The notes below the pieces were generated by a model. It was not told the origin of the DNA and ran no database searches. It saw nothing but the letters and a program-made list of their open reading frames with translations. Positions 1 through 61,995 of a stretch of DNA of 61,995 nucleotides are shown one piece after another; the first letter of the stretch is position 1, and each line of letters opens with the position of its first letter. The DNA comes from an uncultured Erysipelotrichaceae bacterium (GTDB lineage: Bacteria > Bacillota_I > Bacilli_A > Erysipelotrichales > Erysipelotrichaceae): the NCBI GenBank assembly GCA_944325255.1, contig CALUZH010000022.1, positions 1 through 61,995 on the forward strand. Direction: 5' to 3'. A program made the position numbers and the translations under genes.

Positions 1-183
1 CCTGAAACGGCGTAACCAGCCGTAATACAAACCGGTGGGACACCGGGGTTAGCCTGTTGTACTACGGGGCGCATGATCACAGTCATGCCATAATATGTCA
101 CCCGGTCAAGCAGGAATAAAAGAAAGCATTCAGGACTGCACAGTTCAGAAGGCTCGAAGCTCGGTTACTTGTAGCCGAGTAGT
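1..183. other. Unidentified structured region
   Basis: No convincing gene was found. Visible hairpins are CGGC/GCCG at about 9-23, CCGGTG/CACCGG at about 32-46, GCATGA/TCATGC at about 71-88, and a strong 8-bp stem with a CUUG loop at about 161-180 that lies just beyond the lysozyme stop codon. A TACAA/TTGTA pair encloses the second hairpin. I compared it by eye with tmRNA, RNase P RNA, SRP RNA, 6S RNA and group II intron domain V and recognised none. It is GC-richer than its surroundings. The 161-180 hairpin could end lysozyme transcripts but has no T-run. Confidence 0.4.
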
Positions 184-1023
184 TCACTCCTTTGGTATGA
201 ACATGATATTGAGATCAACCGGTTCATTAATACCGGGCATGGTGCCGTTTTCACTATATTGCCAAATAGTAAATTGATAAGGGAATTCGGGATAATCGCT
301 ATATTGGGCAAACCAGAGAGGATAGTGCAATACTTCATGGAGATCATAATATTCCATGGCCCAATAAAGATTGCTATATAACATGCCCGCATGGCCATTT
401 TCTTCGATTTTCTGCAAGAAGGCCAGGGCGTTGTCGGTCCAGGCTTGGCCATCCAAGTGCGCCATGCGGCTTTCATCATAGCTGATATCTTCAAGATCGT
501 AGACGATCGGCAAATCAAGTTCTTTATCCTGAATATGTTCAAGGACAAAGAAAGCCTCTTCCATTGCCTCTTTTTTATCGACAGCCTGGGAGAAGAAATA
601 AACTCCTACCTTAAGACCAACACTTTTAGCTTGTTCATAGTTGGTATTGAAATATTCATCTAAATTTAAACCGCCTTCGGTATAGCCGCGGTAACCCAAG
701 CGGATATAGGCAAATTCGACACCGCTGTCTTTGACCTTTTGCCAATCGATATCTTTTTGGTGCGCGGAGACATCAATACCGTAAATGCTAGAATAATTTT
801 CATCTTCATATTGATAATGGGGACTTGTAATAAGCTTATTAAAATCATAATTATGCCTTGGCAAGGTCGATATTTCTTCAGGTCTTTGAAAATCATAATT
901 ATAATTGAGCGACTTAAAAACGAAAGTTCTTAAAAGAATAATCAAGAAGGTGACTGATAGAACCGTTATGATAAAAAGGATAAGCAGACGGTCGATGCGG
1001 ATTTTTCTCTTATGTTTAGCCAT
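184..1023 (-). CDS. GH25 lysozyme, membrane anchored
   Basis: This is a glycosyl hydrolase family 25 muramidase of 279 residues, expected to cut the MurNAc-GlcNAc bond of peptidoglycan. A basic N-terminus and one membrane segment (about residues 12-35) suggest a type II membrane protein with the catalytic domain outside. The GH25 domain starts at GIDVSAHQ (Asp about 84) and carries the DLE motif (Asp about 176, Glu about 178), the usual catalytic residues. The start ATG at 1023 has no Shine-Dalgarno sequence; a TATAAT lies 6 nt upstream, so the mRNA is probably leaderless. It diverges from the MATE gene across only 37 bp. Family assignment is firm; a role in wall remodelling is inferred. Confidence 0.9.
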   Translation of the reverse strand: MAKHKRKIRIDRLLILFIITVLSVTFLIILLRTFVFKSLNYNYDFQRPEEISTLPRHNYDFNKLITSPHYQYEDENYSSIYGIDVSAHQKDIDWQKVKDSGVEFAYIRLGYRGYTEGGLNLDEYFNTNYEQAKSVGLKVGVYFFSQAVDKKEAMEEAFFVLEHIQDKELDLPIVYDLEDISYDESRMAHLDGQAWTDNALAFLQKIEENGHAGMLYSNLYWAMEYYDLHEVLHYPLWFAQYSDYPEFPYQFTIWQYSENGTMPGINEPVDLNIMFIPKE

Positions 1024-1029
1024 ACTTAA

Positions 1030-1035
1030 ATTATA
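1030..1035 (-). promoter_or_regulatory. -10 box, leaderless lysozyme promoter
   Basis: TATAAT on the minus strand, separated from the lysozyme ATG by 6 nt. Transcription should begin at or next to the start codon. No good -35 is seen. Confidence 0.65.
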
Positions 1036-1048
1036 AGCGATAATTTGT

Positions 1049-1054
1049 TAGAAT
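1049..1054 (+). promoter_or_regulatory. Extended -10 box, leaderless MATE promoter
   Basis: TAGAAT preceded by TG-N (an extended -10), ending 6 nt before the MATE start codon. It is 13 bp from the opposing lysozyme -10, so both promoters cannot easily be occupied at once. Confidence 0.65.
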
Positions 1055-1060
1055 AAGAAC

Positions 1061-2431
1061 ATGTCGATGCTTATTGAACATTTTAAATTATTGATAGATG
1101 ATAAGGAATTCATGAAAAAGGTCTTGCTTATAGCGATACCTTTGATGTTGCAACAACTAATCGTCAACAGTGTCAATTTAGTTGATAATGTGATGGTGGG
1201 CCAGCTTGGCGACTATTCCTTGTCGGCAGTTAGCAGTGCCAATCGTTTTTATTTTATTGCCACTATGGGTACTAATGGGATGATTGCGGCCTGTATTATC
1301 TTTCTTTCCCAATATTATGGGGCCGGCAATTATGCCAAGATGAAGGAAACTTTCCGTTTCTCTTTGCTGGGAGCCTTTGGTTTATGCTTTGTCTTTTTCT
1401 TGGCGGCCTTACTTATACCGGAAACGATTATCAGCTTCTTTATTAATGATCCTTTAATAATGGAAATCGGGGCAACCTATCTAAGAATTGCCTGTTTTTC
1501 GTATTTGCCGATGGTACTTTCACTTTGCGTCTCTAATGCCTTAAGAGCGATGGGGGTAACCAAAGGGCCGCTTTTGATTTCGATTACTTCGGTACTGATT
1601 AATATTATTCTTGATTATCTTTTTATCTTTGGTTTGGGGCCGCTTCCGGCCATGGGTGTAGCCGGGGCTGCTTGGGCAACCTTAATTGCCCGGGTAGTTG
1701 AAGCCCTTATTTATATGGCGGTATTAAGATTGCATGATTATCCTTTTGAAACCCGGATGAAAGATTTATTTAAAATAAATAAGGAACTTGTCAAAGCTAT
1801 CTTTAAGAAGGCTTTGCCTTTATGCATCAATGAGATATTGTGGTCGGCTGGCATGGCTACCTTGCTTAAATATTATTCAACCCGCGGCATCAGCGCCAAT
1901 ACCGGTTATAGTATTTCAACGACGGTATCGGATCTTTTCTATGTTCTTTTTACCGGCATGGCTACGGCCACTACGGTAATGGTTGGGACTTATTTGGGAG
2001 CCGATGAACTTGATAAAGCTCGGGCTAACGGCTATAAATTGATTATTTTCAGTATGCTTATGGCTGTGGTCTTGGGTTTAATGATGTTTGGCTCATCCTT
2101 TTTGGTTCCTTATATTTTTAATGTATCTAGCGAAGCCTTAGATATTGCCGCCAATTTTTTAAGGATCATGAGTCTTTTATTTTGGATATATATGTTTAAT
2201 ACCCAATGTTTCTTTATTTTACGGGCGGGTGGGGATACCAAAAATACGATGTTTATGGACTCGGTATATATGTGGCTGGTTAATCTGCCCTTAGTTGGTC
2301 TTTTGACTTATTTGACCGATCTTAATATTTATCTTTTATATATTGCCGGGCAAATGACTGACTTATTGAAGGCGGTATTCTCTTTTCATCTTTTGCGGAA
2401 AGAAAAATGGGTCAATAATTTAACCCATTAA
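1061..2431 (+). CDS. MATE family efflux transporter
   Basis: A 456-residue polytopic protein with about 12 membrane helices in two repeats, typical of the MATE (multidrug and toxin extrusion) family. These export cationic drugs or metabolites using Na+ or H+. The opening KEFMKKVLLIAIPLMLQQL and the following VDNVMVGQLG match the first helix of the family. ATG 1061 is preferred because it follows a -10 box by 6 nt; ATG 1112 with AAGGA 4 nt upstream is an alternative but would cut into the usual N-terminal motif. It overlaps the convergent gene at 2420 by 12 nt. Substrate unknown. Confidence 0.88.
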   Translation: MSMLIEHFKLLIDDKEFMKKVLLIAIPLMLQQLIVNSVNLVDNVMVGQLGDYSLSAVSSANRFYFIATMGTNGMIAACIIFLSQYYGAGNYAKMKETFRFSLLGAFGLCFVFFLAALLIPETIISFFINDPLIMEIGATYLRIACFSYLPMVLSLCVSNALRAMGVTKGPLLISITSVLINIILDYLFIFGLGPLPAMGVAGAAWATLIARVVEALIYMAVLRLHDYPFETRMKDLFKINKELVKAIFKKALPLCINEILWSAGMATLLKYYSTRGISANTGYSISTTVSDLFYVLFTGMATATTVMVGTYLGADELDKARANGYKLIIFSMLMAVVLGLMMFGSSFLVPYIFNVSSEALDIAANFLRIMSLLFWIYMFNTQCFFILRAGGDTKNTMFMDSVYMWLVNLPLVGLLTYLTDLNIYLLYIAGQMTDLLKAVFSFHLLRKEKWVNNLTH

Positions 2432-2845
2432 TTCATTTTTAACGATGCCGTCTAAATTGGAAAGACGGTATTTTTTATTATCATGCGTAAAGACATCAAA
2501 GATGATATCGGCACTATGGTCATATTCTTCCATAATTTCTTTAACTGTATCAAGAGTAACAGTATCTTTATTTAAACCATATAATTCACAAATGGTGACA
2601 AAACAATTCTGTTTGGTCTTGGTGGCATCAAAGTCATAGAAGACCGTCTTATCGATATCTTTAAATAGGGCTTTAAAATCTTCATTGGTGAAGAAATAAC
2701 GGATGGCATTATAATTGACGGCTTCTTCAATACCGATAAAAGACATTCTTATCCATACTACGACATCCAAAGGCAACATGGCCATATCTTCATCGTTGGG
2801 GGCGAAATTAATCATGGCTTTTAAGGGCATATTACTTACAAACAT
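2420..2845 (-). CDS. Hypothetical protein, 141 aa
   Basis: I do not recognise a family. The protein is acidic, soluble, has no signal peptide or clear membrane segment, and contains regular hydrophobic spacing (for example CFVTICELYGLNKDTV), consistent with a small folded cytoplasmic domain. A GAAAGGT ribosome binding site lies about 11 nt upstream of ATG 2845. Its stop overlaps the end of the MATE gene on the other strand by 12 nt, and it diverges from the DUF885 lipoprotein at 2901. The only long reading frame in this interval is this one, which supports its being real. Confidence 0.6.
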   Translation of the reverse strand: MFVSNMPLKAMINFAPNDEDMAMLPLDVVVWIRMSFIGIEEAVNYNAIRYFFTNEDFKALFKDIDKTVFYDFDATKTKQNCFVTICELYGLNKDTVTLDTVKEIMEEYDHSADIIFDVFTHDNKKYRLSNLDGIVKNELMG

Positions 2846-2873
2846 TTTATTTTTTTACCTTTCATAATTCATA

Positions 2874-2879
2874 TATAAT
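2874..2879 (+). promoter_or_regulatory. -10 box for DUF885 lipoprotein gene
   Basis: TATAAT followed by a leader of about 15 nt and the ribosome binding site AGAGGAA before ATG 2901; a conventional leadered promoter in the divergent gap. The -35 is not obvious. Confidence 0.4.
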
Positions 2880-2900
2880 TAAATTATAGAGGAAATTATT

Positions 2901-4703
2901 ATGAAAAAAATATTTTTATTGCTTATCTGTTTGGCCCTTTGTGCTTGTCAAAGCAATAGCGGGAATGTCATAAGCCATCCCGAAGACTACGTAAAGGCCC
3001 TAAAAGCTTATGAGGTTCCAGAATTTCGCGATGATGATATTTCCGACAATACCGAGTTTAATGCTTTTTTAGATGAAGAATTTAAAAAGTATATGGGAAA
3101 TGACTATTTGAACATGCATTTTAGTCTTGAAGACTATGCGGCCTATGCAATTGAAAAACCGGAAGTGGGTCTTGGTGAATTAAATACGGATTTTAAAAAG
3201 ACCTTAGATGAAAATGCGGAGCTTTTAGAAAAACTTCAAGCCTTTGATTTTGATACGCTTTCCTTTAAGCAGCAAGTTGACTATGTCGCTATGGAGTATT
3301 CCTTATTGGAGACTATGGCAATGAATGCCTATGGTCAATATCAGCTCCTTTTTGACCGCAATACTTCGCTTCACAGCAATCTTATAACCAATCTCACGGA
3401 ATTTGCCTTCCGTAATCGTGAAGACTATGATGATTATTTATTACTGTTGGGGGATGTCGACCGCTATCTTGAAGAAGCTTTGGCATATACTGAAAGTCAA
3501 GCGGAAAAGGGTATTGCATTGCAGGATTATACCCTAGATGAAACCTTGGCTTATATTGAAGGTTTTGTTTCGAAAACTGACGATAATGCCATAATTTTGG
3601 ATTTTGCCAATGAAGTTGAAGCATCGACCATCTTAAATACTGAAGAAAAGGAAGAGCTTTTAAAAGAATGCGAAAAGCTTGTTCAAGAGGAGATTATACC
3701 GGCCTATGAAAATCTATATGACGGTCTTGAAGCCTTGAGGGGCAAGTCATCATTAGCCGAAGATGATGCCGGGGCCTACAGTTATGATCCAAATTATGGG
3801 GAGTTGCTTGTCTATATTAATATGAGTGATAATCAAGGACTTGATGAGCTCTATGATTTGATATATAAGATTTTTGTTGATGAATTTGTTAATGTTTTAT
3901 CCGTAACTTATGATGAAGAATTGTATGAAAAGTTGATGGATTATACTTATAATCCGACGGCTTATCCGCCGCTTGGCGAAAGTCCGGAAGCGATAGTTGA
4001 ATTCCTTATCGATCATATCGGAGCCGATTATCCGGATATCGGTGATGCCAGTTATCTTATTTCCTTATTGGATGAAAGCATTGCCGATCCTAATATCATG
4101 GCCTATTATTTGATAGCGCCGATTGATAATCCGGACTATAATGTCATTCGCATCAATCCTGATACCATGGCTTCGCTTCCGCAAATAGCCTATTCAACTA
4201 TTGCCCATGAGGGTTTCCCGGGACATCTTTATGCCAATGTTTATGAGGCCGGCTTAGACCTTCATCCTTACCGCAATTGTCTTTCTTTTATCGCCTATAC
4301 CGAGGGTCAGGCAATGATGGCCAGCCGTTATGCCTATAATTACATATGTGATAAGGATGATTACTTCACTGAGGCCATGTCTTTCAATGATCAAGGCTAT
4401 GCTTATATGCTTGAGGCCTTGGCCCAAATTGGCGTCAATGGCTATGGCTGGAGTCTTGAAGAAATGCAAGAAGAACTTTCTGACTTATCGGTGTTAGATG
4501 ATGAAACGGCCAAAGCAATTTATCAAAGTGCCGTCGGTTCTGCCGGCAGTATTATTGCTTACGGCGGCGGTTTGGCAGAATTTACCGATCTCCAAGAGCG
4601 TTATTTTGCCGCATATGGCGAAGATGATATCGCCTTCAATAATGCGACTTTAGAATATGGTTCTCTACCGTTTAATATCCTAAGATCCTTGATTTTTGAT
4701 TAA
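2901..4703 (+). CDS. DUF885 lipoprotein, putative zinc peptidase
   Basis: A 600-residue lipoprotein with a signal peptide ending in the lipobox LCAC, so it should be anchored on the outer face of the membrane. The C-terminal half has the DUF885 hallmark HEGFPGH (His about 436), a variant HExxxGH zinc-binding motif, with TEGQAMM further on as a likely extra ligand region. DUF885 proteins are thought to be metallocarboxypeptidase-like, but substrate is generally unknown. A ribosome binding site (AGAGGAA) precedes the start. Its TAA stop shares the palindrome TTAA (4700-4703) with the stop of the convergent ung gene. A role in digesting external peptides fits the peptide-uptake genes elsewhere in the window but is inferred. 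Confidence 0.82.
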   Translation: MKKIFLLLICLALCACQSNSGNVISHPEDYVKALKAYEVPEFRDDDISDNTEFNAFLDEEFKKYMGNDYLNMHFSLEDYAAYAIEKPEVGLGELNTDFKKTLDENAELLEKLQAFDFDTLSFKQQVDYVAMEYSLLETMAMNAYGQYQLLFDRNTSLHSNLITNLTEFAFRNREDYDDYLLLLGDVDRYLEEALAYTESQAEKGIALQDYTLDETLAYIEGFVSKTDDNAIILDFANEVEASTILNTEEKEELLKECEKLVQEEIIPAYENLYDGLEALRGKSSLAEDDAGAYSYDPNYGELLVYINMSDNQGLDELYDLIYKIFVDEFVNVLSVTYDEELYEKLMDYTYNPTAYPPLGESPEAIVEFLIDHIGADYPDIGDASYLISLLDESIADPNIMAYYLIAPIDNPDYNVIRINPDTMASLPQIAYSTIAHEGFPGHLYANVYEAGLDLHPYRNCLSFIAYTEGQAMMASRYAYNYICDKDDYFTEAMSFNDQGYAYMLEALAQIGVNGYGWSLEEMQEELSDLSVLDDETAKAIYQSAVGSAGSIIAYGGGLAEFTDLQERYFAAYGEDDIAFNNATLEYGSLPFNILRSLIFD

Positions 4704-5365
4704 AGCTGCCAATCAATCGGTTCCTGACCGTTTTGGATTAAGAAATTATTGGCTCTTGAAAAAGGCCTGGAGCCGAAGAAACCATGAAAGGCACTTAAGG
4801 GGCTGGGATGAGCCGATTCAATGATGAGATGCTGCTTGGCATTGATAAGAGCTTTTTTAGCCCGGGCATTGTTGCCCCATAGGATAAAGACCAGGGGTTT
4901 TTGGCGCTTGTTAAGATGGCTGATGATGCTGTCAGTTAAAGTTTCCCAGCCATGGTGGGCATGGGAATTGGCTTGATGTTCCCGGACGGTCAAAACAGTA
5001 TTGAGTAAAAGGACTCCCTGTTTGGCCCAAGGGCGCAAGTCTCCGTCTTTTGCCGGCATTATAGCTAAGTCATCATATAATTCACGATAGATATTTTTTA
5101 ATGAAGGGGGCAAAGCTACCCCTTTTCTTACGGCAAAACTTAAGCCGCAGGCCTGGCCCTTTTCATGATAGGGATCCTGGCCCAAGATCAAGACCTTGGT
5201 ATCATTAAAAGGGGTATAGCGTAAGGCATTATAGAGGTCTTTGGCCGGCGGGAATATCTGATAATTTTGATATTCGGCATCCAGGAATTTTCTTAAGTTT
5301 TGATAGTAGGGGGCTGTAAATTCATCTTTTAAAATGTCGTCCCAATCATTTCCGATTATTTGCAT
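4700..5365 (-). CDS. ung: Uracil-DNA glycosylase
   Basis: Family 1 uracil-DNA glycosylase (221 residues), which removes uracil from DNA in base excision repair. Motif GQDPYH holds the catalytic Asp and HPSPLS is the minor-groove/His loop; both are intact. A longer reading frame reaches 5389, but ATG 5365 is chosen because a TATAAT ends 6 nt upstream, predicting a leaderless start, and because MQIIGNDWDDIL is a normal family N-terminus. It diverges from folC across 45 bp that contain both promoters, and its stop codon overlaps that of the DUF885 gene. Confidence 0.95.
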   Translation of the reverse strand: MQIIGNDWDDILKDEFTAPYYQNLRKFLDAEYQNYQIFPPAKDLYNALRYTPFNDTKVLILGQDPYHEKGQACGLSFAVRKGVALPPSLKNIYRELYDDLAIMPAKDGDLRPWAKQGVLLLNTVLTVREHQANSHAHHGWETLTDSIISHLNKRQKPLVFILWGNNARAKKALINAKQHLIIESAHPSPLSAFHGFFGSRPFSRANNFLIQNGQEPIDWQL

Positions 5366-5371
5366 AAGCAA

Positions 5372-5377
5372 ATTATA
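5372..5377 (-). promoter_or_regulatory. -10 box, leaderless ung promoter
   Basis: TATAAT on the minus strand with 6 nt (TTGCTT) to the ung ATG. No Shine-Dalgarno sequence can fit. It decides the ung start in favour of 5365 over 5389. Confidence 0.65.
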
Positions 5378-5399
5378 GCCCAAATGCACATAAAGCGCA

Positions 5400-5405
5400 T
5401 ATAAT
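5400..5405 (+). promoter_or_regulatory. -10 box, leaderless folC promoter
   Basis: TATAAT ending 5 nt before ATG 5411 (8 nt before the next ATG, 5414). It lies 22 bp from the opposing ung -10. Confidence 0.6.
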
Positions 5406-5410
5406 GATGA

Positions 5411-6616
5411 ATGATGTTTAAAAATATAGATGAAGGCCTAAATTGGCTGATACATAGACGCGCCGAGAAACATGACTTTGCCGCTTTTAAAAAACTTATG
5501 GCTTTTTTGGGCAATCCCCAAGATGATTTTAAGACGATTCATGTTGCCGGGACCAACGGCAAGGGCTCAACCGTTACTTATTTAAGAGATTTATTACTTT
5601 ACCATGGCTATAAGGTGGGTACTTTACAATCACCGCACTATCTTACGCATTTAGATCGTATCCGTATTAATGGAGATAATATTCCGGAAGATGTCTTTTT
5701 ACGACTCTTAAATAAGTATTATGAACTTTTTGTAGAATATGATCTCAATATGTTTGAGATGGACTTTATTATCATGTGCTTTTATTTTAAGGAAGCCAAT
5801 GTCGATTATGCCATTATTGAAACCGGAATCGGGGGAAGGCTTGATAGCACCAATGTCCTAAATAATCCCTTACTGGCCATTATTGTCAGCATCGGCTATG
5901 ACCATATGGACCGTTTAGGGAATACTTTGGATTTGATCCTTTTAGAGAAACTGGGAATTGTTAAGGAAAATCGGCCTTTGCTTATCGGCCAGCTTGCCGA
6001 AGATTTAAAAGCGGAATGTCTTAGCTATTGTAAGGACAAGGGATCATCTTTATATTGCATAAAACCCTATACTAAGAAATCTATGGGCGAATTTATCTAT
6101 GATGGTCATCTTTATCATCTACGTTCTTTAGCCGACTATCAGTTGCATAATGCCGCTTTAGCCTTGACGGCCTTTGATATTTTGGCTGCTTTAGAAAAGA
6201 TCAATAAGGATGTCGATAAATGTATCAAGGCTATAAATTCCAGTCTTTGGCCGGGCCGCTTTGAGCTGATTTGTGAAAAGCCCAATATCATTCTTGATGG
6301 GGCTCATAATATTGACGGCATTAAGGCCTTATGTGCTTCAATCGATAATTTAAAAGGAAGTAAGGCTGTCCTGTTTGCTGCCTTAAAAACCAAGGAATAT
6401 CAAAAGATGATAGCCTTGATTAGACAGCATGTCGATGCCTTGATATTGACGAGTTTTGATTATCCTTTGGCGTGCGGCAAAGATGATTATCAAAGTGCGG
6501 ATTATCGTCAAAATTATCGGGAGGCCTTAGAAGAATTAAAGGGTCAGTATGACAATATTATCATTGCCGGTTCGCTTTACTTCTTATCGGACTTCATGCA
6601 GGAAATAAACAAATAG
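5411..6616 (+). CDS. folC: Folylpolyglutamate / dihydrofolate synthase
   Basis: A 401-residue Mur-ligase-superfamily enzyme that adds glutamates to folates, and in many bacteria also makes dihydrofolate from dihydropteroate. The ATP loop HVAGTNGKGST sits near residue 45, followed by the SPHY motif and the family signature ETGIGGRLDSTNV; the C-terminal domain has DGAHN. Two ATG codons (5411 and 5414) are both near a TATAAT, so the transcript is probably leaderless. The next gene, uvrA, starts 15 bp after the stop from its own -10 box located in that gap. The window also has a FolT folate importer (56090), so folate salvage is likely. Confidence 0.93.
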   Translation: MMFKNIDEGLNWLIHRRAEKHDFAAFKKLMAFLGNPQDDFKTIHVAGTNGKGSTVTYLRDLLLYHGYKVGTLQSPHYLTHLDRIRINGDNIPEDVFLRLLNKYYELFVEYDLNMFEMDFIIMCFYFKEANVDYAIIETGIGGRLDSTNVLNNPLLAIIVSIGYDHMDRLGNTLDLILLEKLGIVKENRPLLIGQLAEDLKAECLSYCKDKGSSLYCIKPYTKKSMGEFIYDGHLYHLRSLADYQLHNAALALTAFDILAALEKINKDVDKCIKAINSSLWPGRFELICEKPNIILDGAHNIDGIKALCASIDNLKGSKAVLFAALKTKEYQKMIALIRQHVDALILTSFDYPLACGKDDYQSADYRQNYREALEELKGQYDNIIIAGSLYFLSDFMQEINK

Positions 6617-6618
6617 TG

Positions 6619-6624
6619 TAGAAT
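6619..6624 (+). promoter_or_regulatory. -10 box, leaderless uvrA promoter
   Basis: TAGAAT, 7 nt before the uvrA ATG, in the 15-bp gap after folC. TG immediately precedes it but without the usual one-base spacer. Confidence 0.55.
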
Positions 6625-6631
6625 AGTAAAT

Positions 6632-9475
6632 ATGCAAAATGACAAGATTGTAATACGCGGGGCCCGTTCCCATAACTTAAAAAGTGTCAATTTGGACTTG
6701 CCGCGCAACAAACTCATTATTATGACCGGATTATCGGGTTCGGGTAAGACATCCTTGGCTTTTGATACCATTTATGCCGAAGGCCAAAGACGTTATGTGG
6801 AATCTCTTTCTTCCTATGCCCGGCAATTTTTGGGAGGTATTGAAAAACCGGATGTCGACCTCATTGAAGGTTTGTCGCCATCTATTGCCATTGACCAAAA
6901 AACTACCGGTAATAATCCGCGTTCGACCGTCGGTACGATAACCGAGATTTATGATTACTTGCGTTTACTTTATGCCCGCTGCGGGGAGGTCTATTGTCCT
7001 CACCATGGCATTAAGATCTCGGCAATGACTATTCAAGAGATGGTTAAACGTTGCGAAAGCATTGAAAAAGGCAGCCGTTTTGAAATATTGGCCAATGTCG
7101 TAAGCAATCGTAAAGGCAGTTTTAAGGAACTCTTTGCCGATTGCAAGAAGAAGGGTTTTTTACGTTTATATGTCGATCATGAACTTTATTTGATTGAAGA
7201 TTTACCTGATTTGGATAAGAATAAGCGCCATGATATTGATATTGTCGTTGATCGTTTAGTGGCCAAAGAGGGTATGACATCCCGTTTATATGATTCTCTG
7301 GAAACTGCTTTAAAATTGACTGACGGCACCTGTATTATCAAACAAGGCGAAGAAAGAACTTTACTTTCATCACATTTTGCCTGTCCGGAATGCGGTTTTA
7401 CGGTACCGAAACTGGAGCCGCGGCTTTTCAGTTTTAATTCGCCTTTAGGGGCTTGTGATGAATGTAAGGGTTTGGGTTTTACCTTATCGGTTGATTTAGA
7501 TTATTTAATGCCTGATAAGCATTTAAGTATTCGCCAAGGGGGTATCCGCTATTATAAAAATATGGTTGATACTACGACTATTGAATGGCAAAACTTTAAG
7601 GCCTTACTTGACCATTATCATATTGATGAAGATAAGCCTTTAAAAGATATGTCTAAACAGGAAATGGATATTATCCTTTATGGTTCTAAAGAAGCCATTA
7701 AATATAATATTGAAACTTCCGGCGGTACCAAATATTCCAAATATGCCCCGATTGAAGGCGTTAAGGTTTTAATTGAAAGACGTTATGAAGAGACAACATC
7801 GACAATGTCTAAAGATTATTACCGTTCTTATATGATTGAATCGGAATGTATGAAATGCCATGGGGCTCGTTTAAATGATCAGGTTTTGGCTATTAGGGTC
7901 GGGGATAAAAATATTTATGAATTCACTAAGATGTCGGTAGCCAAGGCTTATGAGTGGCTGAATAATTTAAAGATGGATCCTACCCGGATGACGATTGCCA
8001 AATTATTGTTGACAGAGCTTAAATCCCGCTTGGGCTTTTTGATTGATGTCGGGCTTGATTATTTGACTATTGATCGTATGGCAGCCACCTTGTCGGGTGG
8101 AGAAGCCCAAAGAATTCGTTTGGCAACCCAAATCGGTTCGACTTTGACCGGAGTTCTTTATGTTTTGGATGAACCTTCTATCGGTCTTCATCAAAGAGAT
8201 AACGGTAAGCTTATCGCTACTTTGAAAAAGATGCGGGATTTGGGCAATACCTTGATTGTTGTGGAACATGATGAGGAGACGATGCTGGCAAGTGATTATA
8301 TTGTCGATGTCGGACCGGGAGCCGGTAAAGACGGCGGTAATATTGTAGCGATGGGAACGCCTGAAGAGATTATGGCCAATCCGCAAAGCATTACCGGCCA
8401 ATATCTTGCGCATAAAAAATATATCCCGGTACCGCAAAAAAGACGTAAGGGCAATGGCAAGACTTTAAAAGTTTTTGGAGCTGCGGAAAATAATCTTAAA
8501 AATATCAATGTTTCCTTCCCTTTGGGCAAGTTAATTTGTGTTACGGGGGTCAGCGGCAGTGGCAAATCGACCCTGGTCAATGAGATTGTCACTAAGGCGG
8601 TGATGCAGTCCCTCAATCGGGTTCGCATTAAACCGGGCAGCTATAAGAAAATAAGCGGCCTTGAAAATATTGATAAGATTGTGGCTATTTCTCAAGAACC
8701 GATTGGACGTACTCCGCGTTCCAATCCGGCAACCTATACCGGGGTCTTTGATGATATTCGGGAGCTTTTTGCCATGACGCCCGATGCCCGGGAAAGAGGC
8801 TATGATAAAAGCCGTTTCTCTTTTAATGTGAAGGGCGGAAGATGTGAAGCCTGCGGTGGTGACGGTGTCAAAAGGATATCGATGCTGTTTGTGCCGGATG
8901 TCTATGTTGAGTGCGAACAATGTCATGGCCATCGTTATAACGAAGAGACCTTACAAGTTAAGTATCGCGATAAGAATATTTATGATGTCTTAAAGATGAG
9001 TGTTAAAGAAGCTTTGGAATTTTTCCGCAATGTGCCGAAAATCCGCAATAAGTTACAGGTTCTTTATGATGTCGGTTTGGGTTATATCGAACTTGGCCAA
9101 AGTGCCACTACCTTGTCGGGCGGGGAAGCCCAAAGAGTGAAACTGGCCAGCGAGTTACAAAAAAAGCCGACCGGCAAGAGCTTATTTGTCCTTGATGAGC
9201 CGACTACCGGCTTACATGTCGATGATGTTTTTAAACTTATCAAAATTCTTGATCGGATCGTGGATAACGGCGATACGGTCATTGTCATTGAACATAATCT
9301 GGATGTGATTAAATGTGCCGACCATATTATTGATTTGGGACCGGAAGGCGGTGACGGCGGGGGCACAATTGTCGCTTCGGGTACCCCGGAAGCCGTAAGT
9401 GCCGTTAAAGAAAGCTATACCGGCCAATATTTAAAAGAAGTTTTAAAAGGAGCCTTTTATGACCAACAATCTTGA
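6632..9475 (+). CDS. uvrA: Excinuclease ABC subunit A
   Basis: UvrA (947 residues, normal length), the damage-recognition ATPase of nucleotide excision repair that loads UvrB on lesions. Two ABC ATPase halves are visible: Walker A GLSGSGKTS near residue 35 and GVSGSGKST near residue 640, with signature LSGGEAQR in each half. Zinc-finger cysteine pairs occur as CPEC...CDEC (about residue 250) and CEAC...CEQC (about residue 740). No ribosome binding site precedes ATG 6632 but a TAGAAT lies 7 nt upstream. The 3' end overlaps hprK by 17 nt, so uvrA, hprK and lgt are one transcription unit. Confidence 0.97.
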   Translation: MQNDKIVIRGARSHNLKSVNLDLPRNKLIIMTGLSGSGKTSLAFDTIYAEGQRRYVESLSSYARQFLGGIEKPDVDLIEGLSPSIAIDQKTTGNNPRSTVGTITEIYDYLRLLYARCGEVYCPHHGIKISAMTIQEMVKRCESIEKGSRFEILANVVSNRKGSFKELFADCKKKGFLRLYVDHELYLIEDLPDLDKNKRHDIDIVVDRLVAKEGMTSRLYDSLETALKLTDGTCIIKQGEERTLLSSHFACPECGFTVPKLEPRLFSFNSPLGACDECKGLGFTLSVDLDYLMPDKHLSIRQGGIRYYKNMVDTTTIEWQNFKALLDHYHIDEDKPLKDMSKQEMDIILYGSKEAIKYNIETSGGTKYSKYAPIEGVKVLIERRYEETTSTMSKDYYRSYMIESECMKCHGARLNDQVLAIRVGDKNIYEFTKMSVAKAYEWLNNLKMDPTRMTIAKLLLTELKSRLGFLIDVGLDYLTIDRMAATLSGGEAQRIRLATQIGSTLTGVLYVLDEPSIGLHQRDNGKLIATLKKMRDLGNTLIVVEHDEETMLASDYIVDVGPGAGKDGGNIVAMGTPEEIMANPQSITGQYLAHKKYIPVPQKRRKGNGKTLKVFGAAENNLKNINVSFPLGKLICVTGVSGSGKSTLVNEIVTKAVMQSLNRVRIKPGSYKKISGLENIDKIVAISQEPIGRTPRSNPATYTGVFDDIRELFAMTPDARERGYDKSRFSFNVKGGRCEACGGDGVKRISMLFVPDVYVECEQCHGHRYNEETLQVKYRDKNIYDVLKMSVKEALEFFRNVPKIRNKLQVLYDVGLGYIELGQSATTLSGGEAQRVKLASELQKKPTGKSLFVLDEPTTGLHVDDVFKLIKILDRIVDNGDTVIVIEHNLDVIKCADHIIDLGPEGGDGGGTIVASGTPEAVSAVKESYTGQYLKEVLKGAFYDQQS

Positions 9476-10406
9476 CAGACGCGTCTATGTCCGAGAATTA
9501 AAAGACTACTTCCATTATGAACAGGCTACCGGCAATGATGACAGCCTAAACCGCTGGATTATCGTTCCCGATATTAATCGTCCGGGTCTTGAACTTTCCG
9601 GTTATACCCTAGAGAATGACTTGCGGCGGGTTTTAATTATCGGTAATAAGGAATGTGCCTATTTAAAAACTCTTGATGAGGAGACAAAACGCCGGCGTTT
9701 TGAAACCATTACCGACTCCTATACGCCATGTATGATTTTTTCTGCCGGCAATGAAGTACCGGAGTCTTTAGTAACAATCGCCAATAATAAAAACTTCCCG
9801 ATTTTTAAAACCAAGGAGGTAACTTATCGGGTTATTACCGATGTCGTAGCTTTCTTAGATAAGGGTTTGGCCAAGTCATGGTCGGTGCATGGGGTCATGA
9901 TGTCCATCTTTGGTACCGGGGTCTTGCTCACCGGTCCAAGCGGTATCGGTAAATCAGAATTGGCTTTGGAGTTAATATCGCGGGGTCATAATTTGATTGG
10001 CGATGATCGGGTCGATATCATTCGGGCCCATAATGATTTAGTATGTTTTGCCCCGAAGGTCTTAAAGGGGATGTTAGAAATCAGGGGTATCGGTATTGTC
10101 GATGTGGGGCTTTTATATGGGGCCAGTTCGGTTCTTGATGCTTGCAATCTTGATTTGGTTATTGCCCTGCAACCCTTTGATGAAGATAAGGAATATAATC
10201 GTTTAAGCATCAATGATTTGAAATTTGAACTCTTTGGCTTGGAAAAACCTTTACTTGAGGTGCCGGTTAAGGCCGGAAGGGCGATGTCGGTCATTGTCGA
10301 AGCGGCCGTCATCAATCATCGCTTACGGCAAAAGGGCATTGATAGCGGTGAGGTCTTAAGACAAAGAGTAATTGAAGATATTCAAAGAAAAGGAGGACAA
10401 CAATGA
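9459..10406 (+). CDS. hprK: HPr kinase/phosphorylase
   Basis: HprK (315 residues) phosphorylates and dephosphorylates Ser46 of HPr, the switch for carbon catabolite control in Firmicutes. Walker A GPSGIGKSELALE lies at about residues 158-170, followed by the HprK signature region GHNLIGDDRVDI and, downstream, the EIRGIGIVDV motif. Ribosome binding site AAAAGGAG precedes the ATG inside the end of uvrA. The stop TGA overlaps the lgt ATG (ATGA), indicating translational coupling. HprK uses or releases pyrophosphate, and the next protein carries a fused PpaX-like pyrophosphatase domain, as in the hprK-lgt-ppaX order of Bacillus. Confidence 0.96.
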   Translation: MTNNLDRRVYVRELKDYFHYEQATGNDDSLNRWIIVPDINRPGLELSGYTLENDLRRVLIIGNKECAYLKTLDEETKRRRFETITDSYTPCMIFSAGNEVPESLVTIANNKNFPIFKTKEVTYRVITDVVAFLDKGLAKSWSVHGVMMSIFGTGVLLTGPSGIGKSELALELISRGHNLIGDDRVDIIRAHNDLVCFAPKVLKGMLEIRGIGIVDVGLLYGASSVLDACNLDLVIALQPFDEDKEYNRLSINDLKFELFGLEKPLLEVPVKAGRAMSVIVEAAVINHRLRQKGIDSGEVLRQRVIEDIQRKGGQQ

Positions 10407-11854
10407 CTTTCTTTCCCAATTCCAAGACTTTTTTAAGTATCGGTAACCTGCATATTCAATGGTATGCCGTGCTCATTATCTTGGGTGCCTTACTGGCTTT
10501 CTTTTTATCAAGAAGAAATACCCGGCGTTATAAATATCCTGATGATCTGATCGAAGACTTCTTTATTGATGTGTTATGGATTGGGATTATCGGGGCACGG
10601 ATATGGTATGTGCTTTTTTCGGATATCGGCTACTATTTAAGTAATCCCCTTAAAATCATCGCTATTTGGGAAGGCGGTTTAGCGATTCATGGCGGGGTTA
10701 TTGCCGGATTATTATATGGCTTATATTATTGCAAAAGACACGGGCTTTCCTTTTATCGTTTGGCCGATGCCGTTTTACCGAATGTTTTATTGGCTCAGGC
10801 CATCGGACGCTGGGGCAATTTCGTTAATCAGGAAGCTCATGGACCGATGGTTGATGCCTCCTATTATGATGGAATCCTGTCCTTTTTGAAAGAAGGGATG
10901 TGTATTAATGGGGTTTATTATGAACCGACCTTCTTTTATGAGAGTGTTTTAAATATTATCGGTTTTATTTTAATTGCCATTATTTTAAGAAAATTCCAAA
11001 ATAAACGGGGTGATTTGGCCTATGCTTATTTGATGTGGTATGGCGTTGTCCGCTTTTATATTGAAAGTTTGCGGACTGATGCCTTATATTTCGGACCGCT
11101 AAAGATAGCGCAGGTAGCTTCCGTTATTTATCTTATTGTGGGTCTATGCGGTTATTTGGGCTTAATTGATAAAATATTGCATATTAAAAAACCTAAGCCG
11201 ACAATCCTTTTTGATTTAGACGGAACCTTATTAGATACCGAAAAAGGTATTCATGAAAGCTATCGCTATGTCTTTGAAAAACATGGAAAAGAATTTACTT
11301 CCGATATGGAAGTGGAAGTCCTAGGACCCTCGCTTTGGCAGATATTCGGCAAGTATTTCCCGAATGAAAATGTCGATGATTTGGTTAAAGAATATCGTGA
11401 GCACAATAAGGAAATATTTGCATCGGTCAATTCCCCGATGCCTAATGCCGAAGCAATTTTAAAAACTTTAAAACAGGAAGGCTATCATGTCGGGGTAGTC
11501 TCCACCAAGATGCATGAGACGGTTTTGGACAATCTTAAACTTTATCATTTGGATGTTTATGTTGATGATATTGTCGGCAAAGAAGACGTTAAATTGGATA
11601 AGCCTAATCCGGAAGGCATCAATTTGATTTTGAAGAAAAATCGCTGGTATCGTGATGAACTGGTTTATGTCGGTGACAGTGTCGGTGACATCAAGGCGGG
11701 TCAAAATGCCGGCGCCTATACGGTTGCCTATTATTTCAATCCCCGCAAAAAAGCTGATCTCGATAAGGCAAAAGCGAATATCTATATCAGTGATTTGGCA
11801 GAAATATTGCCGATTTTGGATGCCGATCATCATTTCACTTACAACTTAAAGTAG
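10403..11854 (+). CDS. lgt: Lgt fused to PpaX-like HAD phosphatase
   Basis: A 483-residue fusion. Residues 1 to about 258 are prolipoprotein diacylglyceryl transferase, with seven or so membrane helices and the signature GRWGNFVNQEAHG; it lipidates the lipobox cysteine of the many lipoproteins seen here. After a short linker (HIKKPKP), residues about 267-483 form a haloacid dehalogenase phosphatase with DLDGTLLDT, VVSTK and VGDSVGDIKAG motifs, most like PpaX, the pyrophosphatase partnered with HprK in Bacillus, where hprK, lgt and ppaX are separate neighbours. No stop, start or ribosome binding site separates the halves. The phosphatase should lie on the cytoplasmic face, tethered to the membrane. 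Its PpaX identity is inferred from context. Confidence 0.92.
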   Translation: MTFFPNSKTFLSIGNLHIQWYAVLIILGALLAFFLSRRNTRRYKYPDDLIEDFFIDVLWIGIIGARIWYVLFSDIGYYLSNPLKIIAIWEGGLAIHGGVIAGLLYGLYYCKRHGLSFYRLADAVLPNVLLAQAIGRWGNFVNQEAHGPMVDASYYDGILSFLKEGMCINGVYYEPTFFYESVLNIIGFILIAIILRKFQNKRGDLAYAYLMWYGVVRFYIESLRTDALYFGPLKIAQVASVIYLIVGLCGYLGLIDKILHIKKPKPTILFDLDGTLLDTEKGIHESYRYVFEKHGKEFTSDMEVEVLGPSLWQIFGKYFPNENVDDLVKEYREHNKEIFASVNSPMPNAEAILKTLKQEGYHVGVVSTKMHETVLDNLKLYHLDVYVDDIVGKEDVKLDKPNPEGINLILKKNRWYRDELVYVGDSVGDIKAGQNAGAYTVAYYFNPRKKADLDKAKANIYISDLAEILPILDADHHFTYNLK

Positions 11855-11876
11855 CGGACAGAATTTGTCCGCTTTT
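11854..11876 (+). terminator. Terminator after lgt fusion gene
   Basis: GCGGACA/TGTCCGC stem (11854-11860 with 11866-11872), 5-nt loop, then TTTTA. It starts in the last base of the lgt stop codon. Confidence 0.75.
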
Positions 11877-11939
11877 ATGTGGCATGCATCTGTGCTAAGA
11901 TATACGGGTAAAAGACAATATCTTTTAGGGGGAGGAATC

Positions 11940-13295
11940 ATGGATAAGTTTTTTAAACTTAAGGAAAACGGAACTAATGTTACGACGGAAATTCTGGCCG
12001 GCTTAACAACCTTCTTCGCGATGTCCTATATCATCGTTGTCAATCCCGGCATTTTGTCACAATCCGGAATGGAGTGGGGTGCCGTCTTTTTAGCGACCAT
12101 TATTGCCAGTGTCATCGGAACTTTGATTATGGGCCTTGTGGCCAATGTTCCTTATGCCCAAGCTCCGGGCATGGGCCTTAATGCTTTTTTTGTCTATACA
12201 GTTTGTTTCGGTCTGGGATTCACTTGGCAACAGGCCTTATCGATGGTCTTTATTTGCGGGCTTTTCAATATTCTTATTACCGTAACCAAAATCCGCAAGT
12301 ATATTATTAAAGCCATACCTTTAAGCCTGCAAAACGCTATCGGCGGCGGCATCGGTATCTTTGTGGCTTATATCGGCCTCTTAAATGTCGGCATTATTTC
12401 TTTTGAAAGCGGTGTTCCGGCTTTGGCAACCTTGAATCAGCCGCAGTTTTGGGTCTTTCTTATCGGTTTAGCATTAACCATTATTTTATGCGTTAAAAAT
12501 GTTAAGGGCGGCATTTTAATTGCCATTGTTGTCACTACTTTGATCGGTATTCCTTTTGGCGTAACCAGCATGCAGGATACTACTTCCTTTGTTGATGCCG
12601 TAAATGCTTTACCAAGCACTTTCTTGGCTATTTTTAAAGAAGGCGGCATCATGAGCCTATTTAATGATCCGGCTAAGTTGCCTTTAGTTTTAATTACGAT
12701 TTTCTCTTTTTCGATAACTGATACTTTCGATACCATCGGTACCTTTATCGGTACCGGACGCAAATCCGGCATTTTCTCTGAGGAAGATGAAAAAACCATG
12801 GAAACTTCCTCGGGCTTTAGATCGCGTTTAGATAAAGCTTTATTCGCTGATGCAACAGCTACAAGTATCGGTGCTTTATTTGGCACTTCCAACACTACAA
12901 CTTTCGTTGAATCGGCATCCGGTATCGGTGCCGGGGGAAGAACCGGTTTAACCAGCGTGGTCGTTGCTTGCTGTTTTGCTTTATCGGCCTTTTTGGCTTC
13001 GTTTATTTCAGCTGTACCTTATGCTGCAACGGCCCCGGCTTTAGTTATCGTCGGGGTAATGATGACCTCTTCATTTAAAGAAATAGCCTGGGATGATTTC
13101 TCCCAAGCTATTCCGGCTTTTTTTGCCGGTATTGTCATGGCTCTTTGCTACAGCATTTCTTACGGTATTGCCTGCGGCTTTATTTCCTATTGTCTGACGA
13201 AAGTTATCAAAGGAGAAGCTAAGGGCCTGCATCCGATACTTTGGGTCTGCACTTTCTTATTTATATTAAACTTTGTCTTGCTGGCAATGTTATAA
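11940..13295 (+). CDS. NCS2/AzgA-type purine permease
   Basis: A 451-residue transporter with 12-14 membrane segments of the AzgA/PbuG branch of the NCS2 nucleobase permeases, which import guanine, hypoxanthine or adenine by proton symport. Diagnostic stretches are AGLTTFFAMSYIIVVNP near the start, APGMGLNAFF, and GTSNTTTFVESASGIGAGGRTG in the second half. ATG 11940 follows the ribosome binding site GGGGAGGA; upstream codons to 11865 overlap the previous terminator and are unlikely to be used. A TGC-TAAGAT element at about 11892-11900 may be its promoter. No purine riboswitch fits in the short leader. Purine salvage also appears in deoD at 38196. Confidence 0.9.
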   Translation: MDKFFKLKENGTNVTTEILAGLTTFFAMSYIIVVNPGILSQSGMEWGAVFLATIIASVIGTLIMGLVANVPYAQAPGMGLNAFFVYTVCFGLGFTWQQALSMVFICGLFNILITVTKIRKYIIKAIPLSLQNAIGGGIGIFVAYIGLLNVGIISFESGVPALATLNQPQFWVFLIGLALTIILCVKNVKGGILIAIVVTTLIGIPFGVTSMQDTTSFVDAVNALPSTFLAIFKEGGIMSLFNDPAKLPLVLITIFSFSITDTFDTIGTFIGTGRKSGIFSEEDEKTMETSSGFRSRLDKALFADATATSIGALFGTSNTTTFVESASGIGAGGRTGLTSVVVACCFALSAFLASFISAVPYAATAPALVIVGVMMTSSFKEIAWDDFSQAIPAFFAGIVMALCYSISYGIACGFISYCLTKVIKGEAKGLHPILWVCTFLFILNFVLLAML

Positions 13296-13319
13296 GAAGC
13301 TTTAGGGCTTCTTTTTTTA
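13295..13319 (+). terminator. Terminator after purine permease
   Basis: AGAAGC/GCTTCT stem with 6-nt loop followed by seven T. Confidence 0.85.
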
Positions 13320-13321
13320 AT

Positions 13322-13338
13322 GCTAACTGAAAGCTAAC
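13322..13338 (+). promoter_or_regulatory. GCTAAC direct repeat, possible regulator box
   Basis: GCTAAC at 13322-13327 and again at 13333-13338, 11 bp apart (one helical turn), just upstream of a weak -10 (TATGAT at about 13350-13355). Such 11-bp-spaced direct repeats are typical of OmpR-family regulator sites. Inference only. Confidence 0.3.
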
Positions 13339-13377
13339 ATCCTTTTAATTATGATGGAATAAAGGGAGGAATGATTT

Positions 13378-13938
13378 ATGCGTAAATTAATTATTTTGTC
13401 TTTGTTTATGGGCTTAGCGGCTTGTGAGGGAGTGGCACAAGACGTCGAACCTATGACGGTTGAAGAAGATGCCTATGCTTCTATCGATCCCCAAGATATT
13501 CAAGAGCTTGCTTATTTTATCGAATATCATTATCCGTCAGAAGAAGAATTTGCCTTTATCGGTGTTTGCAAAATAAAGACCATTGCCGGAGCAGATAATA
13601 TTAATCAAAACGGTGAGGCAGTTTTCCCTTATACTTTTGGAACACTCGAGATAATGGAAGTTGATAAGGGGGATTTAAAAGTCGGCGATATCGTTAATTA
13701 TACTTATTACGGAGCTATTATCGAAAAGGATAAAGTAATGGCAGCGGACTATGGAGATGGTTTTTTAGAAGATCTTGAGGATTTACAAAGCGATAAAACT
13801 TATCTTTATATGCATAATGCAGGAGTTATTGATTTAGAAGTCGGGCAAACTTATCTTTTATATATGAATGAGCCAAGCGCCAAAAGTCCGCGCATTGATG
13901 CCTATGATATCTCCTTTATGCGTTATCCTTATGAATAA
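13378..13938 (+). CDS. Lipoprotein of unknown function, 186 aa
   Basis: A signal peptide with lipobox LAAC marks a lipoprotein. The mature part is acidic and contains a beta-rich domain (residues about 55-180) with the phrases EFAFIGVCKIKTI and VGDIVNYTYYGA, which look like a small beta-barrel in which expression of a gene product through 'KVGD' turns recurs; I cannot name the family. Ribosome binding site GGGAGGA precedes ATG 13378. A direct repeat of GCTAAC lies upstream. The stop is followed after a few bases by the terminator of the oppositely oriented tRNA cluster. Confidence 0.72.
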   Translation: MRKLIILSLFMGLAACEGVAQDVEPMTVEEDAYASIDPQDIQELAYFIEYHYPSEEEFAFIGVCKIKTIAGADNINQNGEAVFPYTFGTLEIMEVDKGDLKVGDIVNYTYYGAIIEKDKVMAADYGDGFLEDLEDLQSDKTYLYMHNAGVIDLEVGQTYLLYMNEPSAKSPRIDAYDISFMRYPYE

Positions 13939-13963
13939 TAAAAAAAGCCTCATATTGAGACTC
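13939..13963 (-). terminator. Terminator of tRNA Asn-Glu-Lys cluster
   Basis: On the minus strand GTCTCA/TGAGGC stem with ATA loop and one G-U pair, followed by seven T. Confidence 0.7.
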
Positions 13964-13978
13964 AAGAACATATTCAAG

Positions 13979-14054
13979 TGGTGATCCCCTAGGGATTCGA
14001 ACCCTAGACCCTCTGATTAAGAGTCAGATGCTCTACCAACTGAGCTAGGGGATC
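13979..14054 (-). tRNA. tRNA-Lys (CUU)
   Basis: Full cloverleaf with acceptor GATCCCC/GGGGATC, anticodon loop CTCTTAA giving CUU, T-loop TTCGAAT and encoded CCA. Last of three tRNAs transcribed leftward. Confidence 0.96.
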
Positions 14055-14070
14055 AGCAGTAATTTAAAGA

Positions 14071-14147
14071 TGGTGACCAGTACGGGATTCGAACCCGTGA
14101 ATGCCGCCGTGAAAGGGCGGTGTGTTAAGCCGCTTCACCAACTGGCC
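14071..14147 (-). tRNA. tRNA-Glu (UUC)
   Basis: Cloverleaf with acceptor GGCCAGT/ACTGGTC, anticodon loop CTTTCAC giving UUC, encoded CCA. Confidence 0.96.
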
Positions 14148-14155
14148 AATTAAAA

Positions 14156-14231
14156 TGGCGCCTAAAACAGGGCTCGAACCTGTGACCTAACGGTTAACAG
14201 CCGTTTGCTCTGCCAACTGAGCTATTTAGGC
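14156..14231 (-). tRNA. tRNA-Asn (GUU)
   Basis: Cloverleaf with acceptor GCCTAAA/TTTAGGC, discriminator G, anticodon loop CTGTTAA giving GUU, encoded CCA. First tRNA of the cluster; a minus-strand TATAAT lies 8 bp upstream. Confidence 0.96.
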
Positions 14232-14239
14232 GTTGCTTA

Positions 14240-14245
14240 ATTATA
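14240..14245 (-). promoter_or_regulatory. -10 box of tRNA-Asn cluster
   Basis: TATAAT on the minus strand, 8 bp from the 5' end of mature tRNA-Asn. The -35 is not clear. Confidence 0.55.
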
Positions 14246-14365
14246 TTAGCATAGGAGCTTTTTGAATGCAATAGAAAATTAAAAAAATCTATGATTCTTT
14301 TTGGGAATTCAACGAAATGAAAAAATAAAAATTTTAAATGTTCAAAATTATCATTATTATTACTA

Positions 14366-14390
14366 AAAGGCCCTTTTGAAGGGCTTTTTT
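14366..14390 (+). terminator. Orphan intrinsic terminator
   Basis: GCCC/GGGC stem inside AAAAG...CTTTTTT, in the otherwise empty 300-bp gap between the tRNA cluster and the opp operon. No gene precedes it on this strand; 14246-14365 is very AT-rich and I see nothing else in it. Confidence 0.55.
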
Positions 14391-14459
14391 GTACTCTTTA
14401 GATTATGAAAGAATTTACATTTAGAAAATATTACAAAATTTTTACAAAGAAATATTTCA

Positions 14460-14475
14460 GATTGTATTTACAATC
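14460..14475. promoter_or_regulatory. Palindromic operator over opp -35
   Basis: Perfect inverted repeat GATTGTA-TT-TACAATC covering the -35 box (14467-14472) of the opp promoter, the classic place for a repressor site. The regulator is unknown. Confidence 0.5.
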
Positions 14476-14495
14476 GTTTTCAAAAGTGCTAAATT
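14467..14495 (+). promoter_or_regulatory. opp operon promoter
   Basis: TTTACA (14467-14472), 17-bp spacer, TAAATT (14490-14495) with TGC just before it. AT-rich sequence with several TTACAAA repeats lies upstream. Confidence 0.6.
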
Positions 14496-14531
14496 TAAGC
14501 CATATTTATTTTTGGAAATAGGGGGGATAAG

Positions 14532-15473
14532 GTGAAAAAGTATATCACTAAACGTCTTATTATGATGGTCATCCTATTGCTCGGTATGACTTTCATTGTC
14601 TTCTCCAGCCTGTATCTGGCTCCGGGCGATCCGGCTGAGATTGCTGCCGGGGCAAGTGCCACGGAGTCGGATATTGCGGCCATGCGGGAATATTTGGGAT
14701 TGAACCGTCCGTTTATCGTGCAATATGGAACTTATTTGATTAATCTTTTGCACGGGGATTTGGGTACTTCATTTATTACCCGTCAACCGATCTTGGATGA
14801 ACTTTTGATTCGCTTGCCGAATACCTTGAATTTGGCGATATCGAGTATGATCTTTGCCTGTGTCATCGGTATTCCTTTAGGAGTTATAGCGGCCATCAAA
14901 AAAGACTCCCTTTTGGATAACATTCTGACGACGATATCTTTGCTCGGTATCTCGGTGCCGAATTTCTGGTTGGGTTCCATCTTGATTATTGTCTTCTGTG
15001 TCAACTTGCGGATTTTCCCAACCGGCGGTATGACCGAGCCGTTTTGGACCGCCAAGGGTTTCATGCAGGCCTTCTTGCCATCGCTTTCCTTGGGTATGCA
15101 GGTAGCAGCCAGCTTCATGCGGATCGGCCGCTCCAGTATGCTTGATGTCTTGCAATCCGATTATATTCGGACAGCCCGTTCCAAGGGTTTAAAAGAAAAG
15201 ACAGTCATCGCCATTCATGCCTTGAAAAATGCGATGATTCCGATTTTGACCCAAATGGGCACGAGTTTTGGCGGACTTTTGGGCGGTGCCATGGTAACAG
15301 AACAGGTATTCGCCATTAACGGTATCGGTTCTTATTTGATTAATGCGATTAACCAGAGAAACTATGCGGCAGTTCAAAGTACAGTATTTGTCATTGCCTT
15401 TATGTTTGTGGTAGTGAATTTGATTGTTGACCTTCTGTATAGTGTCATCGATCCGCGCATTCGTTATGAATAG
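14532..15473 (+). CDS. oppB: Oligopeptide ABC permease OppB
   Basis: First permease (313 residues) of a peptide/opine/nickel ABC importer, with six membrane helices and the binding-protein-dependent transport signature around DYIRTARSKGL (EAA loop) that docks the ATPase. It begins with GTG at 14532 after ribosome binding site AGGGGGGAT. First gene of the run oppB-oppC-oppA-oppD-oppF-ggt, all closely spaced on one strand and driven by the promoter at 14467 with a palindromic operator. Substrate class (oligo- or dipeptide) cannot be fixed from sequence. Confidence 0.93.
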   Translation: MKKYITKRLIMMVILLLGMTFIVFSSLYLAPGDPAEIAAGASATESDIAAMREYLGLNRPFIVQYGTYLINLLHGDLGTSFITRQPILDELLIRLPNTLNLAISSMIFACVIGIPLGVIAAIKKDSLLDNILTTISLLGISVPNFWLGSILIIVFCVNLRIFPTGGMTEPFWTAKGFMQAFLPSLSLGMQVAASFMRIGRSSMLDVLQSDYIRTARSKGLKEKTVIAIHALKNAMIPILTQMGTSFGGLLGGAMVTEQVFAINGIGSYLINAINQRNYAAVQSTVFVIAFMFVVVNLIVDLLYSVIDPRIRYE

Positions 15474-15485
15474 GGGGAAGTAAAG

Positions 15486-16358
15486 ATGAAACGTATGAAT
15501 CCTTTTACGGTCGCCTTCCGTAAGCTTTTCAAAAATAAGCTGGCGACAATTTGCTTCTTTTTGATCATTATTGAATTGATCCTTGTCATCTTTGCTCCGC
15601 TATTTGCCCAATACGATCCTTTGGAAATGAATACGGCCTTACGCTTAAGACCCGGTTTTTGGGCCATGGGTTCGGAAGAATATCTTCCTGGACATTGGCT
15701 GGGAACCGATGAGTTGGGAAGAGACGTCTGGTCAAGAATTTTATATGGCGGACGCATCTCTTTAGCTGTCGGTTTTACTTCGACAATTATCGGTCTGGTC
15801 TTTGGTACTTTCTTCGGCCTTATGGCCGGTTATTATAAAAAACTTGATAACTTAATCATGCGGATTATGGATATCATGTTTACTTTCCCAGGTATTTTGT
15901 TGGCCTTGCTTATTGTGGCGATGTTGGGCGTTAATGTCTTTAATGCGACGATGGCCATCAGTATCTGGTCGATTCCAAGCTTTGCGCGGATGATTCGTGG
16001 TCGGGTATTGCAGATTAAAGAAGAAGAATATATCACGGCCATTCGTTCATTGGGAGCTAAAGACTGGTGGATTTTGACCAAGCACGTCTTAGTCAATGCC
16101 CTTCCGACCATCATCGTTATTGCGACGATGCGGATTGCCAGTTCCATCTTGTCGATTGCTACCCTCAGTTATTTAGGTCTGGGCGTTCCACAACCAACAC
16201 CGGAGTGGGGCGGTATGATATCTACGGCTAAAGGGGTAATGTATGATGCCGGCTACTTAATCGTTATTCCGGGTATTGCCGTAGTCATTACCGTAATATG
16301 TTTTAATATCTTAGGTGATAAATTGCGGGATATTCTGGACCCGAGCTTAAAAGATTAG
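15486..16358 (+). CDS. oppC: Oligopeptide ABC permease OppC
   Basis: Second permease (290 residues) with the OppC_N-type first helix, the periplasmic loop WLGTDELGRDVWSR typical of DppC/OppC, five further helices, and the EAA loop EYITAIRSLGAKDW. Ribosome binding site GGGGAAG precedes ATG 15486, 12 nt after oppB. It pairs with OppB to form the channel. The end LDPSLKD is the standard family C-terminus. Confidence 0.94.
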   Translation: MKRMNPFTVAFRKLFKNKLATICFFLIIIELILVIFAPLFAQYDPLEMNTALRLRPGFWAMGSEEYLPGHWLGTDELGRDVWSRILYGGRISLAVGFTSTIIGLVFGTFFGLMAGYYKKLDNLIMRIMDIMFTFPGILLALLIVAMLGVNVFNATMAISIWSIPSFARMIRGRVLQIKEEEYITAIRSLGAKDWWILTKHVLVNALPTIIVIATMRIASSILSIATLSYLGLGVPQPTPEWGGMISTAKGVMYDAGYLIVIPGIAVVITVICFNILGDKLRDILDPSLKD

Positions 16359-16370
16359 GAGGAATAAGCT

Positions 16371-17936
16371 ATGAGAAAATTATTGACAGCCGTTCTTGTC
16401 GCATTGATGTTGCTGGCAACAACGGCCTGCTCCGGCGGTAATGAAGGCGATACGCCAAGCGATGATGCCGGAACAACTATGCACATCGAAGTTACGACGG
16501 CTCCGGTCGGTCTTCATCCTTTGAAGACTAATGACAGTCCTTCGACCTTCGTCAGTGGCCAAATTTTTGAAACTCTTTACCGTCGTAGTGAAGACGGAAC
16601 CAGTTACAATCCGCAACTGGCAGCCGAATTACCGATTTTCTCGGAGGACGGTTTAACAGCTACCATTAAATTGCGTGATGATGTAACTTTCCAAGACGGC
16701 ACACCTTTCACTGCTGATGATGTTGCCTACATGATCGATTCAATTAAAGATCCGGACTATGGTTCTATGCGGGCTTCAATCGTTGAATCAATCGAATCTT
16801 ATGAAATCGTTGACGATTATACAATCGACTTGCACTTAGCTTATGTTGATGGTGTATTGACAGCTAAATTGGCTCACAGCAATGCTGCCATTGTTAATCC
16901 GGAACTTGATCAAAGCAAAGACTTGCTTATCGATCCTACCGGTGCCGGTACCGGTGCTTACCAATTTGTCTCTTCGGTTCCGGGATCTACTTATGTGCTT
17001 GAAGCATATGATGGTTACTGGGGTGGTGAACCGGAGATTAAGACTGTTCAATTTGACGTAGTAGCCGACGAATCAACAGCTCTTGCCCGTTTGCAAACCG
17101 GTGAAGCCGATCTTTATACTACCGTTTCAGCCGATGCCGTAAGCACTGCCAGCAATATTCCGGGCTATACCTTAGTTTCAGAATCAAATAGCGCTATCTA
17201 CTACTTGGCTTTAAGAAGCACGGAAGAAACAGCATTGAATCCGTTAATGGCCGATGTTGAATTCCGTAAGACAATTATTCAAGCTATCGACTTTGATACT
17301 TATATCGATACGATGATGAATGGTGTAGCTTCACGTTCACAATCTATCGTCGGTCCGACCCTTGTAGGTTATACCGAAGCGATGGAAGAAGCCGGCTATA
17401 CGTATGATAAAGAAGCTGCTCAAGCCGCCGTTGAAGCTAACGGCTGGGAAGGTGAAACCGTAACTTTATTCGCCGCTACCCGTGATTGGCAACAAGACCT
17501 TGCCGTATATATGCAAGATCAATTGGCTCAAGTTGGTTTGAATCTGGAAATCGTTTCTGAAGAATGGGCTTCCTTCTTAACATCCGCCAAAGAAGACAAG
17601 AAGTTTGACTTCGTTATCCTTTCTTGGTCAAATGTTACCGGTGACGGTCAACAGATGCTTGAACCAAACTTCTCTACCACTAACGGTGTTCGGGTAAAAT
17701 ACAACAATGCCGAATTTGATGAAATGGTTCAAAATTCCGTATTGACTACCGATATTGCCGAAAGACAACAATATATGCTTGAAGCTGTAAATAAGATTCA
17801 GGGTGACGCTATTACGACCCCGGTCTACTCAGCTAATTCCATCTATGTTTATAACTCTGATAAGTTCGCTAACGTAGTTGAAGATGCTTCTGCACAATTC
17901 TATGTTAAGGACTTCACGGTTGTAACAGCCGAATAA
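16371..17936 (+). CDS. oppA: Oligopeptide-binding lipoprotein OppA
   Basis: Extracellular solute-binding protein family 5 (521 residues) with a signal peptide and lipobox TTAC (Cys about 20), so it is lipidated by Lgt and held at the membrane. Family features include the early LHPLKTNDSPSTFVSGQIFE region and FQDGTPFTADDVAYMI. Located between oppC and oppD, separated from oppD by 47 bp. Its codon use is noticeably biased and G/C-rich at some positions compared with neighbours, consistent with high expression. It delivers peptides to OppBC; together with the GGT-family enzyme at the end of the operon this suggests uptake of gamma-glutamyl peptides, which is an inference. Confidence 0.94.
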   Translation: MRKLLTAVLVALMLLATTACSGGNEGDTPSDDAGTTMHIEVTTAPVGLHPLKTNDSPSTFVSGQIFETLYRRSEDGTSYNPQLAAELPIFSEDGLTATIKLRDDVTFQDGTPFTADDVAYMIDSIKDPDYGSMRASIVESIESYEIVDDYTIDLHLAYVDGVLTAKLAHSNAAIVNPELDQSKDLLIDPTGAGTGAYQFVSSVPGSTYVLEAYDGYWGGEPEIKTVQFDVVADESTALARLQTGEADLYTTVSADAVSTASNIPGYTLVSESNSAIYYLALRSTEETALNPLMADVEFRKTIIQAIDFDTYIDTMMNGVASRSQSIVGPTLVGYTEAMEEAGYTYDKEAAQAAVEANGWEGETVTLFAATRDWQQDLAVYMQDQLAQVGLNLEIVSEEWASFLTSAKEDKKFDFVILSWSNVTGDGQQMLEPNFSTTNGVRVKYNNAEFDEMVQNSVLTTDIAERQQYMLEAVNKIQGDAITTPVYSANSIYVYNSDKFANVVEDASAQFYVKDFTVVTAE

Positions 17937-17983
17937 TTAATTATCTGAAAACTGATTAAACTCTAAATTAAAGGGGGTAATGT

Positions 17984-18952
17984 ATGGAAAAGGTATTGGA
18001 TATTCAGAATTTACATGCAACATTTACCATTCAAAAGAAGGATTATGAAGTATTGCATGACATCTCATTTTCGATCAACCGCAATGAAACGGTTTGTGTC
18101 GTCGGTGAGTCAGGCTGCGGTAAGAGCGTTACGACACTTTGCATCATGCAGCTTTTGCCAAACAACGGCAAGATTCAAAGCGGAAAGATCGTTCTTGACG
18201 GCACGGATTTAACGCAAGTTAACCGTAAAGAGATCCGGAAGTACCGGGGTAAGAAAATGGGTATGATATTCCAAGAACCGATGACGGCATTAAACCCCCT
18301 TTTAACTATTGGTTATCAAATGCGCGAAAGCATCATGCTCCATCGTGGATTAAAGAAAAAGGAGGCCAATGAATTGGCGATTTCCTACTTGCAAAAAGTT
18401 GGTATCGCCAATCCAGAAAGCCGTTTGAAGCAGTATCCTTTCCAATTATCCGGCGGTTTAAGACAAAGAATTTTGATTGCCATGGTCTTATCGGTACAAC
18501 CGGACTTGTTGATTGCCGATGAACCGACGACGGCTCTTGACGTAACTATCCAAAAACAGGTATTGACCTTATTGAATGATCTGAAAAAAGATATGAATGC
18601 CGGCATCCTGTTTATTACTCATGACCTAGGGGTTGTTGCGGAAATTGCCGATCGGGTAGTAGTCTTATATGCCGGACGCAAGGTGGAAGAAGGAACGACT
18701 GAACAAATTTTTAAAAATCCTAAACATCCTTATACGATCGGACTCATGAATGCTGTTCCGAATGTTGATTTGGATGAATTTGAAATTCGTCCGATTCCGG
18801 GAACCTTCCCGAATATTACCGAAGATATTCCGGGATGCCGTTTCAATCCGCGTTGTCCGCGGGCTCATGAATGTCCGCTATGCGTAAAGGAAGCACCGGA
18901 AACGGTTGAAGTTGAACCGGGACACTTAGTAGCTTGCCATTTGGCTAAATAA
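17984..18952 (+). CDS. oppD: Oligopeptide ABC ATPase OppD
   Basis: ABC ATPase of 322 residues: Walker A GESGCGKSV, Q-loop FQEPMTALNP, signature LSGG(L)RQR, Walker B LLIADEPTTALD, and the OppD/OppF C-terminal domain with CRFNPRCPRAHECP cysteines, which in related proteins bind an iron-sulfur cluster or stabilise the tail. A ribosome binding site AAAGGGGGT precedes the start. It works as a heterodimer with OppF. Confidence 0.95.
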   Translation: MEKVLDIQNLHATFTIQKKDYEVLHDISFSINRNETVCVVGESGCGKSVTTLCIMQLLPNNGKIQSGKIVLDGTDLTQVNRKEIRKYRGKKMGMIFQEPMTALNPLLTIGYQMRESIMLHRGLKKKEANELAISYLQKVGIANPESRLKQYPFQLSGGLRQRILIAMVLSVQPDLLIADEPTTALDVTIQKQVLTLLNDLKKDMNAGILFITHDLGVVAEIADRVVVLYAGRKVEEGTTEQIFKNPKHPYTIGLMNAVPNVDLDEFEIRPIPGTFPNITEDIPGCRFNPRCPRAHECPLCVKEAPETVEVEPGHLVACHLAK

Positions 18953-18965
18953 GGGAGGTAGAAAG

Positions 18966-20687
18966 ATGACGGAAGAAAAAGTATTAATTAAAGCACGGAA
19001 GCTCAAGAAATATTTCCCAATTGCCAAAAAGGTCAACTTAAAAGCCGTTGAAGATGTTACCTTCAATATTTATGAAGGGGAAAAATTCGGTGTTGTCGGT
19101 GAATCCGGTTGCGGTAAATCAACGTTGGGAAGAGTAATATTGCAACTTTATCCGCAAACATCCGGCTCTTGTGTCTACCATGGTAAATCCATCCAAGAGC
19201 TCAACCCGAAATATATTCAAAATGAAATTAATAAACTCAAAGAATATCAAACTAAAGCGACAAAATTCTATCAGGATTCTTTGCAAATTGATGCCAAGTA
19301 TGAAGAATTGATGGCCCAAAAAGCTCAGCTTGACAGCGAAGGCAATGCCAATGATGCCAAGAAATATGACAAGATTTCTAAGCAGACAGCCAAATTGGCC
19401 TTTGATTCCAAAGAACTTAAAAAGAATGCCTCAAGGCAATTAAGAGAAGGCAGCCGAACCGTCGGTTCCCTTATTTGCTGTGCCAATATTGAAGAGATTC
19501 AATCATTATTTACCAAGGCCGAAGAAGAGGTTAAGGCGGCTCATGAATGTCTTAATCAATATTATGCCTTAAAAAATAAATATGATGAAAATGAAGTAAA
19601 TATTCATCATATTAAGACCGTTGATAATGATATTGCCGAACTTAAGGCCAAAGAAAAACTTAATGAAGAAGAAGAATATCAATTGGCCGATCTTGAAGAT
19701 ATCAAAAAGAAGGTTGCAGCCTTAAATATTGATAGCTTAAATAAGGAAAACGCCGAATTAAAGCCGAAGCTAGAGGCTTTGGAAGAAGAGATTAATAAGC
19801 ATCATGAGGTTGAGATGAGCTATCGCGACAAGGCTTTTGAATACCGCGGCAAAAATATTTTACCAATTACCGAAAGAACATCCGATCCTGAATATTTGGC
19901 CAAGCTTGATGAAAATTATGAAACGGGCATCAATTTAAATAAATTGACTAAAAGCGAGATGCGGACAATCCGCCGCGATATGCAAATGATCTTCCAAGAT
20001 CCGGCAGCATCGCTAGACCCGCGTCAATCAATCGGCAAGGCCATTGAAGAAGTCTTTGAGATTAATACCAATATGCCGAAAAGGGTCCGTAAAGAAAAGA
20101 CCATGGAACTATTGACCAAGGTCGGTTTGAAGCGGGAACATTACTATTCTTATCCGCATGCCCTCTCCGGCGGTCAGAAACAAAGAGTCGGTATAGCCCG
20201 GGCTATTGCCCTAGACCCAAGCTTCATCGTCCTAGATGAAGCCGTATCAGCCCTTGACGTATCCGTACAGGCGCAGATTTTGCAGTTATTAGAGGACTTG
20301 AGTAAAGAAAAACATTTGACTTATTTCTTTATTACTCATGACTTGGGGGTTGTAAAACATTTCTGTGACCGGATTATGGTTATGTATTTAGGCAATGTTT
20401 GTGAACTTGCACCAAGTAAGGAACTCTTTGCCCATCGCTTGCATCCATATACCGAAAGCTTGCTTGACTCGGTACCGCGTTTAACTATTCGCAAAGACCG
20501 TAAAGACAGCGGCGATGTCTTGCAGGGTGAAGTCCCTAGTGCCATCAATCCGCCTAGCGGTTGTCCTTTCCATACCCGTTGCAAGAAATGTATGGATATT
20601 TGTAAGGCTGAAAAACCGAAATATATAGAGGCTCGGCCAAATCACTTTGTTGCCTGCCACTTATATGATCATAAGGAAGGAGCTTAA
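18966..20687 (+). CDS. oppF: OppF ATPase with large coiled-coil insertion
   Basis: At 573 residues this OppF is about 250 longer than usual. Walker A GESGCGKST is at about residues 45-53 and the Q-loop MIFQDPAASLDP at about 341; in ordinary OppF these are about 60 residues apart. The extra segment (about 75-335) is Lys/Glu/Ala-rich and strongly predicted by eye to form coiled coil, with repeats of the type AELKAKEKLNEEEEY. Signature LSGGQKQR (about 399), Walker B FIVLDEAVSAL and the Cys-containing tail GCPFHTRCKKCMDIC are intact, so the ATPase should work. Long OppF proteins also occur in mollicutes. The TAA stop shares its A with the next ATG. Confidence 0.93.
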   Translation: MTEEKVLIKARKLKKYFPIAKKVNLKAVEDVTFNIYEGEKFGVVGESGCGKSTLGRVILQLYPQTSGSCVYHGKSIQELNPKYIQNEINKLKEYQTKATKFYQDSLQIDAKYEELMAQKAQLDSEGNANDAKKYDKISKQTAKLAFDSKELKKNASRQLREGSRTVGSLICCANIEEIQSLFTKAEEEVKAAHECLNQYYALKNKYDENEVNIHHIKTVDNDIAELKAKEKLNEEEEYQLADLEDIKKKVAALNIDSLNKENAELKPKLEALEEEINKHHEVEMSYRDKAFEYRGKNILPITERTSDPEYLAKLDENYETGINLNKLTKSEMRTIRRDMQMIFQDPAASLDPRQSIGKAIEEVFEINTNMPKRVRKEKTMELLTKVGLKREHYYSYPHALSGGQKQRVGIARAIALDPSFIVLDEAVSALDVSVQAQILQLLEDLSKEKHLTYFFITHDLGVVKHFCDRIMVMYLGNVCELAPSKELFAHRLHPYTESLLDSVPRLTIRKDRKDSGDVLQGEVPSAINPPSGCPFHTRCKKCMDICKAEKPKYIEARPNHFVACHLYDHKEGA

Positions 20688-22309
20688 TGATTATGCAATT
20701 TGATTCACTTTTCCAAAATTATCCTTCCAATCGTTATTTAATTACCGCCAAAAACGGCATGGTCGCCACCGGCAGCAATCTTGCCAGTGCCGCCGGACTG
20801 GAGATCTTAAGAAAAGGCGGTAATGCTGTTGATGCCGCGGTTGCAACTGCGGCAGCCTTGACGGTAGTTGAACCGACAGCCAACGGTATCGGTTCCGATG
20901 CCTTTGCCCTGGTTTGGCTTAAAGATAAGCTATATGGCCTAAACGGTTCGGGATTTTCGCCGGCTGCCGTTGATGTCGAAGAAATAAAGGCCAAATCGGA
21001 AGATGGCAAAATGCCCAAATTCGGCTGGACTCCGGTAACGGTACCGGGAGCTCCTAAGGCTTGGGCAGCTTTAGTCAAACGTTTCGGCAAACTTTCTTTA
21101 GCTGAAGATTTGGCTCCGGCCATTCGCTATGCCGAAGAAGGCTATCCTTTATCTCCGGTTTTAAGTAAGATGTTTGAAAATGCCACCAACAAGTTTGCCA
21201 AGCTTTTTGAAGGTCAAAGTGAATATGATGAATGGTTTAAAACCTTTACTAAAGAAGGCCGTAAAGCTTATGGATTTGGGGAAATTATCAAACTGCCAAA
21301 TCATGGAAAGACCTTGCGATTAATCGGTGAAAGCGATGCCGATGCCTTCTATAAGGGTGAGATTGCTCAAAAAATCGATGAACAGAGTCGTCGTGACGGC
21401 GGCTATATCCGCAAAGAAGATCTTGAAGCCTTTGATGTTTCCTGGGTAGAGCCGATAAGCGTCAATTATCGGGGCTATGATGTCTATGAAATACCGCCTA
21501 ACGGTCAAGGCATTGTTGCCTTGATGGCCTTGAATATCTTAAAAGAAGGAAAGTTTACTCATCGCGAAGATGTCAATACCTTCCATCAACAGTTTGAAGC
21601 AATGAAGATGGCTTTTGCCGACGGTATGCACTATGTTACCGATCCAAATTATATGGGTCTTGATTATCATGATTTAATTAAAGCGGAATATGGCAAGATG
21701 CGTTTTGCCGAAATCGGGGAAATGGCCGCTGATCCTAAAGTTGGCGAACCGCCAAAAAGCGGTACTGTATATCTATGTACCGCTGATGGCGAAGGCAACA
21801 TGGTCTCAATGATTCAAAGCAATTATATGGGCTTTGGCAGCGGTATTGTCGTTGAAGGATACGGTGTTTCCTTGCAAAATCGGGGTGCTGATTTCTCCCT
21901 TGATGAGAAACATTATAATTATTTAAAACCACGAAAAAAAACCTATCATACAATTATTCCGGGCTTTTTATGCAAAGACGGCAAAGCCGTAGGACCATTT
22001 GGTGTTATGGGCGGTTATATGCAACCACAGGGTCATGTCCAGGTTGTCACCAATATGATCGACTTCCATATGAATCCGCAAATGGCTTTAGATGCCCCAC
22101 GTTGGCAATGGATGTCCGGTAAGAAATTTACTGTTGAGCCGACCTTTGATAAAGCTATCATTCAACAACTTCAGGCTAAGGGCCATGAAATCGAAATAGC
22201 TACCAGCGGCTTACCTTTCGGCCGCGGTCAGATTATTGTCCGTTTGGATAACGGCGTTCTTGTCGGCGGTACCGAATCGCGCACCGACAGTAATATCGCC
22301 TGTTTCTAA
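20687..22309 (+). CDS. Gamma-glutamyltransferase-family Ntn hydrolase
   Basis: A 540-residue protein of the gamma-glutamyltranspeptidase superfamily. These are made as a precursor that self-cleaves before a Thr, which becomes the nucleophile; here the site is SGTVYLCTADGEGN, Thr about 360. GFGSGIVVEGYGVSLQNRG matches the glycine-rich oxyanion region. There is no signal peptide, so unlike classic GGT it should act in the cytoplasm. Being last in the opp operon (overlap TAATG), it probably processes an imported peptide or amide. It is a close paralogue of the gene at 50888, with identical DNA runs of over 30 bp. A family relative, HpxW, is an oxamate amidohydrolase, so transpeptidase activity should not be assumed. 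Confidence 0.88.
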   Translation: MIMQFDSLFQNYPSNRYLITAKNGMVATGSNLASAAGLEILRKGGNAVDAAVATAAALTVVEPTANGIGSDAFALVWLKDKLYGLNGSGFSPAAVDVEEIKAKSEDGKMPKFGWTPVTVPGAPKAWAALVKRFGKLSLAEDLAPAIRYAEEGYPLSPVLSKMFENATNKFAKLFEGQSEYDEWFKTFTKEGRKAYGFGEIIKLPNHGKTLRLIGESDADAFYKGEIAQKIDEQSRRDGGYIRKEDLEAFDVSWVEPISVNYRGYDVYEIPPNGQGIVALMALNILKEGKFTHREDVNTFHQQFEAMKMAFADGMHYVTDPNYMGLDYHDLIKAEYGKMRFAEIGEMAADPKVGEPPKSGTVYLCTADGEGNMVSMIQSNYMGFGSGIVVEGYGVSLQNRGADFSLDEKHYNYLKPRKKTYHTIIPGFLCKDGKAVGPFGVMGGYMQPQGHVQVVTNMIDFHMNPQMALDAPRWQWMSGKKFTVEPTFDKAIIQQLQAKGHEIEIATSGLPFGRGQIIVRLDNGVLVGGTESRTDSNIACF

Positions 22310-22340
22310 TTTATAATATTTAAGTAATTGTCATAGATAA

Positions 22341-22376
22341 AAAGAGTGATTATTCTTATGAATTTCACTCTTTTTT
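22341..22376 (+). terminator. Terminator of opp-ggt operon
   Basis: AAAGAGTGA/TCACTCTTT stem with a 15-nt loop and following T-run. Confidence 0.8.
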
Positions 22377-22481
22377 CATAGTTAGAGTTCACTATATGTT
22401 GATATTATATTTATTATGGAATTTTTGCCCAAAAACCGCATTTTTAGCTCTAAAATTGGCAAAAAAAGTAATATTGACACA

Positions 22482-22490
22482 TGTTATAAT
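22482..22490 (+). promoter_or_regulatory. Extended -10 promoter before decayed ORF
   Basis: TG-T-TATAAT, about 10 nt upstream of the ribosome binding site AAAAGGAGG (about 22495-22503). TTGACA close upstream is too near to be its -35. Confidence 0.5.
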
Positions 22491-22507
22491 GAAGAAAAGG
22501 AGGCATC

Positions 22508-22633
22508 GATTATTTAGTCACTATTGACCCTTATGATGAAGGAAAAAAATCAATTGCTTGGGATCCATACGATTGGGCTGATCAGACCTATTTTGCTATT
22601 TATTCAGTTGTTAATGTCGAGGTAATGCAATGA
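22508..22633 (+). pseudogene. 41-codon ORF without a start codon
   Basis: A promoter and a strong ribosome binding site are followed by an open frame with coding-like composition (DYLVTIDPYDEGKKSIAWD and onward) that ends in TGA overlapping the ATG of the next lipoprotein gene (ATGA). No ATG, GTG or TTG occurs in this frame at a useful distance from the ribosome binding site, and an in-frame TGA lies just upstream. The simplest reading is the remnant of a gene whose beginning has been lost or mutated, still coupled to its neighbour. An unusual start codon cannot be excluded. Confidence 0.45.
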
Positions 22634-23463
22634 AGAAAATATTTATATTATTAATCATCTTATTATTTTTAACATCCTGTACGGAGACTGCTGTTATTGA
22701 AACACCTATTCCTAGTGAAATATCGGAATCTGTCAAATTCAATGAGGATTTTATTAATAGATATTGCTATGAGGCCTTAGAAAATGAAAAAGCTTATTGC
22801 GGCTATATCGAAGATAGTGATAATCTCAAAGGCTATGATATTTCCTGGCTTAGTGAAAAGATAATGTTAGATGGCAGTGAAACCTATTATGAAGATTTAG
22901 ATATGGAAGCTGTTATCAATGATGATGAGATATTATTTCCGGTAAATCGGAAGTTTTGCGATGATATAAAGAGCCAATCAGTACAAATGTATGCCGGTTT
23001 ATGGTGTGCATGTTACAAGTTAAATGATGAGGCTTTCTATTTTGATATCAATAAAGCTTTTAATCATTTTGATAAAGATTCTCAACTTCGTTTATCCTCA
23101 GGACCATATTATAGCGAGACCCTTTCAGGAATTGCCTTTGGCGATACAAAGATATATGAGCTTATACAAAGCGGTGAAAAATTTAAACCGTATCCCAGTG
23201 CATACTTGTACTTTCCTGCCAATGCGGACTATTTAAGAGATAGGGAAACATCTGAAGAATGGATTGAACACTATTATTTAATTGCTGATATTAAATATGA
23301 CAATGTTGAAAATATTTACGATTATTCATTGGTAATTGAATATACCGAAACTGAAAAAGGTTATTTTGTTACTATTACGCCAAGTGGGATTGTTGAACTT
23401 AATCTGCCTTCGGAAATAACTGATTATAACCATGTAGTAGCCCATGGATATATCTTGAAGTGA
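22630..23463 (+). CDS. Lipoprotein of unknown function, 277 aa
   Basis: Signal peptide with lipobox LTSC, then an acidic, Tyr-rich mature protein with four cysteines in the first half (RYCYEA, AYCGYI, KFCDDI, LWCACYK) that might form disulfides outside the cell. No family recognised. The start overlaps the preceding 41-codon frame by the ATGA arrangement. Base composition is more AT-rich than the flanking operons, which may indicate a different origin. A 32-bp perfect palindrome lies about 80 bp downstream. Confidence 0.72.
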   Translation: MKKIFILLIILLFLTSCTETAVIETPIPSEISESVKFNEDFINRYCYEALENEKAYCGYIEDSDNLKGYDISWLSEKIMLDGSETYYEDLDMEAVINDDEILFPVNRKFCDDIKSQSVQMYAGLWCACYKLNDEAFYFDINKAFNHFDKDSQLRLSSGPYYSETLSGIAFGDTKIYELIQSGEKFKPYPSAYLYFPANADYLRDRETSEEWIEHYYLIADIKYDNVENIYDYSLVIEYTETEKGYFVTITPSGIVELNLPSEITDYNHVVAHGYILK

Positions 23464-23542
23464 TTAAATATTAAATGATTGGTAAAAGCCTTGTCAAATG
23501 ATGAGAAGCCTATACTGTCTTAGTTGAAAATATGATGTGAAG

Positions 23543-23574
23543 AATGACCGTTTTTGAATTCAAAAACGGTCATT
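23543..23574. repeat. 32-bp perfect palindrome
   Basis: AATGACCGTTTTTGAA followed immediately by its exact reverse complement, centred on GAATTC. As RNA it is a long hairpin; the T-run after it is poor. Possible bidirectional terminator or protein-binding site. Confidence 0.6.
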
Positions 23575-23682
23575 TGAATTTAGACTTATTTTGTATCGCT
23601 TTTTAATTAATAGGTAAGAATATGGCATAATAAGATAAAGATAATTTATGGCTGCTATTTAAAAGTTTGATTGGAGGCAATG

Positions 23683-24291
23683 ATGGATAAAATAAATAAG
23701 CTAAAGGAAAATCTTTTGAAAAAAGGTTATGATGTTAAGACTTTTGATGATATTGATGGAACTGTTGAATATTTAAATAATGCCATCGATCAAAAAACGG
23801 TTGGTTTTGGCGGATCAGTTACTTTGCATAAAATCGGCATTTATCCCATGCTTAAAAAACATAATAAAGTATATTGGCATGAAGAACTTGAAGAAGACAT
23901 GACAGTTATGGAAGCACGGAAAAAAGCTGCTGAAGCAGAGATATATTTAAGTTCGGTAAATGCGATATCTTTAAATGGGGAGATTGTTAATATCGATAAT
24001 ACCGGAAATCGGGTGGCAGCTATGACTTTTGGACCTAAAGAAGTATATTTAATCTTAGGACGTAATAAAATATGTAACGACTTAAATGAAGCCGTTAATC
24101 GGGCACGGAATATAGCAGCGCCTTTAAATGCCAAACGTTTAAATAAAAAGACACCTTGCGCTATAAAGACTGATAAATGTTACGATTGCCAAAGCGAAGA
24201 CAGGATATGCCGAAATCTTTCGATCTTTTGGAAACGGCCTTTGTGTCTAAAATATCATGTAGTTATCATTGATAAAGATCTTGGATACTAA
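23683..24291 (+). CDS. LUD-domain (LutC-like) protein
   Basis: A 202-residue single LUD domain protein (formerly DUF162), related to LutC/YkgG of lactate utilisation. It has the family core VGFGGSVTLHKIGIY and the Cys-rich tail TPCAIKTDKCYDCQSEDRIC seen in stand-alone members; no iron-sulfur LutB partner is nearby, so a lactate role is not supported by context. ATG 23683 is chosen because GGAGG lies 5 nt upstream; the frame extends to a TTG at 23671 that would bury this site. The downstream 24292-24360 gap holds the next promoter. Confidence 0.8.
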   Translation: MDKINKLKENLLKKGYDVKTFDDIDGTVEYLNNAIDQKTVGFGGSVTLHKIGIYPMLKKHNKVYWHEELEEDMTVMEARKKAAEAEIYLSSVNAISLNGEIVNIDNTGNRVAAMTFGPKEVYLILGRNKICNDLNEAVNRARNIAAPLNAKRLNKKTPCAIKTDKCYDCQSEDRICRNLSIFWKRPLCLKYHVVIIDKDLGY

Positions 24292-24326
24292 CTATTTTTT
24301 ATGATTGATTCTTACATTTATCTTAA

Positions 24327-24356
24327 TTACAAAAACGCTTACATTTGTGATAGAAT
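24327..24356 (+). promoter_or_regulatory. Promoter of small lipoprotein gene
   Basis: TTACAA at about 24327, spacer of 18 bp, TAGAAT at about 24351-24356, then ribosome binding site AAGGAGGT. Confidence 0.5.
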
Positions 24357-24378
24357 GAGGATAAGGAGGTGTTATGTT

Positions 24379-24555
24379 ATGATTAAGGAGTTTTCGGTTA
24401 TTTTATGCACCAATATGAAAAAAGTGTTAATTGCATCTCTTTTATTTTTAATGATGGCCGGTTTGACGGCATGCAACACTAAAAATGATGAAGTAGTTAA
24501 CCCTGTTCAATCAACAAACACATACCCGACTCATCATCCGGACCCACATCACTAA
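24379..24555 (+). CDS. Small lipoprotein with His-rich tail
   Basis: A 58-residue product (or 46 residues if ATG 24415 is used) with a clear signal peptide and lipobox LTAC. The mature peptide is only about 26 residues and ends THHPDPHH, five histidines in eleven residues, suggesting metal binding at the cell surface. The ribosome binding site AAGGAGGT is 9 nt from ATG 24379, which favours that start, although MKKVLIASLL at 24415 is the more typical signal peptide beginning. It has its own promoter and terminator, so it is a separate transcription unit. I do not recognise a family. Confidence 0.6.
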   Translation: MIKEFSVILCTNMKKVLIASLLFLMMAGLTACNTKNDEVVNPVQSTNTYPTHHPDPHH

Positions 24556-24593
24556 TTTAAATATCAGGAGATAATATTATTTTTTAGTTTATA

Positions 24594-24632
24594 GGATATG
24601 ACACTATTAACATAGCCGGTCATATCCTTTTT
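24594..24632 (+). terminator. Terminator of small lipoprotein gene
   Basis: GGATATGAC/GTCATATCC stem, 16-nt loop, TTTTT. Confidence 0.85.
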
Positions 24633-24634
24633 AA

Positions 24635-24660
24635 TTTAAAAAAGCCTCATTTGAGGCTTA
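24635..24660 (-). terminator. Terminator of six-tRNA cluster
   Basis: Minus-strand AAGCCTCA/TGAGGCTT stem followed by a T-run; faces the preceding plus-strand terminator. Confidence 0.8.
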
Positions 24661-24673
24661 AATGACAAACATA

Positions 24674-24747
24674 TGGAGCGGATGATGGGAATCGAACCCA
24701 CGTAGTCAGCTTGGAAGGCTGAAGTTCTACCATTGAACTACATCCGC
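24674..24747 (-). tRNA. tRNA-Gly (UCC)
   Basis: Acceptor GCGGATG/CATCCGC, anticodon loop CTTCCAA giving UCC, encoded CCA. Confidence 0.96.
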
Positions 24748-24757
24748 AAAATACAAG

Positions 24758-24833
24758 TGGTGACTCGGCCGGGAATCGAACCCGGGACCCTCTGATTAAA
24801 AGTCAGATGCTCTACCGCCTGAGCTACCGAGTC
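24758..24833 (-). tRNA. tRNA-Lys (UUU)
   Basis: Acceptor GACTCGG/CCGAGTC, anticodon loop CTTTTAA giving UUU, encoded CCA. Confidence 0.97.
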
Positions 24834-24839
24834 AGCTTT

Positions 24840-24915
24840 TGGCTGGGATGGCTGGGTTCGAACCAGCGAAATGACGGAGTCAAAGTCCGTTGCCTTACCA
24901 CTTGGCTACATCCCA
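24840..24915 (-). tRNA. tRNA-Gln (UUG)
   Basis: Acceptor TGGGATG/CATCCCA, anticodon loop CTTTGAC giving UUG, encoded CCA. Confidence 0.96.
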
Positions 24916-24920
24916 AGAAG

Positions 24921-25005
24921 TGGTGGAGGGGGGCAGATTCGAACTGCCGAACCCGTAGGGAGTTGATTTACAGTCAACCGCGTTTAGCCACTTCGCTACC
25001 CCTCC
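24921..25005 (-). tRNA. tRNA-Tyr (GUA)
   Basis: Class II tRNA with long variable arm; acceptor GGAGGGG, anticodon loop CTGTAAA giving GUA, encoded CCA. Confidence 0.96.
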
Positions 25006-25027
25006 GGCTATAAAAAAATAATATCAA

Positions 25028-25103
25028 TGGTGCCGACTATAGGACTTGAACCCACAACCTACTGATTACAAATCAGTTGCTCTACCAATTGAGCTAAGTC
25101 GGC
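25028..25103 (-). tRNA. tRNA-Thr (UGU)
   Basis: Acceptor GCCGACT/AGTCGGC, anticodon loop TTTGTAA giving UGU, encoded CCA. A likely substrate of the U34 hydroxylation proteins at 56666-58772. Confidence 0.96.
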
Positions 25104-25114
25104 AATAAAAGAAA

Positions 25115-25190
25115 TGGTGGAGGTTAACGGGCTCGAACCGCTGACCCTCTGCTTGTAAGGCAGATGCTCTCCCAACTGAGCTAAACCTCC
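25115..25190 (-). tRNA. tRNA-Val (UAC)
   Basis: Acceptor GGAGGTT, anticodon loop CTTACAA giving UAC, encoded CCA. First tRNA of the cluster. Confidence 0.96.
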
Positions 25191-25214
25191 ACATCACACC
25201 TTTAGTGCTTTAAC

Positions 25215-25244
25215 ACTATATCACAATTATTTATCGGTAGTCAA
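25215..25244 (-). promoter_or_regulatory. Promoter of six-tRNA cluster
   Basis: Minus-strand TTGACT (25239-25244), 18-bp spacer, TATAGT (25215-25220), about 24 bp before tRNA-Val. Confidence 0.7.
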
Positions 25245-25258
25245 TAAAATTGTGATAT
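25218..25258. repeat. Inverted repeat between tRNA and alr promoters
   Basis: ATATCACAATT (25218-25228) and its exact reverse complement AATTGTGATAT (25248-25258), 19 bp apart, in the divergent region between the tRNA cluster and alr. Confidence 0.55.
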
Positions 25259-25287
25259 TATTTTTGTATATTTTTGAAGGTGAAAAA

Positions 25288-26403
25288 ATGTATCGTCATA
25301 CTTATATGCGCATTGATATTGATGCGATGTTAAAGAATATTGAATACCTGGCTAAAATCAATAAAAAGGGTGTTATTCCGGTAATTAAAGCCAATGCTTA
25401 TGGCACTTATGATATCTATGTAGCCAAGGTTTTAAGGGAGCACGGATATGGTCTTTTAGCTGTTTCTTCACTCGATGAAGCTTTGAACTTAAGATTGTCC
25501 GGTGATAGGGGAGATATCTTAATCTTGGGTTATGTAAAAAAAGATGATTTTGATTTATTGAAGTGTTATGATTTGACGGTTATTACTTTTGATTATGATA
25601 TATTTGATGCTTTGGATGAAAAGATTCTTAATGGTTTAAAAGTTCATTTGAAAGTGGAAAGCGGGATGCATCGCTTAGGAGTAGAAAGTGATAAATTGCT
25701 TAAATTGGATGCTTATTTAAGATCAAAGGGGGCGAAAGTTGAAGGAATAATGACTCATTTTGCCTGCAGTGATGATCCTTTAGGGCTTAATAATGATCGC
25801 CAATTTGCTACTTTTAAAAATACCTTGGCTAAAATTGATCATCCCTTTAAATATATTCATTGTGCCAATACCGATGCGGCCATTAACTATCATGATGGTC
25901 TCAGCAATTATATCCGTATCGGTTTGGGTATGTGGGGCTTCAGCAGTTTTGCCAGTGGCTTAAAACCGGCGATTGCCTTTTATACTTCCATCAGTCATAT
26001 CCAAAAAGTTCCTAAGGGCGAAGGTGTCGGTTATGGTTTACGGTATATCAGTGACGGTAAGGGCTATATCGCTGTTTTACCGGTCGGTTATGCTGACGGT
26101 CTTTGGCGGTCCAACAGTGGGCGCAGGGTATATATCAATGGTAAATATTGTCCCTTAGTCGGTAATTTGTGCATGGATCAATGTTTTGTCAAGATAGATG
26201 AATTATGGCCTTTAGAAACGGAAGTTGAAATCTTTGGAGAACATCTTCCGCTTCCAAGGATGGCCAAAGAATTAAATACTATTCCTTATGAAATCATTAC
26301 CAATATCGGCAATCGGGTAAGCAGGGTCTTTGTTGATGAAAAGGGTGAAGAATTGTTTGTTTATAATGAACGTTTTAAAGATAATTACGGCTTGAAGAAT
26401 TGA
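25288..26403 (+). CDS. alr: Alanine racemase
   Basis: PLP enzyme (371 residues) making D-Ala for peptidoglycan and teichoic acid. The cofactor lysine is in VIKANAYG (Lys about 34), and GEGVGYGLRY plus the later GNLCMDQCFV motif are typical of Alr. ATG 25288 follows the ribosome binding site GAAGGTG; the frame runs further upstream but without start signals. With ddl, MurF and VanY in the window it belongs to the D-Ala-D-Ala pathway. The next gene begins 23 bp later from its own leaderless-type promoter. Confidence 0.94.
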   Translation: MYRHTYMRIDIDAMLKNIEYLAKINKKGVIPVIKANAYGTYDIYVAKVLREHGYGLLAVSSLDEALNLRLSGDRGDILILGYVKKDDFDLLKCYDLTVITFDYDIFDALDEKILNGLKVHLKVESGMHRLGVESDKLLKLDAYLRSKGAKVEGIMTHFACSDDPLGLNNDRQFATFKNTLAKIDHPFKYIHCANTDAAINYHDGLSNYIRIGLGMWGFSSFASGLKPAIAFYTSISHIQKVPKGEGVGYGLRYISDGKGYIAVLPVGYADGLWRSNSGRRVYINGKYCPLVGNLCMDQCFVKIDELWPLETEVEIFGEHLPLPRMAKELNTIPYEIITNIGNRVSRVFVDEKGEELFVYNERFKDNYGLKN

Positions 26404-26414
26404 TAGGGCCGGCA

Positions 26415-26420
26415 TACAAT
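26415..26420 (+). promoter_or_regulatory. -10 box, leaderless AI-2E-type gene promoter
   Basis: TACAAT ending 6 nt before ATG 26427 in the short gap after alr. Confidence 0.55.
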
Positions 26421-26426
26421 TAGATT

Positions 26427-27497
26427 ATGGATATTGAAAAGAAACAGACTTTCTTAATTAATATATTATTTTATGGCGTTATATTAGCTTTGGTTTTTTT
26501 CGGTTTTAAGTATGTTGTACCGATATTGACGCCTTTTATTTCGGCCTTTATTATCGCCTGGCTTATTCAAAGACCGGTTAAAAGTTTGGCCCGGCGCTTT
26601 AATATCAATAATAAAGTGGTGGGTATCGGCCTTTTAATTTTTGTTTATCTTTTTATTGGCGGCTTAATTATTACTTTGGCGATGGGCTTATTTTCTTATG
26701 TCGGAGATTTTTTTGCGGAATTGCCAAGTATTATTACCAATGACATCCGGCCTTTTTTGGATGATATCGGCATGAATTTTACGGAAATGGTGGCTTCTTT
26801 GCCGTCGGGTATCCAGGAAGGTTTTTTAGCAGCTCTGCAAAGTTTGGATACGGCCTTGGATAATTTGGTGGCGGCAATATCTTCTTGGACCATTGATTTC
26901 GCTACCGGATTAGTAACGGCAATACCGGGCTTTTTCATCTCTTTGGTATTATGCATTATCTCATCATTTTTCTTTGTAGCCGATTATGAAAGAGTTGTCG
27001 GTTTTGCCATAAGTCATATGAATGCCAAAGTTCGACGTTTCTTTAATGATTTATATCGTTTTATTAAAGATAAGGTCATTGTGGTTATTAAGTCTTATGC
27101 GACAATTATGGCCATTACCTTTTTGGAATTGACCATTGCCTTTTTTATCATCGGTTTGGATGGCTTTATTTGGATTGCCTTGGGCATTGCCATCTTTGAT
27201 ATTCTGCCGGTTTTTGGTACGGGCGGTATCATGATTCCTTGGGCCTTGTTGATGTTTATTAACGGTAATATTACTTTAGGTATTGAACTCAGTGTTATAT
27301 ATGTAATTGTGACCATTATCCGCAATATTATTGAGCCTAAGATAGTCGGGGGTAATTTGGGTTTACATCCGGTATTAACCCTAGCTTCAATGCTTATCGG
27401 TTCCCACTTTTTCGGGGTTGTCGGTTTATTTGGTTGTCCTTTGCTTATTTCCTTTATCCTTTATTTGCATAAGGAATATGGCGAAATTAAACTTTAA
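26427..27497 (+). CDS. AI-2E/PerM-family permease
   Basis: A 356-residue membrane protein of the AI-2E transporter (UPF0118/PerM) family. About seven helices; the conserved late segment IEPKIVGGNLGLHPVLTLASML is the family signature. Members have been linked to autoinducer-2 export or Na+/H+ antiport, so function is not fixed. No ribosome binding site; a TACAAT 6 nt before the ATG suggests a leaderless mRNA. It converges on the TraB-like gene, sharing a bidirectional terminator. Confidence 0.85.
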   Translation: MDIEKKQTFLINILFYGVILALVFFGFKYVVPILTPFISAFIIAWLIQRPVKSLARRFNINNKVVGIGLLIFVYLFIGGLIITLAMGLFSYVGDFFAELPSIITNDIRPFLDDIGMNFTEMVASLPSGIQEGFLAALQSLDTALDNLVAAISSWTIDFATGLVTAIPGFFISLVLCIISSFFFVADYERVVGFAISHMNAKVRRFFNDLYRFIKDKVIVVIKSYATIMAITFLELTIAFFIIGLDGFIWIALGIAIFDILPVFGTGGIMIPWALLMFINGNITLGIELSVIYVIVTIIRNIIEPKIVGGNLGLHPVLTLASMLIGSHFFGVVGLFGCPLLISFILYLHKEYGEIKL

Positions 27498-27524
27498 AAA
27501 AAGAAGCGTTCAGCTTCTTTTTTT
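27496..27524. terminator. Bidirectional terminator
   Basis: AAAAAAGAAGC, 5-nt loop, GCTTCTTTTTTT: T-run on both strands, between convergent genes. Confidence 0.85.
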
Positions 27525-28686
27525 AAATGGTTGAGATAAAGGAACCGAAAATGCCAAGACCGGAAACAATGGTACCGATTGTACTGAAGACATTGGCCAT
27601 AATAACGACCATCAGGATATGGGTTACCCGATTGTGCCAAAAGCCTTTAAGGGTGGCGGTGTCATTGGCGAGATCTTCAAAGTCTTTGACTTTCGGCTTG
27701 CGGATGGCTGCTTCCATTAGGCCGGCAAACCATCCGGCTGCCAATAAGGGATTGAGGGAAGTGATTGGGGCGGCAACAAAGGCTGTCAATATGGATAAAG
27801 GATGACCTAAACAGATTAAGACACCCAAGGCACTTAAGCCCCCGTTCCATAAGAGCCAAGATTTGATTTGATTTAATCCGACTTCTTGATTGTGGAAAAA
27901 GGTAATAACAATCATTAGGACAATGGCAATAGGAATCAGCCATTTGATCAAGGAGCCAAAGCCTTTTTTCTTGGCAGTATCATCAAGTTCTTCGATATGA
28001 TCGTCAAGCGGAATATTTTTGATAATACCATTGGCATGGGCGGCACCAATAACGGCTACAATCTTATTGCCTGGGGCATTTTTGATTTTATAGGCCAAAT
28101 AGCGGTCCCGTTCATCAACTAATACTTCCTTAACGACCGGGAAGCCCTTGCCGATATCGTTGATAGCGGCTTCTAGGGCATCACCTTTTTTAAGTTCTTC
28201 CAAGTCAGCTTCGGTAATATCTTCATCATCAAATATTGATAGGACAATGGTATAAAGTAATTTTACCTTGCCCATGAAAGTTAACTTATTCCAAATGCGG
28301 GTGAAGGTGGTTTTAATCGAGCGGTCAGCCAAGACCAGGTGTTTATTTCCTTCCTTGGCTAAGCGGATACCGGTAATCATTTCTTGACCTGAGGTATTGT
28401 CCATTTTCTTGGCCATTCGTTTTTGAAAAGAAGCCAAGATGATATTGACCATAAGGTATCCGACCTTTTTGTCTTTAATGACTTTGACGATATCATTTTC
28501 TCGCCAGGCCTCACGGTTATTTAAGGTTTCATAGCGATCTTTATCAAGTTCGACACAAATACTGTCGGGATTGATGAGGGCTACAGCTTCTTCGACATCA
28601 GCGACACTGTTTTTGGAGATGTGGGCGGTTTTAACCAAAGTTATTTCTTTTTCGCCGTATTTCAGGCTGACAAAATTTGCATTCAT
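27523..28686 (-). CDS. TraB/PrgY-family membrane protein
   Basis: A 387-residue protein. The N-terminal 230 or so residues form a TraB/PrgY domain, starting with VKTAHISKNSVADVEE and VELDKDRYETL, and containing VAVIGAAHANGI; these His/Glu motifs resemble the TIKI/Tiki metalloprotease-like clan. The C-terminal part has about four membrane helices (from about residue 245). PrgY and TraB reduce pheromone signalling in enterococci, but the general function is unknown. The start has no ribosome binding site; minus-strand TAGAAT lies 6 nt upstream. It diverges from cdaA. Confidence 0.82.
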   Translation of the reverse strand: MNANFVSLKYGEKEITLVKTAHISKNSVADVEEAVALINPDSICVELDKDRYETLNNREAWRENDIVKVIKDKKVGYLMVNIILASFQKRMAKKMDNTSGQEMITGIRLAKEGNKHLVLADRSIKTTFTRIWNKLTFMGKVKLLYTIVLSIFDDEDITEADLEELKKGDALEAAINDIGKGFPVVKEVLVDERDRYLAYKIKNAPGNKIVAVIGAAHANGIIKNIPLDDHIEELDDTAKKKGFGSLIKWLIPIAIVLMIVITFFHNQEVGLNQIKSWLLWNGGLSALGVLICLGHPLSILTAFVAAPITSLNPLLAAGWFAGLMEAAIRKPKVKDFEDLANDTATLKGFWHNRVTHILMVVIMANVFSTIGTIVSGLGIFGSFISTI

Positions 28687-28692
28687 ATTTAC

Positions 28693-28698
28693 ATTCTA
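28693..28698 (-). promoter_or_regulatory. -10 box, leaderless TraB-like gene promoter
   Basis: TAGAAT on the minus strand, 6 nt (GTAAAT) before the start codon. Confidence 0.55.
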
Positions 28699-28726
28699 TT
28701 TCAAAAGGAAATCATTTTCTAGTGTG

Positions 28727-28755
28727 TTCTAGAATAAATAGAGATGTGTTATAAT
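28727..28755 (+). promoter_or_regulatory. Extended -10 promoter of cdaA operon
   Basis: TG-T-TATAAT (-10 at 28750-28755). Upstream at the -35 position is the palindrome TTCTAGAA (28727-28734), preceded by another TTCTAG, a possible regulator site. A normal leader with GGGAGG follows. Confidence 0.55.
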
Positions 28756-28783
28756 TTAAAAACGTAAGAGGGAGGATTCATGC

Positions 28784-29899
28784 ATGCCTGATTATAATAT
28801 CAATCTTACAATCCAAAGTATCTGGACTATTTCGCGAATCTTCTTTGATATTGCCATTATGTGGTTCTTACTTTATTATGCCATTAAATTTGTGCGTAAT
28901 AATGCTCGAACCATTCAGATATTCAAGGGTATTATTTTGGTATTGCTGGTTAACGGCATTGCCAAATTTTTAGGTTTTACGACGATATCTTATTTTACGG
29001 ATATGTTTATAAATTGGGGCTTTTTGGCCGTTATTGTCATCTTTCAACCGGAAATTCGGGGCTTACTTGAAAGACTTGGTAAAAGTAATGCCTTTTCCAG
29101 TATTTCGACCTTGCTTTCCAATGAAAAAGAAAAATTGGCCGATGAAGTTTATGAAGCGGTTATTGCCCTTTCTAAGGCCCGGGTCGGAGCCCTTATTTCC
29201 ATTGAACAGTCTCAATCAATGCAGGATTATGTCCGTACCGGTATAACGGTTAATGCCGCTGTCAGCAAGGAACTTTTATGTTCGATATTTATGACGACGA
29301 CCCCCCTTCATGATGGTGCTGTCATTATTCAGGGCGATAAGATCGCCTGTGCCAGTGCTTATTTCCCGCCGACTAATGCTAATCTTTCCTCACGTTTTGG
29401 AGCCCGGCATCGGGCAGCTTTGGGTATTGCCGAGGTATGCGATTGTCTGACAATCGTTGTTTCGGAAGAGACCAGTGCCATTTCCATAGCTGAAAAGGGG
29501 AAGATTTTTTCGGTAGATGAGAATCAACTTCGGGATTACCTTAAACGGGTTATCTGCAATGATGAAATTGAGATCCGTAAGACGACTAAACCGCGTCGCA
29601 GTTTGACGATTGTTGATGAGCCGGAGATTGTGGTAGCCAAGGAAGAAGAAAATAAAAACGGAATCTTTGCCGGTCTTTTCGGTAAAAACAAAAACCATAC
29701 TAAAAAAGCGATTACGACCGGGGAGGATATTCCTTCGGTATCCAAGGATTTGGATATGAAATTGCCGATTAATAATCGCCTGAAATATGAAAAGCAACAT
29801 CCAAGTAACGGCGATGAGATTATTGCCGAGAATATTGATGTGAAAGTGGCGCCGGGTGCAGGCGATAAAGACAAAGGAGTTGACGAAAATGAAAGATAA
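28784..29899 (+). CDS. cdaA: Diadenylate cyclase CdaA
   Basis: Membrane-bound c-di-AMP synthase (371 residues): three N-terminal helices, then a DAC (DisA_N) domain with the catalytic DGA motif in TPLHDGAVII (about residue 177) and RHRAALG (about 207). The C-terminal 90 residues are long, charged and low complexity, unlike the short tail of Bacillus CdaA, and may be a flexible regulatory extension. First gene of the canonical cdaA-cdaR-glmM operon, which links c-di-AMP to osmolyte control and cell-wall precursor supply. Ribosome binding site GGGAGG precedes ATG 28784. Confidence 0.95.
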   Translation: MPDYNINLTIQSIWTISRIFFDIAIMWFLLYYAIKFVRNNARTIQIFKGIILVLLVNGIAKFLGFTTISYFTDMFINWGFLAVIVIFQPEIRGLLERLGKSNAFSSISTLLSNEKEKLADEVYEAVIALSKARVGALISIEQSQSMQDYVRTGITVNAAVSKELLCSIFMTTTPLHDGAVIIQGDKIACASAYFPPTNANLSSRFGARHRAALGIAEVCDCLTIVVSEETSAISIAEKGKIFSVDENQLRDYLKRVICNDEIEIRKTTKPRRSLTIVDEPEIVVAKEEENKNGIFAGLFGKNKNHTKKAITTGEDIPSVSKDLDMKLPINNRLKYEKQHPSNGDEIIAENIDVKVAPGAGDKDKGVDENER

Positions 29900-31253
29900 G
29901 AAAACCGTTCAGGATCCTTCGGAAAAAGTTGAACTTGCCAAAAAAATCGCCAGCCAGAGCCAAAAAGTAACCAATGCCTATACGACTTTCGAAGAGACGA
30001 TATTTAAGTTTTTCCGCTGGATATCATCTTTTATCGATCGCTTGTTTTTCTCGAACCGCTATACCATCGTTGTCTCTTTGGCCTTGGCGGTCTTACTCTA
30101 TCTTTCGGTTAATATTTCCGACAATAATTCACTCTTTTCAACCCCGCTTTTAAGTGCCCGCAATTTAACGGGGGTAAGTGTTACGGCCCGCTACAATTCC
30201 GAATCTTTTGAACTTTCGGGCTTGCCGGCAACTTGCGATATTGTCTTGACTGGCGAAGCAGCCAATGTCAATAATGCTGCTTCCAGGAGTGGCCATTGCT
30301 ATGTCAATCTTGAAGGTTATACCGAAGGTACCCATTCGGTACGCTTGGAAGCCTATGGATATGGCGATAATGTAACAGCTACGGTTACCCCGAGCGAACA
30401 GCTCATTACCTTAAAGCGTAAAACGACCAGACAATTTACCTTAGGTTATGAATATATCAATCAAAATTCTTTGGATTCCCGCTATATTTTAGGTACTCCG
30501 GAATTTATAACCGGTGATACAGTTAATATTCGGGCTTCCGAAGATACGCTCAACTCTATTGCCTTTGTTAAGGCCTTGATTGATGTATCAGGTCAAAGCG
30601 GAGACTTTGATGTGGAAGCTCCGTTAGTGGCTTATGATCGTAATGGTCAGGCGGTTGATGCGGAAATTGTTCCTAATACCGTATCCGTGCATGTCACGGT
30701 AACTTCGCCGCATAAAACGGTACCGATTGTCCTTAATCTAAGCGGTGAGATGCAAGAGGGACTGGCTATTGATGCGGTTTCGATGGACCATCAAACGACT
30801 ACTATCTATGCTCCGGAAACGGTTTTGGCTGGCATCAACAGTGTGGAAGTAAACTTGGATGCTTCGACCCTGACGCGCAACAGCGAAATCGTTCAACCGT
30901 TAACCTTGCCAAGCGGCGTCAGCAGTTCCGATGTGACCAGGGTTAATTTACAAGTCACGGTAGCAGAATCACAAAGTAAGGTCTTAAGTGATGTGCCGAT
31001 TATTTATCGCAATAATACCCAGGGCTATGGGGCTCAGGATGTCAGTTTGACAAGTGTCGATGTGACGGTGAGCGGTACGGCCAACAATATTGCCGATATA
31101 ACGGCCAATGATATAACAGTTTTCTTCGATGTCGGAGGACTGGAACCAGGTACTTATGAGTTGCCTTTGCAGATTGAGCAAAATGCCAGCAACTACATTA
31201 CCTGTACCTTGGATAATTTAGCGGTTACGATCACTTTGGTGGAACAAAGTTAG
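29889..31253 (+). CDS. cdaR: CdaR, YbbR-domain regulator of CdaA
   Basis: A 454-residue protein with one N-terminal membrane helix (around residue 60) and three to four extracytoplasmic YbbR repeats, recognisable by recurring patterns such as VPIVLNLSGEM and VPIIYRNN. CdaR binds CdaA and modulates its activity. ATG 29889, after AAAGGAG, overlaps cdaA by 11 nt; an earlier in-frame codon exists but lacks a ribosome binding site. glmM follows 12 bp after the stop. Confidence 0.92.
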   Translation: MKDKKTVQDPSEKVELAKKIASQSQKVTNAYTTFEETIFKFFRWISSFIDRLFFSNRYTIVVSLALAVLLYLSVNISDNNSLFSTPLLSARNLTGVSVTARYNSESFELSGLPATCDIVLTGEAANVNNAASRSGHCYVNLEGYTEGTHSVRLEAYGYGDNVTATVTPSEQLITLKRKTTRQFTLGYEYINQNSLDSRYILGTPEFITGDTVNIRASEDTLNSIAFVKALIDVSGQSGDFDVEAPLVAYDRNGQAVDAEIVPNTVSVHVTVTSPHKTVPIVLNLSGEMQEGLAIDAVSMDHQTTTIYAPETVLAGINSVEVNLDASTLTRNSEIVQPLTLPSGVSSSDVTRVNLQVTVAESQSKVLSDVPIIYRNNTQGYGAQDVSLTSVDVTVSGTANNIADITANDITVFFDVGGLEPGTYELPLQIEQNASNYITCTLDNLAVTITLVEQS

Positions 31254-31265
31254 GAGTTAAGAAAA

Positions 31266-32606
31266 ATGGGAAAATATTTTGGAACCGACGGCATTCGCGG
31301 CAATGCCAATGAAAAATTGACTGTTGATATGGCCTTTAAGGTCGGACGCTTTATCGGCGATTATTATGGTAAAGAAAAGGCAGCCCGTATCGTTATCGGT
31401 AAGGACACAAGACTTTCAAGCGGGATGTTTGAAACGGCACTGGCGGCCGGTATATCTGCCAGCGGCGGCAATGTCTATTTAATTGGCTATTGTTCGACGC
31501 CTTGTTTGGCTTATCTTACCGGCAGTGAAGACTTTGATTGCGGAGTAATGATTTCCGCCAGTCATAATCCTTTTCATGACAATGGTATTAAGCTCTTTTC
31601 TAAAAGCGGCTTAAAGATCCAGGAAGATATTGAAAATCTTATTGAAGCTTATATCGATCATCCCGAAGGCATCGCTCTTAAAACGGCCGAAAAGATCGGC
31701 AATGTCTATAATTTTAGCGAAGGTTTAAATATTTATAAAAATTGGCTTTGCGGTCTTTATAAGATGGATCTAAAAGGCATGAAAATCCTTCTTGATTTGG
31801 CTAATGGTTCCAATTGTTTTACGGCGGTAGATGTCTTAAGGTACTATGGTGCCGATGTTTCGACCATTAATGATCATCCGGATGGTATTAATATCAATAC
31901 TAATTGCGGTTCGACCCATCTTGAAACGCTGCAGGAAAAGATGCGTGAGGGAAATTATGATATCGGTTTTGCCTTTGATGGTGATGCCGACCGGGTATTG
32001 ACGGTTGATTGCCATGGTGAGGTAGTTGACGGCGATAAGGCGATGTTTGCCCTTGGCCTTTTTGAAAAAGCTAACGGCAGTTTAAACGGCAATACGGTTG
32101 TTACTACCGTTATGTCTAATATCGGTCTTTTTAAGGCCTTAGCCAAACATGATATCAATGTTGAAGTTACGGCTGTCGGCGATAAGAATGTCGTTGATGC
32201 CATGGTTAAAAATGATTATTGCATCGGTGGCGAACAATCCGGTCATATCATTAATAAGCATCATTGTTTATTTGGCGATGGTTTAAAAACGGCCTTAAAT
32301 CTTCTATATATTATGGATAAGACCGGTAAAAATATTAATGAATTGACGGATGAGCTTATTGTATATCCGCAGCTTTTAGTTAATGAGAAAGTTAAGGATA
32401 AGGCGATTGTCTTAAATGATGAAGAAATTCAAAAGCTCATCGCTGAAATCGGTAAACGTCTGGGTGATGACGGGCGTATTTTGGTTCGTCCAAGCGGCAC
32501 CGAGCCCCTAATCAGAGTGATGGTGGAGGCCAAGGATGAAGCGACTTGTCAAAAGGAAGTTTATGCCGTTATCGACTTGATCAAAGCCAAGGGATATAGC
32601 GCTTAA
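31266..32606 (+). CDS. glmM: Phosphoglucosamine mutase
   Basis: GlmM (446 residues) converts glucosamine-6-phosphate to glucosamine-1-phosphate for UDP-GlcNAc. The phosphoserine is in SASHNPFHDNGIK (Ser about 99), the metal loop is DGDADR, and RPSGTEPLIRVM is the C-terminal phosphate-binding loop. In Bacillus and relatives GlmM also binds and inhibits CdaA, in keeping with this operon. A strong terminator follows immediately. Confidence 0.97.
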   Translation: MGKYFGTDGIRGNANEKLTVDMAFKVGRFIGDYYGKEKAARIVIGKDTRLSSGMFETALAAGISASGGNVYLIGYCSTPCLAYLTGSEDFDCGVMISASHNPFHDNGIKLFSKSGLKIQEDIENLIEAYIDHPEGIALKTAEKIGNVYNFSEGLNIYKNWLCGLYKMDLKGMKILLDLANGSNCFTAVDVLRYYGADVSTINDHPDGININTNCGSTHLETLQEKMREGNYDIGFAFDGDADRVLTVDCHGEVVDGDKAMFALGLFEKANGSLNGNTVVTTVMSNIGLFKALAKHDINVEVTAVGDKNVVDAMVKNDYCIGGEQSGHIINKHHCLFGDGLKTALNLLYIMDKTGKNINELTDELIVYPQLLVNEKVKDKAIVLNDEEIQKLIAEIGKRLGDDGRILVRPSGTEPLIRVMVEAKDEATCQKEVYAVIDLIKAKGYSA

Positions 32607-32607
32607 G

Positions 32608-32629
32608 AGTGACGAAAGTCACTTTTTTT
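32608..32629 (+). terminator. Terminator of cdaA-cdaR-glmM
   Basis: AGTGAC/GTCACT with GAAA tetraloop and T-run. The T-run leads directly into the extended -10 of the next gene. Confidence 0.85.
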
Positions 32630-32630
32630 G

Positions 32631-32639
32631 TGCTAAAAT
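32631..32639 (+). promoter_or_regulatory. Extended -10, leaderless response-regulator promoter
   Basis: TGC-TAAAAT, ending 6 nt before ATG 32646. It abuts the glmM terminator; any -35 would lie inside the terminator stem, so recognition must rest on the extended -10. Confidence 0.65.
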
Positions 32640-32645
32640 TGGAAT

Positions 32646-33299
32646 ATGAAGAAAGTTATTAATGTCGTAGAAGATGAAAAAGATCTTAATGAATTGGTTA
32701 AGCGTTATTTAGAGAAGGAAGGTTATGCCGTCAATTCCTATTTGACTTTTGATGAGGCTTATTCGCATTTGGATGATTATTGTGATCTTTGGATTTTGGA
32801 TATAATGTTGGATGACAAAAGCGGTTTTGATTTAATCGAAGAGATTAAAAGCCGCAATAAGAATATGCCGGTTATTTTTATGAGTGCCCGGGATAAGGAA
32901 TTTGATCGCATTATCGGTCTGGAAAAGGGCAGTGATGATTATATTACTAAGCCGTTTTCACCTAAGGAATTGGTCTTAAGAGTCAATAATATTATTAAAC
33001 GGGTATATAAGGATGATGAAAGAATCAGTATTGACGGTTATGAGATTGATGAAAATCAACGGATTGTCACATGTAATGGGAAGATCATTGATTTGACAAC
33101 CAAGGAATTTGATTTATTGATGTTATTTGTCAAAAACCGGGGAACCGCCTTTTTAAGAGAACAGATTTTGGAACGGGTATGGGAAGAAAACTTTTATGGT
33201 TCCGACCGGGTGGTCGATGATACCATGCGCCGGCTTAGAAAGAAGATGCCTAATATCGGCATTCAGACAATTTACGGTTTCGGTTACCGTTTGGCCTAA
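32646..33299 (+). CDS. OmpR-family response regulator
   Basis: A 217-residue response regulator: receiver domain with acidic pocket VVEDE and phospho-acceptor Asp about 52 (WILDIML), followed by KPFSPKEL, and a winged-helix DNA-binding domain ending TIYGFGYRLA. It partners the histidine kinase whose ATG overlaps its stop (TAATG). Overall it resembles CssR-type regulators of envelope or secretion stress, but I cannot assign the signal. Leaderless start predicted. Confidence 0.92.
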   Translation: MKKVINVVEDEKDLNELVKRYLEKEGYAVNSYLTFDEAYSHLDDYCDLWILDIMLDDKSGFDLIEEIKSRNKNMPVIFMSARDKEFDRIIGLEKGSDDYITKPFSPKELVLRVNNIIKRVYKDDERISIDGYEIDENQRIVTCNGKIIDLTTKEFDLLMLFVKNRGTAFLREQILERVWEENFYGSDRVVDDTMRRLRKKMPNIGIQTIYGFGYRLA

Positions 33300-34642
33300 T
33301 GAAAAGATTATATATTTGGCTTGAAGGTCTTGATCTTCTCCAACAATTTATGACCGTCGGCTTTACCTTTGTAGTGGTTTTTGTAGTGGTCTTTTATGGC
33401 TTGATTTTTAATAATCTTGATGCCTTTGTCAATGAACAGATGTATAACTATCTGCATCGGGCCCAAAGCAATTATTTACAAGGATATCGTGATGAAAATG
33501 TTGTTTATTTGACCTTTTCCAATAATTCCAAGCGTTATCTTTCCGCTGTTGACAGCTCGGTTATCGAACCGGGCATTTTAGCCCATATCGATCCGCTTTT
33601 TAATGGCGGTGTTAAGGATGCAGCCTTTGATTATGAAGGCCATAGTATTGTTTATTCGGTGCAAAAATATAATCTTCGCAATGAATTTGATTCCGAAGGC
33701 GAGTTTTCTTTGGTAGCCATTATCCGTAATTCCTATCGGGTGGAATTCCGTACCGCCCTGATTAACGGAGTGGTCAACACCTTGGTCATTGTTCTTTTGA
33801 TCTTATTTTTAGTCTTTATGTTATGGGTTATATCTTTGATTCATCCGCTAAATTTAATCCGTAACTACATTAATCGTTTAAAGCGGGGTGAAAAGGCCAC
33901 TTTGCATATTCATCGGCGTGATGAAATCGGGGAAGTGGCCGAAGCGTTAGTCGATATGCAAGCGGAATTAAAGCGTCAGGAAGCCATTCGTCAAGAGATG
34001 TTCCAAAATATATCCCATGATTTAAAAACGCCGATTGCCACCATAAAATCTTATTCGGAATCCATTAAGGACGGGGTCTATCCTTATGATAATTTGGAGA
34101 AGAGTGTTGATGTCATTATCGAACATGCCGACCGTTTGGAAAAGAAAGTATATAGTTTAATTACCTATAATAAATTGGGTTATCTTATTGATAATGCTCC
34201 TAAGGGTGATACTTTATTAATGCCGCCGGTTATCCAAAAGGCGATATTGGCTTGCCAGGTATTGCGCAATGAGATCAGGATTGAGGCCGATTTGAATGAG
34301 GTTAAATTTCATGGTGATGAGGAACCTTGGCGTATTGTGGTAGAAAATCTATTGGATAATGCCCTGCGCTATGCCAAGACGACTGTAAGAATCACCTTAC
34401 GCAAGGATCTTTTGGAAATATATAATGATGGCGAGCTTTTGCCGGAAGATAGAATCGAATATTTATTTAAACCTTATGAAAAAGGTAATCGCGGTAATTT
34501 CGGTTTAGGTCTTTCTATCGTTAAACGGGTTGTCGATACCTATGGTTATGTCGTGACCGGGGAAAATATGAATGACGGGGTAGTCTTTAGGATCATTAAG
34601 TCCGGCAAGTCCTTTGAACGTTTGGCGGCCAAGGGGAAATAG
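33299..34642 (+). CDS. Sensor histidine kinase
   Basis: A 447-residue membrane kinase: two helices (about residues 15-40 and 160-185) flanking an extracellular sensor of about 115 residues, a HAMP domain, the H-box NISHDLKTPIA with phospho-accepting His, and an HATPase with VVENLLDNALRYA and GLGLSIV. It should phosphorylate the adjoining regulator. The downstream genes (alpha/beta hydrolase, MurF-like ligase, Ddl) begin from a promoter overlapping its last codons, so the system may sit beside the wall genes it senses for, which is speculative. Confidence 0.92.
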   Translation: MKRLYIWLEGLDLLQQFMTVGFTFVVVFVVVFYGLIFNNLDAFVNEQMYNYLHRAQSNYLQGYRDENVVYLTFSNNSKRYLSAVDSSVIEPGILAHIDPLFNGGVKDAAFDYEGHSIVYSVQKYNLRNEFDSEGEFSLVAIIRNSYRVEFRTALINGVVNTLVIVLLILFLVFMLWVISLIHPLNLIRNYINRLKRGEKATLHIHRRDEIGEVAEALVDMQAELKRQEAIRQEMFQNISHDLKTPIATIKSYSESIKDGVYPYDNLEKSVDVIIEHADRLEKKVYSLITYNKLGYLIDNAPKGDTLLMPPVIQKAILACQVLRNEIRIEADLNEVKFHGDEEPWRIVVENLLDNALRYAKTTVRITLRKDLLEIYNDGELLPEDRIEYLFKPYEKGNRGNFGLGLSIVKRVVDTYGYVVTGENMNDGVVFRIIKSGKSFERLAAKGK

Positions 34643-34650
34643 GTTATAAT
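34622..34650 (+). promoter_or_regulatory. Promoter of hydrolase-murF genes
   Basis: TTGGCG (34622-34627), 17-bp spacer, TATAAT (34645-34650), overlapping the end of the kinase gene. Confidence 0.6.
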
Positions 34651-34675
34651 AAGGCGATACAGGGGGATAAGAACT

Positions 34676-35431
34676 TTGTTTAAAGAGATTATGGGAATAA
34701 AAGTTCATTATGAACAAAAAGGAAGTCAGGGAGCACCCCTTGTCCTTTTGCATGGTTGGGGTCAAAACACCGAAATGATGGCCTTTATAGCCGATTATTT
34801 TGCCGATCGTTTTCGGGTACTTAATCTTGATTTTCCGGGTTTTGGTCAAAGCCAAGAACCGCCGCGAGCCTTCAGCGTCGAAGACTATGCCGATTGGCTT
34901 TATGCCTTGTTGCAAGAACTGAAGATGGAAGAGCCGATTTTGGTGGCTCATTCTTTCGGTTGCCGGGTAGCTTTGCATTATGCCCGCAAACATCCCGTAA
35001 GACGGATGGCCCTAACCGGGGCGGCCGGTGTTCGGGATAAACGGGGACTAAAATATTATTTAAAAACCTATAGCTATAAGCTGGGCAAGAAAATTATGGC
35101 TTGGCCTTTTTTAAAGAATTATCGGGAAAAATGGCAAAATCGTCATGGTTCTGCCGATTATCGCAATGCTTCGGGAGTAATGCGCCAAACCTTGGTCAAG
35201 GTTGTAAATGATGATGTCTCACCCTTTTTAAAAGATATCAATGTCGAGACCCTTTTAATCTTTGGCAGCAATGATACGGCTACGCCGATAGCCAAGGGTA
35301 AATATATGGCTTCAATAATGCCTGATGCCACCTTGATTGTTTTTGAAAATGATGACCACTATGCTTATTTCCATCAAGCCGAACGTTTTAATCGGGTTCT
35401 TGATGCTTTCTTGAGGAGGGACTATGCTTAA
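34676..35431 (+). CDS. Alpha/beta hydrolase
   Basis: A 251-residue alpha/beta-fold hydrolase. Oxyanion region LLHGWGQN, nucleophile elbow AHSFGCR (GxSxG variant with Ser), acid in FGSNDTATP and catalytic His in NDDHYAYFHQ are all present. It starts with TTG 34676 after AGGGGG. The last codons overlap the murF-like start (SD GAGGAGG), so the two are co-translated. Fusions or neighbours of this kind with Mur ligases occur in related bacteria, but substrate is unknown. Confidence 0.85.
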   Translation: MFKEIMGIKVHYEQKGSQGAPLVLLHGWGQNTEMMAFIADYFADRFRVLNLDFPGFGQSQEPPRAFSVEDYADWLYALLQELKMEEPILVAHSFGCRVALHYARKHPVRRMALTGAAGVRDKRGLKYYLKTYSYKLGKKIMAWPFLKNYREKWQNRHGSADYRNASGVMRQTLVKVVNDDVSPFLKDINVETLLIFGSNDTATPIAKGKYMASIMPDATLIVFENDDHYAYFHQAERFNRVLDAFLRRDYA

Positions 35432-36983
35432 TATTATCTTTTTTCCGGCCCTTTTGGTTTTGACTTTGGTTTTCAGTAAAAATGCCATCCATATGTTCCA
35501 ACAAAACCGTTATGAGTTTTATCGATATACCAAATGGCTCTTAAATTGGCAAAATTGGCATTTTTCCCCAATTCTTATATTGGCCATAATCTTTATTATT
35601 TTGGCTTTTGCGGACTTTGCATATCGGGATATTATCGTTATTATCTTGGCTTATCTTGGCGGTTTTTATTATCTATATAAAGAAAAAAATCATGAATATA
35701 TCAAACCTCTTGTCTATACTGCCAGAATCAAAAGGACGATTATTGTCTTTGGTCTTTTTGAAGCCCTGCTTTTCTGTCTGGCCTTTATTTTCCATATCCC
35801 TTACGGCCTCATAGCCGTTGATGCCATATATGGTCCATATCTTTTAATCTATATTGTGGCTTTAGTGATGCTGCCGCTTGAAAAGGCCGTTAAGCAACAT
35901 TATGAAAATTTGGCTATTAAGAAGCTCAGATCCTTGGACAAGCTTAAAATCATCGGTATTACCGGAAGCTTTGGCAAGACCTCGGTTAAAAATATTATTC
36001 ATGATATCTTGGATGAATCTTTTTATACCCTAATGACGCCGGCTTCTTATAATACGCCAATGGGTATTACTCGCACAATCCGCGAGTACTTAAAGCCGAT
36101 ACATGAAGTCTTTGTCTGCGAAATGGGTGCCGACCATGTCGGGGAAATCAGTCATTTGATGTGCTTTGTAAGACCGCAATACGGTATTGTCACATCCATT
36201 GGTCCCCAACACTTAAATACTTTTCATAATATGGATAATATTATTCATGAAAAGATGCAGGCCATTGAACTATTGCCTGAGGATGGTGTCGGTATTATCA
36301 ATATTGATAATAAGTATATTGCCGATTATCATATACAAAATAAGTGTCGGGTTGTCACGGTCGGCATCCATAATGAAAAGGCTGACTATCGGGCCGAAAA
36401 TATTGTCTTTCATAGACGGGGATCTTCATTTACGGTCGCTAAGGACGGAGTGAGCTATCCTTTTGAAACCGGGCTTTTGGGTGAACATAATATCATGAAT
36501 ATTTTAATGGGCATTGCCTTAGCGGATATTATGGGCATAGCGATGGAAGATATTGTCAAGGCCGTAGCCCAAATCAAACAAATTGAACATCGTTTGGAAA
36601 TTAAGGAGATTAACGGCTATACCTTTATTGACAATGCCTTTAATTCCAATCCGGTATCTTCCAAAAATTCCCTTGATGTCTTAAAGATGATGGACGGTAT
36701 GCGGGTCATCGTAACTCCGGGCTTGATCGATCTCGGGCATGAAGAAGCCAGATATAATAAGGAGTTTGGAGCTTATATGCCGGGAAGGGCTGACTTGGTT
36801 CTTTTGGTCGGACCACTGCATACTAAGCCGATTTATGAAGGTTTAATTGAAGCGGGCTTCAATCAAGATAAGATTCTGGTCTTTGATACCGTCAAGGAAG
36901 CTTTTAATTATATTTATATGCATCTAAATAAAGATGCGACCATTCTTCTGGAGAATGACTTACCAGATGCATTCTCGCATTAG
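35424..36983 (+). CDS. murF: MurF-like ligase with N-terminal membrane domain
   Basis: A 519-residue Mur ligase whose catalytic domain begins near residue 175 (GITGSFGKTSVKN) and continues with NTPMGITRTI, EMGADHVGEI, SIGPQHLNTF and DNAFNSNP, all MurF-like (addition of D-Ala-D-Ala to UDP-MurNAc-tripeptide). The usual MurF N-terminal UDP-binding domain is absent; in its place are about 150 residues with five hydrophobic helices, so the enzyme should be anchored to the membrane. It directly precedes ddl, which makes its dipeptide substrate. No other MurF is in the window. The symbol is given with some reserve because the substrate-binding domain is missing. Confidence 0.82.
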   Translation: MLNIIFFPALLVLTLVFSKNAIHMFQQNRYEFYRYTKWLLNWQNWHFSPILILAIIFIILAFADFAYRDIIVIILAYLGGFYYLYKEKNHEYIKPLVYTARIKRTIIVFGLFEALLFCLAFIFHIPYGLIAVDAIYGPYLLIYIVALVMLPLEKAVKQHYENLAIKKLRSLDKLKIIGITGSFGKTSVKNIIHDILDESFYTLMTPASYNTPMGITRTIREYLKPIHEVFVCEMGADHVGEISHLMCFVRPQYGIVTSIGPQHLNTFHNMDNIIHEKMQAIELLPEDGVGIINIDNKYIADYHIQNKCRVVTVGIHNEKADYRAENIVFHRRGSSFTVAKDGVSYPFETGLLGEHNIMNILMGIALADIMGIAMEDIVKAVAQIKQIEHRLEIKEINGYTFIDNAFNSNPVSSKNSLDVLKMMDGMRVIVTPGLIDLGHEEARYNKEFGAYMPGRADLVLLVGPLHTKPIYEGLIEAGFNQDKILVFDTVKEAFNYIYMHLNKDATILLENDLPDAFSH

Positions 36984-36990
36984 TTTTGTT
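36951..36990 (+). terminator. Possible weak terminator at murF end
   Basis: GAGAATG (36951-36957) pairs with CATTCTC (36970-36976), followed by TTTTGTT. It lies inside the last codons of murF and just before the ddl promoter. Confidence 0.4.
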
Positions 36991-36995
36991 ATAAT
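36987..36995 (+). promoter_or_regulatory. Extended -10 promoter of ddl
   Basis: TG-T-TATAAT, 19 nt before ddl, with ribosome binding site GAGGTGAAGG in the leader. Confidence 0.6.
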
Positions 36996-37014
36996 CGATG
37001 TGAGGTGAAGGTAA

Positions 37015-38193
37015 ATGAAGTTAAATGTTGCCGTATTCTTCGGCGGTGAGTCTTGTGAACATGAAATCAGCTGTATCAGTGCCAATCAGGCTATCAAGGC
37101 TTTGGACCGCGATAAGTATAATGTCATACCCTTATATATCAATAAGCATATGGATATATATTATGGTGAGGCTTTGGAAGACCTTGCCAACTATTATGAT
37201 TTGGATGCCTTATGCAGCAAACTTGAGCCGGTAACTTTAGTTAAAGAAATGAATAAGGTATCGATTGTGCCGATTAAAAGCGGACTGTTTAAGAAAAAAA
37301 GCTTGGGAACAATTGATGTAGCCTTTTTGGTAATGCATGGTACCAATGGTGAAGACGGTACTTTGCAAGGATATATGGAAATGCTTAAATTGCCATATAC
37401 TTCAAGCGATGTTTTAGGCAGTGCCATTGGTCAAGACAAGGCCATTATGAAGCTCGTGTTAAAAGCTGAAGATGTGCCGATGACCCCATGGTTTTATTGC
37501 TTGGTAAGTGACTTTATGGAAGATGAGAGTCACTATATTAAAATGGCTGAAGATTTAGGCTATCCGGTGATTATCAAACCGGCGAATTTAGGCTCCAGCA
37601 TTGGTATTGAGATTGCCCATAACAGTGAAGAATTTGCCGATAAGATGAAAAAAGCCGGTGCTTATGACTTTAAATTGGTGGTCGAAAAGATGATCACCGA
37701 GCTTAAGGAAGTCAATATTTCGGTCATAGGCAATATGACTGAGGCTAAGGTCAGTGCCATTGAAGAAGTACTTAAAAATAATGAGATTTTAAGCTTCGGT
37801 GATAAATATGAAGGCGGCAGCAAAGCTTCTAAGGCCAAGATGCCGACCAAGGGTTCTAAGGGCATGGCGGCAACCAGCCGTAAAGTCCCGGCCGCTTTGT
37901 CTGTTGCCGATCAAAAAACCATTGAAGATTTGGCTTTAAAGACTTTTAAGGTTTTAAATGCCTACGGTTGTGTCAGAATTGATTTTCTGATTGATAAAAA
38001 AACCAATGCCATCTATGTCAATGAGATTAATTCCATTCCCGGTTCTTTAGCCTTCTATTTGTGGCAAGAAGTCGGAGTTGACTTTAGCAGCGAGTGTGAC
38101 GAACTCATAAATAATGCTTTAAAACGTTATCATGCCAAGGAAAAGAAGACCTTTTCTTTTGCTACCAATATCTTAAGTAATTTCAGGAGGTAA
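37015..38193 (+). CDS. ddl: D-alanine--D-alanine ligase
   Basis: ATP-grasp ligase of 392 residues joining two D-Ala. Features: FGGESCEHEIS N-terminal loop, IGQDKAIMK, IIKPANLGSSIG ATP-binding loop, and the metal/nucleotide region RIDFLIDK...NEINSIPGSL. The IPGSLAFYLW ending marks the clade common in Clostridia and Erysipelotrichia rather than the LPGMTSTSL type. A Lys/Ser-rich loop (residues about 265-290, GSKASKAKMPTKGSKGMA) is longer than I would expect. It follows the MurF-like gene and is closely followed by deoD (2 bp gap). Confidence 0.92.
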   Translation: MKLNVAVFFGGESCEHEISCISANQAIKALDRDKYNVIPLYINKHMDIYYGEALEDLANYYDLDALCSKLEPVTLVKEMNKVSIVPIKSGLFKKKSLGTIDVAFLVMHGTNGEDGTLQGYMEMLKLPYTSSDVLGSAIGQDKAIMKLVLKAEDVPMTPWFYCLVSDFMEDESHYIKMAEDLGYPVIIKPANLGSSIGIEIAHNSEEFADKMKKAGAYDFKLVVEKMITELKEVNISVIGNMTEAKVSAIEEVLKNNEILSFGDKYEGGSKASKAKMPTKGSKGMAATSRKVPAALSVADQKTIEDLALKTFKVLNAYGCVRIDFLIDKKTNAIYVNEINSIPGSLAFYLWQEVGVDFSSECDELINNALKRYHAKEKKTFSFATNILSNFRR

Positions 38194-38195
38194 TT

Positions 38196-38921
38196 ATGGC
38201 TACACCACATAATCAAGCAAATATCGGGGAAATTGCCAAGACGGTTTTAATGCCGGGCGATCCTTTAAGAGCTAAATTCATTGCCGAAACTTTTTTGGAA
38301 AATCCGGTGCAATTTAATGCCGTAAGGAATATGTTTGGCTATACCGGAACATATAAGGGCAAGAAAGTATCGGTTATGGGTTCAGGTATGGGCATGCCGA
38401 GCATCGGTATTTATTCATATGAGCTTTTCGCTCAATATGGCGTGGAAAATATTATTCGTATCGGTTCAGCCGGCGCCTATAGCGAAGATGTGAATATTTA
38501 TGATGTTATTTTGGCAACTAAGGCTTACAGCGAATCAAGCTATGCCCTTACCCAAAGCGGATATCGTGATTGTTTCACTTATCCTAGTGAAGAATTAAAT
38601 GCCAAATTGCGCAAAGCGGCCGAACGCTTGGATATTCCTTTACATGAGGCCGGTATTCATTCTTCCGATGTTTTTTATCGGGAAAAAGAAAACCGTGATG
38701 ATGGTCGGACATATATCGATGATGTCCTTGATAAGGGTTGTGTTTGTGTCGAAATGGAAAGCTTTGCCTTATTTCATAATGCCCGGGTTTTGGGCAAGAA
38801 GGCAGCCTGTCTTGTGACCATATCCGATTCTTTTGTCACCAATGAAGAAACAACGCCGGAAGAGCGGCAAAATTCCTTTACCAATATGATGAAAATTGCC
38901 TTGGAGTCGGTTGAAGACTGA
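38196..38921 (+). CDS. deoD: Purine-nucleoside phosphorylase, DeoD type
   Basis: Hexameric-type purine nucleoside phosphorylase (241 residues), which splits purine (deoxy)nucleosides with phosphate. MPGDPLRAKFIAE at the N-terminus binds phosphate, GSGMGMPSIGIYS and RIGSAGAY are family motifs, and EMESFALF contacts the ribose. Ribosome binding site CAGGAGGT. Its TGA overlaps the ATG of a 29-codon membrane peptide. Confidence 0.96.
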   Translation: MATPHNQANIGEIAKTVLMPGDPLRAKFIAETFLENPVQFNAVRNMFGYTGTYKGKKVSVMGSGMGMPSIGIYSYELFAQYGVENIIRIGSAGAYSEDVNIYDVILATKAYSESSYALTQSGYRDCFTYPSEELNAKLRKAAERLDIPLHEAGIHSSDVFYREKENRDDGRTYIDDVLDKGCVCVEMESFALFHNARVLGKKAACLVTISDSFVTNEETTPEERQNSFTNMMKIALESVED

Positions 38922-39010
38922 TGAAAAAACATTTATTTATTAGACGGGTAGTAGTTATCGGCATGGTCTTTTTAATGCTTATGATGACGATACTTCCGTA
39001 TTTAATATAA
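38921..39010 (+). CDS. 29-aa single-span membrane peptide
   Basis: A small frame beginning in the deoD stop codon (TGATG overlap) and ending 11 bp before the VanY-type gene. The peptide has a basic start (MKKHLFIRR) and one hydrophobic span (VVVIGMVFLMLMMTILPYLI), a plausible membrane miniprotein. Translational coupling to deoD and tight placement support it; no family is recognised and chance cannot be excluded at this length. Confidence 0.45.
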   Translation: MKKHLFIRRVVVIGMVFLMLMMTILPYLI

Positions 39011-39021
39011 GGGTGGTAACG

Positions 39022-40020
39022 ATGCAAAAAAGAGTTTTCACCGTTTTGCTTTGTCTTTTGCTTATAGCTTGTCAAGATCCTTTATTAAAGCTTGGTTATA
39101 GTGAAGAAGATATTGCCTTGATCAGCGAATTAAGTGAAGAAAACCAGCAATATTTTATTGATGAATATAATGAAAAATACTTAAATCTCATCAAGGATCC
39201 GTCTTTCAATGAAGCTAAGATGGATACTTATCTTCAATATTTGGATGTATTTGAAGGGGAAGATCTGTTTGTTCTGGTTGATCATTTTACAAGTGCTCAA
39301 CTTGATGAATTGGCTAAATATTATGAGGATGACTATTTTATCCTTGATAAGGCTGAAGATTATTTGCGCTATCCCCAATCAAGTGTCCGTGAAACGGTGG
39401 AGTATGTTAATACTTTGCGCTACCAAAAGGCTTATGTAGATGTTGAAAAAGCGGATCTTGATAAAGATATCTATATCTTGGTTAATAAGTATCATTATCT
39501 TGAAGAAGACTATGTACCCCAAGATCTTGTCGATATCGAAAGTGCTTATGGAATAAATGGCAAATTGCGTAAAGCGGCCTATGAAGCCTATAAACAAATG
39601 CAGGATGATGCTAAGGCGGAAGGCTATAACTTTTATATTACTTCCCCATATCGCCCTTATACCTCCCAAAAACGCCTTTATGACAACTATTCACTCACTT
39701 ATGGTCAGGCTTCGGCCGATACCTTTTCAGCCCGTCCCGGCTATTCCGAACACCAAAGCGGTTTAGCGGTGGATATCTTAAGTGCGGGTTATGATTTCGA
39801 CAATTTCGACCTCAGCAAGGAAGCTTTATGGCTTCAAGAAAATGCCCATAACTATGGCTTTATTTTGCGCTATCCTCAAGATAAACAAGACATCACCGGT
39901 TATACTTATGAACCATGGCATTACCGCTATGTGGGTGACATTGCCACCGATATTGTAAATAGCGGTTTGACATATGATGAGTACTATGCTTATTATTTAG
40001 TGGACTACCAGGGGGAATAA
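39022..40020 (+). CDS. VanY-type D,D-carboxypeptidase lipoprotein
   Basis: A 332-residue lipoprotein (lipobox LIAC) with a C-terminal VanY/peptidase M15B domain that trims the terminal D-Ala of wall precursors or cross-links. Zinc ligands are in SEHQSGLAVD (His and Asp) and EPWHYRYVG (His); SPYRPYTSQ holds the catalytic-site Arg/Ser region. The N-terminal 130 residues contain repeated Tyr/Asp/Glu helices of unknown role. ATG 39022 follows AGGGTGG and gives a normal signal peptide. Sortase B follows after 3 bp, so both act outside the membrane. Confidence 0.9.
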   Translation: MQKRVFTVLLCLLLIACQDPLLKLGYSEEDIALISELSEENQQYFIDEYNEKYLNLIKDPSFNEAKMDTYLQYLDVFEGEDLFVLVDHFTSAQLDELAKYYEDDYFILDKAEDYLRYPQSSVRETVEYVNTLRYQKAYVDVEKADLDKDIYILVNKYHYLEEDYVPQDLVDIESAYGINGKLRKAAYEAYKQMQDDAKAEGYNFYITSPYRPYTSQKRLYDNYSLTYGQASADTFSARPGYSEHQSGLAVDILSAGYDFDNFDLSKEALWLQENAHNYGFILRYPQDKQDITGYTYEPWHYRYVGDIATDIVNSGLTYDEYYAYYLVDYQGE

Positions 40021-40023
40021 TAG

Positions 40024-40803
40024 ATGATTCAAAAGAAAAAACGTTTAGTAATAATCTTGTCGACTTGCCTTATAGTCTTGTCGCTTGTCTTAGTTTTGGC
40101 TTTGACGGTCTTTAGTCCGACAAGTGCACCGGTTGATACCGAAACGCCGGTCAATACATCTTTGCCGAGCGAAACAGCAGCCAGTTCTGTCTATGATCAG
40201 AATAAGGCCATTAATGATGACTATATTGCCCAGTTGAAATTTGAAAGCGGCTTACTTGAATTCCCGGTTTTGCAGGGTGAAAGTAATGATACTTATATTT
40301 CTACCGATTGGCAAACGATGGAATATGATATTGAAGGTTCCATTTTCATGGATTATCGTAACCGTTATGAAGAGCCTAACGAAGATGAAAATTTAATTAT
40401 TTACGGTCATTATGTATATGCTGATGAAAGTGCAAAATTCGGGCCTTTGCATGAACTTAAGGAAGAAGCAAATTATGAAGCCAACAAATATATAACTTTG
40501 GAATTTGCTAATGAAATCAGACGCTACGAGGTAGCTAAGGTCTTCTATTGCGAACTGATTGATGACGGTAACGGCAACTATCTTTATACCCGTGAAGATA
40601 TGCAATATCACCATACCAATTTTGATGAAGAATATTTCAATGAATATATGGAAGCTGTCGATGAAGCCGAGTTCTATGATACCGGTGTCGAAATAAGTCA
40701 CGATGATCACTTATTGACATTACAAACCTGTGTTCGCAATCGTGATGATCTAAGACTTATCGTCATCGCTAAAGAAATCGAAAGAAGGCCGATTGAAGCT
40801 TAA
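40024..40803 (+). CDS. srtB: Class B sortase
   Basis: Sortase of 259 residues with an N-terminal membrane anchor (about 8-30). The catalytic triad is visible: His about 129 (YGHYV), Cys about 236 (LQTCVRN) and Arg about 244. The domain has the long insertion with an extra helix typical of class B enzymes, which attach iron-uptake proteins or pilin. No protein with a sorting motif and hydrophobic tail is encoded in this window, so the substrate lies elsewhere. It follows the VanY-type gene by 3 bp and is closed by a terminator. Confidence 0.88.
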   Translation: MIQKKKRLVIILSTCLIVLSLVLVLALTVFSPTSAPVDTETPVNTSLPSETAASSVYDQNKAINDDYIAQLKFESGLLEFPVLQGESNDTYISTDWQTMEYDIEGSIFMDYRNRYEEPNEDENLIIYGHYVYADESAKFGPLHELKEEANYEANKYITLEFANEIRRYEVAKVFYCELIDDGNGNYLYTREDMQYHHTNFDEEYFNEYMEAVDEAEFYDTGVEISHDDHLLTLQTCVRNRDDLRLIVIAKEIERRPIEA

Positions 40804-40815
40804 AATTAATATTCT

Positions 40816-40837
40816 AAAGTACCTGCGGGTACTTTTT
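40816..40837 (+). terminator. Terminator after sortase
   Basis: AAGTACC/GGTACTT stem, 4-nt loop, TTTTTT. Confidence 0.85.
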
Positions 40838-40874
40838 TAAGGGGCTCATGATAATGGATGATTCAGGATCTAAG

Positions 40875-40903
40875 TTGCATAATTTTTTAATCCATGATAT
40901 ATT
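40875..40903 (+). promoter_or_regulatory. Promoter of DUF368 gene
   Basis: TTGCAT (40875-40880), 17-bp spacer ending TGA, TATATT (40898-40903). Confidence 0.65.
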
Positions 40904-40930
40904 CCCATTGGTATTTAAGAGGTTTTGTTT

Positions 40931-41782
40931 ATGTTGAAGATGTTATTGAGGGGGATGGTTGTCGGTATCGCCAATATAATCCCCGGTGTAAGTGGCGGCA
41001 CAATGATGGTTGCCATGGGTCTATATGATAAATTGATTCATTCAATTACTCATTTAAAAAGTGAATTCAAAGAAAGTATGAAATTATTGCTCCCAATCTT
41101 TTTGGGGGCGGGATTAGCGATCGTTATTTTGTCCCGACTTTTTGAATTTTTATTGACGGAATATCCTATTCCGACTAATTTCGCTTTTTGCGGTTTGATT
41201 GTAGGAAGCCTGCCTTTTATTTTTAAAAAAGTCAAAGGAACTAAGGCGACATCGGCCAAATATTGGATACCCTTTTTAATCTTTTTTGCCATCGTCATCG
41301 CCATGGCCTTGATGACTGAAAATGAAGGCAGTTCACATATTTTGGAACTTGATATTTGGGAGATTGTTAAATTATTCTTAATCGGCATGATTGCGGCGGC
41401 TACCATGGTTATTCCGGGCGTCAGCGGTTCAATGATGTTGATGCTGCTGGGCTATTATGCCACTATTATTTCATATATTAATATGACCGTTGATGCCTTG
41501 CTTAGCTTTAATATTGGAACTTTTTTGAATTGTTGCATGGTTTTGGTGCCTTTTGGAATCGGCGTTATTGTCGGCATCTTCTTGATTGCCAAACTTATTG
41601 AGTGGATATTCAAACGTTGGGAAACCAGTGCTTATTATGCCATTATCGGTTTGATAATCGCCAGCCCAATCGCCATCCTTTTAAAGACGGATTGGTCAGG
41701 CCTTTCCTTGCTTATTATTTTGGCCAGCATCATTACTTTTACCGTCGGCTCTATTGTGGCATATAAGCTTGGTGAACAATAA
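40931..41782 (+). CDS. popT: DUF368 polyprenyl-phosphate transporter
   Basis: A 283-residue DUF368 membrane protein of 8-9 helices. The two inverted motifs IIPGVSGGTM (near residue 17) and VIPGVSGSMMLML (near residue 160) are the family hallmark. DUF368 proteins were recently shown to return undecaprenyl phosphate across the membrane (PopT), which supports wall and teichoic acid synthesis. ATG 40931 has AAGAGG 8 nt upstream; an earlier TTG is less likely. Confidence 0.85.
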   Translation: MLKMLLRGMVVGIANIIPGVSGGTMMVAMGLYDKLIHSITHLKSEFKESMKLLLPIFLGAGLAIVILSRLFEFLLTEYPIPTNFAFCGLIVGSLPFIFKKVKGTKATSAKYWIPFLIFFAIVIAMALMTENEGSSHILELDIWEIVKLFLIGMIAAATMVIPGVSGSMMLMLLGYYATIISYINMTVDALLSFNIGTFLNCCMVLVPFGIGVIVGIFLIAKLIEWIFKRWETSAYYAIIGLIIASPIAILLKTDWSGLSLLIILASIITFTVGSIVAYKLGEQ

Positions 41783-41835
41783 TCTTTCTGCTTTTATCAG
41801 AATACCTTATTAAATTAATTAATAATCAAAAGAAT

Positions 41836-41862
41836 TAAAAAGCCCGATTTTATCGGGCTTAA
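41836..41862 (-). terminator. Terminator of LTA synthase gene
   Basis: Minus-strand AAGCCCGAT/ATCGGGCTT with 3-nt loop and TTTTT; a weaker T-run on the plus strand may also end the DUF368 transcript. Confidence 0.8.
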
Positions 41863-41865
41863 ATA

Positions 41866-43767
41866 TTATTCTTCATTCCAAAGATAGGCATAGTAGTCAT
41901 TTTCCATGACACTTAAAGAGAAGGCAATGCGGCCGGCTACGGTTTCATTGATGGTATCAATATAGCTTTGGGCAATATCAAGATTTTCCTCATTAGGCAC
42001 AAAGCTGTCATTGACGGCATAATAACGTCCTAAATCGGAAACCCAGCTGCGGTTATCAAAGATGGCCAGTCCCGGGGTTGAGGTATCAAGAATATCTCTT
42101 CCGGCAAAAAGTCTTGAATCATAAGGCAGGGCAAAAAGATTATATATTGTCGGCAGAACGTCGATTTGACTCCCTACTTTTTCAATATGGACGGTATCCA
42201 TGGCACTGTTATAAAGAATGAAATTAGAGCGGTTGATCTCAATGACATCATCTTTTTCTTCATCGGCCATTTCGTTTACCTCATCTAACGAAAGGGCGTA
42301 AGGGTAATGATCACCGACTAAGGCGATAACCGTATCATCGAGCTTACCGCTTTCTTCTAAGAGTTCTAAAAGCTTTTGTAGGGCTTTATCAAGTTCGATT
42401 TGGGTAGCCAAATAGGCTTTTACCCGATAGGAATAAGGTAAATCAGCCACTTCATCTTCATGTTTGATACTCATGGCATTGTCGGTAAAATCATAATTCA
42501 TATGACCGGAAACGGTAGCGTAATAAACTAAAAAGCGGTCGGAATTAATATAATCATTGAAAGTGGCTTCAATCATCTCTTCGTCACTTTTGGGGAAAAT
42601 ACTACAATCAATACGTTCTTCAAGACCATTTCCGCAGCCTTGATAATTATCAAAGCCCAAAGAAGCTAAATAGATATTGCGTTCCTGGAAGTCATAGTCG
42701 TGATTATGATAAGCATAGGTATCATAGTCTGCTTCCTTAAAAAGATTGGCAATGCCCATCGGGAAGGCATTTTTACCTGTCCGCCAGACATAAGAAAGCA
42801 TATTTAAATTAGGATAAAGACCGGTAAGTTCTTGAAATTCACCGCCGATGGTCGAAAGGATGACCGGTGAATAGAAATTTTCAAAGACAAAACCGTTATT
42901 GACAAGTTTATAAAGTGTCGGGGTCAGAGTTGGCGATATCGCCACCTCATTAAAGCTTTCGGCCATAATCAGGATAAGATTCTTGCCTTCAAAAAAGCCG
43001 GTATATTCATTTTTTTCTGTCGGTCTTTGATTTTGGACATAGGCATTTAAATCATTAATAGCTTCATTGTCACTGTTGAGTGAAGCAAAATCAATATCGA
43101 GAACCTGGTCGGCAAAATCCGGAGAGGCAATATCGGTATTTTCGTCAATGACCAATTCTTCATGAAAACCGGTCAGGGTCTTGCGAAATTCGGAAAGGGT
43201 TGAAGGCAAGACGCCAAAGTAAGTATGATTAAGAGCATTATTTTGTGTATAGAGATAGACATAGCGCGGACTGTTTACCCCATCATCCGGAAGACTACAA
43301 AAGAAAAGGCCATATCCCGCTATGATGATAAGCAATAAAAATAAAGTGCTTTTAATATTAATCTTCTTAAAAGAAGCATAATGGACATAAATTAAAGCGG
43401 CAAAAAAGGGAATATATAAAGAAATGATGGCCGGAATGGAGCCAAGCACAATTTTAACGGCTGAATTGAAAAAGCCCATGGCCTGGTCGGCTAAACCGAT
43501 AGTTGCCAAAGAGAAGTAGACGCCGAAGGTTTTGGTAAAAATAACTTCTACGCAAAACCAAAGGGATAAAATAAAATGCAAAATTAAAAAAAGGCGTTTT
43601 TGCCACTTGGCTTTAAATAACTTCAGAACTAAAGTCAAAAGCGCCGCTAAGGCTAAAAGATAAAAGATGGAAGATAAAAAGGCCGGTCCGTATTCTTCGA
43701 CGATATTGATTTTAAAATAAAGTTCAAGATAAAAAAGAACTGCAAAATTGAAAAAAAACAAAAACAT
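41866..43767 (-). CDS. ltaS: Lipoteichoic acid synthase family protein
   Basis: A 633-residue LtaS-type enzyme: five N-terminal membrane helices (to about residue 165), then an extracellular sulfatase-fold domain that polymerises glycerol phosphate from phosphatidylglycerol. Motif LILIMAESFNE supplies a metal ligand, the nucleophile Thr lies in ILSTIGGEF, and LVGDHYPY provides further metal ligands. ATG 43767 is chosen because TATACT ends 6 nt upstream; an upstream TTG in frame (43785) would lie above the likely transcript start. It is the only teichoic acid polymerase here. Confidence 0.9.
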   Translation of the reverse strand: MFLFFFNFAVLFYLELYFKINIVEEYGPAFLSSIFYLLALAALLTLVLKLFKAKWQKRLFLILHFILSLWFCVEVIFTKTFGVYFSLATIGLADQAMGFFNSAVKIVLGSIPAIISLYIPFFAALIYVHYASFKKINIKSTLFLLLIIIAGYGLFFCSLPDDGVNSPRYVYLYTQNNALNHTYFGVLPSTLSEFRKTLTGFHEELVIDENTDIASPDFADQVLDIDFASLNSDNEAINDLNAYVQNQRPTEKNEYTGFFEGKNLILIMAESFNEVAISPTLTPTLYKLVNNGFVFENFYSPVILSTIGGEFQELTGLYPNLNMLSYVWRTGKNAFPMGIANLFKEADYDTYAYHNHDYDFQERNIYLASLGFDNYQGCGNGLEERIDCSIFPKSDEEMIEATFNDYINSDRFLVYYATVSGHMNYDFTDNAMSIKHEDEVADLPYSYRVKAYLATQIELDKALQKLLELLEESGKLDDTVIALVGDHYPYALSLDEVNEMADEEKDDVIEINRSNFILYNSAMDTVHIEKVGSQIDVLPTIYNLFALPYDSRLFAGRDILDTSTPGLAIFDNRSWVSDLGRYYAVNDSFVPNEENLDIAQSYIDTINETVAGRIAFSLSVMENDYYAYLWNEE

Positions 43768-43773
43768 AGCTAA

Positions 43774-43779
43774 AGTATA
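43774..43779 (-). promoter_or_regulatory. -10 box, leaderless ltaS promoter
   Basis: TATACT on the minus strand, 6 nt before the ltaS ATG, preceded by a long T-tract that follows the tRNA terminator. Confidence 0.55.
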
Positions 43780-43801
43780 GTACAAAAAAAGTAAGAAAAA
43801 T

Positions 43802-43824
43802 AAAAAAATTCCCTTTCGGGAAAC
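43802..43824 (-). terminator. Terminator of tRNA Ser-Gly-Asp cluster
   Basis: Minus-strand TTCCC/GGGAA with GAAA loop and seven T. Confidence 0.75.
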
Positions 43825-43833
43825 AAATATTAA

Positions 43834-43910
43834 TGGCGGTCCGGACGGGGATCGAACCCGCGATCTCCTCCGTGACAGGGAGGCATGTTAAACCACTACA
43901 CCACCGGACC
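43834..43910 (-). tRNA. tRNA-Asp (GUC)
   Basis: Acceptor GGTCCGG/CCGGACC, anticodon loop CTGTCAC giving GUC, encoded CCA. Confidence 0.97.
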
Positions 43911-43912
43911 AA

Positions 43913-43986
43913 TGGAGCAGATGAAGGGAATCGAACCCTCGTGTCGACCTTGGCAAGGTCGCGTTCTACCATTGAACTACATCTGC
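43913..43986 (-). tRNA. tRNA-Gly (GCC)
   Basis: Acceptor GCAGATG/CATCTGC, anticodon loop TTGCCAA giving GCC, encoded CCA. Confidence 0.97.
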
Positions 43987-43992
43987 ACATTA

Positions 43993-44083
43993 TGGCGAAG
44001 AAGGAGGGATTTGAACCCTCGCGCCGGTTTCCCGACCTATGCCCTTAGCAGGGGCACCTCTTCGGCCTCTTGAGTACTTCTTC
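43993..44083 (-). tRNA. tRNA-Ser (GCU)
   Basis: Class II tRNA; acceptor GAAGAAG/CTTCTTC, anticodon loop CTGCTAA giving GCU, long variable arm, encoded CCA. Confidence 0.96.
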
Positions 44084-44112
44084 ACTCTACGCTTGCCGTT
44101 TAGCGCTTCTAA

Positions 44113-44141
44113 ATAATAGCATAGTCATTTTCTTTTTGCAA
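44113..44141 (-). promoter_or_regulatory. Promoter of tRNA Ser-Gly-Asp cluster
   Basis: Minus-strand TTGCAA (44136-44141), 17-bp spacer ending TGC, TATTAT (44113-44118). Confidence 0.7.
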
Positions 44142-44175
44142 GCACTTATGTTATTATTTTTCTGAGGAAAAAATA

Positions 44176-44667
44176 ATGACTGTTGCACGTTTTATGAAGG
44201 TCAGTTTAGCACAATTTAAAAAAGATTGTCTCGACCTACTTCAAAAATTTGATGATTCATGGTATGATGAACTTCGCTTACCGCAAAGGGCAAGCGCCGG
44301 TTCGGCCGGTTATGATTTTTATTGTCCCTTTGATGTGACGATAGAAAAAGGCGAAATGGTAAAAATTCCCCTAGGCATTCGGGTAAAGATGGAAAAAGAT
44401 TATGTCTTGGCCTTATTTCCGCGATCTTCCATGGGATTTAAGTATCATATGACCTTGGCTAATACCGTTGGCATTATCGACAGCGATTATTTCGGAGCCG
44501 ATAATGAGGGTCATCTGATTGCTGCTATTGTCAATAACGGTGATAAAGCTTTTTCAATTGCCAAGGGCGAACGTTTTATTCAAGGTATCTTCTTAGCTTA
44601 TTATTTAGCGGAAGAAGATGAAGTTAATGACATTCGTCATGGTGGTTTGGGAAGCAGCGGTAAGTGA
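44176..44667 (+). CDS. dut: dUTPase
   Basis: Trimeric-type dUTP diphosphatase of 163 residues. The five motifs are visible in order: ASAGSAGYDFYCP, PRSSMGFK, NTVGIIDSDY, GERFIQGIF and RHGGLGSSGK. The second and fifth are slightly divergent but functional residues are retained. It removes dUTP and supplies dUMP, complementing ung at 4700 in keeping uracil out of DNA. TGAGGAAA is the ribosome binding site. A tRNA-Arg gene begins 5 bp after its stop, so the tRNA appears to be released from the dut mRNA. Confidence 0.93.
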   Translation: MTVARFMKVSLAQFKKDCLDLLQKFDDSWYDELRLPQRASAGSAGYDFYCPFDVTIEKGEMVKIPLGIRVKMEKDYVLALFPRSSMGFKYHMTLANTVGIIDSDYFGADNEGHLIAAIVNNGDKAFSIAKGERFIQGIFLAYYLAEEDEVNDIRHGGLGSSGK

Positions 44668-44672
44668 GTCTT

Positions 44673-44748
44673 GCGCCCATGGCTCAATGGATAGAGTTTT
44701 TGATTCCGATTCAAAAGATTGTAGGTTCGATTCCTACTGGGCGCGCCA
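44673..44748 (+). tRNA. tRNA-Arg (CCG)
   Basis: Acceptor GCGCCCA/TGGGCGC, anticodon loop TTCCGAT giving CCG, encoded CCA. Starts 5 bp after the dut stop codon with no room for a promoter. Confidence 0.94.
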
Positions 44749-44761
44749 TATTTGATTGAAA

Positions 44762-44792
44762 TAAGCCTTATTTTAAAGGCTTTTCTTTTTTT
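44762..44792 (+). terminator. Terminator of dut-tRNA-Arg unit
   Basis: AAGCCTT/AAGGCTT-type stem with 5-nt loop and TTCTTTTTTT. Confidence 0.8.
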
Positions 44793-45079
44793 GCTAACAT
44801 AAACGGCAACAGATGTCCTTTTAAAAAGGAAATCGGCAAAGTTACATTTAAACAATGTCAATGAGGCAGTTTTTAATCAGTGCCCTTAGAAAAGACTAAT
44901 TATTTAAATGTGGCACAAGGCAATGCACATCTTAAAACGCTTGTTTCTAGAATGATGGTCTGGTGGATCTTATAGACAAGCGGGCATTTGGACGGTAAAA
45001 TAAGAGCCATAAGAAAGTAAGCAAAAGCTTCCTTATGACTTCTTTATTTTGTAAAAAAGTAAGGCCATATTCTTATTTT
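44793..45079 (+). other. Gene-free region with RNA-like structure
   Basis: No protein frame is supported. Several long-range pairings suggest a structured RNA: TCCTTTT/AAAAGGA (44816-44830), ACATTTAAA (44844-44852) with TTTAAATGT (44903-44911), CGCTTGT (44938-44944) with ACAAGCG (44976-44982), and a long imperfect hairpin at 44997-45050. I do not recognise the class and no good promoter is seen after the 44792 terminator. Confidence 0.35.
44997..45050 (+). terminator. Long imperfect hairpin, terminator-like
   Basis: AAAATAA...CATAAG...AAGC pairs with GCTT...CTTATG...TTATTTT. It could end a small RNA encoded in 44793-44996. Confidence 0.35.
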
Positions 45080-45100
45080 TGTGTTATTATTACCAGTGGA

Positions 45101-45122
45101 AAATGGTAACAAAATGGTAACA
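45101..45122 (+). repeat. Two tandem copies of an 11-mer
   Basis: AAATGGTAACA twice in a row (45101-45111, 45112-45122), downstream of a TG-T-TATTAT element at about 45081-45089 that may be the promoter for tRNA-Ser. Confidence 0.6.
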
Positions 45123-45223
45123 ACGCATTAATTTTCCTTAATTTTTGAAGGAGAAACTTCGCTAAATAGGTCATTTTGCCTAATCCAAACTCATAGTAAT
45201 AGTAACCATATGTTATTAGCATT

Positions 45224-45314
45224 GCTGACTTGTGTGAGTGGCTTAAACAACCGTCTTGGAAAGGCGGCGTACGCCAAAAGCGTACCGCAGGTTCAAATCC
45301 TGCAGTCAGCGCCA
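45224..45314 (+). tRNA. tRNA-Ser (GGA)
   Basis: Class II tRNA; acceptor GCTGACT/AGTCAGC, anticodon loop TTGGAAA giving GGA, long variable arm, encoded CCA. Confidence 0.96.
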
Positions 45315-45325
45315 TATTGATTATG

Positions 45326-45346
45326 AAAGCACTGCGGTGCTTTTTT
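45326..45346 (+). terminator. Terminator of tRNA-Ser
   Basis: AAAGCAC/GTGCTTT with TGCG loop and T-run. Confidence 0.85.
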
Positions 45347-45347
45347 A

Positions 45348-45375
45348 TTGTGGTTAATAAAGGCTGGTGTATAAT
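45348..45375 (+). promoter_or_regulatory. Promoter of M18 peptidase gene
   Basis: TTGTGG (45348-45353), 16-bp spacer, TATAAT (45370-45375). Confidence 0.55.
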
Positions 45376-45402
45376 TAAAGCCATATAAAGGAGGTTTTGA
45401 TT

Positions 45403-46785
45403 ATGGAAACTGTTTGGACAAAATATGCAGGTCATAAAGTCGATGAAGTCATGCAATTTTCGGAAGGCTACAAGAGCTTTATGAATGCTTCTAAAACGGA
45501 AAGAGAATGTGTTGAATCCGCTGTTAGCTTAGCTAAACAACATGGTTTTAAAGAGCTCTCATCTTTTAAAACATTAAAGGCCAATGATAAGGTCTATGTC
45601 GTCAATCGCGGTAAGAATGTTTGCTTATTTATTGTCGGCAAAAAACCGCTTGAAGAGGGTATGAACATCTTAGGTGCGCATATCGATTCACCACGTATTG
45701 ATCTTAAGCCGATTCCGCTTTATGAAAGTGACGGTCTTTGCTTGTTTGATACACATTATTATGGCGGTATCAAAAAATATCAATGGGTTGCCCAACCGAT
45801 GTCGTTGCATGGTGTAGTATGCAAAAAAGACGGCACTAAGGTGACGGTGGCCATCGGTGAACAAGATGATGATCCGGTAATCGGTATCAGCGATCTTTTG
45901 ATTCATTTGGCTGGAGACCAAATGAAAAAGAGTGGTTCAAATGTCGTAGAAGGCGAAGATTTGAACGCTATAATCGGTTCGATTCCTAAAAAAGCTAAAA
46001 AAGATAAGGAAAAGGAAGAAAAAGATCCGGTAAAGGCGAATATTTTAGCTATTTTAAAGAAAGAATACGGTATTGAAGAAGATGACTTCCTCTCTGCTGA
46101 GCTTTCAATTGTGCCATCCGGCAAGGCCCGGGACTTTGGTTTAGACCGCAGTATGGTTATGGCCTATGGTCATGATGACCGCATTTGTGCCTATACATCT
46201 TTGATGGCTATTTTGGATTGTGATAATCCAGATTATACTTCCTGCTGCATTTTAGTTGATAAGGAAGAAGTCGGATCTCAGGGTAATACCGGTATGGAAT
46301 CCCGTTTCTTTGAAAATACCATTGCCGAGATGTTGGCTTTGGGTGGCGAATATAATGACTTGAAGTTGCGCCATGCCTTAAGCAATTCCCGCATGCTTTC
46401 ATCAGATGTATCGGCCGGTTATGATCCTAACTATGCCGGAGCCTTTGAAGCTAAAAATGCGGCATATCTAGGTCGGGGACTTTGCTTCAACAAATATACC
46501 GGTGCTCGCGGTAAGAGCGGATGCAACGATGCCAATGCCGAATTTGTAGCGAAGATCCGGAAGGTTATGGATAAAAATGATGTCGCTTTCCAATTGGCTG
46601 AACTTGGTAAGGTCGACCAAGGCGGTGGCGGAACTATCGCTTATATTTTGGCTAACTTGAATATGGATGTTATTGATGCCGGTATTGCCGTTCTTAATAT
46701 GCATTCATGTTACGAGATTGCTTCTAAAGTTGATATTTATGAAGCATATCGCGGTTATATGAGCTTTTTAAAGGATATGCAATAA
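45403..46785 (+). CDS. M18 family aminopeptidase
   Basis: Zinc aminopeptidase of 460 residues, peptidase family M18 (aspartyl aminopeptidase/aminopeptidase I). Metal-binding motifs are GAHIDSPRIDLKP near residue 90, DKEEVGSQG (catalytic Glu and ligand) and the C-terminal MHSCYEIASKVD with ligand His. It removes N-terminal residues from cytoplasmic peptides, in keeping with the opp importer. ATG 45403 is 8 nt after AAAGGAGG. The next gene starts 3 bp after its stop. Confidence 0.93.
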   Translation: METVWTKYAGHKVDEVMQFSEGYKSFMNASKTERECVESAVSLAKQHGFKELSSFKTLKANDKVYVVNRGKNVCLFIVGKKPLEEGMNILGAHIDSPRIDLKPIPLYESDGLCLFDTHYYGGIKKYQWVAQPMSLHGVVCKKDGTKVTVAIGEQDDDPVIGISDLLIHLAGDQMKKSGSNVVEGEDLNAIIGSIPKKAKKDKEKEEKDPVKANILAILKKEYGIEEDDFLSAELSIVPSGKARDFGLDRSMVMAYGHDDRICAYTSLMAILDCDNPDYTSCCILVDKEEVGSQGNTGMESRFFENTIAEMLALGGEYNDLKLRHALSNSRMLSSDVSAGYDPNYAGAFEAKNAAYLGRGLCFNKYTGARGKSGCNDANAEFVAKIRKVMDKNDVAFQLAELGKVDQGGGGTIAYILANLNMDVIDAGIAVLNMHSCYEIASKVDIYEAYRGYMSFLKDMQ

Positions 46786-46788
46786 TCG

Positions 46789-47652
46789 ATGTTTGTCTAT
46801 TATGACGAATGTCTTACCGCTTATTTGGCTGCTTTAAGAAAATATTGGGGTCTTTCATATAATGAAAGGCCTGATAATTTAGTCAGTGCTTATTTGGATA
46901 AGCTTAAACCGCAAAAACTTCTGCTTATTGCGGTTGCCGGTTTAAGCTGTGCCGGTCTTGAGAAAAATTTAGATGAGACAAGTTTTTTAAGAAAGCATCT
47001 TTTCAAAAAGATCACGACGATTTTTCCGCCTTGTCTTCCTTATACTGCAGATGCGGTAAAAAGCGGCAATGACTTAAGCATAAGTATGGGGTCAGCGAAT
47101 TTATGGCAAAACACCAATATTCGCTTTATCCGCGATACCGCTTTATTTGCCCAAATCGGTATTAAGGGCAATAACGGCCCCGATATAGTCAAGGCTTATC
47201 AAGAGCTTGATGCCAAAATAATGATGATGGCCCAAAAGCTTGATGAACAGAGCTTGCTGGCGGTAGTGGGTGAAAACGGTACGGTTGATGTTGAAGGATA
47301 TATCGATTTTGCTTCAAGTCCCTTAGCCGATTTACTTGATGGTGAGCCTATGATGCTTGGACGCAGTGTCATGTTTAAAACCAAAAAGGGTCAAGAAGCT
47401 GATTTTGCTAAAAAATTTAAGGCCGAATTTGCTGATGATTTTATTCTTTTAAGCCGTGAAGAGACGGTTGTATCTAAACTTTTCGGCAAAGGTGAAAATG
47501 CCCTTTTAGAAATTTTAGATAAAGATTTCCTTGCTGTCAGTAAAAGCCCTATGCAACTTTTGTTTAATCCCCAAAAGCCTGCTAAGGCCCTGGGCGGTGG
47601 TATCCTGGAAGAAGAACTTTATGTTCCCTTTGTGCTTTATGCTTCCCGATAA
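46789..47652 (+). CDS. Degenerate alkaline-phosphatase-fold protein
   Basis: A 287-residue protein that looks like a shrunken, catalytically dead member of the alkaline phosphatase superfamily. The N-terminal part LLLIAVAGLSCAGLEKNL...FLRKHLFKKITTIFPP follows the family pattern of a strand ending in D-G, then FxPTTT with the nucleophile; here the metal-binding Asp is Ala and the TTT segment reads FPPCLPYTAD. The C-terminal half keeps the characteristic DFILLSREETVVSKLFGKGE and LGGGILEEELYVPFVLY, but the metal-binding DH...H motifs are absent and the total is about 100 residues short. Cotranscribed with the M18 peptidase. The family call is by eye. Confidence 0.6.
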   Translation: MFVYYDECLTAYLAALRKYWGLSYNERPDNLVSAYLDKLKPQKLLLIAVAGLSCAGLEKNLDETSFLRKHLFKKITTIFPPCLPYTADAVKSGNDLSISMGSANLWQNTNIRFIRDTALFAQIGIKGNNGPDIVKAYQELDAKIMMMAQKLDEQSLLAVVGENGTVDVEGYIDFASSPLADLLDGEPMMLGRSVMFKTKKGQEADFAKKFKAEFADDFILLSREETVVSKLFGKGENALLEILDKDFLAVSKSPMQLLFNPQKPAKALGGGILEEELYVPFVLYASR

Positions 47653-47666
47653 GGGAAGCTTTTTTT
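47641..47666 (+). terminator. Terminator overlapping end of AP-like gene
   Basis: GCTTCCC/GGGAAGC stem and T-run; the stop codon of the gene sits in the loop. Confidence 0.85.
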
Positions 47667-47667
47667 G

Positions 47668-47676
47668 TGCTAAAAT
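47668..47676 (+). promoter_or_regulatory. Extended -10, leaderless pucR-type promoter
   Basis: TGC-TAAAAT ending 6 nt before GTG 47683, immediately after the terminator T-run. The 17-nt string spanning T-run, TGC and -10 is identical to that at 32623-32639. Confidence 0.6.
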
Positions 47677-47682
47677 GAAGTA

Positions 47683-49308
47683 GTGATGAAGCTTAAAGAA
47701 TTATATAAGCATAATAGTGAGTACTTGCAGCTTTTAAGCGGAAGTATTGAAAACCGGGAAGTTTCCTGGATCCTGCCGCTTAAGGGGGCAATAAACCGTT
47801 ATCTTTTTAGTGGCCAAGAACTTTGTCTTTTATCAGCCGGCTTTTTAAAAAATGATGACAAGAAAGAGCTTTTGGACTTTTTGACACGGGAAAAAATAGC
47901 GGCGCTCATTGTCGATGCCGCCTTTATTAATAATGATATTTTGGCCTATGCCGATTTCCTGCATTTGCCGCTTTTTCTTTTGCGAAGTGATTATAAGACC
48001 GTTTTGGCGGCTTTAAAGAAAAGTTTTTTAAGTGATGAAAAAGCTTTGATTAGTATCGCTGATTTATTCGGCAAGGCTTTGCAAGGTGCCGATGCGGCAT
48101 TTAAGATCAAAGATTTTTTGAATTATACAGGAGCTTTTGCGGATGCGGGTGTCGGCTATTGGCACATCCTTTCTAAGCCGCTTTTCAGCGAGGGCTTTTA
48201 TTTGGATACGGATAAGTTTTTTAATGCCGAGATGCTTAAAAACCTGGATTCCTTGTCACCTTTAGATTTTGCCATATATGAAAAGCTGATGGTGATGAAG
48301 ATTACGGTAGTCAATGAACGCTATGCCTATTTATTTATGGATGTCAAAGATGACAATATCAAGTTTGCTTCTTATATTTTGACTAAACTTACGGCTTTTT
48401 TGCGGCATCGGGTAACAGTCGACTTTGTGGATGCCCTCCATCGTTTGACTCTTGAAGAATCGGCTTGGCTCAATGATTGGTTTGCCGGTAACTTGTCCGA
48501 TGAACAAGTCAAACTTAAACTTTATGATTTGCATATGGATAATGATCCCTCAGTCCTTTTTATAGTCCTGTTGAAACTATCGTCATCGATGTCCCTATAT
48601 CGCGATGCCGAAGCCGGTATATTAAGTGATGTATCTTTAAGATTGGCTATCGGTTCTTTTCGCAGTTTCCGTAAATATGGTTTTAAAACTTTGGAGTGGA
48701 TTGATGAAAAGGTTATTGCCTATGTGGTAATGGTTCCTAAAGGCTTAAAGGATTGGCATGAGTGTCGAAAAAAAGCCTTGGCGGAAATTGTCGAACATAA
48801 TCGTTTGATTGTCGAAAATCTCGGCCCCCAACAAAACTTTGTGGTTTTGCCAGATGATGATGGACAAAGACCGTGCGTCAAATGTATGGTCGGTAAATAT
48901 GTGACGGAAATTAGTGAAATCGGCACAAGCTATAAGACAGCAAATTATCTTTTGGAATATGCCGAAGGTGTTAAAGGTGATTATTTTGCCTATGATGATC
49001 TTTATGCTTCATGGATGTTTATTAATTTACGGCGGCAAAACTGGTTTAATGATTTTGCCAAAGACTTGCTTAAGGTTTTTGAAAATCCGGAAGACCAGGA
49101 ACTTTTAAAGACACTTAAAGTTTATTATGCCGCTAATATGAACAAAAATGACACGGCCAAAGCTTTGAATTTGAGCCGTCAGGCCCTTTATGGCCGTTTA
49201 AAAAGAATCGTGGTATTGATTGGTGAAGATTTTGATAAGGGTAATAAGCGTTTGGCTTATGATTTTGTTTTGCATTATTTGGAAATGATGAAAAATGACA
49301 AGTTTTAA
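47683..49308 (+). CDS. PucR-family transcriptional regulator
   Basis: A 541-residue regulator with an N-terminal PucR-type domain (residues 1-120, beginning MKLKELYKHNSEYLQLLSG when ATG 47686 is counted) and a C-terminal HTH_30 domain with NDTAKALNLSRQALYGRLKR (about residues 490-510). PucR regulators control purine, allantoin or amide catabolism, usually by activating adjacent genes on binding a metabolite. The following genes are an anion permease and a GGT-family hydrolase, so it probably controls those, and maybe the opp-ggt operon too. Start is GTG 47683 if leaderless, otherwise ATG 47686. Confidence 0.83.
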   Translation: MMKLKELYKHNSEYLQLLSGSIENREVSWILPLKGAINRYLFSGQELCLLSAGFLKNDDKKELLDFLTREKIAALIVDAAFINNDILAYADFLHLPLFLLRSDYKTVLAALKKSFLSDEKALISIADLFGKALQGADAAFKIKDFLNYTGAFADAGVGYWHILSKPLFSEGFYLDTDKFFNAEMLKNLDSLSPLDFAIYEKLMVMKITVVNERYAYLFMDVKDDNIKFASYILTKLTAFLRHRVTVDFVDALHRLTLEESAWLNDWFAGNLSDEQVKLKLYDLHMDNDPSVLFIVLLKLSSSMSLYRDAEAGILSDVSLRLAIGSFRSFRKYGFKTLEWIDEKVIAYVVMVPKGLKDWHECRKKALAEIVEHNRLIVENLGPQQNFVVLPDDDGQRPCVKCMVGKYVTEISEIGTSYKTANYLLEYAEGVKGDYFAYDDLYASWMFINLRRQNWFNDFAKDLLKVFENPEDQELLKTLKVYYAANMNKNDTAKALNLSRQALYGRLKRIVVLIGEDFDKGNKRLAYDFVLHYLEMMKNDKF

Positions 49309-49317
49309 AGAAGTCAT

Positions 49318-49368
49318 ACTTTACAAAGTGTCAAGATATGATGAAAGAGAAAATATAATCTGTAAAGT
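49318..49368 (+). promoter_or_regulatory. Promoter region with inverted repeats, permease-GGT operon
   Basis: ACTTTACA (49318-49325) and its reverse complement TGTAAAGT (49361-49368) flank a TATAAT (49354-49359). The left site extends to the palindrome ACTTT-AC-AAAGT. TTTACAAAG (49320-49328) also occurs in the opp promoter region (14441-14449). Candidate PucR operator. Confidence 0.45.
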
Positions 49369-49459
49369 CGATTAAAAAAATAATTATTATTCTTTTTTAG
49401 TGACTGTTGATGAAAGCCCTTAAATTTTAAAATGGAGACAGAAAGGGAGGCATCACAAT

Positions 49460-50869
49460 ATGTCTTTAAAAAAGAATAATTTTAATTTAAAGCTGGTTTT
49501 TGAAGTATTGTCGATCGCTCTTGGCATTGTGGTATGGATGCTGCCGCCAAGCGACATGCTTTCAAAAGAAGCCTTGATGGTCCTTGGCGTAACGCTTTGG
49601 GGCGTCATCAATCTCATCATCGGCTTAGCGCCAAGCTATGCTGTCGGTATCCTCATGTGTATCTTGTGGGCAGCCAGCGGTGCTGTTGATTTTGGTACAG
49701 CCTTTAATGGTTTTACCAACAGTACCTGGTGGTTAATTATCGGGGTTATGGGCTTAGGTACTGCTGTCAGCAAGTGCGGCTTATTAAAAAGACTTTCACT
49801 TCTATCATTGAAATTCTTTAAACCGACTTATAAGGGTCAGATTATCGCCGTTATTATCATGGGTATCTGTATTGCGCCGCTTATTCCGTCAACGACAGCT
49901 AAATGTGCCATCATGGGTGCGCTTGTTTTGGGTATTGCCGATGAATTGGGCTTACCGAAACGCAGTGCCGGACGCTTTGGCCTGCTTATGGCTTTGTGGC
50001 TGGGCTTCAATATCTCTGGTAACTTCTTCCTTAATGCTTCCTTCCAAGGTTATATGGTCTTGGGTCAATTACCTTTAGAAACTCAGGCAGCCTATACTTG
50101 GACAACTTGGTTTGTCCGTTCCTTGCCGTGGACTATTGTCGTTACTGTTCTTTTTGCCCTTTATATCCTCCTTTTTTATAAAGAAAATAATGCGAAGGTC
50201 ATCGCTAAAGAATATATCGATGATCAATTTAAAGAACTGGGAAAACTGAAAAAAGATGAGAAGATTGTTGCCTTGGTTATGGCTGTATGCTTGGTCTTGT
50301 TTGTCTTTGAGCAGCAAACCGGTATTGCTTCGGTAAGTGTGGCCTGCGCGGCTATGGTCTTGTTGACATTTTTGGGTATCTTGGGTCCGCAAGAATATAC
50401 CAATAAGACTTTATGGCCTTTAGTTACCTTTATCGGTGTGGCCTTAGGTATGGGTACAGTCTTTGGCAGTGTCGGTATTACCGATTGGATTGTATCGGTA
50501 TTATCCCCGCTTACTTCCGGATTGAATAATCCTTATCTCTTTGTTATCGTGGTCTGCATTATCACTTATATTGTGCGGATTTTCGTCGACCAGGTTACTA
50601 CCAATGTCTTCTTGGTATCGATTATGGTGCCGTTAGCTATGCAGCTTGGTTTAGATCCATGGATTGGGGCGGTTGTTGTTTATGGCTGCAGTGTCGTCTT
50701 TTATCCGCTTTATGTACATCCGAATATGCTTATTTGTTACGGAGCCTGCGGTGGCGAAGAAAATATTGATATTTCTAAACTCTTTGTTGCCGATATTGCC
50801 TATATGGTCGTTTGTATGCTGGGCTTTTTAGCTTGTGTACCGATTTGGTCGATGCTTGGCATGTGTTAA
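49460..50869 (+). CDS. DASS/SLC13-type anion permease
   Basis: A 469-residue protein with 11-12 membrane helices of the divalent anion:Na+ symporter (DASS/CitT, SLC13) family, which import di- and tricarboxylates or related anions. The SNT-type motif region IPSTTAKCAIMG and, in the second half, FVDQVTTNVFLVS correspond to the paired re-entrant hairpins that bind substrate. Ribosome binding site GGGAGG. It lies between a PucR regulator and a GGT-family enzyme, so the substrate may be an amide-bearing anion such as an oxamate-like compound or a gamma-glutamyl acid; this is inference. Confidence 0.85.
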   Translation: MSLKKNNFNLKLVFEVLSIALGIVVWMLPPSDMLSKEALMVLGVTLWGVINLIIGLAPSYAVGILMCILWAASGAVDFGTAFNGFTNSTWWLIIGVMGLGTAVSKCGLLKRLSLLSLKFFKPTYKGQIIAVIIMGICIAPLIPSTTAKCAIMGALVLGIADELGLPKRSAGRFGLLMALWLGFNISGNFFLNASFQGYMVLGQLPLETQAAYTWTTWFVRSLPWTIVVTVLFALYILLFYKENNAKVIAKEYIDDQFKELGKLKKDEKIVALVMAVCLVLFVFEQQTGIASVSVACAAMVLLTFLGILGPQEYTNKTLWPLVTFIGVALGMGTVFGSVGITDWIVSVLSPLTSGLNNPYLFVIVVCIITYIVRIFVDQVTTNVFLVSIMVPLAMQLGLDPWIGAVVVYGCSVVFYPLYVHPNMLICYGACGGEENIDISKLFVADIAYMVVCMLGFLACVPIWSMLGMC

Positions 50870-50887
50870 TTAAGAAAGGAACTTATT

Positions 50888-52552
50888 ATGGCATTTAATT
50901 ATGATTCTAAGTGTTATCCATATCCTTCGCAAAAGACTTCGGTCTTTGGTCGGAATGGTATGGTATCAACTTCTACTCCATTAGCGGCTCAGGCCGGATT
51001 GGATATTCTTAAAAAAGGCGGCAATGCCGTAGATGCCGCTATTGCCACCATGATTTGCACAACCGTTGTTGAGCCGACGATGAACGCTATCGGTTCGGAT
51101 AACTTTGCCATTGTCTGGTTTAAAGATAAGATTTATGGTTTAAACTCTTCAGGACCTAGCGCTAAAGGCTTGTCAATAGAAAAACTTAAGAATTTAGGTT
51201 ATGAAAGTATGCCGACCCTAGGATGGCATGCCGTTAATGTGCCGGGAGCACCGGCCGGTTGGAAGGCCATGCATGAACGTTTTGGTTCTTTGCCTTTTAA
51301 AGATTTATTTGAGACAGCTATCAAGTATGCCGAAGAAGGTTTTCCGGTAACACCGCAGGTGACAACGGATTGGGAAAGTAATTTAGACTTGTTTAAAGCC
51401 AGTATGCAAGGTCCGGCCAATACCGGTAAACCAATGGTTGGTTTAGATGAATTCCAGGCTAAACCATTCTTTGACTATTTTGCCCCGAACGGTAAGGCTC
51501 CAAAACCGGGTGATATCTATGCCAATAAGGATATGGCGGAAACCCTTAAACGTTTAAGAGACAGCGAATGTGAAGATATGTATAAGGGCAAGACAGCTGA
51601 TATGATTGTTGACTTTGCCCAAAAATGCGGATCCTTTATGACTCATGAAGATTTAGCTTCCTATAAACCGGAATGGGTTGAGCCGATCAGTGTCAATTAT
51701 CGGGGCTATGATGTCTATGAAATACCGCCAAACGGCAATGGCATCTCCTTGCTTATGGCCTTAAATATTCTTAAGGGCTTTGATTTACCGGTCAATGAAA
51801 AAGAATGTGCCCGTACTTATCATCTTTTATTTGAATCAATGAAATTGGCTTATATGGATTCAATGACTTATGTCACTGATGCCAAAGAGATGAAAGTAAG
51901 AGTTGAAGATATGTTATCGGAAGAATATGCTGCCCAAAGAAGAAAGCTTATCAAACTTGATGAAGCCATTACTCCTATGCCGGGTAAACCGGACCAGGGT
52001 GGTACAGTATATTGTGCAACTGCCGATAAAGACGGCAATATGGTTTCGTTTATTCAAAGTAACTATATGGGCTTTGGCAGCGGCATTGTCGTTCCTGGTT
52101 GTGGCTTTGCCCTCAATAATAGAGGCAGTCAATTTGTCTTTGATGAATCTAAGGCCAATGTCTTAAAGGGTGGCAAGAAATCCTTCCATACCATTATTCC
52201 GGGCTTTTTATGCAAAGACGGCAAAGCGGTCGGACCATTTGGCTGTGTCGGTGCCTTTATTCAACCGCAGGGTCAATTGACTTTACTTACCAATACTATT
52301 GACTTCCATATGAATCCGCAAGCGGCCATTGATTCCCCACGCTGGTTCTGGGAACAGGGCAAGACTATTGCCGTAGAAAAAGATTTACCTGAACATATCT
52401 ATGACCAGTTATGCCGTATGGGTCACAATCTTGTAAGAGGCAACTATAAACCGAATATGGGTCGGGCACAAATTATTTGGCGTGATCCGGAAACCGGTGT
52501 ATTAAACGGCGCTTGCGATAAGCGCTGTGATGGTACGCCGATGGCTTATTAA
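50888..52552 (+). CDS. Gamma-glutamyltransferase-family Ntn hydrolase (second copy)
   Basis: A 554-residue paralogue of the gene at 20687. The autocleavage/nucleophile Thr is about 373 in GGTVYCATADKDGN, and GFGSGIVVPGCGFALNNRG is the glycine-rich region. No signal peptide, so again cytoplasmic. Ribosome binding site AAAGGAAC. Its place after a PucR regulator and anion permease suggests hydrolysis of an imported amide acid; family member HpxW does this for oxamate. Several DNA stretches of 30-38 bp are identical to the first copy, more than expected for an ancient duplication with otherwise diverged sequence. Confidence 0.87.
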   Translation: MAFNYDSKCYPYPSQKTSVFGRNGMVSTSTPLAAQAGLDILKKGGNAVDAAIATMICTTVVEPTMNAIGSDNFAIVWFKDKIYGLNSSGPSAKGLSIEKLKNLGYESMPTLGWHAVNVPGAPAGWKAMHERFGSLPFKDLFETAIKYAEEGFPVTPQVTTDWESNLDLFKASMQGPANTGKPMVGLDEFQAKPFFDYFAPNGKAPKPGDIYANKDMAETLKRLRDSECEDMYKGKTADMIVDFAQKCGSFMTHEDLASYKPEWVEPISVNYRGYDVYEIPPNGNGISLLMALNILKGFDLPVNEKECARTYHLLFESMKLAYMDSMTYVTDAKEMKVRVEDMLSEEYAAQRRKLIKLDEAITPMPGKPDQGGTVYCATADKDGNMVSFIQSNYMGFGSGIVVPGCGFALNNRGSQFVFDESKANVLKGGKKSFHTIIPGFLCKDGKAVGPFGCVGAFIQPQGQLTLLTNTIDFHMNPQAAIDSPRWFWEQGKTIAVEKDLPEHIYDQLCRMGHNLVRGNYKPNMGRAQIIWRDPETGVLNGACDKRCDGTPMAY

Positions 52553-52572
52553 TAAAAAGATAATTTCTAAAG

Positions 52573-52597
52573 AAGAGACATTGGGGGGTCTCTTTTG
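52573..52597 (+). terminator. Terminator after second GGT gene
   Basis: AAGAGAC/GTCTCTT stem, 8-nt G-rich loop, short T-run. Confidence 0.65.
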
Positions 52598-52655
52598 ATT
52601 TGCCTTAATGGATGTCGCTTAAAAGTGCTATTATTTAGGCAAAGGAGACAAGAAT

Positions 52656-53105
52656 ATGGAAAAAGATACACTAAAAGGCATATTGTTGATGGGCAATGGC
52701 GAAGTTATTAAATTTGAACTTTATCCTCAATATGCACCTAACACGGTAGCTAATTTTGTGAAATTGGCTAATTCCGGATTTTATGATGGATTGACTTTTC
52801 ATCGGGTGATTAAAGGCTTTGTTTCACAAGGTGGCGATCCTAGGGGCGATGGTACAGGTGAACTTGCTTATACTATTAAAAACGAAAATGAAGGCAATCC
52901 TTTAAGACATGAAGCCGGTTCCATAGCGATGGCCCATCGGGGCCGTGATACGGCCAGCTGTCAATTTTATATTTGTCATGAGCCTCAACCGCATTTAGAT
53001 CGCGACTTCACGGTTTTCGGCAAGGTCACTGAAAATCTTGAGGCAGTGCGCAATATGCATGTGGGCGATGTGATTAAAAAAATAGAAGTGTTGATTTCAG
53101 ACTAG
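52656..53105 (+). CDS. Cyclophilin-type peptidyl-prolyl isomerase
   Basis: A 149-residue cytoplasmic cyclophilin that speeds cis-trans isomerisation of X-Pro bonds. Active-site residues are visible in FHRVIKGFVSQGGDP (Arg, Phe, Gln) and in SIAMAHRGRDTASCQFYI, with HLDRDFTVFGKV near the end. No signal peptide. A TGC-TATTAT element lies about 25 nt upstream, and AAAGGAGAC is the ribosome binding site, so this is a normal leadered gene. Confidence 0.94.
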   Translation: MEKDTLKGILLMGNGEVIKFELYPQYAPNTVANFVKLANSGFYDGLTFHRVIKGFVSQGGDPRGDGTGELAYTIKNENEGNPLRHEAGSIAMAHRGRDTASCQFYICHEPQPHLDRDFTVFGKVTENLEAVRNMHVGDVIKKIEVLISD

Positions 53106-53230
53106 AAAAGTAAATATCACCCTTTCTTTATAAAGGCTTATTCACTATGACATCATAAGATTCAAGCTTCTTTGGATTCTATTTATTTATTTAGAAATTC
53201 CCGCTTATAGCTTAATTTTGGTAAATCAAA
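53106..53230. other. Gap without recognisable feature
   Basis: AT-rich sequence between cyclophilin and the next terminator; no gene, repeat or promoter that I can support. Confidence 0.5.
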
Positions 53231-53266
53231 CAGGTGTAGGATTTGAATGCTTGCACCTTTTTTTTA
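53231..53266 (+). terminator. Intrinsic terminator
   Basis: AGGTG/CACCT stem with 17-nt loop and eight T; probably ends the cyclophilin transcript, about 130 bp after its stop. Confidence 0.6.
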
Positions 53267-53272
53267 AATAAG

Positions 53273-53467
53273 ATGAGCTTTATGTTTATCGGTAGAGAAT
53301 ATGAGCTTTTGATGCTTAATAAGTTTTATGAATCAGACAGGCTGGAATTTGTGATAATCTATGGGCACAGCTGTATCGGTAAAACGGCAGTGATCAGTGT
53401 CTTTATTGAATCAAAAAAAGAGGCCGTAAAATCAGACTTATTCATGCTGTTTTTTAGCCTCTTTTAA
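53273..53467 (+). pseudogene. N-terminal fragment of AAA+ ATPase (DUF234-associated type)
   Basis: The frame begins MSFMFIGREYELLMLNKFYESDRLEFVIIYGHS and continues to a Walker A-like GHSCIGKT, the exact beginning of the archaeal-type ATPases that usually exceed 400 residues (normally GRRRVGKT). Homology stops after about 45 residues, at KKEA; the remaining codons run through the tRNA-Leu terminator. There is no promoter or ribosome binding site that I trust. It is a relic of a deleted gene. Confidence 0.6.
53413..53466 (-). terminator. Terminator of tRNA-Leu
   Basis: Minus-strand AAAAGAGGC (53457-53465) pairs with GCCTCTTTT, followed by further T (53413-53424); loop of about 32 nt. Confidence 0.6.
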
Positions 53468-53476
53468 TAACTATAT

Positions 53477-53560
53477 TGGTGCACCAAACAAGATTTGAAC
53501 TTGCACGGGAATCCCACACGCCCCTCAAGCGTGCGCGTCTACCAGTTCCGCCATTGGTGC
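53477..53560 (-). tRNA. tRNA-Leu (GAG)
   Basis: Class II tRNA; acceptor GCACCAA/TTGGTGC, anticodon loop TTGAGGG giving GAG, long variable arm, encoded CCA. Confidence 0.95.
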
Positions 53561-53572
53561 GCGTCTTCTATA

Positions 53573-53601
53573 ATAATATAAATCTTGAATTCAATAGTCA
53601 A
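53573..53601 (-). promoter_or_regulatory. tRNA-Leu promoter
   Basis: Minus-strand TTGACT (53596-53601), 17-bp spacer, TATTAT (53573-53578). It overlaps the divergent typA promoter. Confidence 0.7.
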
Positions 53602-53613
53602 GATGAATATAAT
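53585..53613 (+). promoter_or_regulatory. typA promoter, near-leaderless
   Basis: TTGAAT (53585-53590), 17-bp spacer, TATAAT (53608-53613), only 8 nt before the typA ATG. Confidence 0.7.
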
Positions 53614-53621
53614 GATTTAGT

Positions 53622-55454
53622 ATGGAATTTCAAAAGATTATTAACGTTGCGGTCATCGCTCACGTCGATGCCGGTAAGAGTACATTGGTTGATGCTTTGT
53701 TGGCACAATCGCATGTTTTCAAGGACCACGAGGAGATTGTCGAAAGGGTCATGGACTCCAATGACTTGGAAAGAGAAAGGGGCATCACAATCTACTCCAA
53801 GAACTGTTCGGTTAAGTATTTGGACTATAAGATCAATATTGTCGATACCCCGGGACATGCGGATTTTTCAAGTGAAGTAGAGAGAATTATCAAAACCGTC
53901 GATACGGTAATTTTGTTGGTAGACTCCAGTGAAGGGCCAATGCCGCAAACGCGTTTTGTCCTCAAGAAATCACTTGAGGCCGGTTTGAAACCGATCCTTT
54001 TGATTAATAAAATTGATAAAAAAGATGCTCGTCCTTTAGAAGTAATCGATGAGGTTTATGATTTGTTCTTGGACCTTGATGCCAATGATGAGCAGCTTGA
54101 TTTCCCGATCCTTTACGGTATTGCCAAGCAAGGTATCGTCCGTTATGCCATTGAAGATGATAATACGGATGTCGAACCGTTATTTGAAACGATTGTTAAA
54201 CATGTAAGTCATTATCCTGATCTGCGTAACGAAGATCTCCAAATGCAGGTATCGGCATTGGCTTATGATGATTATATCGGCCGTATCGGCATCGGCAGAG
54301 TTTACAAAGGCATTATTAAAGCCAATGAAACCATCAATGTCGTAAATAATTACGGTAAGGCCAAATTATGTAAAATTGCCAATTTATTTAATTACCAAGG
54401 TCTTAATCGGGTAGCGATAAATGAAGCCCAATGCGGTGATATCGTTTTAATCAGTGGCATTGCCGATATTGAAATCGGGGATACCGTCTGTGCCAACGGT
54501 GTCAACGATCCGCTTCCGCAAATTGAAATTGAAGAGCCGACATTATCCATGAATTTTATGGTCAATACTTCGCCCTTTCAGGGCCGTAGCGGTAAATATG
54601 TAACTTCCCGCAATATTAAAGAACGTTTGGAAAGAGAGCTTGAGGTCAATGTCGGTTTAAGGGTTGAAGCTACTGATACAACCGATACTTTCAAGGTTTC
54701 GGGTCGAGGTGAATTGCATCTATCAATTCTTTTGGAAAATATGCGCCGTGAAGGTTATGAAGTGGCAGTATCGCGTCCGGAAGTAATCATGCGTACTATT
54801 AATCATGAATTGTGTGAACCGATTGAGGAAGTTATGTGTTCAGTGCCTAATGAATACAGCGGTACGGTTATTAATAAACTTAATTTACGTAAGGGACAGA
54901 TGATTGATATTGTTGATGAAGGATCTTATACCAAAATCATGTATCATGTTCCAACCAGAGGCTTGCTTGGCTATCGCAGTGAATTTATTAATGATACCAA
55001 GGGTGAAGGTGTTATGGTTCGCAAGTTTATTGCCTATGAACCTTATAAAGGAGATATCCCGGGTCGGCAAAATGGTGTCCTTATCTCTTGTGATAACGGT
55101 AAGGCGATGACTTATGCCCTTTGGAATATTCAAGAACGCGGTCAATTATTTATCGGTCCGCAAACAGAAGTATATGAAGGAATGATTATCGGTGTAGCTT
55201 CCCGCAATAAAGATATTGAAGTTAATCCGATTAAGAATAAGAAAATGACGGCGGTGCGTTCGACCGGCAATGATGAGGCGATGAAATTAGTTCCGCCAAA
55301 AGTCTTGTCCCTTGAAGAAGCCTTGGAATTTATCAATGATGATGAACTTGTAGAAATTACGCCTGATGATATTCGTTTAAGAAAGAAATATCTTACCAAT
55401 CTTGATCGTCGCCGTCATATGCGTGAAGTAAATAAGGAAGAAAGTGAAGCATAA
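53622..55454 (+). CDS. typA: GTP-binding protein TypA/BipA
   Basis: Translational GTPase of 610 residues related to EF-G and LepA, involved in ribosome assembly and stress growth. G1 AHVDAGKSTL, switch I RERGITI, G3 DTPGHADF and G4 NKIDK are intact, followed by EF-G-like domains and the BipA-specific C-terminal domain (GQNGVLIS-type region reads RQNGVLISCDNGKA). Promoter TTGAAT-17-TATAAT ends 8 nt before the ATG and no ribosome binding site is present. A strong terminator follows. Confidence 0.97.
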   Translation: MEFQKIINVAVIAHVDAGKSTLVDALLAQSHVFKDHEEIVERVMDSNDLERERGITIYSKNCSVKYLDYKINIVDTPGHADFSSEVERIIKTVDTVILLVDSSEGPMPQTRFVLKKSLEAGLKPILLINKIDKKDARPLEVIDEVYDLFLDLDANDEQLDFPILYGIAKQGIVRYAIEDDNTDVEPLFETIVKHVSHYPDLRNEDLQMQVSALAYDDYIGRIGIGRVYKGIIKANETINVVNNYGKAKLCKIANLFNYQGLNRVAINEAQCGDIVLISGIADIEIGDTVCANGVNDPLPQIEIEEPTLSMNFMVNTSPFQGRSGKYVTSRNIKERLERELEVNVGLRVEATDTTDTFKVSGRGELHLSILLENMRREGYEVAVSRPEVIMRTINHELCEPIEEVMCSVPNEYSGTVINKLNLRKGQMIDIVDEGSYTKIMYHVPTRGLLGYRSEFINDTKGEGVMVRKFIAYEPYKGDIPGRQNGVLISCDNGKAMTYALWNIQERGQLFIGPQTEVYEGMIIGVASRNKDIEVNPIKNKKMTAVRSTGNDEAMKLVPPKVLSLEEALEFINDDELVEITPDDIRLRKKYLTNLDRRRHMREVNKEESEA

Positions 55455-55490
55455 AATAAACATCCGCCACTAGACGGATGTTTATTTTTT
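55454..55490 (+). terminator. Terminator of typA
   Basis: 13-bp stem AAATAAACATCCG/CGGATGTTTATTT with 8-nt loop and T-run; stem starts at the last base of the stop codon. Confidence 0.9.
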
Positions 55491-55492
55491 AG

Positions 55493-55601
55493 ATCGAGAG
55501 TTTTTTTAAAAGACACTTTCTTTTTTTAATAAATCAATCACCTTTAAGATTGATACTTCCGGGCTTTCGCCTTCTTAATAAAATATATAATTTTTAATTT
55601 T
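55493..55601 (-). other. Possible remnant of minus-strand gene
   Basis: On the minus strand a 22-codon open stretch (EGESPEVSILKVIDLLKKES and VF, then stop) at about 55510-55580 has coding-like composition but no start. It lies just downstream of the orphan operator at 55602, so it may be the tail of a deleted gene. Weak evidence. Confidence 0.25.
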
Positions 55602-55618
55602 TGAGACCGTCGGTCTCA
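55602..55618. promoter_or_regulatory. TetR-type operator palindrome
   Basis: TGAGACCG-T-CGGTCTCA, a perfect 8-1-8 palindrome with the ACCGNCGGT core seen in many TetR-family operators. It overlaps the predicted start region of a minus-strand promoter (TATATT about 55623-55628). No TetR gene or target gene is adjacent. Confidence 0.55.
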
Positions 55619-55724
55619 GCAAATATAGTAGGTGTCATTTACTTTGACCTCTCTTTCTTTACACCTTTAGTTTAACAGACTTACTTATTTTTAACAGTCT
55701 ATTTTTAAAAAATTATCTGTGTTA

Positions 55725-55733
55725 TAATTTATA
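55725..55733 (+). promoter_or_regulatory. Extended -10 promoter
   Basis: TG-T-TATAAT, about 18 nt upstream of the small membrane protein gene at 55749. Confidence 0.5.
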
Positions 55734-55748
55734 TGTTGGGGAAAAACT

Positions 55749-56093
55749 ATGTATAAGAGATATTTGTTGCCGCTTTTGGTGCTCCTTATATTAAGTATCG
55801 GTTTAAGATGGCTGGAACTTATATTGACGGGGCATGTCGGCTTTATTATATTGACCATATTAAGATCGTTATTACTATTTTGGTTTGGCTTGACGCTCAA
55901 TCATGCTCATCGCCGTCGCAATGAAACGTGGTTGCGTAAGGTTATAATTTCCTTTGTCTTTATTTTCTTTTTGGTTTGGGATCTTGGTTATATCATGATT
56001 CCGGAATTAAAAAATTTCTTTGATAATATCGGACTCTATGGTTATATTGTCTATTTAATTTATATTTATTGCGGTTGGGCCTTCTTTGATTAG
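55749..56093 (+). CDS. Small membrane protein, 114 aa
   Basis: Three or four hydrophobic helices (about residues 5-25, 27-48, 62-80 and 95-112), with a basic loop HAHRRRNETWLRK between the second and third. No family recognised. GGGGA lies about 8 nt before the ATG and an extended -10 element is upstream. Its end overlaps the convergent FolT gene by 4 nt. Confidence 0.6.
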   Translation: MYKRYLLPLLVLLILSIGLRWLELILTGHVGFIILTILRSLLLFWFGLTLNHAHRRRNETWLRKVIISFVFIFFLVWDLGYIMIPELKNFFDNIGLYGYIVYLIYIYCGWAFFD

Positions 56094-56629
56094 GAGGCTT
56101 TTTTCTTGAGCAAAAGTTTTTCTTTGTCTATGATAAGACCGCTTTTTTTAAGCAATGGTGAAAGTAAACGGTAGAAGATAATAAAGAGGACAATTTCCAA
56201 AGGCAAAAGAAAGACATTCTTAAAAAAGGATACGCCAAAGTAATAAAGGAAGCCGCGACTGTATAAGATTGCTGACCAAAGGCTGCCTAAGGCTACATTG
56301 ATTAAAAGATTGACTAAGGTTTTGGCGATAATGATATTTTTAATATTGACATGTTTTTGTAAAACTAAGGCATAGATGAGCATTGATAATAGGGCCGTCA
56401 AAGTATAGCCGATAAAAAAGGGGCCGGTAGGATAGATGAAAAAAGCGATGAGGTCTTCAATAACGGCATAGCCTAAAGCGATTTTTAAAGGAAAGGCGAT
56501 AGCGACAATAATCACGATGAAAAAAGTGAAGTAAATTCGTAAATTGTCACTCACTTGAATATAGAAGAAGCTCAAAAATATATGCAATGCCATAAGCAGG
56601 GCCAGATAGGCCATTTTTTTAGTTGTCAT
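56090..56629 (-). CDS. folT: Folate ECF transporter substrate-binding subunit FolT
   Basis: A 179-residue S component of an energy-coupling factor transporter, six helices, matching FolT in LALLMALHIFLSFFYIQVSDN near the N-terminus, the FFIYPTGPFFIGYTLTA region, and KTLVNLLINVALGSLW. FolT captures folate and docks onto the shared EcfAA'T module encoded elsewhere. The ATG has no ribosome binding site; TGC-TAAAAT lies 6 nt upstream, predicting a leaderless mRNA. It diverges from trhP1 across 36 bp. With folC it points to folate salvage. Confidence 0.88.
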   Translation of the reverse strand: MTTKKMAYLALLMALHIFLSFFYIQVSDNLRIYFTFFIVIIVAIAFPLKIALGYAVIEDLIAFFIYPTGPFFIGYTLTALLSMLIYALVLQKHVNIKNIIIAKTLVNLLINVALGSLWSAILYSRGFLYYFGVSFFKNVFLLPLEIVLFIIFYRLLSPLLKKSGLIIDKEKLLLKKKAS

Positions 56630-56635
56630 AAAGTT

Positions 56636-56644
56636 ATTTTAGCA
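56636..56644 (-). promoter_or_regulatory. Extended -10, leaderless folT promoter
   Basis: TGC-TAAAAT on the minus strand, 6 nt before the folT ATG. Confidence 0.65.
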
Positions 56645-56650
56645 TGTTTG

Positions 56651-56659
56651 TGATAAAAT
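56651..56659 (+). promoter_or_regulatory. Extended -10, leaderless trhP1 promoter
   Basis: TGA-TAAAAT, 6 nt before ATG 56666; the two divergent -10 hexamers are 12 bp apart. Confidence 0.65.
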
Positions 56660-56665
56660 AGCTCT

Positions 56666-57562
56666 ATGGAAATAGTCTGTACTTTAAAACCGCAAACTAA
56701 TCTTGATAAAATTATCGGGCTTGCCGATGGTATTTTGTGCGGTTCTTATTTTGCCGACCGTCATTACTATGCCCTTTCCAAATTAAAAGAAATCCGCAAG
56801 ATAAGTAAAGAAAAGGGTCTTAAGCTTTATATTCTTATGGATACAATGATTAAGGAAGAAGATATTGACTTACTTTATGAATATTTGGAATTTTTAAATA
56901 ATCTTAGGGTTGACGGTATCTTTTTTGCTGATTTGGCTGTTTTGAGAGCGGCCGAAGATTTACATATGACTAATTTGTTGCATTATGATCCGCAAACGCT
57001 TATATGCAATTCTTTAGATGCCGTCTTCTTTTTAAAAAACGGTTTGGCCGGGCTTGTAGCTGCTCGGGAAGTAACTTATCAAGAACTTGAGAAAATGTTG
57101 CGATTTAATCCGCAAAAACTTGATGTATATATCTTTGGTCATCAAAAGATGGCTTCTTCGGCAAGATATTTCTTGCGTAATTATTTTAAGCATATCGGCA
57201 AAGAAATTGATTTAGCTGATCGGGAAGATTTAAGCATTATCGAAACTACCCGCCAAGAAGCTTATCCGATTTTGGAAAATCATTATGGCAGTAAGATTTA
57301 TACTGACTATATTTTTTGTATGTATGAAGAGTTTTTAAAATTGCGGGAAAACATTAATTGTGCCCTTGTCGATGATATCTTTTTGCCGGAATCTTTACTT
57401 ATTCATGTCCTAAAAGATTTGCGAAATTTAGATAATCATAATGTCCAAGGCTTATTAAATCGCTTAAAGGCCCGCTATATTAAAAATCATTTTTCGACAG
57501 CCTACTTGTACGCGCCAACGACCATGGCCAAAAAGGAGGGACTAAGCGATGAACAAAATTGA
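56666..57562 (+). CDS. trhP1: U32 family protein, TrhP1/YrrN type
   Basis: A 298-residue U32-fold protein of the short type that precedes a full-length U32 protein. In Bacillus subtilis the equivalent pair YrrN/YrrO (TrhP1/TrhP2) hydroxylates U34 of tRNAs reading NNN boxes such as Val, Thr and Ala. Matching features are the opening ADGILCGSYFADRHYYAL, a TIM-barrel-like pattern and YDPQTLICNS in the middle. It lacks the cysteine cluster of the long partner. It overlaps the next gene by 14 nt. Leaderless start predicted. Confidence 0.8.
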   Translation: MEIVCTLKPQTNLDKIIGLADGILCGSYFADRHYYALSKLKEIRKISKEKGLKLYILMDTMIKEEDIDLLYEYLEFLNNLRVDGIFFADLAVLRAAEDLHMTNLLHYDPQTLICNSLDAVFFLKNGLAGLVAAREVTYQELEKMLRFNPQKLDVYIFGHQKMASSARYFLRNYFKHIGKEIDLADREDLSIIETTRQEAYPILENHYGSKIYTDYIFCMYEEFLKLRENINCALVDDIFLPESLLIHVLKDLRNLDNHNVQGLLNRLKARYIKNHFSTAYLYAPTTMAKKEGLSDEQN

Positions 57563-58772
57563 ACTTTTGGCTCCGGCCAAAGATCTTTTTAAGGCGAAGA
57601 TCGCTATCCGCTATGGGGCCGATGCCGTATATGTGGGCGGCAAGAAGTATTCTTTGCGCTATCGGGCATCCAATTTCTCCCTGGATGATTTGCGGGAACT
57701 TGTAAGTTTTGCCCATCATCATCAAAGCAAGGTCTATGTTACGGTCAATATTGTCTTTCATGATGCTGATTTTTTGGGTCTAAGGGAATATTTAAAAGAA
57801 CTTGATGATCTGGGTGTCGATGCGATCATCATTGAATCTTTAGCCGTTTTGGCCTTAGTTAAGAAGATGGGCTTAAAGATGGAATGTCATATATCTACCC
57901 AACTATCAACTTTAAATTCCTTGGCTGTCAATCTTTTGGCTGACTGGGGAGCCGATCGGGTGGTCTTGGCCAGAGAATTGACAATTGAAGAGATTGAAGA
58001 TATCAATCGGCAAGCTAATCTTCCCTTGGAAGTCTTTATTCATGGGGGGATGTGCTCCAATTATTCGGGACGCTGTACCCTTTCTAATCGGATGACAAGG
58101 CGTGATGCCAATCGTGGCGGGTGTGCCCAAAGTTGCCGTTGGAAATATCATATTTATGAAAATGATAAGCTCATCTCTGATGAAGCATGTCCGCTTTCTT
58201 TATCTTCTAAAGATCTTCGGGCGACATCATATATTGCCAAGTTAATTAAAGCCGATGTCGCTTCCCTTAAGATTGAAGGGCGCATGAAGTCTGATTATTA
58301 TATTGCCCAAGTAGTCAAGACTTATCGTTTATTGATTGATGAAATTTATGCAAATGGTGATATTGATGCCAAACGTTTGGCTTATTATGACCAGGAACTT
58401 TCTAAAGCGGAAAATCGGCCAAGTGATGATGGCTTTTTTGGCGGCAATCCCGATGATAGTAAGCACCTATATGGAATTAACGGGGCCGGGGTGACGCATG
58501 ATTTTGTGGCTTATGTTTTGGCCTATGATCAGGAACATAAGTCGGCCAAAATAGAAGTTCGCAATAAATTTAATCAAGGGGATATTTTGGAGATATTAAG
58601 TCCCGATAAAACTAAAGACAATTGTCGTTTTAAAGTTATGGCGATGTTTAATGAGGAATATGATGCCCTGGAAACGGCCAATCAGCCGATGCAGATTATT
58701 TTTCTGTCCTGTCCTTATGTTTTAAGCGAGGGCGACATGTTACGAAAGGTTCGTGATTTAAATGCTGATTGA
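57549..58772 (+). CDS. trhP2: U32 family tRNA hydroxylation protein, TrhP2/YrrO type
   Basis: Full-length U32 protein (407 residues) beginning IELLAPAKDLFKAKIAIRYGADAVYVGGKKYSLR, with the cysteine-containing signature MCSNYSGRCTLSNRMTRRDANRGGCAQSC and SLKIEGRMKS. TrhP proteins make 5-hydroxyuridine at tRNA position 34, probably using an iron-sulfur cluster and prephenate. Ribosome binding site AAGGAGGG lies in the previous gene. Its 3' end overlaps the first SpoU gene by 11 nt. The Bacillus methylase TrmR that follows this step is not next to it here. Confidence 0.88.
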   Translation: MNKIELLAPAKDLFKAKIAIRYGADAVYVGGKKYSLRYRASNFSLDDLRELVSFAHHHQSKVYVTVNIVFHDADFLGLREYLKELDDLGVDAIIIESLAVLALVKKMGLKMECHISTQLSTLNSLAVNLLADWGADRVVLARELTIEEIEDINRQANLPLEVFIHGGMCSNYSGRCTLSNRMTRRDANRGGCAQSCRWKYHIYENDKLISDEACPLSLSSKDLRATSYIAKLIKADVASLKIEGRMKSDYYIAQVVKTYRLLIDEIYANGDIDAKRLAYYDQELSKAENRPSDDGFFGGNPDDSKHLYGINGAGVTHDFVAYVLAYDQEHKSAKIEVRNKFNQGDILEILSPDKTKDNCRFKVMAMFNEEYDALETANQPMQIIFLSCPYVLSEGDMLRKVRDLNAD

Positions 58773-59481
58773 AGGAGCTATTGCCATTAAGGCAGCCATC
58801 GCTAATAAGCGTCGTGATGTTATGACGGTTTATCTGGATAAAAATAAAAAAAGTCATGATTTTAATTATATTCGCAAACAATGTCATCAAAATAAAATTA
58901 CTATAGAAGAATGTTCAAGCGCTGAGATAATGACTATGGCCAGCGGCAAAAGCCATGGCGGGGTCTTGGCGGAGGTCGGTTTTCGCCGCTATGAAAGTGC
59001 CAATCATCTTTTTTTAAATAATGATATCTTTTATCTGGATGGCATTGAAGATCCCTTTAATTTGGCCTATGTCTTAAGGACCCTTTGTGCTTTTGGCTTT
59101 AAGGCTGTTATATTGCCGGAATATGATTATCGTAAGTTTGAAGGGACCTTATTAAAGTCCTCAGCCGGTGCCTTTGATATCTTGAATATTGCCTTAAGTA
59201 AGGATATTAAGCTAACTCTTGAACAATTTAAAAAAGAAGCTTATTGTCTATACGCCTTATACCGTGGACCAAAGGCTAAAGATCTTTTTAAAATAACTTT
59301 GGCCAAGAAGGCCCTCTATCTTGTGGGTGGAGAAAAGCGCGGCATTAAAGCTAAAGTTTTAGATGAGGTTGATGAACTTTGTTTCATCCCCTATGGTTTT
59401 GACTTCAAGATGGCCTTGAGTGCTGCATCTTCGGCCGATGTTTTGGCGACCTTGGTTTATGAAAAAAGGAATTATCAATGA
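58762..59481 (+). CDS. SpoU/TrmH-family RNA methyltransferase homologue A
   Basis: A 239-residue SpoU-class SPOUT protein (2'-O-ribose methylase of rRNA or tRNA). Motif 1 reads DGIEDPFNLAYVLRT: the catalytic-type Arg (about 106) is kept, but the usual NxG is NLA. Motif 2 is LVGGEKRGI. Motif 3, usually S-L-N-V in a knot loop, is altered to GFDFKMALSAASSA. SAM binding may therefore be weak. It overlaps the second SpoU gene by 4 nt (ATGA), strongly suggesting the two proteins work together. Confidence 0.82.
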   Translation: MLIEGAIAIKAAIANKRRDVMTVYLDKNKKSHDFNYIRKQCHQNKITIEECSSAEIMTMASGKSHGGVLAEVGFRRYESANHLFLNNDIFYLDGIEDPFNLAYVLRTLCAFGFKAVILPEYDYRKFEGTLLKSSAGAFDILNIALSKDIKLTLEQFKKEAYCLYALYRGPKAKDLFKITLAKKALYLVGGEKRGIKAKVLDEVDELCFIPYGFDFKMALSAASSADVLATLVYEKRNYQ

Positions 59482-60197
59482 TTACATCTTTGACAAATGA
59501 AAAAGTAAAAGCTTGGATGAAGCTTTATCAAAAAAAATATCGCCTTGATGCTTATTTAATTCTGGATGAAGAAAGTATCTTCGCGGCAAAAACATATAAT
59601 TGTTTAAAGACCTTGATATATGTGGGTGAAAAACCCTTTGATTTTAATGAAGCTTTTGCGGTTAGCGAAGAAGTGATGCTTAAACTAAGCAAGGGAAAGA
59701 AATTGTCTTTTATCGGCATCGGCCAAAAGCAGGAAGGAATTCTTCCTTTAGATGCTACAAGGATTTTGATGTTGGATGGCTTGCAAGATCCATTAAATAT
59801 CGGCAAGATCTTGAATTTGGCTATGGCCTTTGGCTTTGATGCACTGGTAGCCGGTGATGATTGTGCTGATTTATATCATGAAAAAAGTGTGGTGTTGGCT
59901 AAGACCGCTCTTTATAAAATACCCTTTATCCGCACTGATCTTTTAAAAGCTGTTGACGATTTTAAGGCCAAAGGCTTTAAGGTATATGCCACCGGCTTGC
60001 ATCAAAATAATTGTCGTTTAAGTGATTTAAATCTTAAAGATAAATTGGCTATTATTTTGGGTAATGAAGGCTCGGGTGTAAGTGAGGATTTGATGGCAGC
60101 ATCTGACGGTATCTTGAAGATTGATATGTGCAATATGGATTCACTTAATGTGGCCATGGCCGGAGCAATCACGATGTATAATTTGCAGGATGATTGA
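59478..60197 (+). CDS. SpoU/TrmH-family RNA methyltransferase homologue B
   Basis: Second 239-residue SpoU protein. Motif 1 is DGLQDPLNIGKILNLA: NxG is intact, but the conserved Arg of IIRTA is Asn (about 113). Motif 2 ILGNEGSGVS and motif 3 IDMCNMDSLNVAMAGA are canonical, so SAM should bind. The N-terminal 90 residues form a substrate-binding domain like that of RlmB/TsnR types (SLTNEKVKAWMKLYQKK). The missing Arg here and the damaged SAM motifs in A are complementary. Confidence 0.85.
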   Translation: MITSLTNEKVKAWMKLYQKKYRLDAYLILDEESIFAAKTYNCLKTLIYVGEKPFDFNEAFAVSEEVMLKLSKGKKLSFIGIGQKQEGILPLDATRILMLDGLQDPLNIGKILNLAMAFGFDALVAGDDCADLYHEKSVVLAKTALYKIPFIRTDLLKAVDDFKAKGFKVYATGLHQNNCRLSDLNLKDKLAIILGNEGSGVSEDLMAASDGILKIDMCNMDSLNVAMAGAITMYNLQDD

Positions 60198-60245
60198 CAA
60201 AATACTTGGTTTTGGCTAATGTGAAGGGCAGAAAGGAAGAAAAAA

Positions 60246-60755
60246 ATGAAAAAATTACTACTTTGTTTGGCTTTAAGCCTGACGCTTTTTGCCTGTAGCG
60301 GTACTGACACACAAACAAGCGATGTAGCACCGTTTTCGACAGCTAATCGGGCCAATTTGACAATTTATACCGCTCCGCTAGAAAGCGACGCCGCAATTGT
60401 CTTGGCAGAAACCGAAAGTGAAGATGCTGCCGATGAAGACTTGGAAACTTATGCTTCCGCTTTTGAAGAAAGCAAGATTGCCATTTTGGCCGGTCTTGAT
60501 GGTATTTCTTCACTGAGCGGTGAAACAGTTGAAGAAGGTGATTTTGAAGGTCGCTACTATATCGTCCGCAATAAGGCCGATAATAGTTCATTGCATCTTT
60601 ACGAAGACGGTCATACGGTCTTAGTGGCGCTCCGCGAAAGAACAGTCACTTATTATGACAGTGAAGACTATGCTACTTACTTCAATGCGATTGCCGACGG
60701 CATTGCTACCTACGAAAAAGCTAATGAAGAATTAAACGCAGAAATTACTGCCTAA
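60246..60755 (+). CDS. Lipoprotein of unknown function, 169 aa
   Basis: Signal peptide with lipobox LFAC, followed by a very acidic, Ala/Glu/Asp-rich protein with possible helices; YYIVRNKADNSSLHLYEDGHTVLVAL suggests a central beta-hairpin. No family recognised. Ribosome binding site AGAAAGGAAG. A bidirectional terminator follows directly. Confidence 0.7.
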   Translation: MKKLLLCLALSLTLFACSGTDTQTSDVAPFSTANRANLTIYTAPLESDAAIVLAETESEDAADEDLETYASAFEESKIAILAGLDGISSLSGETVEEGDFEGRYYIVRNKADNSSLHLYEDGHTVLVALRERTVTYYDSEDYATYFNAIADGIATYEKANEELNAEITA

Positions 60756-60761
60756 AAAATT

Positions 60762-60790
60762 AAAAGTCGCCTATCGGCGGCTTTTAAAAT
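60762..60790. terminator. Bidirectional terminator
   Basis: AAAAGTCGCC/GGCGGCTTTT with TATC loop and one G-U pair; serves the lipoprotein on the plus strand and the decayed vWA gene on the minus strand, whose stop codon lies at the loop. Confidence 0.75.
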
Positions 60791-61199
60791 CTTGATCAAT
60801 ACTTTCATGCCAATCATCATCGATTTCTTGGCTTTTGATGAATTTAGCGGCAACATCGCTCATAACCTCATAATTGAGTTTTATTCCCCGGTCATCATTT
60901 TGATAGTTGACCGTTCTTTTTTGCCGATGCCGATGCTGCCGGCAAGGCCATAGGCATCAATATTGGCTCCCATAAAGATGAATTCCCAATGATGATCTTT
61001 TTGAAGTTTGACAATCTTCTTTTTAATATCCTTTAAAGTATAGCGGTAACTGGCATTTTCCATGCCGTCAGTGATTATAAAGACCAAAGTTTTTGAATCC
61101 TCATCACTTTCCCAAATAAAATCATCAAGGGTGATACCGATGGCATCATAAAGGGCCGTTGTCCCGTTTGGACAATAGTCTTCTTCATCTATATATGAT
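60771..61199 (-). pseudogene. Decayed von Willebrand A-domain gene
   Basis: On the minus strand a vWA-type sequence is recognisable: GTTALYDAIGITLDDF, TLVFIITDGMENAS, then WEFIFMGANIDAYGLAGSIGIGKK. There the frame shifts at a run of six A (about 60918-60925): one extra A would join it to RTVNYQNDDRGIKLNYEV and on to a natural stop at 60771. The N-terminal part with the DxSxS metal site is missing; the open stretch begins within 28 bp of the neighbouring gene's stop. Thus both truncated and frameshifted. Intact relatives are cytoplasmic vWA proteins of unknown role. Confidence 0.7.
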
Positions 61200-61227
61200 A
61201 GAAGAAGAAAGATGAAATAAAAAGACT

Positions 61228-61695
61228 TTAAGGAAGCAATTTATCACCGACATAGTGGTAAGTAGTCACCGGATAGACGGCTTTGACCTCATCGTGGAGG
61301 ATGACGGCATATACGGTATCGCCTTGTTTTAGAGAATCATAGACGTCTTTACCGATCAAGATGCGTTCATTATCGACATGGGCATAATAGCTAGTCTTAC
61401 TGGTGCCGGGTCCGCTATGGTCAACTTTTTCTTCCAAAGAAGCAACTTCTTTATATGTAAGATAGAAATCACTTTGTTTGCCGGATTCATAAAAGGATGG
61501 AAGCAAGCTGATATCGACAATAATTAAAAATAAGGAAATAAAGGCTGCCAAAAGATAGGAGCGTTTCCGTTTGGTAAAGTATAGTCGAAAGAAAATGATT
61601 AAAATAAGAATAAGCACAATAAGGGGGAAAAACAGAATAGCCATCGATAATGATCCCAAATCGGCAGCAATCATGGCATCAGTTAGTTCTTGCAT
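61228..61695 (-). CDS. Membrane protein of unknown function, 155 aa
   Basis: Two membrane helices (about residues 15-38 and 45-66) are followed by a soluble domain of about 85 residues with the beta-rich stretch KQGDTVYAVILHDEVKAVYPVTTY, possibly facing outside. No family recognised. AGAGGT lies 7 nt before the ATG. The decayed vWA sequence follows it on the same strand, so the two may once have formed an operon. Confidence 0.65.
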   Translation of the reverse strand: MQELTDAMIAADLGSLSMAILFFPLIVLILILIIFFRLYFTKRKRSYLLAAFISLFLIIVDISLLPSFYESGKQSDFYLTYKEVASLEEKVDHSGPGTSKTSYYAHVDNERILIGKDVYDSLKQGDTVYAVILHDEVKAVYPVTTYHYVGDKLLP

Positions 61696-61818
61696 ATAAG
61701 TACCTCTTAAAATTATTGTAAGGGAGTCAAATTAAAAAAATATTGGCAGAATATTAAAAGAAAGTTAAGAGAAAAAGAGGTTAAAAATAAAAAAATTCAA
61801 ATTTTTTTCATTTTCTTG

Positions 61819-61848
61819 TTGACTTTCCTTCAGGCTTTGAAGTATTAT
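61819..61848 (+). promoter_or_regulatory. rRNA-type promoter
   Basis: TTGACT (61819-61824), 18-bp spacer, TATTAT (61843-61848), with a very A/T-rich upstream stretch (61770-61815) like an UP element. Confidence 0.7.
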
Positions 61849-61872
61849 TTATTAGCACCTGTTAAGGGAGTT

Positions 61873-61924
61873 AAATACTTACCGTTAATAGGGAAGAAAG
61901 ATAAGTATTTGATCTTTGAAAATC
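61873..61924 (+). promoter_or_regulatory. rRNA leader with boxA-like element
   Basis: AAATACTTA (61873-61881) pairs with TAAGTATTT (61902-61910), followed by TGATCTTTGAAAATC (61910-61924), close to the boxA antitermination sequence of Firmicute rRNA leaders. Confidence 0.65.
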
Positions 61925-61945
61925 GGATAAGAATTAACCTGTATT

Positions 61946-61981
61946 TAAGTATGACTTAATATATATATTTATTCATACTTA
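61946..61981 (+). repeat. Leader inverted repeat
   Basis: TAAGTATGA (61946-61954) with TCATACTTA (61973-61981); a hairpin in the presumed rRNA leader. The region 61696-61818 holds nothing else that I recognise apart from the upstream promoter of the 61695 gene. Confidence 0.5.
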
Positions 61982-61995
61982 GGTATTAATTAAAC

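Follow-up and report, generated by a model that had tools for sequence, protein, structure and literature searches.

Do two overlapping genes for SpoU methylases in an Erysipelotrichaceae genome encode the two halves of a single enzyme? The question arises from a preliminary description of the window (the whole stretch of DNA analysed, 61,995 nucleotides), in which the products of the two genes, here called A and B, were read as having lost complementary active site residues, and an obligate heterodimer with one working site was suggested. We find that B has kept one half of an active site, and that the protein supplying the other half is probably not A but a further SpoU protein, C, whose gene lies on a different contig.

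Two SpoU genes overlap in the window

The two genes are present as described, each encoding 239 amino acids and joined by a 4-base overlap, ATGA. The features to which we refer are listed here, the clade being the group of genomes with a degenerate B.

56666..58772, + strand: two U32 genes (TrhP1/TrhP2-like) upstream of A, given for context only; the second overlaps the start of A
58762..59481, + strand: gene A, RlmB-like SpoU protein, 239 aa (Pfam PF08032 and PF00588)
59077..59079, + strand: Arg106 of A motif I, present in 81/81 tabulated A sequences
59410..59421, + strand: A motif III, MALS instead of DSLN (sequence and residue tables)
59478..60197, + strand: gene B, RlmP/YsgA-like SpoU protein, 239 aa (PF00588, match to 7qiu, AlphaFold2 model, residue tables)
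59787..59816, + strand: B motif I, DPLNIGKILN, with Asn107 kept and Asn113 at the catalytic Arg position (alignment to RlmR N122 and R128')
59892..59915, + strand: B residues 139–146, eroded 'RSTQGA' stretch (equivalents of RlmR R153', N154' and T156')
60060..60080, + strand: B motif II, GNEGSGV, intact; NE in 47/49 clade sequences
60138..60152, + strand: B motif III, DSLNV, intact (RlmR D235, S236 and N238); 48/48 readable clade sequences
G000:C14:41464-42162 (contig 14 of the window's genome), − strand: protein C, SpoU protein, 233 aa, adjoining clpB-dnaJ-dnaK

Pfam places a SpoU methylase domain in both A and B, and a SpoU substrate-binding domain in A and not in B. With PF00588 scores of 73.9 bits for A, 107.9 for B and 58.7 for C, against a cut-off of 29.7, all three belong to the SpoU/TrmH (SPOUT class IV) fold family. 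Five SpoU proteins are encoded in the 1.4-Mb, 32-contig genome to which the window belongs. Besides A, B and C (contig 14), it has RlmB (contig 9) and a protein like TrmL (contig 29). On the 3' side of B lies a small lipoprotein-like gene (60246-60755) without a Pfam match; its first 56 residues match a beta-lactamase model weakly, probably through the signal peptide.

Division of the SpoU active site between protomers

Ordinary SpoU enzymes are as a rule homodimeric, and their two sites are equivalent. To each site one protomer contributes SAM, motifs II and III and the Asn of motif I, and the other the catalytic Arg and its helper residues. In the structure of RlmR bound to RNA, Arg and SAM are supplied by different protomers (PMC12123411). 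There, the target ribose is contacted by SAM, N122, D235, S236 and N238 of one protomer and by R128', R35', R39', R153', N154' and T156' of its partner, and the mutants R128A, N122A, D235A and N238A have 0–10% activity (PMC12123411). The trans residues also touch RNA, and most of the target contacts come from the Arg-giving protomer (PMC12123411).

Canonical B was aligned with RlmR using HMMER in order to map these residues. RlmR R35, R39, R128, R153, N154 and T156 correspond to B positions 32, 36, 113, 139, 140 and 142, and RlmR N122, D235, S236 and N238 to B positions 107, 221, 222 and 224.

B has kept the SAM half of the site and lost the Arg half

The best solved relative of B is Bacillus subtilis RlmP (7qiu, E = 1e-29), to which a single-chain AlphaFold2 model of B (mean pLDDT 89.9) has a TM score of 0.91. 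RlmP (YsgA), the 23S rRNA Gm2553 methyltransferase, is also the protein closest to B over its full length. The fold, the L30-like N-domain and the cis/trans site plan are common to B and Thermus thermophilus RlmR, the 23S rRNA Um2552 methyltransferase.

Degenerate B is confined to a single clade of 49 related Erysipelotrichaceae, in genera coded g1, g3, g46, g48 and g19, which is supported in the B tree with an SH-aLRT of 99. Outside this clade B has the full residue set, including the catalytic Arg in 45/45 sequences. Inside it, the catalytic motif I Arg expected within the same protein for an RlmP is found in 4/49 (three g19 species and G250), and the remaining 45 have Glu, Lys, Asn, Ser or Asp, with Asn113 in the window. 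The contrast between clade and other B sequences is far greater than chance would give. Because the replacement varies by genus, we ruled out another single catalytic residue having taken the place of the Arg.

An unbiased scan of the 55 columns conserved in ordinary B, for which the clade was taken without g19, found nine to be lost in the clade (29, 32, 36, 106, 110, 113, 142, 144 and 146), with columns 107, 195–198, 200 and 222–225 kept. The nine lost columns include each of the four trans columns that are strictly conserved in B (hypergeometric p = 4e-4). Thus the earlier reading of B, as a protein with full SAM motifs and Asn at the Arg position, was correct, and B has in fact lost more, since beyond the Arg, clade B is also without the RSTQGA stretch and the N-domain residues H32 and E36. 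The SAM half (motif I Asn, NEGxG and DSLN) is retained, at three or four of the four scored residues per genome. As the lost and kept positions map to the trans and cis sets of RlmR, B has lost the share that is given to the partner's site and kept the share that holds SAM.

RlmP has both the catalytic Arg and an RSAQG stretch. Clade B has neither, and so cannot work as the RlmP homodimer does; judged from its residues, a B·B homodimer should be inactive. Without trans residues of its own, B needs another SpoU protein that still gives Arg. In one genome the B orthologue (G025:C5:47047-47760) lies within a 627-codon open frame that may be a fusion.

A does not change in step with B

Against the curated RlmB cut-off of 160.15 bits, A scores 83.8, and the genome's own RlmB scores 249.4. 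With a strict cut-off, an A orthologue was found in 256 of the family's 273 genomes. In most of the Erysipelotrichaceae genomes examined, A is directly preceded by a U32 pair like TrhP1/TrhP2, an order which suggests a link to wobble-uridine modification.

The residues attributed to A in the preliminary description are those of the window: Arg106 is kept, NxG reads NLA and SLN reads ALS. However, the motif I Asn is present and the Gly alone replaced, and the deviations are mostly not shared by A's relatives. The Gly of NxG is found in 41 of the 46 A sequences of genera g1, g3, g46 and g48. Motif III is mostly NALN across the family, two residues longer than that of B; 'ALN' occurs in most of the family, intact-B genomes included, and SLN in part of genus g3. 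Among the paired genera, the change from Asn to Ser in this motif is limited to two g1 species and one other. The motif I Arg and the SAG of (K/R)xSAGA are present in every A of the main residue table, this Arg half being conserved family-wide, again in genomes with intact B as well. From these alignments, the apparent losses of NxG and SLN in A are mostly old or private, and out of step with those of B. As the deviations do not separate intact-B from degenerate-B genomes, they are not a response to B. The covariation of A and B positions across genomes, suggested earlier as a check, was not seen, in a comparison of residues that is not a direct binding test.

The ATGA coupling had also been taken to favour pairing. 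Close A–B spacing is found in Solobacterium, however, where B is intact, and the coupling is therefore not evidence for a pair. In the last helix of A, E231 is present in 32/32 sequences outside the clade and 0/49 inside, and E231 and R234 were lost in exactly the clade where B and C changed. Overall, the residue comparisons indicate that A is probably a separate, older RlmB-like protein sharing an operon with B, and probably not B's partner.

A third SpoU protein mirrors the losses of B

C belongs to a SpoU family without a close curated name, which is present in several families of the class. Canonical C is nearly universal in a sister family (f2) and intact there, as it is in genera g24 and g27; in g16 and g47 the sole change is of the motif III Asn to Ser. 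Within the Erysipelotrichaceae, no genus with degenerate B lacks C, few of the remaining genera have it, and clade C forms a single branch of the C tree (SH-aLRT 100). The gene for C adjoins clpB and dnaJ in the window's genome and in G046, away from B, so that the proposed partners B and C are unlinked.

In the degenerate-B clade, C has the Arg and the R(A/S)SMG stretch in 49/49 sequences, the motif I Asn in 3/49 and the motif III Asn in 0/49, and motif II is lost. An unbiased column scan gave the same division, with N104, G190, N191, E192, G195, D216, S217 and N219 lost and R110, R136, S138 and M139 kept. Going by these residues, C·C homodimers should be inactive. The dN/dS is about 0.1 for B and likewise for C, indicating purifying selection on each. 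With the frames also open, pseudogene decay of B and C was ruled out.

The losses are reciprocal in 46/46 clade genomes carrying both B and C, the clade having one evolutionary origin, such that its many species are not independent events. In these genomes C has both of the trans residues scored and 0–2 of the four SAM-half residues, B has 3–4 of the four SAM-half residues and 0–1 of the two trans residues, and two proteins of one genome thus hold complementary SpoU half-sites (46/46). Where both proteins occur in other genomes (n = 18), B is complete in all 18, and C is complete in 16 and lacks one of the four SAM-half residues in 2. C, unlike A, mirrors the loss of B in the same genomes, which favours C as the partner of B. 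The half-site loss of B agrees very well with the obligate, one-site heterodimer suggested earlier; it is the choice of A as partner that is probably mistaken, as the residues of A do not follow those of B while the residues of C do.

Genus g19 has a fully degenerate C together with a B that has the Arg and not the other trans residues. This state suggests that the loss of the SAM half of C came first, and g19 is an apparent intermediate between two homodimers and one heterodimer. Three incomplete g3 genomes (G187, G192 and G200) have B, and C was not found in them. In G019 (g19) the degenerate C is present and the trhP1-trhP2-A-B block absent, through either loss or an assembly gap; the best U32 match in this genome is in a 711-residue open frame.

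A proposed B·C methyltransferase and its alternatives

We consider it likely that B and C function as an obligate heterodimer, a SPOUT ribose 2'-O-methyltransferase in which B holds SAM and C contributes the catalytic Arg. The observed reciprocal loss, the single clades and the purifying selection form the basis on which the association, activity and target of this enzyme are predicted. Of the two sites of an ancestral homodimer, one would have been given up in this clade. SAM would be seated in B, and C would complete the site at the B–C interface with its Arg and RASMG stretch, giving one composite methylation site per dimer. A single site may be enough, as one functional subunit per dimer suffices for activity in NHR (PMC4409310). 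The proposal is thus supported by the reciprocal loss in combination with the cis/trans plan of RlmR and the one-site activity of NHR. By descent of B, the first candidate for the target would be the A-loop of 23S rRNA, where RlmP makes Gm2553. The RNA target may be set by C, or have been shifted by it, given that in RlmR the Arg donor makes most of the contacts to the target.

Against the B·C proposal, the clade has one origin, B is unlinked to C and coupled to A, G019 has a degenerate C and no B, the three incomplete g3 genomes show B and no C, and the last helix of A changed in the clade. A rival is a heterodimer of A and B, A giving the Arg and B holding SAM. Its genes are adjacent, with the 4-base overlap in 38 of the 49 clade genomes measured, A keeps Arg106 and KSSAGA, the window's A has a deviant motif III, and E231 and R234 of A changed in the same clade. 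On the other hand, the Arg half of A is conserved throughout the family, also where B is intact, close spacing occurs in Solobacterium despite an intact B, and it was the SAM half of C, not that of A, that was lost in step with B. Although its Arg half and its coupled gene at first spoke for A, it gave way to C as the mirror image of B, and we regard an A–B pair as very unlikely. We think it about equally improbable that B is a SAM subunit shared by C and A, each of which would pair with it in turn as Arg donor for a different RNA site. The Arg half kept in both A and C, the altered last helix of A in the clade where B and C changed, and the conserved A–B coupling would all be accommodated, but A shows the same conservation in genomes whose B is an ordinary homodimer, which makes a separate role for A simpler.

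It could also be that neither B nor C has methyltransferase activity and that each is a pseudoenzyme in its own right, retained solely for binding, such as a ribosome assembly factor that binds RNA. B alone and C alone are each without half a site, and trans residues also contact RNA in RlmR. This explanation, which we think quite unlikely, leaves unaccounted for both the SAM half of B, invariant over 48 sequences, and the reciprocity of the losses in the same genomes.

Relation to known systems

The B·C enzyme would differ from RlmR, a homodimer with two complete sites, in that the equivalent residues are divided between B and C. A SpoU heterodimer had been thought undescribed for this class. 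The trypanosome proteins mt-LAF5 and mt-LAF6 are, however, a known SpoU heterodimer of mitoribosome assembly, bound to large-subunit precursors at the A-loop helix H92; their structures did not reveal methylation by the two proteins. In mt-LAF5 (PDB chain 6yxx_EE) the Arg and RAARGA are kept, Leu replaces the motif I Asn, and there is no match to motif II or III, so that by its residues it looks like an Arg-only half. The two pairs are alike in consisting of two different SpoU proteins, of which mt-LAF5 is C-like, a likeness read from mt-LAF5 only. They differ in that the trypanosome pair is mitochondrial and has large extra domains, whereas B and C come from two families that are ordinary elsewhere.

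The yeast SPOUT paralogues Upa1 and Upa2 each copurify with the other, and the authors presume a heterodimer (PMC8994135); an inactive heterodimer subunit was suggested for this case in a SPOUT survey of 2007. Upa1–Upa2 differs from B·C in belonging to another SPOUT branch (COG2106), and reciprocal residue loss was not reported for it. In an artificial NHR heterodimer with one R135A subunit, one functional subunit was enough, as proposed for B·C, although this is a laboratory construct of one protein and not two natural proteins (PMC4409310). A bacterial SpoU heterodimer was not found in our literature search, which covered few subscription papers.

Implications for SpoU methylases

An RNA methylase of a gut bacterium has seemingly been split, with its SAM half in B and its Arg half in the separately encoded C. 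Two SpoU families that are ordinary elsewhere discarded opposite half-sites in the same species, and these losses would be a natural record of two homodimers becoming one obligate heterodimer. With this pair the cis/trans model of SPOUT catalysis could be tested directly, and the pair may serve as a bacterial model for the trypanosome mt-LAF5/LAF6 pair. The finding also cautions against annotating such SpoU genes as independent methylases.
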